Shown: one piece after another, positions 1 to 42,410 of the stretch
Numbering within the stretch: position 1 is the stretch's first letter
How the letters are laid out: each line of letters opens with the position of its first letter
Assembly: GCA_946623785.1 (NCBI GenBank)
Contig: CAMORM010000006.1
Location: forward strand, 1-42,410
DNA: 42,410 nt
DNA from: an uncultured Verrucomicrobiota bacterium
GTDB taxonomy: Bacteria > Verrucomicrobiota > Kiritimatiellia > RFP12 > UBA1067
Direction: 5' to 3'
The notes under the pieces: model-generated
The model's database searches: none
What the model saw: only the letters and a program-made list of their open reading frames with translations
What the model was told of the DNA's origin: nothing
Program-made: the position numbers and the translations under genes

Positions 1-281
1 TCTGGGCGCGTCCGCTCGCGGACGGCTCCATTGCGGTCGGTCTTTTGAACTATGGACTGGACGAACGCGAAATCGCCTTTGACATGGCGGCGGCGGGCAT
101 GGAAGGCGAGTGGAAAGTCCGCGACTGCTGGCGCCAGAAGGACGAGGGGACGGCGAAGGGCGTCTATAGGACGCGCGTCTATGGACATGCGACGCATCTT
201 GTCCGCTTCATTCCGGGGAACGGGGAACGGGGAACGGGGAACGGGAGACTGCGCGTCGCCGACATTCGCGAAGGAAGATGA
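1..281 (+). CDS. C-terminal end of an alpha-galactosidase-like (GH27-type) glycoside hydrolase, cut by the window edge
   Basis: The open frame enters from the left edge in the phase starting at base 3 and reads WARPLADGSIAVGLLNYGL. This matches the C-terminal beta-sandwich that follows the (beta/alpha)8 barrel in GH27 alpha-galactosidases and related enzymes, where a 'W.r.L.dGs.aVal.N' strand is typical. The domain continues through a segment like 'KVRDCWRQKDEG', equivalent to the usual 'vrDLW...dlG' stretch. The catalytic barrel is outside the window, so the family call rests on this domain alone. The last 20 or so residues are encoded by GGGGAAC heptamer repeats and read as low-complexity Gly/Asn/Arg, probably an extension beyond the folded domain. 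The stop TGA (279-281) overlaps an ATG at 278. This suggests translational coupling to the beta-helix gene behind it. Other GH families with the same C-terminal domain cannot be excluded. Confidence 0.6.
   Translation, partial: WARPLADGSIAVGLLNYGLDEREIAFDMAAAGMEGEWKVRDCWRQKDEGTAKGVYRTRVYGHATHLVRFIPGNGERGTGNGRLRVADIREGR
215..246 (+). repeat. GGGGAAC heptanucleotide tandem repeat, four perfect copies plus a partial
   Basis: Four consecutive copies of GGGGAAC occupy 215-242 and a degenerate partial copy (GGGA) follows. The unit is 7 bp, so a change of one or two copies shifts the reading frame of the host gene and a change of three keeps it. The array lies in the last codons of the GH27-like gene, just before the junction with the next gene. 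Confidence 0.85.
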
Positions 282-291
282 AAACAAGGAG

Positions 292-311
292 ATTGGAAAT
301 TGGCATTGGCA
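292..311 (+). repeat. Degenerate heptamer duplication ATTGGAA-ATTGGCA at the start of the beta-helix gene
   Basis: ATTGGAA (292-298) is followed directly by ATTGGCA (299-305) and a further TTGGCAA. An ATG at 278, overlapping the previous gene's TGA, is in a different frame from the downstream ORF. Removing exactly one 7-bp copy would join them into MKTRRLALAILPALA, an ideal signal-peptide start. The repeat therefore appears to have moved the natural ATG out of frame. Confidence 0.6.
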
Positions 312-2282
312 ATACTGCCAGCACTGGCAACATTTAACGCGGCGCTTGCTGCCGCGCAGCTTGTCGCGCTGCCGTTCGAGAAGGACGTCGGAGTCAGTTC
401 TCCCCGCCACGATCCCGTCGGCGCGGGCGTTATAGAGGTTGCCGCGCCGAGGCCGCGCGGCGGAGCTGTCGTAAAGGCGGAGAACTACGGCTTTGCGGTG
501 ACGAACGACGACAACGGCGCGGCGATTGCCGCCGCCGTGCGCGAGGCCAAGCGCGTCGGCGCGGCGAAGGTCCTGCTCGCGCCAGGCGTATACAGATGCT
601 TCGGCGACCCCATCGCGATTGACGGACTTGAAGACTTCGAACTTGACGGATGCGGCGCGGAGCTTGTCTTCCGCCGTGCGCCATCCTATCCGATCGAGCC
701 TTCCTGGGACCATGACGGGTCAGGCGCGAACTTCGTGATCCGCAACTGCCGCCGCGTGAAGGTCGGCAACATGACCTGCGACTGGGACTGGCATACGATG
801 CCGCTGGCCACGTGCGCGAAGGTCGCGGCGACGCATGTGGATGATGCCGACAATGAGTCCTATATCGACTACGACCTCGTCGGATGCGGCGAGCGGCATC
901 CCTACTACGGCAAGGCGTTTCCCGTGCAGCGCACACAGCCGATGACTGAGGATTTTCGCCGGTTCGACCGCGGTCCCAACATCTGGCACGGCACGTACGA
1001 GGGCGAGATGGGCTGCAAGACGCGTTGGCTCTCCCCGACGCGCGTCAGGGTCTACCCGTTCGTCGAGGACCCCGGACTCGTTCGCTGGACGGGACCGAAC
1101 AAGCGCGAGTTTTCGCCGAAGCTCAACAGGGGCTCAGTCCGGCAGCACAAGGTCGGCGAGACGTACCGCATCGCACACGCCTACTACGGGAAGGGCGGCT
1201 TCACGCTCGTTTCGAACGAGGACTTCGAGCTGCACGACGTAGAGATCCCGGCGTGCTTTGGCCATGCCGTCTACGTCGGCGGGAAGCAGAAGAACTGGCG
1301 CATCAAGAACGTCACCGTAGCGCCGCGCGACTGGCGGCATCCGATTTCGTCTTCGGCTGACACCATCCACTTCGTCCGTTCGCACGGCAACGCGGTCATC
1401 GACAACCTTACCGTGAAACTCGAGCAGGACGATGCCATCAACGTCCACGACCGCTTTACCGTGGCGAAGCGAATCGCGCCGCGGACGCTGCAGGTCGTTC
1501 TGGAGCGCGGCGCGCGGTATTTCCGTCCTGGCGAGGGGAATACGGTCGAGCTTCTTGACCCCGGCTACAACACGACGGGGTGGAAGGGGAAGTGCGTCGG
1601 GACGGAAGGCGAGACGATTCTGGTCGACCGCGATCTTCCTGCATCCAACCCCGAAGAAGGGTATTTCCTCCTCTTCGACCGCACTGCGTCATCTGACGGC
1701 GTGATCATCCGCAACTGCACGTTCGAGGACATGGAGATGCGCACGCTCGTCAACGCGTCGAACGCGACGATTGAGGATTGCGTGTTCCGCCGGACGAACG
1801 GCGACGCCTTGCGCTGCATCGCCGACTACACGCTCAAGTGGTGGGCCGAGGGAATGGGCACCACAAACGTAGTTGTGAGGAACTGCCGTTTTGAGGGGAA
1901 CTGCGTGAGGGAGCTAGTCGGGTCCTACTATTCGCTTGGCGCGGACTTCGTGACGTGGCTGGGCTGTCCGGAGCAGGTGAAGCCGGAGCGCCTGAACCGC
2001 CGCTTCATCTCCGACATCCTTGTGGAAGGCTGCGAGTTCGTCGACTCGCTTGGCTATTTCGCAGACCTGCGCTTCGGCACTGGGCTCACGTTCAGGAACA
2101 ACCGCATTGTCCTCACGGGGAAACGCGACCGCTGCAGGGCGAACTCCGGCTTCGCCCGCGTCGAGCGCGTGACGGACGTTGTCTTCGAGGGCAACGTCTT
2201 CGAGCGTCCCGATGGCGCGCCCGCGCCGTGCGTCGAAGTCGCAGACAACGTGAAGGGGCTCGTCTTGAAGGGGAACCGCTGA
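300..2282 (+). CDS. Secreted right-handed parallel beta-helix protein, GH110-like (putative alpha-1,3-galactosidase)
   Basis: The protein (660 aa from TTG 300) starts with a hydrophobic leader. A pectate-lyase-type opening follows ('DDNGAAIAAAVREAKRVGA...LLAPGVYR'), then many beta-helix rungs of the form 'viRNCrf.g' and 'iedC.F'. A conserved-looking acidic/histidine patch, EQDDAINVHDR, lies at about residues 375-385. This architecture and the DD.iNVH patch resemble GH110 exo-alpha-1,3-galactosidases, and the upstream GH27-like gene also fits alpha-galactoside removal. Any beta-helix CAZyme or epimerase remains possible. The start is uncertain. TTG 300 has an AAGGAGA Shine-Dalgarno 7 nt upstream, but the leader then lacks basic residues. 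The better-looking ATG at 278 (MKTRR...) is out of frame because of a 7-bp duplication. Product level may depend on that repeat. It ends convergently with the response regulator. Confidence 0.6.
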   Translation: MALAILPALATFNAALAAAQLVALPFEKDVGVSSPRHDPVGAGVIEVAAPRPRGGAVVKAENYGFAVTNDDNGAAIAAAVREAKRVGAAKVLLAPGVYRCFGDPIAIDGLEDFELDGCGAELVFRRAPSYPIEPSWDHDGSGANFVIRNCRRVKVGNMTCDWDWHTMPLATCAKVAATHVDDADNESYIDYDLVGCGERHPYYGKAFPVQRTQPMTEDFRRFDRGPNIWHGTYEGEMGCKTRWLSPTRVRVYPFVEDPGLVRWTGPNKREFSPKLNRGSVRQHKVGETYRIAHAYYGKGGFTLVSNEDFELHDVEIPACFGHAVYVGGKQKNWRIKNVTVAPRDWRHPISSSADTIHFVRSHGNAVIDNLTVKLEQDDAINVHDRFTVAKRIAPRTLQVVLERGARYFRPGEGNTVELLDPGYNTTGWKGKCVGTEGETILVDRDLPASNPEEGYFLLFDRTASSDGVIIRNCTFEDMEMRTLVNASNATIEDCVFRRTNGDALRCIADYTLKWWAEGMGTTNVVVRNCRFEGNCVRELVGSYYSLGADFVTWLGCPEQVKPERLNRRFISDILVEGCEFVDSLGYFADLRFGTGLTFRNNRIVLTGKRDRCRANSGFARVERVTDVVFEGNVFERPDGAPAPCVEVADNVKGLVLKGNR

Positions 2283-2319
2283 CCGGTCGTTCGGCCCAGA
2301 TGTTCTACAAGCACACAAT

Positions 2320-2346
2320 CGGGATTGCGCAGTAGCCGCTATCCCG
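2320..2346. terminator. Stem-loop between convergent genes, possible weak bidirectional terminator
   Basis: CGGGAT (2320-2325) pairs with ATCCCG (2341-2346). After a T-T mismatch an inner GCG/CGC stem encloses a 7-nt loop. It sits in the 56-bp convergent gap and overlaps the response-regulator stop codon. Neither strand has a following T run, so factor-independent termination is unproven. Confidence 0.3.
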
Positions 2347-2965
2347 TAATCAAGCCGAGGTTGATGGCGGCTGACACGGCCTCCGCGCGCGTGCTTGCCC
2401 CGAGGCTCTGGAAAATCTTCATCACGTGGTCTTTCACGGTCACGGGCGAGACGCCGATTATCTGGGCGATTTCCTTGTTGGAGAAGCCCTTGGCCACGAG
2501 ATTGAGTATCTCCAGCTTGCGGGGGGTCATTTCCGCCATGAACGAGAAGCTTTCGAGCGAGTGGCGTATTTCGTCGCTTACGACATTCCCTCCCTCGGCG
2601 ACGCAGCGGATGGCGTCTATTATCTGCGGACACGACGAGTTCTTCTCCAGCGCGCCGGATGCTCCTGCGTCCATTGCCCGCTTGAGCTCCACCGATGTCG
2701 CGAACGAAGTGAGGACGAGTATCTTCACCTCGGGGTTCTCCGCGCGAATCTGCGCGGTCGCCTCGGCACCGCTTAGCTCCGGCATCTGCAGGTCCATCAG
2801 CACGACGTCGGGCTTGAGCTCCCGCGCGAGCCTCACGGCTTCGAGCCCGTTGTCTGCTTCGCCCGCTACCTCGAAGCCGTCCGAATAGTTGAGGACCGTC
2901 GCTATGCCCATCCTCACGACCGTGTGGTCGTCGGCCAGCAGAACACGTATGTTTTTCCCTTTCAT
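2339..2965 (-). CDS. NarL/FixJ-family response regulator
   Basis: At 208 aa this has the usual length for a REC-LuxR regulator. The receiver domain (about 5-122) has the acidic pair ADDH at 11-14, the phospho-acceptor D58 in VLMDLQMP, T86 and K108. The LuxR-type helix-turn-helix (about 146-203) carries the diagnostic 'T.rk.EIL.LvakG.SNKEIA..i..s..TVK.H..kI...L' pattern. It is a cytoplasmic DNA-binding transcription factor activated by phosphorylation. The ATG lies 4 nt after the kinase stop codon, so the two are co-transcribed and very probably cognate partners. Targets are not visible. The flanking glycan-degradation genes, and the palindrome upstream of the divergent esterase gene at about 5090, are the obvious candidates, but that is inference. 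Confidence 0.92.
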   Translation of the reverse strand: MKGKNIRVLLADDHTVVRMGIATVLNYSDGFEVAGEADNGLEAVRLARELKPDVVLMDLQMPELSGAEATAQIRAENPEVKILVLTSFATSVELKRAMDAGASGALEKNSSCPQIIDAIRCVAEGGNVVSDEIRHSLESFSFMAEMTPRKLEILNLVAKGFSNKEIAQIIGVSPVTVKDHVMKIFQSLGASTRAEAVSAAINLGLITG

Positions 2966-2969
2966 GACT

Positions 2970-5033
2970 TCACTCCCCCTCCGGAAGGGTTATCGTTGTC
3001 TTTGTGCCCGAGCCCGGAGCGCTCTCGATCTTTATCGTCCCCTTGGCGGCGCGGACGCGCTCGCAGACGCCCCTGAGCCCGAAGTGGCCGTCGTCAGGCC
3101 CGGGAGCTGCAGAGACGTCGAACCCGCATCCGTTGTCGCGCACCGAGAACGAGATGCGGCCGTCGCTGCATTCGCCGGCTATCCATATCTTCGTGGCCTT
3201 TCCGTGCCGCACGGAGTTGACGACGAGTTCTCTTGCGATGCTCAGTATGCAGTGGACCTTTGATTCCGAGAGAAGGCTGCGCTGGACATTGAACCTCACG
3301 GTCGCCTTGATGTCGCCAGAATGCGGCGCGATCGCGCGGCTTACGGCCTCCGTCATGTCCTTCTCGTCGAAGGTCCTGCTCCTGAGGTCCCAGAGGCAGT
3401 CCCGCAGCTCGCGCCTGCAAAGGGCGAGCATCTGCCTCGCCGTCGCGAGGCATTTCGTGAGCGCCGGGTTGTCGCCGCGGTTCACTATGTTGGCGGAGTC
3501 GATCTGCAGCGCGATTCCGGTGAGGGACTGCGACACGGCGTCGTGAAGCTCCGTGGCGAGGTGTGTGCGCTCCTCCGTCTTGGTCTGCGCGCGGACGTGC
3601 GCCACGCGCTCGTCGAAGAGCTGGCGTCCGCGGCGGTCGTATCTGGACTTCAGCACGACCCATGCAAGCGAGACGAGGCCAATCACGAGGAGAAGGTGTA
3701 TCACGATTGTCGTCAGGACCTTGACTGTCAGCACTGGCTTTGCCAGCACCGTGAGCCCGCCCTGCGGAAGAGGGACGATCGTCACCCCCATGAACCTCGG
3801 GAACGTCGTCACCGCTGGGTCGCTTTCGAACACCGATTCGCACACGCCCGTAACGCGGACTGTCGCGCCGATGAGGCCGCGCGTGTCGATTGAGCTAGAC
3901 GACATGTCGACTGCGACGAACCGTCCGCGGTCCTCTATCCAGAGGAAATCCCCCGAGAGTACGATCTTCGGCGCGACCGCGACCTTGCCCGTTACCGATA
4001 CGACAAGCCTCGTGAATCCGTTCAGGTGGCGCGCCCTGCCGCGGATCGTGTCGAGGTCGGACATCCACGGCTTCGGCATCGCCACCTCAGGTGCGTCAGG
4101 TGCGGTCGAGAATACGGCGTCGTGCATCCTGGGGCCGGCGCAGTCGTACGATACGAAACCTGACGCCCAGACCACAGTGCCGGGCTGTGGACGCTTGGCG
4201 TCCGTCTGCGGGATGACCTTCGCTATTTCGTCGTGCGAGGTGTTGATGTATACGGCCTGCTCGCATTCGGCCACGACTAGGCCCCTGATCCTGACCTTGT
4301 GCCTGAAGTCGCCCCGCCGCTCGCGCCAGGTGAAGGTCTCCGTATCGCGAGGAGGGTCGTCGAAAACCGGCGCGACCGCAGGCGGTGGAGTTATCGTCCT
4401 TATGCTGTTTTCGCCGGCCAGCAGGAAGTCTTCCGAGAATGTCATGCGGCGTGTTTTTGCCGCGACAATGGCATGCACCTCGACCTCTGCGTCGGTCATG
4501 GCGAGCAGCCGGTCGAGGGGGTGCTCTGAGGATGATGTCGAAACGCGGACGTCGCCTGACGGCGTTCGCAGCACGAACCAGTTCACGGCTGGGTTCGACT
4601 CGTCCTGGATCACGGACGAAACGATGCCCCTGACCCTGACGAACTCGTGGTGGCGCCTGCCGGAGACGATTTCGCCGCCTGTGGCCTCCGCCCCGGGTGG
4701 GAATGGCTCGTGTCCCAGAATCTCGACGCTGTATACGACGTTTGCCAGTCGGGTAAGGATGTCGGCCCCGATTTCGTCGCGAGGTTTCTCCTTCGCCGCC
4801 CGGAGCCTTACGACGTCCCCGCTTCTGACCTTTGGATGCGCTTCCGGCTTTTCGATCCAGAAGGACACCGGCCTGTAATGGCCGTCGCCTCCTTCCGGCA
4901 CAAGAACCGAAAGCTTCACGGACTGCCTGGTCCTTACCTGTGCGACCTGCCCGGTGCACTCGACCTGCTCGTTGGTTCCACCTGCTGCAGCAAGTGCCAC
5001 GGCTAGCGCGGCAAGATGAAGTACGGTTTTCAC
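2970..5033 (-). CDS. Membrane sensor histidine kinase (HisKA_3 type) with a large extracytoplasmic beta-rich sensor
   Basis: Starting at GTG 5033 gives a 687-aa protein with an N-terminal signal sequence (KTVLHLAALAVALAAAGG); the longer ORF upstream has no such leader. Residues about 20-435 are extracytoplasmic. They look like four tandem OB-like units, each opening with a 'v.v.G.V..v' strand (VECTGQV, VRVRGIV, VRIRGLV, VSVTGKV). A single membrane helix lies at about 438-461. The dimerisation domain has the phospho-accepting H497 in ATELHDAVSQSLTGI, the HisKA_3 signature. The ATPase domain has N606 in ELVVNSVRHG, the G box DNGCGFD at 633-639 and GHFGLRGVCERV. It would autophosphorylate and pass phosphate to the regulator 4 nt downstream. 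The ligand is unknown; no Reg_prop propeller or PAS domain is seen. The start has no strong Shine-Dalgarno, so a nearby alternative is possible. Confidence 0.85.
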   Translation of the reverse strand: MKTVLHLAALAVALAAAGGTNEQVECTGQVAQVRTRQSVKLSVLVPEGGDGHYRPVSFWIEKPEAHPKVRSGDVVRLRAAKEKPRDEIGADILTRLANVVYSVEILGHEPFPPGAEATGGEIVSGRRHHEFVRVRGIVSSVIQDESNPAVNWFVLRTPSGDVRVSTSSSEHPLDRLLAMTDAEVEVHAIVAAKTRRMTFSEDFLLAGENSIRTITPPPAVAPVFDDPPRDTETFTWRERRGDFRHKVRIRGLVVAECEQAVYINTSHDEIAKVIPQTDAKRPQPGTVVWASGFVSYDCAGPRMHDAVFSTAPDAPEVAMPKPWMSDLDTIRGRARHLNGFTRLVVSVTGKVAVAPKIVLSGDFLWIEDRGRFVAVDMSSSSIDTRGLIGATVRVTGVCESVFESDPAVTTFPRFMGVTIVPLPQGGLTVLAKPVLTVKVLTTIVIHLLLVIGLVSLAWVVLKSRYDRRGRQLFDERVAHVRAQTKTEERTHLATELHDAVSQSLTGIALQIDSANIVNRGDNPALTKCLATARQMLALCRRELRDCLWDLRSRTFDEKDMTEAVSRAIAPHSGDIKATVRFNVQRSLLSESKVHCILSIARELVVNSVRHGKATKIWIAGECSDGRISFSVRDNGCGFDVSAAPGPDDGHFGLRGVCERVRAAKGTIKIESAPGSGTKTTITLPEGE

Positions 5034-5089
5034 ATCTAATAGTTTCTCATATTTGCCGCTCGTGCGCAAGAGCCTCCGTGCTTCTGCCG

Positions 5090-5107
5090 ACCCTCCGTTT
5101 GGAGGGT
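5090..5107. promoter_or_regulatory. Perfect inverted repeat in the divergent intergenic region, candidate operator
   Basis: ACCCTCC-GTTT-GGAGGGT forms a perfect 7-bp dyad. It touches the -35 box of the promoter predicted for the esterase gene and lies 57 bp from the kinase start on the other strand. Position and symmetry suit a regulator binding site. An RNA hairpin is an alternative. Confidence 0.45.
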
Positions 5108-5136
5108 TGCCTGGTTTTCTCAGCCTGTTGTATACT
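5107..5136 (+). promoter_or_regulatory. Predicted sigma70-type promoter for the CE7-like esterase gene
   Basis: TTGCCT (5107-5112), an 18-nt spacer and TATACT (5131-5136) lie about 35 bp before the ATG at 5172. The -35 box abuts the 5090-5107 dyad. Confidence 0.5.
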
Positions 5137-5171
5137 CCCCACCGACACGAGCCCCAGGATTTTTTCCGCAA

Positions 5172-8126
5172 ATGAACAAGACAGCCATGAAGAAGTTTTT
5201 CGCCGTTGCGCTCGCGCTCTGCGCCGCGCAGTCGCTCGCCGCGCACACCGAAGTCGCGAAGGCCCCGCGGCTGCCGTTCATGCGCGGAATGGGCTTCGAC
5301 GGCTACTACGACGAACTCCAGGGCGCGGCTCCGTCCGTGGCCGATCCGGCGGACATCAAGCTCAAGGCCGCTACGGACAAGGCGAACCCGATCGACTACG
5401 TCGAGGGCGAGACGATCCGCTTCGACTTCCGGCTCGACGGCGTGGGCGAATGTGCGCTGCCTGCGGAGCTGACCCCGGCCTACGTTGTCTGGGAGCGCAC
5501 GGCGGACGACGGCATCAGCGTGAAGGGCACCAACACGATCTCCGCAACCCAGGGGTTCTCGATCACTACCAGCCTCGCCACCAACGGCTTTGTGCACATC
5601 CAGGCGTACCTCGCCGGATCAGACAAGAAGAAGTATGCGTATACGGACGCCAGCGGGAAGACGGCCAACATCGCGTTCACCGGCGGCGCTGGCGTCGCGA
5701 CTGAGAAGATGAGGCTCACCACCGCCGAGCCTGCCGACTTCCAGCGGTTCTGGCGCGATGCGAAGGCGAAGCTTGCCGCCGTGCCGCTGGACGGCGCGGA
5801 GCTGGTCGAGGTGTTCCCCAAGTCTTCTGTGACAAACACCTATCGCTACTATGCGGCAAAGATTCCGTGTTTTGGACCGCATCCTGTGACAGGCTGGCTC
5901 ACGATCCCGAAGAACGCGCATCCTGGCACCCTCAAGGCCAAGGCAGCCTTCGACGGATACAGCGTGGCCATCGCCCAGCCGTCGCTCCCGACCGACAAGC
6001 CCGGGACGGATACGATGCTCTTCCACGTCAATGCGCACGGTTATGACATGGTCGGACGGGACGCGCAGTACTACACGGACTTCACCACTGAAGTCAACGG
6101 TCCCTACCATCCGGTGTTCCCCGGCTCCAGCAGGCCGTATTCGCACGGACTCGCCCCGCAGGACTACGACAACCCCACGAACGCATACTTCTACTACATG
6201 GCGCTCAGGGTCGTGCGCGCGTTCGACTACCTCAAGTCTAGGCCCGAGTGGAACGGCGCAGACTTAATCGCCGAGGGCGGAAGCCAGGGCGGTCTCCAGA
6301 CGATGTGGGCGGGCAGCCTTGTCGACGGCATTTCCAAGATCAGGCCCTACATCACCTGGGGATGCGACATCGGCAACTACCTAAACACGACGGGTCCTCT
6401 CCTCTCCAACACATGGGGCATGCCCAACGTGGCTGGCGCATACTATTTCGACGCGGCCCTGCACGCGAAGCGCGTCCCGCGCACCTGCGTGGCCGAAATC
6501 ACGCGCATCGGAATGGGCGACTACACGTGTCCGCCGCGCGGCGTGCTGCTCAGCTACTACAACATGAAATGCGCGGCGTCGGCGAAGCTCGTACAGGGTT
6601 CCGACCACAGCGAAAGCTCCGTGCCGCCGCAGCCGAACCAGGAGTTCACAATCTCAAAGGAGGTTGAGGTTGAGCCGCCCCAGGTGTCGGCCTCAGATGC
6701 GCCGGGATTCGACTACACGAACCGCGTTGTCACGGTGTCGAACGTTGCGGACGGCTCCAGTCTGACGCTTACTGCGACTGCGCCCGACGGTTCGGCTGTG
6801 TCCGCAACGGCTACGGTCGACGCAAATGGACAGGCGGTGTTCGACATCGCGACTGTTCCCGGAACGCCCTACAGCTACGTTGTCTCTTCGAACGGCGGAA
6901 TGGTCGCGGCTGGCGGGTTCCTCGCCGGCGGATGGGACGCCAAAGGCTCCCTCTTCTCGGCAGCGCCCGACGGCTTCGGCGGCTCGACCGAGCGGAACGG
7001 GGTGTGGATCGCGGCGCCGTCCGGCACGAACGCCGAGCACTACGTGGTGGGGTGCGCAGCGGACTTCGCGCTTTCGCAGGATGCCTCCGCCGCAACGGCG
7101 GAAAGGCTTGTATGCGTGGACGCATCGGTGCAGTACGGCTTCTTTGACAAAGCTGACGACCTGCCAGACGGCAGAATCGGCGCGTGCATCGGCGCAATGA
7201 CCGCCGCTGAGAGCGACGGCGCGGCGGTTTGGATGGTAGGGACCGACGACGGATGGGCGGCCCTCTTCGGCGGTCCCGCACCTGAGCTCGACACGCCGTA
7301 CGTGCTGCGCATGGAGGCCGACTTCAGGAACGCCACGCCGAAGGTCCGCTGCTCGGTGAGCAACGACGGAGGCGCGAGCTTCGCGGTGCTCTCAGACGCG
7401 CTCGGCAACACCTGGCACGCAGCGTCCAGGACCTCGCTCGCCGGCGTTGCGCTCGACGGAAGCGGGCTTGTCGGCTCCATCGGCGGCGCTCTCGCAAACG
7501 CGGACGTGGCGCAGGCCGATGACGTTGGGTATGCGTCGCTTGCTGACGCCATCGCGGCGTCGACCAATTCGCTTGCGCTCCTCACGAACGCGACTTGGCC
7601 GCAGGGCGCGCCGGTCGGGACGATAGCCCTGGACTGCGCCGGTCATGCCCTCGCGGGAGTTTCGCCCGACGGAAGCGGCAGGGCCGTCGTTTCGAGCGGC
7701 TACTCGGCGATACCTGGCGAGGGAAAGGTCAACATCACGCTCGCGCAGGCGGCTCAGCTTGGCGTTGCCACGGAGGGCAGGACGCCGGCGCAGATTGCGT
7801 CGGCACTAGCGGCGAATGGGGCGAACGGAATCCCGCTCTGGAAGAGCTACGCACTCGGGCTGAACCCTGCCGACGCCACGGCAAGGCCCAGGGCCGCGAT
7901 TGCGGTCAACGGGGAGACGGTCGAGCTCAGGCTCGTCGGCATAGCGGTCAACACGGAATCGGGCGCGACAGTCACGTACAGGGTGTGCAGGTTCAGCGAC
8001 CTTGCAGACATCGACGAGCAGATGGTCGTCGGAGCCTTTGCGGCCGGAGAAAAGGCGGAGATCCCGAAGGCGGATGGCGAGGACCGGATGTTCTACCGCC
8101 TCGCTGTGGACATCAGAGGCTATTGA
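5172..8126 (+). CDS. Secreted CE7-like acetyl (xylan) esterase fused to a long beta-rich C-terminal region
   Basis: The 984-aa protein begins MNKTAMKKFFAVALALCAAQSLAA, a clear signal peptide. Residues about 170-495 form an alpha/beta-hydrolase domain of the acetyl xylan esterase/cephalosporin deacetylase (CE7) type. It has an RYYAAKIPC...GWLTIPK entry, nucleophile S371 in GGSQGG, acid D450 in GMGDYTCPP and H479 in GSDHSES. Family members usually have about 320 residues. Here about 85 N-terminal residues precede the catalytic part as a small beta domain, and about 490 residues follow it. The tail is Ala/Gly/Asp-rich and predicted mostly beta. It ends with a 'LWKSYALGLNPADATARP' motif and a final beta domain (ending FYRLAVDIRGY), which I take for a surface-attachment or sorting region. 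It probably removes acetyl groups from extracellular polysaccharide. The native substrate is unknown. Confidence 0.75.
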   Translation: MNKTAMKKFFAVALALCAAQSLAAHTEVAKAPRLPFMRGMGFDGYYDELQGAAPSVADPADIKLKAATDKANPIDYVEGETIRFDFRLDGVGECALPAELTPAYVVWERTADDGISVKGTNTISATQGFSITTSLATNGFVHIQAYLAGSDKKKYAYTDASGKTANIAFTGGAGVATEKMRLTTAEPADFQRFWRDAKAKLAAVPLDGAELVEVFPKSSVTNTYRYYAAKIPCFGPHPVTGWLTIPKNAHPGTLKAKAAFDGYSVAIAQPSLPTDKPGTDTMLFHVNAHGYDMVGRDAQYYTDFTTEVNGPYHPVFPGSSRPYSHGLAPQDYDNPTNAYFYYMALRVVRAFDYLKSRPEWNGADLIAEGGSQGGLQTMWAGSLVDGISKIRPYITWGCDIGNYLNTTGPLLSNTWGMPNVAGAYYFDAALHAKRVPRTCVAEITRIGMGDYTCPPRGVLLSYYNMKCAASAKLVQGSDHSESSVPPQPNQEFTISKEVEVEPPQVSASDAPGFDYTNRVVTVSNVADGSSLTLTATAPDGSAVSATATVDANGQAVFDIATVPGTPYSYVVSSNGGMVAAGGFLAGGWDAKGSLFSAAPDGFGGSTERNGVWIAAPSGTNAEHYVVGCAADFALSQDASAATAERLVCVDASVQYGFFDKADDLPDGRIGACIGAMTAAESDGAAVWMVGTDDGWAALFGGPAPELDTPYVLRMEADFRNATPKVRCSVSNDGGASFAVLSDALGNTWHAASRTSLAGVALDGSGLVGSIGGALANADVAQADDVGYASLADAIAASTNSLALLTNATWPQGAPVGTIALDCAGHALAGVSPDGSGRAVVSSGYSAIPGEGKVNITLAQAAQLGVATEGRTPAQIASALAANGANGIPLWKSYALGLNPADATARPRAAIAVNGETVELRLVGIAVNTESGATVTYRVCRFSDLADIDEQMVVGAFAAGEKAEIPKADGEDRMFYRLAVDIRGY

Positions 8127-8151
8127 CAAGTTGGATTTTAAACCATACAAA
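8123..8151 (+). promoter_or_regulatory. Possible promoter for the LamG surface-protein gene
   Basis: TTGACA (8123-8128) overlaps the esterase stop codon. A 17-nt spacer leads to TACAAA (8146-8151). The ATG at 8178 follows with a TGGAGG Shine-Dalgarno. The -35 is perfect and the -10 is weak. Confidence 0.4.
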
Positions 8152-8177
8152 AAACAACAACACCTGGAGGCGAAAAC

Positions 8178-9518
8178 ATGAAAATCAGTGCAGTTGCGGG
8201 ATGGTGCGTCGCAGTCATTGCGATTGCATCGACTGCTGCGGCGAATGCCGCCGACTTCTACTGGACCGGCAACGGCGGCGACGGCAAATGGTCGAACGTG
8301 GCCAACTGGGCTATGGACGCAGCAGGAACTGTCGCCGCAACTGAGGTGCCGGTGCGGGGCATGAAGCCGAGCTGCCACTTCGACGTTCCCGCGGAGGGGC
8401 TGGTCGTCACTCAGGACTACAAGACCGGCAACACCAGCACAACGGGCGTCGTGCTCTCCAATCTCGTCGTCACGACGTCGGCATCCGCCCCGGTCGAGTT
8501 CAAGATCGTATCCTCCGAGGATGCCGCGTTGCTTGATTTCACGGCCGGCGCGTCGATAACAGTCGGCGCTGGCATAACCTGCACGCTGAACGTATCTCCG
8601 TTCAACGGCTCGACGACGCAGAACCTGCCTAAGTACGGTGCTGGCACGCTCGCCGTCGACTATGTCTTCAGAAGTCCCAACTCTCCGCGTCCGCTCGTCG
8701 TCTACGATGGCCGTGCGGTTGTGCTGTCGACAAGCAAGGACCCGCGGTTTGTCGTGAGGATGGCAGGAACCGACAGCGCCAATCCGCCAGTCTTTGAAAA
8801 CCACCTCGAGAACGGGCTGTATTCGCACCTCAGGACGACGGGTCTCGGCGGCATCAAGCTGAACGGCAAAAGACTCCGAGTCGGCGACGAGTCAGACAGC
8901 TTCAACGCCACAAACACCATCCCCGAGGTTCTGGACGCGGGAACGCTTGCCTATGGCAACGAGCGCGTCGCGCGCATAGCCGAGGAGTCCCCGAAATACG
9001 ACATAGAGCTCGACCGCGCAGACGTGCTTGTTCCCGACAACGACACTCCCATCATCAGCTGGACTTTCGACGACGCGTCCAATCCGAAGAAGGATGCGCG
9101 CGGACAGGGCGGACGCATGACGACCATCGGCACGCCGTCCGTGGTCGCGGATGCCGCCCGCGGAAACGTCCTCTCCCTGGACGGGAACTCCGGCTTCAAG
9201 GCGCAGGGCGCGGGCGACTGGCCTAGCGGATTCGACCCGAAGAACGGCTTCACCTTCGCTTTCTGGATGAAGCCCGACTCAAGCGCCGCGGCAAGGGCCA
9301 AGATTCTGTGGTGGGGTGCGTTGGCCAACGGCAAATGCGCCGCGCTGCGCCTGCACGACGGAACTCAGGGGGCCTCTTCTTCAACATCAATTCATCCGGC
9401 TCCGATGCCTGCTATTTCCCCGTCTCCAACCTGCGCGACGGGGAATGGCACCATGTCGCAGTGGCGTTTAACGCCGTGCAGAACAAATTCTTCTACTACT
9501 ACGACGGCGCTCTCGTGA
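8178..9518 (+). CDS. LamG/beta-strand-repeat surface protein, N-terminal part (frameshifted gene)
   Basis: The frame opens with a signal peptide (MKISAVAGWCVAVIAIASTAAANA). It continues with DFYWTGNGGDGKWSNVANW, the opening seen in many secreted beta-strand-repeat (autotransporter-like) proteins of PVC bacteria. A beta-rich region follows, then the first LamG/concanavalin-like domain from about residue 290 ('ISWTFDDASNP...FTFAFWMKPD'). The domain is interrupted. At the G5 run 9368-9372 the reading frame is lost, and after about residue 398 the track translation turns into Ser/Pro/Thr-rich nonsense ending at 9518. The remainder of the same domain continues in the next ORF. With one extra G the two ORFs form a single protein of about 1013 aa. 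The likely role is carbohydrate or surface binding outside the cell. The gene could be a pseudogene, an assembly or homopolymer error, or a slippage-controlled gene. Confidence 0.8.
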   Translation: MKISAVAGWCVAVIAIASTAAANAADFYWTGNGGDGKWSNVANWAMDAAGTVAATEVPVRGMKPSCHFDVPAEGLVVTQDYKTGNTSTTGVVLSNLVVTTSASAPVEFKIVSSEDAALLDFTAGASITVGAGITCTLNVSPFNGSTTQNLPKYGAGTLAVDYVFRSPNSPRPLVVYDGRAVVLSTSKDPRFVVRMAGTDSANPPVFENHLENGLYSHLRTTGLGGIKLNGKRLRVGDESDSFNATNTIPEVLDAGTLAYGNERVARIAEESPKYDIELDRADVLVPDNDTPIISWTFDDASNPKKDARGQGGRMTTIGTPSVVADAARGNVLSLDGNSGFKAQGAGDWPSGFDPKNGFTFAFWMKPDSSAAARAKILWWGALANGKCAALRLHDGTQGASSSTSIHPAPMPAISPSPTCATGNGTMSQWRLTPCRTNSSTTTTALS

Positions 9519-11218
9519 AGACGGCGGAATTCGGCGAAACATACGATCCGTCGAAGCAGGCCCTCTACGTCGGCAACATCGACGGATCGCCCTGGGGCAC
9601 CGGAAACAGCTACAGCGGCCTGCTGGACGATTTCCTGCTCGCCGCGCGCCCGCTTTCGTCGGACGAGGTGGCGGCAGTCAAGGAAAACGGGATCGGCTCG
9701 TTCAAGGACACGGCTACCCTCAAGTCCCTAACCGCGAACTCGAGCGGCGTGCTGTCCGTTGCGACCCCCGGAGCCTCGCTGAAGACCATTTCCGGAACGG
9801 CGCTCGCAGGCGGCGTCGAAATGACGAAGGATGGCTCCAGGCTTACTGTCGGCACGGACGCCGGCGAGACGGCCACGACGTTCTCCGGAACGATCTACGG
9901 CAATGGATCGACGCTCGTCAAGGCTGGCTCGGGCTACGCGCTAACGCTTTCCGGCGCCACGAGGGGCGTCACGAACGTGGTTGTCGGCGAGGGGTCGCTC
10001 ACGCTGAGCCGTCCGCTCGCCTCGGCGAACATGCCCGCTCCCGTCGCGCGCTGGACTTTCGACGGCGAGAATCCGCTTGCGGAGGCGAGCGGAAACGAGG
10101 CGCTGACGCTCTCGCAGGCCAGCAGCAACAATACGTTCAACGTCGAGTTCGTGGCTGGCGACGCCATCTGCGGCAAGGCGGCGAAGTTCAGCACGAAGAC
10201 CGGCAACGGGTTCCTCAGGCTCGACACGTTTCCGACTGGCGTGATCCCCGCGGGCAACAGCGCCTTCACGGTAGTCCTCCGCTACCGTCCCGACACGGCT
10301 CAGATCAACGACGGCGCCCTCTCTGCCGTTGGATGGGGCCGCGCAGGAGGATTCAGTGCAGGTGAGCTTTTCCGCATCGGTCCTTTCAACGGGAACAGCG
10401 AATCTGCCAGATTCGTCATCAGGAACTCCGGTGTTTCGGCCGACGGCTCGTACCGCACGGCGTACGGCAACGACCGCACGCGCTGGTATACGCTGGCCGT
10501 GGTGCACAGATCAAACAGCGCCAGGCTCTATGTGGACGGCGTATTCGCCAAGGCAGTCGCGCCGAACTACAACATCTCGGCTCAGGACTTCGCGATCGGA
10601 GCGTCCATCACGGGCAACAAGGCCTTCAACGGACTCGTCGACGACGTGCAGATATTCAATTCCGCGCTTTCGGACGAACAGGTCCGCACAATCGCCGACC
10701 GGCTGGAGGCGTCAAAGGGCAATGCGGCGACTGACGCAGGGGCGTCTGCCGGAGTTCTCCGCGGTGCGCCGGACGTGACGGTAGCGCAGGGTGCCACGTT
10801 TTCGGTTTCGTCGGTGGAGTCCATCGGAGGGCTCTACGGAGCCGGCACAGTCGAAGTCGCGTCGCAGGGCCGCCTAAACGTCGTCACGACGTCCGGGTTC
10901 TCCGGTTCCCTTGCCGGCGAGGGCGCGCTCGGTTTTGCGGACGGCGCTACGCTCGACATAGGCGATGGTTCGGCGCCGCTAGTGTCCGTTGACTTCCCCT
11001 TTGCGGTCGGGACCAACGTCACGGTCAGCACCACGGCCCGTTCCGGCAGGTACCTGATCGCCCACGCCGCGTCGTTCGCGGATACTGCGAACCTTTCAAC
11101 CTGGACGGCGACGATCGTCGGCGGGCGCAAGGGCAAGTTCTTCGTCGCCAGCGCGAACGGCGGCGGCAAGGACCTCTACCTGGCGGTGGATTCAGGGCTT
11201 ATCTTCGTCCTGCGGTAA
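9308..11218 (+). CDS. LamG/beta-strand-repeat surface protein, C-terminal part (frameshifted gene)
   Basis: Meaningful coding starts at about 9371. There GGLFFNINSSGS continues the LamG domain broken in the upstream ORF (next strands 'DGEWHHVAVAFNA...YYYDGALV' and 'YSGLLDDFLLAARPLSSDEV'). The first 21 or so residues from GTG 9308 are an out-of-frame artefact. A beta-strand stretch is followed by a second complete LamG domain ('APVARWTFDGENPLAEASG' to 'GLVDDVQIFNSALSDEQV', about 10036-10700). The end is Gly/Ala-rich and closes with 'GRYLIAHAASF...DLYLAVDSGLIFVLR', a terminal domain I associate with secreted proteins of this group. No own ribosome-binding site is convincing, so independent translation is unlikely. 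It should be read as one gene with 8178-9518. Confidence 0.8.
   Translation: MVGCVGQRQMRRAAPARRNSGGLFFNINSSGSDACYFPVSNLRDGEWHHVAVAFNAVQNKFFYYYDGALVKTAEFGETYDPSKQALYVGNIDGSPWGTGNSYSGLLDDFLLAARPLSSDEVAAVKENGIGSFKDTATLKSLTANSSGVLSVATPGASLKTISGTALAGGVEMTKDGSRLTVGTDAGETATTFSGTIYGNGSTLVKAGSGYALTLSGATRGVTNVVVGEGSLTLSRPLASANMPAPVARWTFDGENPLAEASGNEALTLSQASSNNTFNVEFVAGDAICGKAAKFSTKTGNGFLRLDTFPTGVIPAGNSAFTVVLRYRPDTAQINDGALSAVGWGRAGGFSAGELFRIGPFNGNSESARFVIRNSGVSADGSYRTAYGNDRTRWYTLAVVHRSNSARLYVDGVFAKAVAPNYNISAQDFAIGASITGNKAFNGLVDDVQIFNSALSDEQVRTIADRLEASKGNAATDAGASAGVLRGAPDVTVAQGATFSVSSVESIGGLYGAGTVEVASQGRLNVVTTSGFSGSLAGEGALGFADGATLDIGDGSAPLVSVDFPFAVGTNVTVSTTARSGRYLIAHAASFADTANLSTWTATIVGGRKGKFFVASANGGGKDLYLAVDSGLIFVLR
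9368..9372 (+). other. Single-base frameshift point in a G5 homopolymer
   Basis: The sequence ACTCAGGGGGCCTC is in frame 0 upstream and must be read in frame 2 downstream to restore the LamG fold. One more G (CAG GGG GGC CTC) restores T-Q-G-G-L-F-F-N. Confidence 0.85.
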
Positions 11219-11243
11219 AAGATTTTACATTGCGACCCAGTCC

Positions 11244-11277
11244 GGCACCCGGTCGACATACGGCCGGGATGCCTTTT
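11244..11277 (+). terminator. Rho-independent terminator after the LamG gene
   Basis: GGCACCCGG (11244-11252) pairs with CCGGGATGCC (11264-11273), leaving one bulged A and an 11-nt loop. TTTT follows. It lies 26 bp after the stop codon at 11218. Confidence 0.65.
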
Positions 11278-11281
11278 GCAT

Positions 11282-11309
11282 ATCACAGTCGCTGTGATTT
11301 TGGTATAAT
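11282..11309 (+). promoter_or_regulatory. Promoter with perfect dyad upstream of the CocE-like gene; transcript probably leaderless
   Basis: A consensus TATAAT (11304-11309) sits only 7 nt before the ATG at 11317, which places transcription start at or next to the start codon. No good -35 is present. The position is taken by the perfect inverted repeat ATCACAG-TCG-CTGTGAT (11282-11298), which suggests an activator or operator site. Confidence 0.6.
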
Positions 11310-11316
11310 CCCGGCC

Positions 11317-13005
11317 ATGAAAACAGGCAAGGGAAGGCTTAAGAAGGCGCTTGCGGTCGCGGCGCTGCTGGTTGTGGCGCTTACCGCCGTGGCGGCGTGC
11401 ATGATCGTGGCGGCGATACCGGACGTCTACGAGGAGATGGTGCCAATGCGCGACGGCACGAGGCTCTATACCTGCGGGTCGCTTCCGCGCAAGGGGGAGA
11501 AGCTTCCCGTGATCGTCGTGCGGACGCCGTACGTGGAGGAGCTGGGCGGCGCGGACAAGTCGCTGGTCAGGAAGATGGCGATCGGCGCGCGCATGCGCGG
11601 CTACCTGAGCCTTCTCCAGCACTGCCGCGGATGCGGAAGGAGCGAGGGCGACTTCATCCCGTTCGAGTCGGAGCGCGAGGACGGCCTTGCGCTTCTCGAC
11701 TGGATAAGGAAGCAGCCGTGGTACAACGGAGAGATATTCCTCGTCGGCGGGAGCTATCATTCGTCGGTGCACTGGGCGTACCTCGACACGAACCCGCCGG
11801 ACGTGAAGGGCGCAATCCTGCCGGTCATGGACGTCGACCGCTACGGCATCGACTACCGCAACGGGGTTTTCAAGATAGGGCTCTTCGGCGCATGGTCGAA
11901 GCTCGTGTACCGGCGCAGGGACAAGACGCTCAAGCGCGACGAGTCCGTGAAGCTCACCGACTTCCCGCTCGCCGACTGGGCGCGGCGCTACTTCGGCGTG
12001 GACGAACCGACGTTCAACAACGTGATGGCGCACCCGGGCGGCGACGATCCGTTCTGGAAGTCGGGCGAGCCGGGTAGCGGCGCCTCGTACCGGCGCGGTT
12101 TCCTGGATTCGAAGATGCCGATCCTCCTCATTACCGGCGCGTACGACATGTTCTGCGAGGGCATGTGCGACATGTGGCGCGAGACGCCGCGCGAGAGGCT
12201 TGCGAACTGCTCGTTCATCGTCGACGCATACGACCACGACGGGCGGCTCGCGGACGACCTCAAGGGCACGCGCGGCGCGTTCCCGAACGGCGCGCGCATG
12301 TCGAACCCCATGAAGATGATCGACTGGTTCGACTACTGCCGCACGGGGAAGCCCTGCGACTTCGCGCCGCCCGGCAAGGTCCGGTTCTACTCCCTCTGGG
12401 AGGACCGCTGGCTTGGCGAGGAGGCGCTGAGGGAAGGGCCGCGCCGCGTGGAGCTCGCGCTCGGCGGCGGCGAGCGGAAATGGACCTACGACCCGAAGCG
12501 CCCGCTTCCAGATTTCCCCGGCTCGGGCGGAATGAGCTTCGGCGGCATGAGGGCACAGCCGGAGCCCGGCTTCCGCGACGACGTTGTCTCGTTCGTGCTT
12601 CCTGCGGCCGAGGAGAACCTCGACGTCCGCGGGCACATGGAGGCTTCGCTCGCCGTCAGGAGCGACTGCGAGGACAGCGCGTTCTTCGTGCGCCTGAGCG
12701 TCGACAAGGGAGACGGCCGCTGGTATTCGCTGCGCGACGACATCACCACGCTGTGCGCCGACGGCTCTGGCTACACGCCCGGTACGGAGAAGGTCCTGCG
12801 CTTCGAGTTCTACACGATTGCGTTCAGGCTCGAGAAGGGCGACAGGCTTCGCGTTGACGTCTCGAGCGCGAGCTCGCAGTTCGCACCGCACGGCAACGTG
12901 AAGGGGAACCAGAACTACGTGAAGGAGCCGAAGGTCGCGCACAATTCCGTGGACGCCGGCAAGTCCAAGATAGTGCTGCACGTCGAAAAGGAGGAAGACA
13001 GGTGA
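11317..13005 (+). CDS. CocE/NonD-family (S15-like) alpha/beta hydrolase, membrane-anchored or secreted
   Basis: From ATG 11317 the protein has 562 aa. I prefer this start to 11230 because the -10 element lies between them. The N-terminus (KTGKGRLKKALAVAALLVVALTAVAAC) is a signal sequence or anchor. The catalytic domain opens 'VPMRDGTRLYT', as in CocE/X-Pro dipeptidyl-peptidase S15 enzymes. It has 'RTPY', nucleophile S146 in VGGSYHSSVHW, an acid candidate in 'LLITGAYDMFCEGM' and a histidine candidate in DAYDHDGR. A C-terminal PepX_C-like jelly roll follows ('FRDDVVSFVLPAAEENLDVRGHMEASL', 'LRFEFYTIAFRLEKGDRLRVDVSS'). Family members hydrolyse esters, amides or peptides; the substrate here is unknown. 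The downstream glycosidase starts within its stop codon (GTGA overlap), so the two are an operon and may act on the same decorated glycan. Confidence 0.8.
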   Translation: MKTGKGRLKKALAVAALLVVALTAVAACMIVAAIPDVYEEMVPMRDGTRLYTCGSLPRKGEKLPVIVVRTPYVEELGGADKSLVRKMAIGARMRGYLSLLQHCRGCGRSEGDFIPFESEREDGLALLDWIRKQPWYNGEIFLVGGSYHSSVHWAYLDTNPPDVKGAILPVMDVDRYGIDYRNGVFKIGLFGAWSKLVYRRRDKTLKRDESVKLTDFPLADWARRYFGVDEPTFNNVMAHPGGDDPFWKSGEPGSGASYRRGFLDSKMPILLITGAYDMFCEGMCDMWRETPRERLANCSFIVDAYDHDGRLADDLKGTRGAFPNGARMSNPMKMIDWFDYCRTGKPCDFAPPGKVRFYSLWEDRWLGEEALREGPRRVELALGGGERKWTYDPKRPLPDFPGSGGMSFGGMRAQPEPGFRDDVVSFVLPAAEENLDVRGHMEASLAVRSDCEDSAFFVRLSVDKGDGRWYSLRDDITTLCADGSGYTPGTEKVLRFEFYTIAFRLEKGDRLRVDVSSASSQFAPHGNVKGNQNYVKEPKVAHNSVDAGKSKIVLHVEKEEDR

Positions 13006-14513
13006 AGCAACTGGCGATTTCCGCATTTGCGGCAGCGTGTGCGCTGTGCGCATCCGCCGAGGTGAAGCTGGACAAGTCGGCGGGCCGCGTCAGGACGCCG
13101 CTCAAGGTCGCGCTCAGGCGCGTAGGCACGATCAGGCCGCGCGCGGCGGGGGAGATAGAGGCTTCGAACTGGACGCTCGGCTGCGAGACGCTCGACCGGG
13201 ACTTCGCTGACTTCGACGAGTACAAGAGGTTCGTGGCGCCGCTCGGCATAAAGACGATCCGCCTGCAGGCCGGGTGGGCGAAGTGCGAGAGGGAGAAGGG
13301 GCGGTACGACTTCGCCTGGCTCGACTCCATCGTGGACTACGCCGTGGCGGAGGGGCTGAACGTGCTGCTTGAGACGGACTACGGCAATCCCGTGTACGAA
13401 GGCGGCGGCGGATGGGATCTCGCCGGCGGCTTCCCGACGTCCGCGGAGGCGCTTGAGGCGTGGGACGCGTGGGTGGACGCCATTTCGAAGCGCTACAGCG
13501 GGAAGGTCCGCGACTGGGCGATGTGGAACGAGCCCGACATCGGCGAGCCGAAGAAGACGCCCGAGGCGATTGCCGCGTTCAACGTGAGGACCGCCAAGAC
13601 GATAAGGCGCAACATCCCAGACGCGCGCCTTGCGGGGCTTTCCCTGGCGCAGAACTCCGCGGAGTTCCTCGATAAGTGCCTTGCCGCCATGGGCGAGGAC
13701 GTGAAGCTCTTCGACTGGTTCATATACCACGGCTACGCCGCTGCGCCCGAGTCGTCGTACGATTCCGTGGAGAAGCAGAAGGCGGTGCTCGCGAAGTACA
13801 ACCCCGCTGCGAAGATGCGCCAGGGCGAGAACGGCTGCCCCAGCGAAATGGCGACGCGCTTCGCGCTCTCCGGGGTGCCGTGGAGCGAATACAGCCAGGC
13901 GAAGTGGGACATGCGCCGCATGCTCGGGGACCTCGGGCACGACGTGGAGTCGAGCGTGTTCACGATCTGCGACTTCAACCACAAGGGGCGCGAGATCAAC
14001 CTGAAGGGGCTCCTGCGCGCCGACGAGGGCAAGAAGGTCATAGCGGTGAAGCGGGCGTACTACGCAGTGCAGAACGTCGCGACCGTTTTCGACTGCACTC
14101 TGGCGCGTGTGCGCGACTCGAAGTTCGGCACAACGGACGAGACAATCGTCACCTACGAGTATCAGAAGGCGGACGGAAGGCGTCTCTACGCGTTCTGGAC
14201 ATACGCGAACATGTCGCGCAGGAGGAAGGAGTCCGCGACTGAGAGCGTGCCCGGCGCTGGAAGCTGGATTGCCGACCCGGTGCGTCCCGGGGACTCGTTC
14301 GAGACGCGTCCTGCGGTATTCAAGGTTGCCGGGCCGCCGCTTTCGAACCCTGTCTGGGTTGACCTCTTCACCGGCGCGGTGTACGAGATTCCTGAGGAGA
14401 ACGTAGTCCAGAGCGGCGAATTCACCCGCTACATCGACATACCGGTGTACGACTCGCCCTGCGTCATCACCGAGCGTTCCGTCGTCCTGCCTACAGGACG
14501 CGGCGTCCGCTGA
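13002..14513 (+). CDS. Secreted clan GH-A glycoside hydrolase (GH39/GH10-like)
   Basis: Starts at GTG 13002, overlapping the previous stop, with a strong AAAGGAGGAAG Shine-Dalgarno. The 503-aa product has a signal peptide ([18 protein letters not shown]) and a (beta/alpha)8 barrel. Visible features are the beta-strand '[14 protein letters not shown]..[10 protein letters not shown]', the acid/base E177 in [10 protein letters not shown], the YHGY strand and the probable nucleophile E276 in [10 protein letters not shown]. The order and spacing of NEP and GEN fit the retaining clan GH-A, nearest in feel to GH39 or GH10. The exact family cannot be fixed by eye. A beta-sandwich-like C-terminus ('[14 protein letters not shown]', '[14 protein letters not shown]') completes it. 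It probably cleaves a beta-linked glycan outside the cytoplasm. Confidence 0.75.
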
Positions 14514-14534
14514 AAAAAACATGGCGGCGGCGTA

Positions 14535-14563
14535 TTGCGCAACCGCCCCGTTTTTGGTATTAT
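14535..14563 (+). promoter_or_regulatory. Predicted promoter of rpsA-rpmB
   Basis: TTGCGC (14535-14540), a 17-nt spacer and TATTAT (14558-14563) lie after the glycosidase stop codon. The predicted start is at about 14570, which gives a leader of about 70 nt. Confidence 0.5.
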
Positions 14564-14640
14564 ATGCATTCTTCCGCCCAATTACGGGGGAAGCGCGGCA
14601 GAAAACCGCGATCGCAACAAACCAACAAAAAGAACACAAA
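14564..14640 (+). promoter_or_regulatory. rpsA 5' leader lacking a Shine-Dalgarno, with hairpins; candidate S1 autoregulatory leader
   Basis: Two small stem-loops are visible: TTCC-CCC paired with GGGGGAA, and CGCGG-CAGAAAA-CCGCG. An A/C-rich unstructured run ending AAAAAGAACACAAA leads to the ATG, with no Shine-Dalgarno. Enterobacterial rpsA also lacks a good Shine-Dalgarno and is autoregulated by S1 through its leader, so similar control is plausible here. Confidence 0.4.
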
Positions 14641-16395
14641 ATGGCAATCCGCAAACCCACCGCGCCGGGTGCGAAGTCTCAGGCAATGGCCGAGCTTCTC
14701 GCAGGCGTCGGCACGAGCCGCGGGGCGAAGTTCGTCCCTGGTTCGATCATCAAGGGCAAAGTCTCCGCCGTCAAGGGAGACGACGTATTCACCGACATCG
14801 GCTACAAGAGCGAAGGCATCGTCCAGCTTTCCGAGTTTCCCGACGCGTCCGTCGTGGTTCCGGGCTATGAGTTCGACGTGATGCTCCGCGAGCTCGAGAA
14901 CGACAAGACCGGCATGGTCTCGCTGTCCAAGAAGGCGGCTGACGAGAAGATCCGCTGGGACAAGGTCCTCGAGACGTATGTCGAAGGCAGCGTATTCAAG
15001 GGCACGATCCGCACGCAGGTGCGCGGCGGCCTGATCGTCGACATGGATGGCGTCGAGGCGTTCCTGCCCGGCAGCCAGGTGGACGTTTCGCCCGCGCGCG
15101 ACCTCACGCCGTACATCGGCCGCGAGTTCGACTTCAAGGTCATCAAGATCTCGAACGAGCGCCACAACATCATCATTTCCCGCCGCGAGCTCATCGAAGG
15201 CACGATGGCCGCGAAGAAGAAGGACCTCCTCGAGACCCTGGCGAAGGGCGAGATCCGCGTCGGCCACGTGAAGAACATCACGGAATTCGGCGCGTTCATC
15301 GACCTCGACGGCCTCGACGGCCTCCTCCACATCACCGACATGAGCTGGGGCCGCATCAAGCACCCGAGCGAGATGCTCAAGGTCGGCCAGGAAGTCAGCG
15401 TCATGGTTCTCGACGTCGACCGCGAGCGCGAGCGCGTTTCGCTCGGCCTCAAGCAGACGACGCCGAACCCCTGGAGCTCGATCGCCGAGCAGTTCCCCGT
15501 GGGCAGCCGCGTCACCGGCAAGGTCGTCAACCTCGCCGCGTACGGCGCGTTCATCGAGATCGCTCCCGGGATCGAGGGTCTCGTCCACATCAGCGAGTTC
15601 AGCTGGACGAAGCGCGTTGCGCGTGCGAGCGACATGCTCAACATCGGCGACGAAGTCCAGGTGGTCGTCCTTTCGGTCGACTCCGAGAACCAGAAGATCG
15701 CGCTCGGCATCCGCCAGACCCAGGCGAACCCCTGGGACACGGTGCAGGACCGCTATCCGGTCGGCAGCCGCGTGAGCGGCAAGGTCCGCAACTTCACGAC
15801 CTACGGCGCGTTCATCGAGCTCGAAGAGGGCATCGACGGCATGATCCACGTCTCGGACATGTCCTGGACGCGCAAGATCAACCACCCGAGCGAAGTTCTC
15901 CAGAAGGGCCAGCTCGTCGAGGCGATCGTGCTCGACGTCAACCCGAAGGAGCAGCGCATCTCCCTCGGCCTCAAGCAGGCGTCCACCGATCCGTGGGCGG
16001 AGATCGCGAAGAAGTTCGAGGTCGGCTCGATCGTCAAGGGCAAGGTCTCCAAGATCGCCTCGTTCGGCGCGTTCGTCGAGCTCGAGGATGGCGTCGACGG
16101 ACTGGTGCACATCTCCCAGATCTCCGACCAGCGCGTCGAGAAGGTCAAGGACGCGCTCCAGATCGGCCAGGAGGTCGAGGCCCGCATCGTCAAGGTCGAT
16201 CGCGACGAGCGTCGCATCGGTCTTTCGATCCGCGCCGTCAACATGACGGAAGACGAGATCAAGGCCCTCCAGGAGGAGGCCGCTTCCGCTCCCGTCCCGA
16301 GCATCCCGAAGAGCGGCGAGCCGCTCGGCGGCCTTGCCACGGCGTTCGACGACGCGTTCGCGTCCACCGAATGGACCCCGGGCGAGAACAACTGA
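14641..16395 (+). CDS. rpsA: 30S ribosomal protein S1
   Basis: The 584-aa protein starts at ATG 14641 ([10 protein letters not shown]). The longer ORF start at 14521 precedes the promoter and adds a non-homologous stretch. Six S1 (OB-fold) domains follow in order, opening [40 protein letters not shown] and GSIVKGKV. The last four carry the full 'v..fGAFi.l..GidGLvHiS' signature. The first two are divergent, as expected for ribosome-binding domains of a six-domain S1. It binds mRNA at the 30S platform and promotes initiation, especially on mRNAs with weak Shine-Dalgarno sequences such as several in this window. The acidic tail (WTPGENN) follows a low-complexity linker. rpmB lies 29 bp downstream in the same transcript. 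Confidence 0.97.
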
Positions 16396-16424
16396 TCGTC
16401 AACGACTGAAAGGAGATAGCAAAA

Positions 16425-16655
16425 ATGTCCAGAGTCTGCGATATTTGCGGCAAGGGCCCGTCCACGGGCAACGTAATCGTCCGCCGCGGTTCGCCCAAGA
16501 AGAAGGGCGGCATCGGCCTGCACACCACCGGCATCTCGAAGCGCCGCTTCCTGCCGAACCTGCAGTCCGTGCGCGTTTCCGACGGCAAGGGCAACACGAA
16601 GCGCATGTGCGTCTGCGCGCGCTGCATAAAGTCGGGCAAGGTCTCCAAGGCCTGA
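16425..16655 (+). CDS. rpmB: 50S ribosomal protein L28
   Basis: The 76-aa protein has the family length and pattern: MSRVCDICGKGPSTGN, then basic 'KRRFLPNLQSVRV' and 'KRMCVCARCIKSGKV'. Four cysteines in two C-x-x-C pairs (CDIC and CARC) could bind zinc, the C+ form of L28. A good AAAGGAGA Shine-Dalgarno precedes the ATG. It is the second gene after rpsA and is followed by a strong terminator, so the pair forms one transcription unit. Confidence 0.97.
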   Translation: MSRVCDICGKGPSTGNVIVRRGSPKKKGGIGLHTTGISKRRFLPNLQSVRVSDGKGNTKRMCVCARCIKSGKVSKA

Positions 16656-16701
16656 TTCCCGCAGGGAAAGTCCGCGCGTCGCGCGGGCCTACTGAACGAG
16701 G

Positions 16702-16736
16702 GTTCCGGGGCGTCCGCCCCGGAACTTTCGTTTTTT
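16702..16736 (+). terminator. Strong rho-independent terminator after rpmB
   Basis: A perfect 10-bp stem, GTTCCGGGGC / GCCCCGGAAC, with the tetraloop GTCC is followed by TTTCGTTTTTT. It closes the rpsA-rpmB unit and separates it from ileS. Confidence 0.9.
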
Positions 16737-16815
16737 CTGAAATCACTTTTGTTAGTGCAGTTGGCGGCCGTTTTTGATAAACTACATTCAATAATTTCCA
16801 CTTAAGGAGAAGTAG

Positions 16816-19953
<3,138 letters not shown>

Positions 19954-19956
19954 GCA

Positions 19957-20634
19957 ATGCCGGAGGAAGGAAAGAGCGGTTCCAGCGCGAAGGTCGCGGC
20001 GGTTCTTGTCGGAGCGGTGCTGCTCGGGCTTGCCGGCGTTTTCGCCGTGGGCGGGCTCCTCTTCAGGAGCGCGCCGCCGCCGAAGCCCGCCGAAGTCAGG
20101 GAGCCGGCAGCCGCCGAAAAGCCGTTGCCAAAGCTGCACCGGCAGGCGAACTGGGTGTATTTCCGCGGAAGCATGCAGGCCGAGATGGAGCGGCTCGCGG
20201 ACTTCGACGTCGTGGTGGCGCCCCTTGCGGACGTCGCGGCGGTCAGGTGGCTCGAGTCGCGCGGCTGCCGCGTAATCGCGGAGGAGCCAAGGTTCGGCGG
20301 GCTTCTCAAGGACGGACGCGGCGAGAAGACCGTTGGCAAGGTGAGCGGCGCGGTTTGCTGGATCGGGGCCGACTTCTCGGACTTCTCGAACAAGATACTG
20401 CTGCAGGAGAACAGGAAGACCCTCGAGTCCCTGAAGGAATATGCCGACGAGCACCCCGGCGAGAAGGTGCTCGTGTTCGCGGCGGGGCTTCCGCGCGGGC
20501 AGTGGATCCCGTTTCGAACGCTGATGATGCGGTTCGGGTTCGTGCCGTGTGCGGGACCTGCGGACGCATCGGCAATCTACGACTACGTCCACGAAGCCGC
20601 GGCGGCAGTGCCGCGGCCGAAAGCGGAGGGATGA
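19957..20634 (+). CDS. Unknown membrane-anchored protein between ileS and mraY
   Basis: The 225-aa protein is not recognised. Residues about 12-36 are a single membrane helix (VAAVLVGAVLLGLAGVFAVGG) after a short charged N-terminus. A Pro/Ala/Glu linker follows, then a soluble alpha/beta domain (about 55-210) that should face outward. That domain has alternating hydrophobic strands ('NWVYFRG', 'FDVVVAPLADVAAVRWL', 'CRVIAEEPRF', 'KVLVFAAG') and no obvious catalytic motif. The strand pattern suggests a Rossmann-like or TIM-barrel fragment. It begins 3 nt after ileS and its stop overlaps the mraY start (ATGA), so it is translationally coupled to an envelope-synthesis enzyme. A cell-wall-related role is possible but only by context. 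Confidence 0.75.
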   Translation: MPEEGKSGSSAKVAAVLVGAVLLGLAGVFAVGGLLFRSAPPPKPAEVREPAAAEKPLPKLHRQANWVYFRGSMQAEMERLADFDVVVAPLADVAAVRWLESRGCRVIAEEPRFGGLLKDGRGEKTVGKVSGAVCWIGADFSDFSNKILLQENRKTLESLKEYADEHPGEKVLVFAAGLPRGQWIPFRTLMMRFGFVPCAGPADASAIYDYVHEAAAAVPRPKAEG

Positions 20635-21818
20635 CAGTGCTTTACTGGCTTTCGTTCAATCTCGAGCAGTACTGGGGGCCTTTCCGCCTCCTGCGCTCGT
20701 TTGCCTTCCTCATCGGCGGCGGCGTGATGCTCGCCGCGCTGCTCACGCTTCTCCTCCTGCCGAGGCTCTGGGGCTTTCTGCCGAAAGACCACGGCAAGGC
20801 GATCCTCGGCAAGGACGGGATGACTTCGGCTGGCAAGCCGACTGGCGCGGGGCTGTGGATGACGATCCTGGTCCTGCCTGTCGCGCTTCTCGTGATGCCG
20901 TTCAAGATGCCCGACCTTGGCGTTGTCATGTGCCTGTACCTCTCGATGGTGTTCGGATACCTCGACGACAAGAGCACCGACCCATGGGGGCAGCTCAAGA
21001 AGGGGCTTCTCGACTGCGCGGTGTCGATCGGCGCGGCGGCCTTCATCTACGTGGGCTACGCGCAGGGGACGGGTATCGCCCACTACGTGCAGATATGGGT
21101 GCCGTTCTTCAAGGGCATGTACGCCATCCCCTGGTACATCTACATCCCGTGCGCCGGCGCGATGCTTTGGATAATGCTCAACGCCACCAACTGCTCCGAC
21201 GGAGTGGACGGCCTTGCGGGGACGCTCACGCTCGTGATGATACTCATAATCGCCGTGTTCCTCTACATGGTTATCGGCAACCTGCCCAAGGCGCAGTACT
21301 TCTTCATCTTCCCGCCCGAGGTTAACGGCCTGCCGTTCGGCGGAACGCATGCCAGGATAGCGGCTCGCTGGAGCGTCATGCTCATGACGGTCGCGGGGTC
21401 CCTCGCAGGGTATCTCTGGTGGAACGCCGAGCCGTCCAAGGTGATGATGGGGGACGCAGGAAGCCGCTTCCTCGGGCTGCTCGTCGGCGTTGGCGTGCTC
21501 GTCACCGGCAACCCGTTCCTGCTGCTCGCGGTGGCGCCGGTCGTCCTCGTGAACGGCGGGACGGGCCTCGCGAAGCTCGTCCTGCTGCGCACGTTCGGAA
21601 AGCTCGGGCTGGAGGTCAGGCCGCCGTCCGTCCTCCCGCCGGAGTCCGCCGGCAAGGAGAAGTGGTTCGTGCGCGCGCTGCACGGCGTGCGCTTCCCGCT
21701 GCACGACCACTGCAAGAAGACGCTCCACTGGTCGAACGCGCAGGTCCTCATGCGCTTCACGCTCCTCCAGATTTTCCTCACCCCGATCCTGTTCTTCGTG
21801 TTCGTGAAGATCCGCTAG
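20631..21818 (+). CDS. mraY: Divergent phospho-N-acetylmuramoyl-pentapeptide-transferase
   Basis: From ATG 20631 (ATGA overlap with the previous stop) the protein has 395 aa, slightly longer than the usual 360, with about ten membrane helices. MraY/WecA superfamily motifs are present: GKPTGAG (68-74, where MraY usually has GTPTMGG), GYLDDKS (109-115) with the catalytic Asp pair, NATNCSDGVDG (184-194) and GDAGS (274-278). The C-terminal PLHDHCKKTLHWS (356-368) corresponds to the MraY-specific 'P.HHHfe..GW.E' segment, which favours MraY over WecA. The enzyme would transfer phospho-MurNAc-pentapeptide to undecaprenyl phosphate, forming lipid I at the cytoplasmic membrane. It is unusual that it lies next to ileS rather than in a mur/fts cluster. 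The motif changes mean activity as a specialised paralogue cannot be ruled out. Confidence 0.8.
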   Translation: MTVLYWLSFNLEQYWGPFRLLRSFAFLIGGGVMLAALLTLLLLPRLWGFLPKDHGKAILGKDGMTSAGKPTGAGLWMTILVLPVALLVMPFKMPDLGVVMCLYLSMVFGYLDDKSTDPWGQLKKGLLDCAVSIGAAAFIYVGYAQGTGIAHYVQIWVPFFKGMYAIPWYIYIPCAGAMLWIMLNATNCSDGVDGLAGTLTLVMILIIAVFLYMVIGNLPKAQYFFIFPPEVNGLPFGGTHARIAARWSVMLMTVAGSLAGYLWWNAEPSKVMMGDAGSRFLGLLVGVGVLVTGNPFLLLAVAPVVLVNGGTGLAKLVLLRTFGKLGLEVRPPSVLPPESAGKEKWFVRALHGVRFPLHDHCKKTLHWSNAQVLMRFTLLQIFLTPILFFVFVKIR

Positions 21819-21820
21819 CA

Positions 21821-23125
21821 GTGAAAACGGCCGCCGTCATATTCGCGACAATCACAGCCTTCGCCGCATTCGGCGACGGCTCTGCCGTGCACGTGCCGAA
21901 AGGCTGGGCCGACGTGTCGGAATTTGCGCCCCCGCCCGGCAGGCGGCACGTTTCGGCCGTGGCAGTCCCGCCGTCCATGCGGAGCCTTTCCTCGCGCGAC
22001 AACTTCGTGGAGGTGTTCTCCGACGAAACGGACCTGGACGACGGCATGGGGTTCAGGGGGCCCGTGTTCAAGGCCGCCGTGGACGCCGTGGAGAGGATCT
22101 CCGCCGCAAGCGGCCTGGAGATGCCGCGAGGCGCGGCCGGCCTGGTGATACACGTGGGAAACGGCACCAACGAGGACACGAGCGTCGTATGCCGCGTGGA
22201 GCGCAACAGCTCGAGGCGGGTCGTCACGCGCCTGTACCTGCCAAGCCCGGCGTTTTCCGACCTGGACCTCTTCGGCAGGCAGATTGCCGCTGCGTACCTG
22301 CGCGCATGGGCGTCGCGCAAGGCGGAAGCTGCTGCCGGCGCGGCTGCCGCGCCGTACAAGGAGCCTCCGGAATGGGTGGCGCACGGGCTCTCCAGGGCGG
22401 CGAACGAGCTTTTCGCGCTGTTCGACAGGCTCGACGCCGTTGCGTTCTGGCAGGGCGGAGAGATGCCGTTTTTCAAGGACCTCCCGGCGAAGCTCGACCC
22501 TGCCACGGAACGAGGGTCCTCGCTCTGCGGGTTCATGGTGAAGTGGATGGTCGCGCACAATCTGAAGCAGACGGCCGAAAAGGGCGGCGCCGCGAAGAAG
22601 CCTAAGGCCGGGCCCGACACGGTTTTCACGAGGATGATGGATCGCCTTGCGAAGGACGAGGAGTGGAGCTCGTCCGCCATGATCGAGCTCCTCACCGGCG
22701 AGACGGACCCGCACAGGCAGGACGACGCGTTCGACGTCCACATGTGGAAGCTCATGCACGCCGTGCTCGTTCCGGGCCAGTCGACGCCCGAGGACGTGAA
22801 GACATTCGCCTCCCGTCTCTTGCTATATCCGCCGTTTTTTGATATAAGTTTCCGCGACGGCACGAAAGCGTGCCCGTTCCGCCTTGCCATACGCAATGCG
22901 TCCGACCCGGTCGTGCGGATATCTGCCTTGATAAAGCAGCGCGCGCTGGAGCTGACGGTTATCGGCCGCGGGGAGAAGCTTGTGAAGGCGGCCGAAAGCC
23001 ATGTCCGCTTCCTGCGGGCGCTTGCGCGCGGCGAGGGCAAGGAGGCGCTTACGGAGAAGCTCGACGAGGCCGAGGCGCTTCTTGGCGCGGCGTACGCGGA
23101 GGCGGTCGAGAGGTTCGGCACGTGA
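21821..23125 (+). CDS. Unknown secreted protein, mraY-argH intergenic operon member
   Basis: I set the start at GTG 21821, 2 nt after the mraY stop, because it gives a clean signal peptide (KTAAVIFATITAFAAFGDGSA). The ORF-track start lies deep inside mraY. The 434-aa product is not recognised. It is largely helical in its second half. A segment 'AYLRAWASRK...PEWVAHGLSRAANELF' recalls the layout of MA-type metallopeptidases near their zinc site, but no HExxH is present, so a peptidase call is not justified. A degenerate, substrate-binding relative is possible. A C-terminal helical tail follows ('LRALARGEGKEALTEKLDEAEALLGAAYAEAVERF'). It is probably periplasmic or exported, and is translated from the same message as mraY and the upstream anchored protein. 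Confidence 0.65.
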   Translation: MKTAAVIFATITAFAAFGDGSAVHVPKGWADVSEFAPPPGRRHVSAVAVPPSMRSLSSRDNFVEVFSDETDLDDGMGFRGPVFKAAVDAVERISAASGLEMPRGAAGLVIHVGNGTNEDTSVVCRVERNSSRRVVTRLYLPSPAFSDLDLFGRQIAAAYLRAWASRKAEAAAGAAAAPYKEPPEWVAHGLSRAANELFALFDRLDAVAFWQGGEMPFFKDLPAKLDPATERGSSLCGFMVKWMVAHNLKQTAEKGGAAKKPKAGPDTVFTRMMDRLAKDEEWSSSAMIELLTGETDPHRQDDAFDVHMWKLMHAVLVPGQSTPEDVKTFASRLLLYPPFFDISFRDGTKACPFRLAIRNASDPVVRISALIKQRALELTVIGRGEKLVKAAESHVRFLRALARGEGKEALTEKLDEAEALLGAAYAEAVERFGT

Positions 23126-23164
23126 AGCCGTCGGCAACGGCGGAAAGGGAAGACAGGGTTTGGC

Positions 23165-24526
<1,362 letters not shown>

Positions 24527-24581
24527 GGAATTAAAAAGACATCCGCCGGGGCACGGCATCCGGCTCAAAGGAAACAAGAAA

Positions 24582-25235
24582 ATGAACGAACAGGCAGTGG
24601 AACAGGGCATCACGCTGATGCAGGCTTGGCAGTATGGCGGAGACCTCATGTGGGTGCTCCTCGGGATGAGCGTCATCGCGCTCGCTCTTGTCATGTACAT
24701 CCTCGTCGCGCACCGCCGCGGCGCCATCGCGCCGGCGGCGCTGCTGTCGGACGTGCTCAACGCGCTCCACGGCGACAACGCGTCCGAGGCGAAGCGCCTC
24801 TGCGAGCGCTCCGGCTCCGCGCTTGCGGACGTGGCCCTTGCCGGCGTTCTCGCCGTCACGATGCCGGGCGCCACGCTCGAGCGCGTCAACGCGGCCGTCG
24901 AGACGGCCGGCGCGCACGCCGCGGGACGCATGAGCGCAACCGTGGAATACCTCCTCGACATCGCAACGATCGCGCCGCTCGTTGGACTCCTCGGAACCGT
25001 GCTCGGCATGTTCAAGGCGTTCAGCGGCGTCGCGAACGACATCGCGAGCGCGAAGCCCGTGGTGCTTGCGCAGGGCGTCTCGCAGGCGATCATCACCACG
25101 GTGTTCGGCCTCCTCATCTCCATCCCCGTGCTCGCCGCGTACGCGTTCTTCCGCCGCCGCGTCGCGCGCAGGACCGACGAACTTGAAAACGCGGCCGCGG
25201 AGATCGTGGACGCCATGGTCTCGAAAGGCCGGTGA
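24582..25235 (+). CDS. exbB: MotA/TolQ/ExbB-type proton channel protein
   Basis: The 217-aa protein has three membrane helices: about 24-44 (MWVLLGMSVIALALVMYILV), about 130-150 (IATIAPLVGLLGTVLGMFKAF) and about 165-190 (QAIITTVFGLLISIPVLAAYAFF). The spacing is that of the ExbB/TolQ family, with the diagnostic 'iApLvGLLGTVlGM..aF' and 'i...l.tT.fGLlisIPvl.ay.ff' segments. With ExbD, 6 nt downstream, it forms an inner-membrane channel that uses proton- or sodium-motive force to drive a periplasmic transducer. TolQ is an alternative name, since the family cannot be split by eye. No tonB or tolA lies in the window, so the energised partner is elsewhere or is one of the downstream envelope proteins. 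Confidence 0.9.
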   Translation: MNEQAVEQGITLMQAWQYGGDLMWVLLGMSVIALALVMYILVAHRRGAIAPAALLSDVLNALHGDNASEAKRLCERSGSALADVALAGVLAVTMPGATLERVNAAVETAGAHAAGRMSATVEYLLDIATIAPLVGLLGTVLGMFKAFSGVANDIASAKPVVLAQGVSQAIITTVFGLLISIPVLAAYAFFRRRVARRTDELENAAAEIVDAMVSKGR

Positions 25236-25241
25236 GAAGCC

Positions 25242-25661
25242 ATGAACTTCAGAAAGAAGGCAAAGCCGGCGCTGCCGCAGTTCCAGATGACGGCCATGAT
25301 GGACGTCGTCTTCCTGCTGCTCTGCTTCTTCGTGACGACGAGCGTCTTCTCGCAGTGGGAGTGCGAGGTACAGCTGACCCTGCCGACCGCAAAGAGCGCC
25401 GTGGCCCCGGAGCGCATGCCCGGCGAGATCATCCTCAACGTGGCGCAGGACGGCTCGGTAACGGTCAATCAGCACAAGCTTACGCCGGAGGAGCTCACCA
25501 CGCGCCTCAGGCGCATCGTGAGCATCTACCCCGGGCAGCCCGTGGTCATACGCGCCGACAAGGACACTTCCTACGAAAACCTCATGAAGGTCATCGACAT
25601 CTGCCGCCAGTCCGACGTGTGGTCCTTCTCGCTCGCGACGAGGGACGCCGAAAAGAAATAG
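25242..25661 (+). CDS. exbD: ExbD/TolR-type biopolymer transport protein
   Basis: The 139-aa protein has the family layout. It has a short basic cytoplasmic start (MNFRKKAKPALP), one membrane helix (about 17-37) carrying the conserved acidic residue in 'MTAMMDVVFLLLCFFV', and a periplasmic domain with the usual 'i.v..dGsv.vn...l..eel...l' and 'p.VvIRaDkdtsYe.lm.viD.cr.s' pattern. The helix aspartate is the ion-carrying residue of the channel. It starts 6 nt after exbB and its stop is 4 nt before the cytochrome gene, so all three are tightly coupled. Confidence 0.92.
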   Translation: MNFRKKAKPALPQFQMTAMMDVVFLLLCFFVTTSVFSQWECEVQLTLPTAKSAVAPERMPGEIILNVAQDGSVTVNQHKLTPEELTTRLRRIVSIYPGQPVVIRADKDTSYENLMKVIDICRQSDVWSFSLATRDAEKK

Positions 25662-25665
25662 CGAG

Positions 25666-28305
25666 GTGAACGTGGTCAGGAAAACGACACTTGCTGCAGT
25701 TGCCTTCGCGGCCCTTTCGGCCGCCGCTGCGCCGTCCCACTGGAACGGCGGAAGGAACGTGCCAGTGCACAAGATCGCTCTCCTCGACGCCGACGGGGAT
25801 ACGGTCAGCCCGCGCGACGCGAACGCCGCCGCGATGTCCACGGCCAGGACGTGCGCGCAGTGCCACGACCTTGACGCGATGAAGGGCGGCTCGCATTTCA
25901 GGACGGGCCTCGACAAGGACGACGCCAAGCCGTCCGTAACGGTCGAGCCTTGGTTCGCCGTCGACTACGTAACCGGCTCGCAGATACCGCTTTCCCTCCG
26001 CGCCCAGGGCGGCGCGTACCATCCGCTGCAGCTCGGCATCGGCTTCTGGGAGTGGACGCGCGACTTCGGCCGCCACTTCCCCGGCGGCGGCATCGCGAGC
26101 GACGCGAGGGCCATGTCGGAGAAGGCGGGGCCGAACAACCGCTGGAACGTCACGGGTCCGCTTGAGCCGAACTGCTTCGCGTGCCACGCCAACACTGCCG
26201 AGTACGACCACTCCGAATGGGTTCGCCAGATATACCGCGAGAACTTCTCCGGCGCGATGTCGGCGGCGCTCGGCATTGCCGACGTCGACGGGATCAACGC
26301 CCGCCTCCCGGAGCACTGGTCGCGCTCGTGCGGCGTCAACCCCGACGACCACGTGTTCATGGTCCCGCAGGAGATGCGCTACCAAACTGCGAAGTTCGAC
26401 GAGAAGGGCCGCATCGTGCTGCCGATCGGACGCCCCAGGAACGAGAACTGCCTGGCATGCCATTCCGCCACGGAAAAGGGCATGGGGGCGCATGAGATCC
26501 AGGGCGACGTCCATCTCCGCGCGGGGCTCTCGTGCACCGACTGCCACAAAAACGGAATGGACCACAGGATCAAGACGACGTCCTGCGCGGAGTGCCACAC
26601 GAAGGGCGACTCCAGTGGCAAGCTCCGCGGCCCAAGGCCTAAGCACACCGGATTTCCGCTCGTGCACTTCGAGAAGCTCTCGTGCACCGTGTGCCACTCC
26701 GGCGTCACCAGGGGTGGGCGCCTTGCCGAGGTGCGCACGTCGCGCGCCAACCGCATCGGCGTCTACGGAAGGGCGCGGTGGGCAACCGAGCCGCCGTACA
26801 TCGTCGAGCCGGTCTTTTCGCAGGACCTCGACGGCAAGATCCGCCCGAACCGCCTGATGTGGCCCGCGTTCTTCGCGAAGGCCGGGAAGGGCGGATCGCT
26901 CGAGCCCGTGAAGCCGGAAGTCGCAGCGAAGCTCGCAGGCGACGCCCTGACGCCGTACGAGCGGGTTTCGGAGGTGCTTGCCGCCCTCAACTCCAATCCC
27001 AACAGGCCCGGCGACGCGTACCTTTCCGAGGCCGGGATCTTCTACCGCACGAAGGACGGCGACGTTCCGCTGTGGCGCGAGGAGGAGTCGGACGACCCCA
27101 AGAAGACTGAGGCCCTGAACAAGCCGCTCAGCGATGCGCTCCAGTCCGTGGCGACGCTGCTCCCCGAAAAATCCAGGGACATACCCGTGGCCTTCCGCTG
27201 CGGCAAGGCCCAGGCGTACATGTTCGAATACAGGACGGTTACCAAGAGGGATCCGGAAGGAGGCGACCTCGGGCTCCACGAACACAGGGGATTCAAGTCT
27301 GTTCCCGCGGAGGGCGACCTCAGAATCGGGTTTTTCAGGGACGGTAAGGACGAGTTCGTGCCGCTCCTTGACAAGTACACGCGCGAACAGTACCTCAAGC
27401 TTTCGCAGGACCGCGAGCACCCGCTCACCGAGGACATGGTCAAGGCCGCGCTCGAGAAGATGGGCCCTGACTACCGCTATGTCGCGCATGGCTGCATATT
27501 CGGGGTCAAGAACGGCAAGATGTACCGCTCCACTGGCGACATCGCAACGCCGATCGCCTGGCCCGTCGGACACGACGTGCGCCCTGCGGGGCAGGCCCGC
27601 GGCTCCGCACCGCAGAGGTGCGCCGAATGCCACACCGCTGACTCGGAGTTTTTCTTCGGGAAGATCGTTCCGACAGGCCCGATCGCCGGGTTCATGGACG
27701 AGGGCGCGCTTGTCGACCGCGCGGCGGCGATGGGCGTCAGGGGTATCTACCACCGCGTGTTCGGCTTCACCTTCATGATGCGGCCGGTGTTCAAGGTGTT
27801 CCTCTGGGCGGTGTTTGTGCTTGCGTGCATATTCGCATGCGCCGCGGCTGCCGTTGCCGTTCCGGCGGCGCTCAGGGGCATACGCGGCAAGGCGGCCGAC
27901 TGGCGTGCCGTGCGGGTGCTTCTTGTCCTCATGCTGGCGGCGTCCGTTGCGTATCTCGGCGTGAGCGGGCTTTGGGGCTGGCTCTTCGGCGGCATGACCG
28001 GCTGGCTCCTCGTGTTCCACATGGTGGCAGGCGGGGCCTTCGCGTTCGCTGCGACATGCCTCTTCGCCCTGCGCGGCGGCGAACACGCGTCGTCGCACCC
28101 GTGGATATACATGGCGCTCGCGCTTTTCGGCGCCGCAACAGTCTTCACGGCCGTCATGCCCATGATGGCGGTGTTTGGCGACTCAGGGCAGCGTTTCCTG
28201 CTCGCGTCGCATCGCTGCTGCGCGTTCTGCTGCGCGCTTGCGCTCGCTCTGCTGTGCGCGGCGGCGTGGCGTGGAAGGAAGTCTAAGGCCCGCGGGAAGG
28301 CCTGA
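25666..28305 (+). CDS. Secreted seven-heme c-type cytochrome with a five-helix membrane tail
   Basis: From GTG 25666 the product has 879 aa with a signal peptide (VVRKTTLAAVAFAALSAAAAP). Seven CxxCH heme sites are visible: CAQCH 63-67, CFACH 170-174, CLACH 262-266, CTDCH 290-294, CAECH 307-311, CTVCH 340-344 and CAECH 652-656. Between the sixth and seventh is a non-heme domain of about 300 residues. The last 180 or so residues hold about five membrane helices. Two have histidines that might ligate b-type heme ('LLVFHMVAGGAF', 'LLASHRCCAFC'). The layout suggests an electron-transfer protein linking quinol or membrane heme to extracytoplasmic c-hemes. The specific enzyme family is not recognised. 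Coupling to exbBD (4 nt) and to the TPR membrane protein is close. Confidence 0.85.
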   Translation: MNVVRKTTLAAVAFAALSAAAAPSHWNGGRNVPVHKIALLDADGDTVSPRDANAAAMSTARTCAQCHDLDAMKGGSHFRTGLDKDDAKPSVTVEPWFAVDYVTGSQIPLSLRAQGGAYHPLQLGIGFWEWTRDFGRHFPGGGIASDARAMSEKAGPNNRWNVTGPLEPNCFACHANTAEYDHSEWVRQIYRENFSGAMSAALGIADVDGINARLPEHWSRSCGVNPDDHVFMVPQEMRYQTAKFDEKGRIVLPIGRPRNENCLACHSATEKGMGAHEIQGDVHLRAGLSCTDCHKNGMDHRIKTTSCAECHTKGDSSGKLRGPRPKHTGFPLVHFEKLSCTVCHSGVTRGGRLAEVRTSRANRIGVYGRARWATEPPYIVEPVFSQDLDGKIRPNRLMWPAFFAKAGKGGSLEPVKPEVAAKLAGDALTPYERVSEVLAALNSNPNRPGDAYLSEAGIFYRTKDGDVPLWREEESDDPKKTEALNKPLSDALQSVATLLPEKSRDIPVAFRCGKAQAYMFEYRTVTKRDPEGGDLGLHEHRGFKSVPAEGDLRIGFFRDGKDEFVPLLDKYTREQYLKLSQDREHPLTEDMVKAALEKMGPDYRYVAHGCIFGVKNGKMYRSTGDIATPIAWPVGHDVRPAGQARGSAPQRCAECHTADSEFFFGKIVPTGPIAGFMDEGALVDRAAAMGVRGIYHRVFGFTFMMRPVFKVFLWAVFVLACIFACAAAAVAVPAALRGIRGKAADWRAVRVLLVLMLAASVAYLGVSGLWGWLFGGMTGWLLVFHMVAGGAFAFAATCLFALRGGEHASSHPWIYMALALFGAATVFTAVMPMMAVFGDSGQRFLLASHRCCAFCCALALALLCAAAWRGRKSKARGKA

Positions 28306-28330
28306 ACATCTTAAAAATGGAGAGGAAGAC

Positions 28331-31300
28331 ATGTCCGAAGAAGAGATCAAGGTTTCCGAAAAGCGCGGTTGGACCGTGGCGGCGGGCATTGGCCTGCTGG
28401 CGCTGCTGGTGTATTCGCTGACGCTCGCAGACTATGCGTTTCCCGGCGAGTCCGCCGCGGCCATCACCGCATGGACGGGGATGGACGTCCTGAAGAGCCC
28501 GCTGCACCCTGTCTGGGGAGCGTTCGTAAGGTTCGTCGGCGGGCTTTCCTTCCCGTCGTCGCTTGTGGTCCGCGTGAACATGTTCTCGCTTGTGTGCGGA
28601 GTGCTTTCGGCTCTCATGGTCTGCCGCCTCGTCCGCGCGTTCGTGCTCGCGATGGTGTCCCACGAGGACGTGGCGCCGAAGGCCGGCCTCGCTGCGGACG
28701 TGGCCTCGCTCGTCGCAGGCGCGGTGTTCGTTTTCGGCGTGCCGGTGTGGCAGGCGTCAACGCACCTCGAGTGCCGCATCTTCGACGTCATGTTCGCGCT
28801 TGCGATGTTCTCGCTGCTGCCTTTCGTGTTCCGCAACGAGAAGCTGGCCTGGCCGCTCGCGATGCTCGCGGCGGTGATGCTCGGCGTGGGCGCGGTGGAG
28901 TCGGTGATATTCCTGCCGCTCGCCCCGATCATGGGCATATTCGTGTTCGCGGCGTTCCGCGGCCGCGGCAGGGTGGCGATTGCGGCGCTCGGCGCGTTCG
29001 CGCTAGTCGCGGCCGTCTCGTTCGCGCTCTACACGCGCCACGTTATGCAGGGCTTCGCGGCGACGCCCTACGCCATGGCGTGCGGCGAGTCAGGCATGAC
29101 GCCGATGGAGGTGGCGGTGGACTTCTGGCGCCAGCAGACGGCCGAGGTCCGCTCCTGGTACCAGCGGCCGGCGTGGCTGTGCGTGATGCTGACAGCGGTG
29201 CTGCCGTTCGTGGCGTGCGGCTTTGCGGCCATACGCGGCCTGAGCAGCGAGCGCTCGATGAGCCAGTACGTGTTCCACCTTGCGATGACGGCGTGCGTCA
29301 TCGCGGCCACCATGACGCCCGCCTCGCCCAACGAGCTCATGAGGCTCTCCGAGAAGGCTGGCCTTGCGACTTCGCTCCCGGTCGCGATGGGTACGATCAG
29401 CGCGATAACGGCTGGGTACCTCGCGGCGTACTGGATGCTTCTCTGGCGCGTAAAGGTCAAGGCCGACGAGTTCGACGGCCCGCCGGTCGTCGCGCAGATC
29501 GCCAAGCCGCTCGGCGCCACGGCGATCGTCATCCTGTTCGCGGCGGTGTTCTTCGGCTCGATCGTAAACGCGTTCAAGTGCGGACGCGACCGCGGCGAGT
29601 TCGCCGACCTCTGCGCCGCCGAAGTCCTCGACCGGCTCGGCGACCGCAACTGGTTCGTTACACAGGGCATACTCGACGACCATCTGCGCATCCTGGCCGA
29701 CGTGCGCGGCACGAAGCTCAACCTGGTGTGCCTGCAGCGAGAGGACGACGAGTCCTACCTCAAGGACCTTGGCGCGAAGATCGCGGAAGCCGGACTCAAG
29801 AGCACCAAGGGCGACCTGAAGTCCACGTCTCTGCTCGGCGTGCTGCCGTTCGTCCAGGACTGGTTCGCCGGCGACCCTGACGTCAACTCCAAGGCCGCCG
29901 TCTTCGGAATCCCCGACTTCTGGTACATAGCGCAGAAGACGCCTGTTCCGGACGGCATCTTCTTCACCGGCGTCAACGACGTGAAGTCCTTCGACGGCAA
30001 GAAGGCGTTCGCCGAGTTCCTGGAGCTGTGGAAGCGCATGGAGAAGCCGCTCTTCCGCAGGCGCGGCGAGTCGCTCGCCGAGGTCGACGATCCCGTTTCC
30101 CGCGTAAGGCTCCACCTCCGCCGCCACCTCGGGTTCGTGGGCAACAACCTCGGCGTCACGCTCCAGGACATCGGAATGGACGACGAGGCGTTCCAGCTCT
30201 ACGAGCTCGTCCGCAAGACGATCGACCCCGACAACGTGTGCGCGCTGTTCAACGAGTTCGAGATGGCCCGCTCCGGCGTCAAGTCCGCCGTGGCGCGGAA
30301 GGGCGAGATAGAGAAGGAGATACAGTCGCTCGTCGACAACCCGGACAAGCGCTACAAGCTGTGGTCCCTCTCCAGGTTCTACGGCTACATCCGCTCGCCG
30401 GAGATATTCGCGCGCATGGGCTATGGCTGGGCGCGCTCCGGCCAGACCGGAGCCGCCATCACGCAGGTGCGCCGCGCGCTTCCGTTCGTCCCGGCAGACC
30501 GCCAGTCAGGCCTCGGGAACATCATGGCGGCGATCTACGCCATGGGCGGCGAGACGCAGAAGTCCCGCGACGCGTACATGAAGGTGCTGGATGACGACGG
30601 CGGGAATCGCGACGCGCTTCTCGGCCTCGCGCGCCTCGCGATGCAGTCCGGTTCGCTCGACGAAGCGCGCGACTACATGACGAAGGCCGTTGACCAGTCC
30701 CCCAACAAGGAGACCTCGAACGTCGAATGGGCGATCATCCACCTGATGAACAACGACCTCGACCAGGCCAGGCTCTACCTCCAGAAGGCGACGGACCTCA
30801 ACCCGAACGACCTCCAGGCCTGGGGGCTCCTCTCGCACGTCATGCTCCAGCAGGCCGATGCGGCGAAGGACCCGAAGGAGAAGGGCAAGATAATCGACGA
30901 CCTCGAGAGCGTGATCATCCCGCGCATGGAGAAGATTGCAGGCGGACCGCACAACTACTTCGTGCAGGTCTCCCGCGCGCTTGTGCTGCTCCAGCGCGGG
31001 AATGAGCGCAGGAAGGATGCGCGCGACGCGCTCCTCGCCGCGTTCAACCTCCGTCCCGAGGTCACGGTCGTTGCGAACATGGTCCTCCAGCAGGACATCG
31101 CGCTCGACGACAAGGCGCGTGCGCGCGAGCACGCTCGCCTCGTCCTACGACAGGACCGCAAGAACCAGCTCGCCAACTACGTCCTCGGGTCGCTCCACCT
31201 CGGGCAGCGCGAATACGGCAACGCAGAGACGTTCCTGCGCCTTGCGGTGTCCGACCAAAAGCCGTTCGCCGCTGCCGAGAACGACCTCGCCGAGGTGCTC

Positions 31301-31651
31301 CGCCGCGAAGGCCGCTTCGAGGAGGCCGAGCACTACGCCAACAAGGCGGTGACGTCCGACCCCGAGCTCTACGTCGCGTGGGAGACGTACGCCTCCACGC
31401 TGATCGACCAGAACAAGGACCTCGGCAAGGCGGAGGAGTACCTGCGCAAGGCCATCGACCTCTGCAAGAAGAACACAAACCAGGAAGACCCGCGCATGCA
31501 GATCACGCTCGTCAAGGTTCTCCTCAAGAACGGAAAGACGATGAGCGCGAAGGGCACGCTGAGGTCGCTCCAGTCGCGCCGCAAGGAGCTTTCCGACTTC
31601 GACCTGGAAGAGCTCGACAAGGTCGCCGCGGAGGCCGCGAAGGCCAAGTGA
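28331..31651 (+). CDS. Polytopic membrane protein (DUF2723-like) with a long periplasmic TPR domain
   Basis: ATG 28331 has a GGAGAGG Shine-Dalgarno; the longer ORF start lies within the cytochrome gene. Of 1106 aa, residues about 15-430 hold roughly ten membrane helices. The first loop 'YAFPGESAAAITAWTGMDVLKSPLHPVWGAFVRFVGG' followed by 'VRVNMFSLVCGVLSALMV' matches the DUF2723 / GT-C-like pattern (GDsgef...g..HPpgyPly...N..S). This family is related to protein O-mannosyltransferases such as TMEM260. A mixed domain follows (about 430-590), then about 500 residues of TPR-like helical repeats ('AWGLLSHVMLQQADA', 'NYVLGSLHLGQREYGNAETFLRLA', 'YVAWETYASTLIDQNKDLGKAEEYL'). It may glycosylate exported proteins held by the TPR scaffold, but catalytic residues cannot be assigned by eye. 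It is an operon member with the cytochrome and the WPF protein. Confidence 0.75.
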   Translation: MSEEEIKVSEKRGWTVAAGIGLLALLVYSLTLADYAFPGESAAAITAWTGMDVLKSPLHPVWGAFVRFVGGLSFPSSLVVRVNMFSLVCGVLSALMVCRLVRAFVLAMVSHEDVAPKAGLAADVASLVAGAVFVFGVPVWQASTHLECRIFDVMFALAMFSLLPFVFRNEKLAWPLAMLAAVMLGVGAVESVIFLPLAPIMGIFVFAAFRGRGRVAIAALGAFALVAAVSFALYTRHVMQGFAATPYAMACGESGMTPMEVAVDFWRQQTAEVRSWYQRPAWLCVMLTAVLPFVACGFAAIRGLSSERSMSQYVFHLAMTACVIAATMTPASPNELMRLSEKAGLATSLPVAMGTISAITAGYLAAYWMLLWRVKVKADEFDGPPVVAQIAKPLGATAIVILFAAVFFGSIVNAFKCGRDRGEFADLCAAEVLDRLGDRNWFVTQGILDDHLRILADVRGTKLNLVCLQREDDESYLKDLGAKIAEAGLKSTKGDLKSTSLLGVLPFVQDWFAGDPDVNSKAAVFGIPDFWYIAQKTPVPDGIFFTGVNDVKSFDGKKAFAEFLELWKRMEKPLFRRRGESLAEVDDPVSRVRLHLRRHLGFVGNNLGVTLQDIGMDDEAFQLYELVRKTIDPDNVCALFNEFEMARSGVKSAVARKGEIEKEIQSLVDNPDKRYKLWSLSRFYGYIRSPEIFARMGYGWARSGQTGAAITQVRRALPFVPADRQSGLGNIMAAIYAMGGETQKSRDAYMKVLDDDGGNRDALLGLARLAMQSGSLDEARDYMTKAVDQSPNKETSNVEWAIIHLMNNDLDQARLYLQKATDLNPNDLQAWGLLSHVMLQQADAAKDPKEKGKIIDDLESVIIPRMEKIAGGPHNYFVQVSRALVLLQRGNERRKDARDALLAAFNLRPEVTVVANMVLQQDIALDDKARAREHARLVLRQDRKNQLANYVLGSLHLGQREYGNAETFLRLAVSDQKPFAAAENDLAEVLRREGRFEEAEHYANKAVTSDPELYVAWETYASTLIDQNKDLGKAEEYLRKAIDLCKKNTNQEDPRMQITLVKVLLKNGKTMSAKGTLRSLQSRRKELSDFDLEELDKVAAEAAKAK

Positions 31652-31674
31652 CGAGGGGGAAAGAGAGGCGTTCG

Positions 31675-33030
31675 GTGAACCGGTCCGCGAGCATGAAGCT
31701 GGTTTTCGCCGCCGCAGCCGCGGCTGTGGCGGCTGCGGCGCGCGCATCGGACCTGACGCGCGTCACTACAACGGCGCCCGCCGAGTCGCAGTTCCGGGTC
31801 CTGCCGTTCTACGAGCAGCGCTTCGTGTCGTATGGCGAGGGGCGGCCCGAGGCCTCCTTCTTCGCCGTGAGGCCGTTCTACTCGCAGGTACGCGACCCTG
31901 TTTCCGACACCAGGATATGGGACGTCCTCTGGCCTGTCGCAACATGCCACAGCCACAACGACGCCGCCTGGTGGCGCGTGCTCAACTTCTACGGCGACAG
32001 GCGGTATAACCCGGACGGCTCCGTGCTGGACCATTCGTTCTGCATCTTCCCCGTGTGGTTCAACGGTCGTACCCGCGAGGGGACGTCGTACTGGGGGCTT
32101 TTCCCGTTCTACGGGACGCACCCGCACTTCCTCTTCATGGACGACATCCACTTCGCTTTCTGGCCGTTCTACATGGACTATTCGGTCAAGGGCGTGCGCA
32201 CGCATTCTGTCTGCTGGCCGTTCATATCGTGGAAGGACTCGCCGCGCGAGTCGCTCGGCATCTGGCCTTTCTACGGCCACACGCGCAGGCGCGAAAGCGA
32301 CCACCGGTACGTGCTCTGGCCGCTCTTCACCTGGGCCTCGTACGAAAGCGACCGCGACACCTCCGGCGCCGGCAGCTCCTGGATGTTCTGGCCGCTATGC
32401 GGAGGGGTTTCGCGCGAAAGGGAGTTCCAGGCACTCTTCCTTCCGCCGTTCTTTTCGTATGCGCGCACCGACGACACCCGCCGCTGGCGCATGCCGTGGC
32501 CGCTCGTGGACGTTGAGTTGGGACGCGAGCGCAACCGCGTGTCCGTGTGGCCGCTCTACGAGCGCATCACGGGCTTTTCGTATCTGCCAGGAGAAGGCGG
32601 AGCCGATGCCGCCCCTCCAGCCGAGGAGCATACCTGGCGCATAGGGTGGAAGCTCGTCGAGCGCACGCGCCTTGAGACCGACAGGTCGCTTGAAAAGCGC
32701 TTCTCGTTCTTCCCGTTCTACACCGACGAGGACCTCTGGTCGAAGACAAAGCCCTCGGCCGCGGGGGACGGCGAGACTCCAGCTGTCACGCTTGCGTCGT
32801 CATACTTCCGCATCTGGCCGTTCTACGCGTCGGTGACCGAGAACGGAGAGACGCGCCGCCGGATCCTCGAGCTCAACCCGATCCGCCACTCCGGCGGCAC
32901 GGAGCGCAACTGGGCGCCGTTCTGGACGTTCTACACGAACGAGACGCGCAGGGACGGATCGACGCGACACACACTCTTCTGGGGCCTTGTCAAGTTCACC
33001 ACAGGCAAGGACGCCCATTCCGAAAAATGA
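31675..33030 (+). CDS. Secreted WPF-motif repeat protein of unknown function
   Basis: GTG 31675 follows AAGAGAGG by 6 nt and yields 451 aa with a signal peptide (NRSASMKLVFAAAAAAVAAAARA); ATG 31693 is the alternative. The mature part is built from at least ten short repeats with an aromatic core, '(I/L/F)(W/F)P(F/L)(Y/I/F)': LPFYEQRF, VRPFYSQV, FPFYGTHP, FWPFYMDY, CWPFISWK, IWPFYGHT, LWPLFTWA, FWPLCGGV, VWPLYERI, FFPFYTDE, IWPFYASV, FWTFYTNE. Between the cores lie polar turns rich in R, E, D and S. Alternating aromatic strands with charged turns suggest a beta-barrel or beta-solenoid, possibly in the outer membrane. I do not recognise a characterised family. It follows the TPR protein by 23 nt and closes the envelope run. 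Confidence 0.8.
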   Translation: MNRSASMKLVFAAAAAAVAAAARASDLTRVTTTAPAESQFRVLPFYEQRFVSYGEGRPEASFFAVRPFYSQVRDPVSDTRIWDVLWPVATCHSHNDAAWWRVLNFYGDRRYNPDGSVLDHSFCIFPVWFNGRTREGTSYWGLFPFYGTHPHFLFMDDIHFAFWPFYMDYSVKGVRTHSVCWPFISWKDSPRESLGIWPFYGHTRRRESDHRYVLWPLFTWASYESDRDTSGAGSSWMFWPLCGGVSREREFQALFLPPFFSYARTDDTRRWRMPWPLVDVELGRERNRVSVWPLYERITGFSYLPGEGGADAAPPAEEHTWRIGWKLVERTRLETDRSLEKRFSFFPFYTDEDLWSKTKPSAAGDGETPAVTLASSYFRIWPFYASVTENGETRRRILELNPIRHSGGTERNWAPFWTFYTNETRRDGSTRHTLFWGLVKFTTGKDAHSEK

Positions 33031-33056
33031 CATAAACATGGGAAAGGCAGTAAGGC

Positions 33057-34994
33057 ATGGATATCCGATTCGGGTTTTGCAATGGAAGTGCGCTTTCGCG
33101 GGCGGCGATCTGCCTGGCCCTTTCGGCTGCCGCGGCCACAGCAGGGGCGACCACATGGCATGTGGACAGCGAAGGAGGCAACGACTCCGCTGCCGGCACG
33201 AGCCCCGAGACCGCGTGGAAGACGCTTGAGCGCGTGAACGGCGCGGCAATCGCTCCTGGAGACAGCGTCCTTTTCAGGCGCGGCGGGCTTTGGCGCGGAA
33301 CACTGCGTCCCGCGAGCGGCGAGCCGGGCAAGCCCGTGAAGTACAGCTGGTACGGCGAGGGCCCGAAGCCGATCCTGGAGCAGTCCGTCGACAGGTCGAA
33401 GCCGTCTGACTGGGTCGAGGAGGCTCCCGGACTCTGGACCACGAGGGTCGCAGTGCCGGAACTGGTAGAGCAGGTCTGGGACGGCACGTCGTGCGAAGGC
33501 TGGACTTCATCGTGGCAGGAGGGCGTGAAGGGAACGCTCAGGCGGGTGACCGAGGATGGCGAGGTCTTCCTCAGGGCGAACTGCACGGAAAAGCCGGCGA
33601 GCAAGCCCAGCCTTGTCCAGCTCTGGGGCCCGAAGGTCGACGTCAGCGCCGATTGCGCGGTCCTGAGGCTGAAGGTCAGGTCCACGAAGCCTTTCCGCCT
33701 CGTCCGCGCCGAACTGATGCTGGCCAAGCCGCCGTGGCCCCATTCGATGCAGGGCGACGTGCCTCGTGCCGACATTGGGCCTGAATGGCAGACTGTCGAC
33801 GTGTTCCTCTCAAGGAAAGGCGCGGTGGACAATGCCTCGGTCCACCTGCCGATCGGCGACGTTCTCCCCGAGGGCGCGGTGTTCGACTTCGTGCCGGTCG
33901 GGATTTGGAGCGCGAAGTACGACGCTTCGCTTGCCCTGCCCTATGACGTCGGCATTTTCATCTGCGACCACGGCAGACGCTGGGGCGTGAAGAAGTGGCA
34001 CAATCCGGAGTGGATGGTCCAGCCGCTCGAGAAGCCGCTCGACTACGCCTACGACGCCGACAAGAAGCGTGTGCTCGTGAGGTTCGACGGCAACCCCGCC
34101 AAGTCGTTCTCCTCGATCGAGCTGGCGTACACCAGGCACGTCGTGAACCAGGGGAACCGGCACGACATCGTGTACGACGGCCTTGCCGTGCGCTACGGCG
34201 CCGCACATGGGTTCGGCGGCGGGTCGACCCGCAACATCACCATCCGCAACTGCGACATATACTGGATCGGGGGCGGACTCCAGTTCTGGAAGAAGGACGA
34301 GAGGACAGGCAAGATACGCAATCCCGTCCGCTTCGGGAACGGCATCGAGTTCTGGGGTGACGCGACAGGCCACCTGATCGAGCGCAACCGCCTGTGGGAG
34401 GTGTACGACGCGGCGGTCACGAACCAGGGCAAGAACGACACGGAGACCGACATCGTGTGGCGCGACAACGTGATCTGGAATTCTGAGTATTCGTTCGAGT
34501 ACTGGAACGCGAAGCTTACCGCCAACATCACGTTCGAGCACAACACGTGCGTGGACGCTGGCTACGGATGGGCCCACACGCAGCGCCCGGACAGGAACGG
34601 CGCGCACCTGATGTACTACCACAACCGCGCCGAGACCTCGAACTTCGTTGTCAGGGACAACATCTTCTGCCGCGCCACGGAGTGGACCATCCGCACCGGG
34701 CTCGACTGGCGCAAGTCGCTCGTGCACGACAACAACCTCGTCTGGAACGAGGGAAGCGTGCCAGTCATTCGCTGGCTTGAAGGCAAGGACCGCCTCATTC
34801 TCGGATGGGACGGCTACCGCGAGCTTGGGTTCGACCCCCACTCCGAGTTCGCCGAGCCGAAGTTCGTCAACCCCGCGAAGCGCGACTATCGTCTCGCCCC
34901 CGGTTCGCCCGGCCTGACGCTTGCGAGCGACGGTGGTCCCGTTGGCGCGCGCAACATGCCCGGTCTCGACGAAGACCAGTCGCTCCAACGCTGA
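33057..34994 (+). CDS. Secreted right-handed beta-helix protein with an inserted beta-sandwich, putative polysaccharide lyase or hydrolase
   Basis: The 645-aa protein has a signal peptide (to about residue 30). It then has 'TTWHVDSEGGNDSAAGTSPETAWKTLERVN', the DUF1565-like opening of many parallel beta-helix carbohydrate enzymes. Residues about 125-290 form an inserted jelly-roll-like segment, possibly carbohydrate-binding. Beta-helix rungs resume at about 370 ('YDGLAVRYGAAHGFGGGSTRNITIRNCDIYWIGG', 'GHLIERNRLWEVYDAAVTNQG', 'NITFEHNTCVDAG', 'FVVRDNIFCRA'). The protein closes with a 'DPHSEFAEPKFVNPAKRDYRLAPGSPGL' tail typical of this fold. An aromatic- and Asp-rich groove fits glycan binding. 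The catalytic family cannot be assigned. It follows the WPF gene by 26 nt with an AGTAAGG ribosome-binding site, and begins the second glycan-active block. Confidence 0.72.
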   Translation: MDIRFGFCNGSALSRAAICLALSAAAATAGATTWHVDSEGGNDSAAGTSPETAWKTLERVNGAAIAPGDSVLFRRGGLWRGTLRPASGEPGKPVKYSWYGEGPKPILEQSVDRSKPSDWVEEAPGLWTTRVAVPELVEQVWDGTSCEGWTSSWQEGVKGTLRRVTEDGEVFLRANCTEKPASKPSLVQLWGPKVDVSADCAVLRLKVRSTKPFRLVRAELMLAKPPWPHSMQGDVPRADIGPEWQTVDVFLSRKGAVDNASVHLPIGDVLPEGAVFDFVPVGIWSAKYDASLALPYDVGIFICDHGRRWGVKKWHNPEWMVQPLEKPLDYAYDADKKRVLVRFDGNPAKSFSSIELAYTRHVVNQGNRHDIVYDGLAVRYGAAHGFGGGSTRNITIRNCDIYWIGGGLQFWKKDERTGKIRNPVRFGNGIEFWGDATGHLIERNRLWEVYDAAVTNQGKNDTETDIVWRDNVIWNSEYSFEYWNAKLTANITFEHNTCVDAGYGWAHTQRPDRNGAHLMYYHNRAETSNFVVRDNIFCRATEWTIRTGLDWRKSLVHDNNLVWNEGSVPVIRWLEGKDRLILGWDGYRELGFDPHSEFAEPKFVNPAKRDYRLAPGSPGLTLASDGGPVGARNMPGLDEDQSLQR

Positions 34995-35030
34995 CGCCTG
35001 CTGCAAATGTCCACCCCTTAGGTTTGAGTT

Positions 35031-37526
35031 ATGAAAATGCGGTTGATCACTTTTGTTGCGCTTGGAGTTGCCTTTGCGGCGCACTGCGCCTTCGCGCTTG
35101 ACGCCATGCTCATGGCGGATGGTTCCGTCCGGTTCGGACCTGATGGAAGCTATTCGCTAAAACCGGTTCTTTTCCTGCCCGAATGGAAGAGCACGACTTC
35201 GGCCGGAGGATACGCTGTCAGGGACCCCGGCGTTGCGACGTTTCGACTTGAGAGCGGCGGCACGGTCATTGCCGATGCCACGACCACCATTAGTCAGCTC
35301 GACGGCGGAAAGTCCAAGGTTGTCTTCTCCGTCACTCCGCGCAAGGACACCAAGACGATCAGCTGCTGCTGCACCGTCGGCATGCCGATAGCCGAGGTCG
35401 ACGGAAGGCCCTGGGGCATCGCGGGGAAAGAGGGGGCCTTCTGCAAGCCCGAGAAGGGGATAGCTGTCGCGAGGGGCAGGACTTCGTTTGTCTCGTTCCC
35501 GTCCGGCGCGAAGGGCCCGCTGGTGCGTGTCGAGGCGGCGGAGCCATTCGACTGCCTCATCCAGGACAGCCGGAAGTGGGGCGACACGTATTCGATAAGG
35601 GCCGGCGACCTCTCTGCCAGGGTCCTGAAGGCGGGCGAGAAGATCTCGTTCGAGTGCGTCGTCTCGGCCGGAGAGCCTGTTTCCGCCATCTACCAGAAGC
35701 AGTACGTGGTAGAGGCGGGCGCTGACTGGGTGCCGATCGTCGAGCACCGCGACATTCTGGAGGGGAGCGCGCTTGACTTCTCCAAGGCTGGCTTCACCGA
35801 CGCGCCGGCCGGGAAGCACGGGTGGGTTCGCAACGTTGGCGGGCACTTCGAGTTCGAGGGCCTGCCGGGCCGCCCCCAGCGTTTCTACGGCGTCAACCTC
35901 TGCTTCTCGGCGAACTTCCCGGACCACGAGCTTGCCGACAGGCTGGTCACGCGGCTCAAGCGGTTCGGCTACAACGCGATACGCATACACCACCACGACG
36001 GCGAGACTGTGAAGGGGAGCGAAGACGGGCTTACGCTCAACCAGGACAGCATGGACCGGCTGGACTACCTCGTGTCGGCTGCGATCCGCGAGGGGCTGTA
36101 CATCACGACCGACATGTACGTGTCCCGCGGCGTCAAGTGGCGGCACGTCGGGATCGATCGCAACGGCTTCATGGAGAAGTCGCTGTTCAAGGCGCTTTGC
36201 GCCGTGTACGATCCGGCGTTCGAGAACTGGGCCGCGTATTCGAAGAACTTCATGGAGCACGTGAACAAGTACACCGGGCGCCGCTATGCCGACGAGCCGG
36301 CCCTTTCGCTCGTCTCGCTCGTCAACGAGGGCGGGTTCTTCATGGGCTGGACGCGCGGAGTTTCGGACGATCCTCGCATCGCCGACTCATGGCGCGCATG
36401 GATTAAGGCAAGGCGCGAGGCGGATCCCTCGTTCGCCGAGGGCATCGACTCCGAGATGCCGCCGAAGAACTACTGGGACGCCAAGAGCCGCCCGTTCGTC
36501 GACCAGTGGTGCGCCGGTCTGGAGACGAAGATGGTCGCGCGCATGAAGGCGTACCTGCGCTCGCTCGGCGTGAAGGCCCTCATAACGAACGACAACAACG
36601 GACAGCACTACGTCGCTAGGAACGGCATGGCGTCGGAGTACGACTACATCGACGACCATTTCTACGTGGATCACCCGTCGTTCCTCGAGAAGAGCTGGCA
36701 GCTTCCAAGCCGCTGCCCCAACGTGAACCAGCTTCTCGGGAGCAAGCCGGTCGTGCCGGTCGACAGGGATTTTGCGTTTGTTAAGGGCAAGCCGTTCACC
36801 ATCACGGAGTGGAACTTCTCCGGTCCGGGACGCTACCGCGGCGTCGGCGGGATACTCACCGGCGCAACCGCGGCGCTCAGGGACATGGATGGACTTTGGC
36901 GCTTTGCCTATTCGCACAGCCGAGACAGGCTCGGCGACTCTGACATTCGCCCGCCATCGTACTTCGACCTCTCCGCCGACCAGCTTTCGCTCGCAAGCGA
37001 CAGGGCTAGCATCTGCCTCTTCCTGCGCCGCGACATCGAGCCTGGCGCGGAAGGCGCGCTCAAGATGGACCGCGCGCGCGGCTCGTTCACCATCGACACG
37101 CCCCGGACCGTTGGCGGCTTCGCCCCGGAAGGCGCGATAGAGGCTGGTGCGCTGAAGGCCTCGCTTTCGGGCGCCCCGGCAACGGTCTGCGTCCATTCGC
37201 TCGACGGCGAGCCAGTCGCGAAGTCCGGACGGATGCTCCTCACCCACCTCACGGACGTCCAGGGCGAGGGCGGGACATTTGCCGACGAGTCGATGAAGAT
37301 ACTGCTCAAGTGGGGAAGGCGTCCGCTCGCGAGGAACGGCTCCGCCGCCGTTTCGCTTGCTCTGGAGTCGCCTTCCGGCTACGAGGTGTGGGAGCTTGCC
37401 GCGAACGGCGCGCGCGTCCGCAAGGTAGACGCCCGCGTGTCCGGCGGGCGCCTGGAATTCACAGCTTCAATCTCTGGCCCGGACGGCGCCAGGATGATGT
37501 ACGAGATCGTTAAGAGGAATCGCTAA
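35031..37526 (+). CDS. Secreted multi-domain GH5-like glycoside hydrolase (clan GH-A)
   Basis: The 831-aa protein has a signal peptide (KMRLITFVALGVAFAAHCAFA) and an N-terminal beta-rich domain (about 25-235). A (beta/alpha)8 catalytic domain starts around 'RFYGVNLCFSANFP' and 'LKRFGYNAIRIHHHDG'. The acid/base is probably E433 in LVSLVNEGG, and the nucleophile E593 in FTITEWNFSGPG. The spacing of about 160 residues and the N-E pair fit retaining GH5/GH-A enzymes. A C-terminal beta-sandwich ('GSFTIDTPRTVGGFAPEGAIEAGALKASLSG', 'LLTHLTDVQGEGGTF') follows, resembling the terminal domains of large cellulase- or mannanase-type enzymes. The substrate cannot be inferred. No strong Shine-Dalgarno precedes ATG 35031. 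The iolB-like gene follows by 20 nt. Confidence 0.78.
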   Translation: MKMRLITFVALGVAFAAHCAFALDAMLMADGSVRFGPDGSYSLKPVLFLPEWKSTTSAGGYAVRDPGVATFRLESGGTVIADATTTISQLDGGKSKVVFSVTPRKDTKTISCCCTVGMPIAEVDGRPWGIAGKEGAFCKPEKGIAVARGRTSFVSFPSGAKGPLVRVEAAEPFDCLIQDSRKWGDTYSIRAGDLSARVLKAGEKISFECVVSAGEPVSAIYQKQYVVEAGADWVPIVEHRDILEGSALDFSKAGFTDAPAGKHGWVRNVGGHFEFEGLPGRPQRFYGVNLCFSANFPDHELADRLVTRLKRFGYNAIRIHHHDGETVKGSEDGLTLNQDSMDRLDYLVSAAIREGLYITTDMYVSRGVKWRHVGIDRNGFMEKSLFKALCAVYDPAFENWAAYSKNFMEHVNKYTGRRYADEPALSLVSLVNEGGFFMGWTRGVSDDPRIADSWRAWIKARREADPSFAEGIDSEMPPKNYWDAKSRPFVDQWCAGLETKMVARMKAYLRSLGVKALITNDNNGQHYVARNGMASEYDYIDDHFYVDHPSFLEKSWQLPSRCPNVNQLLGSKPVVPVDRDFAFVKGKPFTITEWNFSGPGRYRGVGGILTGATAALRDMDGLWRFAYSHSRDRLGDSDIRPPSYFDLSADQLSLASDRASICLFLRRDIEPGAEGALKMDRARGSFTIDTPRTVGGFAPEGAIEAGALKASLSGAPATVCVHSLDGEPVAKSGRMLLTHLTDVQGEGGTFADESMKILLKWGRRPLARNGSAAVSLALESPSGYEVWELAANGARVRKVDARVSGGRLEFTASISGPDGARMMYEIVKRNR

Positions 37527-37546
37527 ATAGAAAGGACACAACAAAA

Positions 37547-38344
37547 ATGAACCTAAAGATCGGACTCAAGCCCTCGCAGGGCTACAACAAGGTATTCGAT
37601 GTCGGCGAATACGGGATGAAGCTCACCAAGTTCGGGCTGATCAAGCTCGCCGGCGGAACTTCCTACGAAGGCGACACGGGTGACAGCGAAGTCGCGCTCG
37701 TGCTCATCGGCGGAAACTTCGCCGCAAAGGGCGAAGGCTGGAACTTCGAGGTGACGAACGGACGCACCTCTCCCTTCGCCGGCAAGCCCCACTGCCTCTA
37801 TCTCCCGCGCCGCACAAAGTACACGATCACGGCGCTTTCGGACGTTGAGCTCGCCTACAACGGCTCGCCCGCCACGCGCGACACCGCGAAGCCCACGCTC
37901 ATCAAGCCCGAGGACACGCGCCACATCGCGCTCGGCAAGGACAACTGGACCCGCACTTCCGAGATCATCCTCGACGAGAAGTTCGACTCCGAGCACTTCT
38001 ACATCGGCGAGGGCATGATCCCGAGTGGAAACTGGTCGGGTTATCCGTCCCACCGCCACGACGTCAACAACCCGCCCGCCGAGCTCGACATGGAGGAGAC
38101 GTACTTCTACCTCTTCGACCCGCCGCAGGGGTTCGGGTTCCAGTCTGTGTACAAGCCCGACGGCTCGCTCAATGAGGCCTACCGCGTGCAGAACTACGAC
38201 ACGGTCGCGATCGCCGAGGGATACCATCCGCTCGTCGGGGCGCCTGGATACCAGATGTACTACCTCTGGACGATGGCCGGCGCGCAGGGCCGCGGCCTCA
38301 TCAGCTCGATGGATCCTGACCACGCCTGGGTCAAGAACGCCTGA
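37547..38344 (+). CDS. iolB: 5-deoxy-glucuronate isomerase-like protein (IolB/KduI family)
   Basis: The 265-aa protein has no signal peptide and matches the length and pattern of IolB. Visible features are a cupin metal site candidate in 'YPSHRHDVNNPPAELDMEETYFYLFDPPQGFGFQSVY', then 'YHPLVGAPGYQMYYLWTMAG' and the C-terminal 'DPDHAWV'. IolB isomerises 5-deoxy-glucuronate to 5-dehydro-2-deoxy-gluconate in myo-inositol breakdown. The related KduI works on 5-keto-4-deoxyuronate from pectin or alginate. The sequence looks closer to IolB. It sits alone: no iolCDEG or transporter is present, and the neighbours are secreted glycan-degrading enzymes. It may therefore serve uronate metabolism instead. 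It is the only clearly cytoplasmic catabolic enzyme in this block, and it is co-directional and tightly spaced with both neighbours. Confidence 0.85.
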   Translation: MNLKIGLKPSQGYNKVFDVGEYGMKLTKFGLIKLAGGTSYEGDTGDSEVALVLIGGNFAAKGEGWNFEVTNGRTSPFAGKPHCLYLPRRTKYTITALSDVELAYNGSPATRDTAKPTLIKPEDTRHIALGKDNWTRTSEIILDEKFDSEHFYIGEGMIPSGNWSGYPSHRHDVNNPPAELDMEETYFYLFDPPQGFGFQSVYKPDGSLNEAYRVQNYDTVAIAEGYHPLVGAPGYQMYYLWTMAGAQGRGLISSMDPDHAWVKNA

Positions 38345-38356
38345 CATCTCCAGACC

Positions 38357-41300
38357 ATGAAGCACCGTCCTTCTCTTTCGTGCGTCCTGGCGGCTTTCTT
38401 CGTCGCGGCGGTTTCCACGGCAACGGCGTTTGCAGGGTTGCCAAAGCCGACGTTCGAAAGAGATGGAATCAGGTGCTGGCACGACATCGCGTACGGGCCG
38501 CGTGCCGACCTCCCGGACGAAGGTCCGGGCTACAAGGGGAAGTCCGACTCCAGCAATGACTTCCCGTGGAAGCGCTTCCACAGCCACAGGTCCGGGCAGT
38601 TCATGGACGTCTACGCGCCTGCGAAGGGCGTAGCCACGAACGCCACAATCGTGATGTTCCTCCACGGGGGGTCGTGGTCCGAGCGGTACGACAAGGACTG
38701 TCCGCCGTGGGACATCATGAAACGCGTCGTGCATGCCGGCGGCGTGTTCTGCACGGCGGACTACATCCTCCAGTCCGATCGCTCGGCGAATATGTTCGGC
38801 CAGGCGCGAACCGAGGCGACATTCGCCAACATGCTGCGCGACATAGACCTTGCCGCTGCGAAGTTCGGCGAGATCGCCTGCGAACTCGGCGCAACGTCGC
38901 CGCGGTTCGCGATCACCGGCGAGTCGGCTGGCGGACATCTGGCGCTCCTCTACTCATACGACCAGGGCAATCCCGACGTCAACAAGCTTGGCCTCAGGCA
39001 CAGCCCGCGCGTCGACAAGGTCGTCAGCATAGTTGGCCCCACCGATTTCACGGCGAAGGAGTTCACCGACCTCGGGAAGGTCAACATACTTGGGTTCAAG
39101 TTCACGGTTCCGTTCTTCAAGTCGCTCATGAACAGGCTCATGGGTCTGGACGGCGGCGCGTCGTTCGAGACGTGCATCAAGGAGGCTGCCAAGTGGTCGC
39201 CTGTGCAGATCGTGAACACCAACTGCCCGCCGACCGCCGTTGCGTACGGCGCGGTTGTGGGCGGTGTTTCGGACGGCATCGTGCATGTAAAGCAGATGAC
39301 GGACCTCGAGGCCGCGCTGAAGGCCGTGAATGTGCCGTGCAAGATGAAGAAGTACGCCAGCCTGAACCACGGAGAGGTCACGTGGAAGGGCGCGGAGTGG
39401 ATTTCCGAACAGCTTCTCCGCGATGAGAAGGTCTTTGGCGCGCCGGTGCGCGTGAAGGGCGTTGCCGCGAAGGGCATGGCGGTTGCGCTCGACGGAAAAC
39501 GTCTGTTCGCCGGCGCGGGCCCAAGGCTCTATGCACTTGACGCGACGGATCCCCTCAATCCCGTTGTTCTCGGCGAACTGAACGGCTTCGACAACCTACG
39601 CCAGATACGCGTCCGCGGCAACTTCGTGTACGTTGTTTCGCGTGAGACAGGCATGCGCATCGTCGACGTCTCCGATCCGGCGCACATGCGCATACGATCG
39701 CGCTACGACTCCGTGGAGTTCGCGACTGGCATAGACGTGGTCGGTTCCGTGGCGTTCCTCTCCGAGCGCATCTACGGCGTCGAGGCGGTAGATGTCTCGG
39801 ATCCGGACAACCCGGCGCACATCGCGATCAGGAAGACGTTCGAGTCGCAGTCCAACCGCTACCGCGACGGCTGGCTCTTCTCCGGCGAGTGGGGCTCGGG
39901 CGAGCTGTCGGTGTTCGACGCGCGCGACATGAAGTCGTTCCGCAAGGTCGCGTCCGCGAACCTCGGCGGATTCGGCGACGGGATTGAGCTTGACGGCAAC
40001 TACATCTACTGCTCCACGGGGCACGACTCGCTCCACGCCGGAAAGACGGCGTTCGAGGCGCATGGCGCGGGACGCGGGCTCGACATATTCGACATCTCGG
40101 ACCCCGCGACCCCGCGCCATGTCTCGCGCGTGGACTTTCCCGTCTTCAAGCCGCGCGACGACGACTTCTGGACGCCGCGCGTCGCAAACGGCTGGGCCTT
40201 CTGCTGCGACTCGCACAACGGGCTCTTCGCGGTGAACGTGCGAGATCCGGCGAAGCCGAAGATCGCAGACAGGCTCTGCATTCCAGACCCGAAGAAGCCT
40301 GACTGGCCGTCCGGCGCCATAAGCTCGCTTGAGGTCGGCGAGGGATGCCTCTACATGACATGCGCGCCTGGCGGTCTCTATGTCGTGCCGGTGGAGGGCG
40401 TGCGTCCGCAGCCGCGTCCAACTGGCGAGCCGCCGAAGAACATAGCGTACCGCGAGAGGTACGACACGGACGATGGCAAGTTCTTCGTCTATCGTCCCGC
40501 GGCCTCCGGCCAGGCGAGGTCCGTGGCGATGCGGGGCGATGTGGTGTACTCCGCTTTCGGCGACGCGGGGCTGCACGTGCTGCGCATTGCGAAGGACGGC
40601 GGGTTCGAGAAGCTGGGCGAGCTTCCAGGCAACCACCGCGTTACCGACTGCTGTTTCGCGGGGGACAGGCTGCTCGTGGCGGAAGGGCTGGACGGTTTTG
40701 CGCTGTACGAGCTCGACGGCCCCGCGAATTTCCGCGAGGTCGCGCGCCGTCCGAACGCAGGGCCTGGCGGAAGCGTGGCGTTCTGGTGCTGGGCCGTTGA
40801 CGCGGAGACGGTCGTCCTTTCCGCTAGGTACGGTCCGTATGCGGTCTACAGCATCGCCGACTTCAATGCATCGGATCCGCTCTGCGACATCCACGGGACA
40901 TGCAGCTGGGACAGGTATGCGTCCGATTCGGGCATCGACGGCATGTATCCGATCGTCGTTCCGTACAGGGGACTGTGCTGGCTGAAGGCCGGCGACGGTG
41001 CTGCCCGCGTGTTTAGTACTTCGTTCGGCCGACGCGATGCAGATCCGCCGGAGCAGCGAAACGGAGTTGCGCGTTTCGGAGACAAGTTCATCTGCACCGA
41101 AGGCTACAGATACACGATATACTCGTCTGACATGACTCCGAGGAACCGGGGCAATTTCGGGCGGGGCAAACAGGACGGGTACAGGGGAATCCCGCGGAGC
41201 GACGGCAGGCTCGTGCTGCTCACGGAGCGCAGCGGAAGGCGCGCGTCCGTGTGGGACTTCGCTGACCCGGAGAAGCCGAAGCTGCTGCGCTCGCACCGCC

Positions 41301-41395
41301 TCTCCGGGACGCCCGACGCCGGCGCGTTCTTTGAGGGTCGCGCGCTCATACCCGCCGGCCACCAGGGGCTGCTCCTCGAGAAGCATGGCGAATGA
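38357..41395 (+). CDS. Secreted esterase (BD-FAE/lipase-like alpha/beta hydrolase) fused to an LVIVD-repeat beta-propeller
   Basis: The 1012-aa protein starts 12 nt after iolB without a clear Shine-Dalgarno and has a signal peptide (to about residue 27). Residues about 40-350 are an alpha/beta hydrolase. It has oxyanion motif HGGSW (103-107), nucleophile S190 in GESAGGHLALLYSY and a catalytic-His candidate in 'ASLNHGEVTW'. This matches the BD-FAE / esterase-lipase (HSL-like) group that deacetylates or deferuloylates plant polysaccharides. From about 360 to the end are LVIVD-type propeller repeats ('FVYVVSRETGMRIVDVSDPAHMRI', 'AFLSERIYGVEAVDVSDPDNPAHI', 'GLFAVNVRDPAKPKI'). These normally occur in surface proteins and may bind substrate or partners. 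I do not recall this pairing as a common architecture. The single ORF has no frameshift, so the fusion looks genuine. Confidence 0.8.
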   Translation: MKHRPSLSCVLAAFFVAAVSTATAFAGLPKPTFERDGIRCWHDIAYGPRADLPDEGPGYKGKSDSSNDFPWKRFHSHRSGQFMDVYAPAKGVATNATIVMFLHGGSWSERYDKDCPPWDIMKRVVHAGGVFCTADYILQSDRSANMFGQARTEATFANMLRDIDLAAAKFGEIACELGATSPRFAITGESAGGHLALLYSYDQGNPDVNKLGLRHSPRVDKVVSIVGPTDFTAKEFTDLGKVNILGFKFTVPFFKSLMNRLMGLDGGASFETCIKEAAKWSPVQIVNTNCPPTAVAYGAVVGGVSDGIVHVKQMTDLEAALKAVNVPCKMKKYASLNHGEVTWKGAEWISEQLLRDEKVFGAPVRVKGVAAKGMAVALDGKRLFAGAGPRLYALDATDPLNPVVLGELNGFDNLRQIRVRGNFVYVVSRETGMRIVDVSDPAHMRIRSRYDSVEFATGIDVVGSVAFLSERIYGVEAVDVSDPDNPAHIAIRKTFESQSNRYRDGWLFSGEWGSGELSVFDARDMKSFRKVASANLGGFGDGIELDGNYIYCSTGHDSLHAGKTAFEAHGAGRGLDIFDISDPATPRHVSRVDFPVFKPRDDDFWTPRVANGWAFCCDSHNGLFAVNVRDPAKPKIADRLCIPDPKKPDWPSGAISSLEVGEGCLYMTCAPGGLYVVPVEGVRPQPRPTGEPPKNIAYRERYDTDDGKFFVYRPAASGQARSVAMRGDVVYSAFGDAGLHVLRIAKDGGFEKLGELPGNHRVTDCCFAGDRLLVAEGLDGFALYELDGPANFREVARRPNAGPGGSVAFWCWAVDAETVVLSARYGPYAVYSIADFNASDPLCDIHGTCSWDRYASDSGIDGMYPIVVPYRGLCWLKAGDGAARVFSTSFGRRDADPPEQRNGVARFGDKFICTEGYRYTIYSSDMTPRNRGNFGRGKQDGYRGIPRSDGRLVLLTERSGRRASVWDFADPEKPKLLRSHRLSGTPDAGAFFEGRALIPAGHQGLLLEKHGE

Positions 41396-41460
41396 CCGGG
41401 AAAGCCGCCATCCACCTTCACTCGCAATCATAACGCTTCGCGCCGTAATCACCTGCAAAC

Positions 41461-41495
41461 ACTGGAAACCAGAAACTGGAAACATCAAACTGCAA
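41461..41495 (+). repeat. Degenerate ACTGGAA heptamer array (five units)
   Basis: Five consecutive 7-mers run ACTGGAA, ACCAGAA, ACTGGAA, ACATCAA, ACTGCAA in the non-coding gap after the esterase gene. The unit is related by rotation to the GGGGAAC and ATTGGAA heptamers at the left end of the window. Confidence 0.55.
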
Positions 41496-41554
41496 CCCCG
41501 CCTCCGAGCCACGGACCGACAACTTAAAACTCGAAAATGGGTAAACTCCAGAAC

Positions 41555-41591
41555 ATACGCCATTGACGCATATACGCCAATGGTGTATAAT
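41555..41591 (+). promoter_or_regulatory. Toxin-antitoxin promoter with overlapping operator repeats
   Basis: TTGACG (41563-41568), a 17-nt spacer and TATAAT (41586-41591) form a near-consensus sigma70 promoter. Direct repeats ATACGCCATTG (41555-41565) and ATACGCCAATG (41572-41582) overlap it. The second is half of the imperfect palindrome ATACGCCAATGGTGTAT (41572-41588), which runs into the -10. The layout fits antitoxin autorepression. The -10 ends 6 nt before the toxin ATG, so the transcript would be leaderless or nearly so. Confidence 0.75.
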
Positions 41592-41597
41592 GTTCGC

Positions 41598-41671
41598 ATG
41601 ATTTTTGTTGAGACCAGATTGTTTACCTCCCGTTAATGAAGGAAATTGCGGAGGGCTATAAACATGAATAA
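41598..41671 (+). pseudogene. Remnant of a RelE/HigB-like toxin gene with its middle deleted
   Basis: ATG 41598 reads MIFVETRLFTSR and stops at TAA 41634. This opening is typical of HigB/NadS-linked RelE-type toxins (usually about 100 aa, starting MIF.ET..Ft). Directly after it, in another frame, MKEIAEGYKHE ends at TAA 41669-41671. That looks like a toxin C-terminus, and it overlaps the antitoxin ATG (41664) by 8 nt as in intact modules. The two ends are therefore joined by an out-of-frame deletion of roughly 80-90 codons at about 41634-41638. No functional mRNA interferase can be made. The promoter and operator upstream are intact, so the locus may still drive the antitoxin. Confidence 0.65.
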
Positions 41672-41975
41672 GAAGAATTTTGATTTGCTGCTTGAGAGCA
41701 TGCGTGAGGGGGGCGAAATCCTTAGGGGAGAGCGCAAGCCTTCTCGCCGTTTTGTGGTCGAAAACAAGGAAGACGTACAGCATGTCCGTCAGACCTTCAA
41801 TCTTAGCCAAGACACATTCGCAAAGTTCATGGGCGTCAGCGTCGGCACACTGCGCAATTGGGAACAGGGGAGGCGTCATCCGACCGGAGCAGCACGTGTT
41901 CTTCTTCGTATCGCGATTCGTCAGCCGAAGCTGTTTGCCGATGCCGTGCGAGAGGATTGTGCGGAGATGGTGTGA
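41664..41975 (+). CDS. HigA/NadS-type helix-turn-helix antitoxin (orphaned)
   Basis: From ATG 41664 (GCGGAGGG Shine-Dalgarno) the protein has 103 aa. The N-terminal part (MNKKNFDLLLESMREGGEILRGERKPSR) is the usual toxin-neutralising extension of NadS/HigA proteins. The HTH_3-type DNA-binding domain has 'VRQTFNLSQDTFAKFMGVSVGTLRNWEQGRRHPTGAARVLLRI', with the 'lSQ..FA..lGvs..TlrnWEqGrr.PtG.Ar.LL' signature. In intact modules it binds the toxin and represses the promoter at palindromes such as the one at 41572-41588. Here the toxin is destroyed, so it may persist as a stand-alone repressor or protect against related toxins. Its more AT-rich composition than the neighbouring genes suits a horizontally moving module. 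Confidence 0.88.
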   Translation: MNKKNFDLLLESMREGGEILRGERKPSRRFVVENKEDVQHVRQTFNLSQDTFAKFMGVSVGTLRNWEQGRRHPTGAARVLLRIAIRQPKLFADAVREDCAEMV

Positions 41976-42337
41976 GCCATTCCATTTGTTGAAAAGTAGT
42001 CGCATCTTTGGGAGGACCGACCTTCGTGTAGACCGCAGGGGATTCCGCGGCGGAGGTGTTTTCGACGAGTGCAAGGTCTGGATAGTCCAGAGAGTATGAT
42101 GTCAGAAGGTCTGCGGTTGCACTAACCTATTGGCATTTTGTGGGTGCGGGCGGGACTGTTGCTGGCGGAGGAACGTCAGCCCTACCGGTGCGGCGGGCGG
42201 GTTAGTCCGCGGGGGAAGGGTTGTCTGGGGTGTTTCCGATGATTGCGCCACGCGACGGCGAGACGCCGCCGCTACATCGTTGGCTGGTGATTACGGCGAG
42301 CGCGTGCGAGTGCGGCCTTTTGTCAAATGATGGCGCA
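41976..42337. other. Non-coding stretch, no gene recognised
   Basis: Short ORFs here (for example 42130-42330) are Gly/Arg-rich with no ribosome-binding site or family signal, and I do not accept them. Small dyads occur (CTGGA-TAG-TCCAG near 42080; CGGCG-AGA-CGCCG at 42256-42268) without a following T run. The region may be eroded coding DNA next to the decayed toxin-antitoxin locus. Confidence 0.5.
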
Positions 42338-42367
42338 TTGACCATATCGGTACAATTATGATATTAT
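42338..42367 (+). promoter_or_regulatory. Predicted promoter at the right edge
   Basis: TTGACC (42338-42343), an 18-nt spacer and TATTAT (42362-42367) form a good sigma70-type promoter pointing out of the window. Confidence 0.5.
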
Positions 42368-42383
42368 ATGCGTGATTTAGTAA

Positions 42384-42410
42384 ATGGAATTATTAAATCT
42401 TTGCAAAAAA
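42384..42410 (+). other. Possible start of an AT-rich gene running off the right edge
   Basis: ATG 42384 opens MELLNLCKK to the last base. An alternative ATG at 42368 opens MRDLVNGIIKSLQK. Neither has a Shine-Dalgarno, and both follow the 42338-42367 promoter closely. The last 60 bases are far more AT-rich than the rest of the window. Too little sequence is present to call a gene. Confidence 0.2.

Follow-up and report, generated by a model that had tools for sequence, protein, structure and literature searches.

In E. coli, the Mla system consists of MlaFEDB together with MlaC and MlaA. Veillonella parvula manages with a minimal MlaEFD, in which an elongated MlaD carries an outer-membrane barrel of its own that replaces MlaA and MlaC, and PVC MlaD is stated to lack such a barrel entirely (PMC10665443). 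Because PVC MlaD has no barrel, the WP protein, which is encoded in the stretch of DNA analyzed here (the window; 42,410 nucleotides from an uncultured Verrucomicrobiota bacterium), is an obvious candidate for the outer end of the Verrucomicrobiota Mla system. As in E. coli, homologues of mlaE, mlaF, and mlaD (assigned by Pfam) occur in the same order, and a secreted accessory is encoded in the operon; unlike in E. coli, most genomes carrying the WP gene lack MlaC and MlaA, and the unrelated, all-β WP protein is encoded upstream of mlaE. With the Veillonella MlaEFD, the system shares the lack of MlaA or MlaC and the need for some β-structure to reach the outer membrane; however, the barrel resides within MlaD in Veillonella, whereas Verrucomicrobiota encode a separate secreted β-protein with the transporter. 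The WP protein, including the copy in the window, is probably secreted and serves as an accessory to an Mla/MCE phospholipid transporter of a Verrucomicrobiota type.

The WP-hairpin gene and its family

The coding sequence of the WP protein, delimited from the open reading frame and its homologues, occupies 31675..33030 on the + strand (451 codons); its GTG start is preceded by a purine-rich stretch, and an alternative ATG lies at 31693. Judged from the sequence, the hydrophobic N-terminus is a probable signal peptide (31675..31749, + strand; MKLVFAAAAAAVAAAARA, then SD), the last residues reading ARA-SD, and a crude heuristic detected such a hydrophobic segment at the N-terminus of 173 of 183 relatives. 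The protein is not claimed to be a lipoprotein; a convincing lipobox is found in very few members, and an automatic count of 25 is too high because it includes cysteines within signal peptides. The short W/F-P-F/L-Y repeats that the preliminary description had noted after the signal peptide are real: 15 [WFLAP]P[FLIVY] motifs are present, compared with a mean of 2.6 and a maximum of 10 in 20,000 shuffles of the same composition, and W/F-P dipeptides number 12 (4.2 expected from shuffles). By position, the consensus of the WP turn is [F/W]-x-L-[W/F]-P-[F/L]-[Y/F/W]-[G/S], the remainder being filled with charged residues. Where the repeats are most regular (32050..32553, + strand; WP turns at P126, 144, 164, 182, 198, 216, 240, 258, 276, and 293), their period is ∼18 residues and not 25–45, as had been proposed; the larger spacings correspond to degenerate repeats. 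Among 113 phylum-wide relatives, 14 or 15 of the motif prolines are invariant or nearly so. A C-terminal signature, ERNWAPFWTFY (32902..32934, + strand; residues 410–420), is modeled by AlphaFold as a short helix; in alignment A1, its R411 and N412 are invariant, and W413 and P415 nearly invariant.

Of 60 near relatives, 53 carry a homologue; in the class as a whole, 315 of 346 genomes do, and in a sample drawn across the phylum, 176 of 388, the gene usually being present as a single copy per genome; named records with the protein belong to Kiritimatiellae, Lentisphaeraceae, and other Verrucomicrobiota. The family is spread across this phylum and has no entry in Pfam or NCBIfam: sequence searches of Pfam, NCBIfam, and the PDB with the window protein, with 113 members, or with their profile gave nothing above cut-off. 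The MlaC and MlaA models (PF05494 and PF04333, respectively) matched neither the window protein nor any of the 113 members, a MORN motif or Pfam match was likewise lacking in this set, and plasmid and phage records contained no relative above cut-off. A distant member (L142; 7385-8569) matched the NCBIfam model NF047486 (LA_1737_Cterm) over 99 residues with E 1.7e-4 and 21.6 bits, which is below the curated cut-off of 60 bits, so that it is not a member by that standard. Through this sub-threshold match, the LA_1737_Cterm family is possibly a distant relative of the WP protein; it hints that the WP-hairpin fold may have relatives beyond Verrucomicrobiota, conceivably in Leptospira. Recoding in genus g6 was considered and rejected; the in-frame TGA codons precede the start codon, in a stretch into which the profile match extends too far. 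One locus of the family (L038; CAMBQV010000097.1) is titled Akkermansia muciniphila but is of the window's GTDB family (Kiritimatiellae-type), and the title looks wrong. In the open-licence literature on Mla with Verrucomicrobia, Kiritimatiellae, or Akkermansia, neither the gene nor the operon is described.

Linkage to mlaEFD

In 67 of 79 sampled loci, mlaE begins no more than 1 kb downstream of the WP gene on the same strand, with mlaF and mlaD next; among the 12 exceptions, one (L131) is cut by the contig end. Pfam confirmed the identity of these neighbors (MlaE, 3e-64 to 3e-67; ABC_tran; MlaD (MCE)). Only the WP gene, mlaE, mlaF, and mlaD are common to the 79 neighborhoods, the genes upstream being variable. 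The gap between the WP gene and mlaE has a median of at most 1 base and is exactly −4 (a stop-start overlap) in 18 of 56 measured loci. Such an arrangement marks a four-gene operon, WP gene-mlaE-mlaF-mlaD, and the association of the WP gene with mlaEFD is well supported. A role as an envelope or outer-membrane partner is plausible (the preliminary description had considered an outer-membrane partner conceivable), the conserved partner being the mlaEFD lipid transporter. In one group (L048:7071-7952, L043, L044, and L045), the WP-mlaEFD operon is immediately preceded by a gene for a ZIP zinc transporter (PF02535).

In a sample of 145 genomes of the phylum, the membership of which was reconstructed, MlaC was present in 2 of 65 WP-positive versus 13 of 80 WP-negative genomes and MlaA in 7 of 65 versus 45 of 80, an anticorrelation that is confounded by phylogeny, relatedness inflating such contrasts. 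One genome (G011) carries a canonical mlaE-mlaC-mlaA cluster and a WP-mlaEFD operon at separate loci; since both clusters coexist there, the two systems are distinct. G011 and G025 (loci L163, L164, L181, L184, and L087) contain three distinct MlaE systems, namely the WP-linked one, a long-ORF type, and a third type, which in G011 adjoins MlaA and MlaC. Separately, an MlaA domain was observed in open frames of ∼630–880 codons in the Verrucomicrobiota families f42, f48, and f54 (for example, L303, L315, G065:C1:2910888-2911448, and G085:C18:30337-30894); such frames greatly exceed the length of an ordinary MlaA, which suggests MlaA fusions.

Predicted fold

AlphaFold2 models were obtained for the window protein (pLDDT 88.7, pTM 0.74) and for a distant member of ∼22% identity (pLDDT 87.4, core 97–98; pTM 0.76), and both have the same strand pattern: a continuous antiparallel meander of ∼38 six-residue strands, in which WP turns alternate with charged loops. 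Together with direct coupling analysis (DCA), the models place this predicted β-meander domain at 31780..33003 (+ strand; residues 36–443); about twenty short aromatic hairpins make up the protein. The edge formed by the WP turns is hydrophobic from P-4 to P+2, and the opposite edge is charged. Mean-field DCA of 205 sequences (effective number, 167) yielded antiparallel couplings centered on the WP prolines (mean z 0.66–0.74, s.e. ∼0.12) and on the intervening charged turns, the hairpin centers recurring about every 9 residues of the chain. No strand couplings ran through the WP sites; the aggregated signal places hairpin turns there, and WP as a mid-strand kink in long barrel strands was rejected for this reason. 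Apparent long-range couplings between repeats were discarded, as they reflect conserved proline columns and are present at every repeat distance.

Foldseek searches with the models retrieved no global match in the PDB, porins included (TM at most ∼0.2; at most 0.28 versus viral models). Similarity was only local, mainly to the single-layer sheets of OspA, MORN-repeat proteins, and various propellers. The likeness to MORN proteins and OspA sheets lies in local geometry, i.e. repeated short antiparallel hairpins (Foldseek prob 0.99–1.00); it does not extend to global superposition (TM ≤ 0.22), and the WP repeat of ∼18 residues has an aromatic-Pro turn and neither a MORN motif nor a sequence relation. 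For MORN proteins, the fold class that the WP protein resembles most closely at the local level, membrane binding had been proposed; it was not confirmed in the one case tested, though individual phospholipids were bound (PMC7725318), which calls for caution over lipid or membrane contact by the WP protein.

Many of the Foldseek matches are propellers (WD40, DPP, and sortilin), in which the chain likewise meanders and turns at one edge and the other by turns, and one alternative is a closed propeller-like or toroidal scaffold that binds MlaD or peptidoglycan rather than lipid. Such a scaffold is nevertheless unlikely: the superpositions reach only TM ≤ 0.21 at an rmsd > 15 Å, and the coupling between repeats n and n+2 expected of a four-strand blade was not seen in DCA beyond the conserved proline columns, although power was limited. 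Overall, the meander may form an open ribbon, a superhelix, or a ring. A standard propeller of known function, named in the preliminary description as the finding that would speak against its proposal, was not found.

The WP protein is predicted to be secreted and all-β and is rich in aromatic residues, with charged turns, and Tom40 and VDAC appear as weak hits among the lower Foldseek matches, all of which would suit an integral outer-membrane barrel acting as a channel or lipid gate in partnership with MlaEFD or the cytochrome. However, strands of ∼6 residues (∼11 residues per strand with turns) fall short of the length at which an ordinary barrel strand spans a bilayer, the WP sites are hairpin turns and not mid-strand kinks, and none of the solved barrels matches well. 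An outer-membrane barrel requires strands of at least 9 residues that close, and DCA detected no coupling between the first and the last strand. An integral barrel is quite unlikely, and an ordinary outer-membrane barrel is disfavored for the WP protein. Of the β-barrel or solenoid with an aromatic ladder that had been envisaged initially, the secreted, repeat-built β-protein with its aromatic ladder stands; the usual outer-membrane barrel is not supported, given the short strands, the turns on both edges, and the lack of a global porin match.

Detached copies and the proposed role

In the window's clade, the WP gene is not located beside mla. In the tree of WP proteins, this clade (support 100/99) is nested inside mla-linked ones, and the linkage has been lost ∼4 times independently. 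Where the WP gene is detached, an mlaE of the WP-linked clade was found elsewhere in the genome in 14 of 16 cases checked (9 genomes of the window's family and 5 further genomes). The exceptions are G026, with only fragmentary matches, and the 78%-complete assembly of the window itself, in which no WP-type mlaE or mlaD was found, only another mlaE subtype. WP-type mlaE was present in 0 of 17 WP-negative genomes, of which 13 have other mlaE types and 4 none. This co-occurrence test rests on a well-supported mlaE clade of 34 rows; in a quick tree with extra sequences, unlike in the earlier one, the WP-linked mlaE no longer form a single clade. A single origin of the WP-mlaE linkage is therefore no more than likely.

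Directly upstream of the WP gene, the window encodes a TMEM260-like membrane protein with TPR repeats (28331..31651, + strand; identified by Pfam), a new neighbor specific to this clade. It occupies this position in most of the clade (L003, L004, L006, L009, L011, L026, L027, L029, L030, L036, L085, and L090), as would be expected if the WP protein now served the TPR product in envelope glycosylation or assembly and its role in lipid transport were gone. That is doubtful at best: genomes of the clade keep a WP-type mlaEFD elsewhere, which would be unexplained if the link had been lost, and the conserved residues of the WP protein are identical to those in mla-linked members. The function in the window's clade, uncoupled from mla, could have drifted.

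The TPR gene is preceded by a row of genes encoding an ExbB-like protein (24582-25235), ExbD (25242-25661; PF02472, E 4e-28), and a multiheme cytochrome of 879 amino acids (25666-28305). None of the three was found upstream of the TPR-WP pair in the relatives with enough flank (L026, L029, L030, L036, L085, and L090; ∼4–5 kb). Because the row is not common to relatives, the link of the WP gene to the cytochrome is accidental or recent and local to the window. Nor does the WP gene clearly end a cytochrome operon, as the preliminary description had it, since the next same-strand gene starts at 33057, 27 bases past the WP stop codon. An electron-path partnership, also raised initially, is extremely improbable despite the position of the WP gene two genes downstream of the cytochrome on the same strand and the richness of its product in Trp and Tyr, because the row is missing in these relatives and the phylum-wide partner is mlaEFD.

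As an accessory of the Mla transporter, the WP protein would have been encoded ancestrally just ahead of mlaE (permease), mlaF (ATPase), and mlaD (MCE protein), in that order; its gene would later have left the operon in the window's clade to lie behind the TPR gene, mlaEFD staying elsewhere in the genome. The protein is probably the periplasmic or outer-membrane end of the transporter; as the outer partner of MlaEFD, it would reside either in the periplasm or on the inner side of the outer membrane, and its exact role, we infer, would be the task that falls to MlaC and MlaA in E. coli. On the modeled ribbon, the edge lined with aromatic WP hairpins would touch lipid or the membrane interface, and the charged edge would face water or protein partners. 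How far the ribbon might reach is more speculative. Fully extended, 38 strands at ∼4.8 Å each would measure ∼180 Å, near the width of the periplasm, and a trans-periplasmic ribbon is an attractive, if speculative, arrangement. There is some chance, though not a large one, that an open β-ribbon of ∼38 strands with an aromatic rail bridges lipid from MlaD to the outer membrane, replacing MlaC, MlaA, or the MlaD barrel.

The WP protein, whose predicted fold as a whole resembles no solved structure, is a specific, phylum-wide, and previously unnamed candidate for how MlaEFD reaches the outer membrane without MlaA and MlaC, and through it many "hypothetical proteins" of Verrucomicrobiota acquire a probable function.
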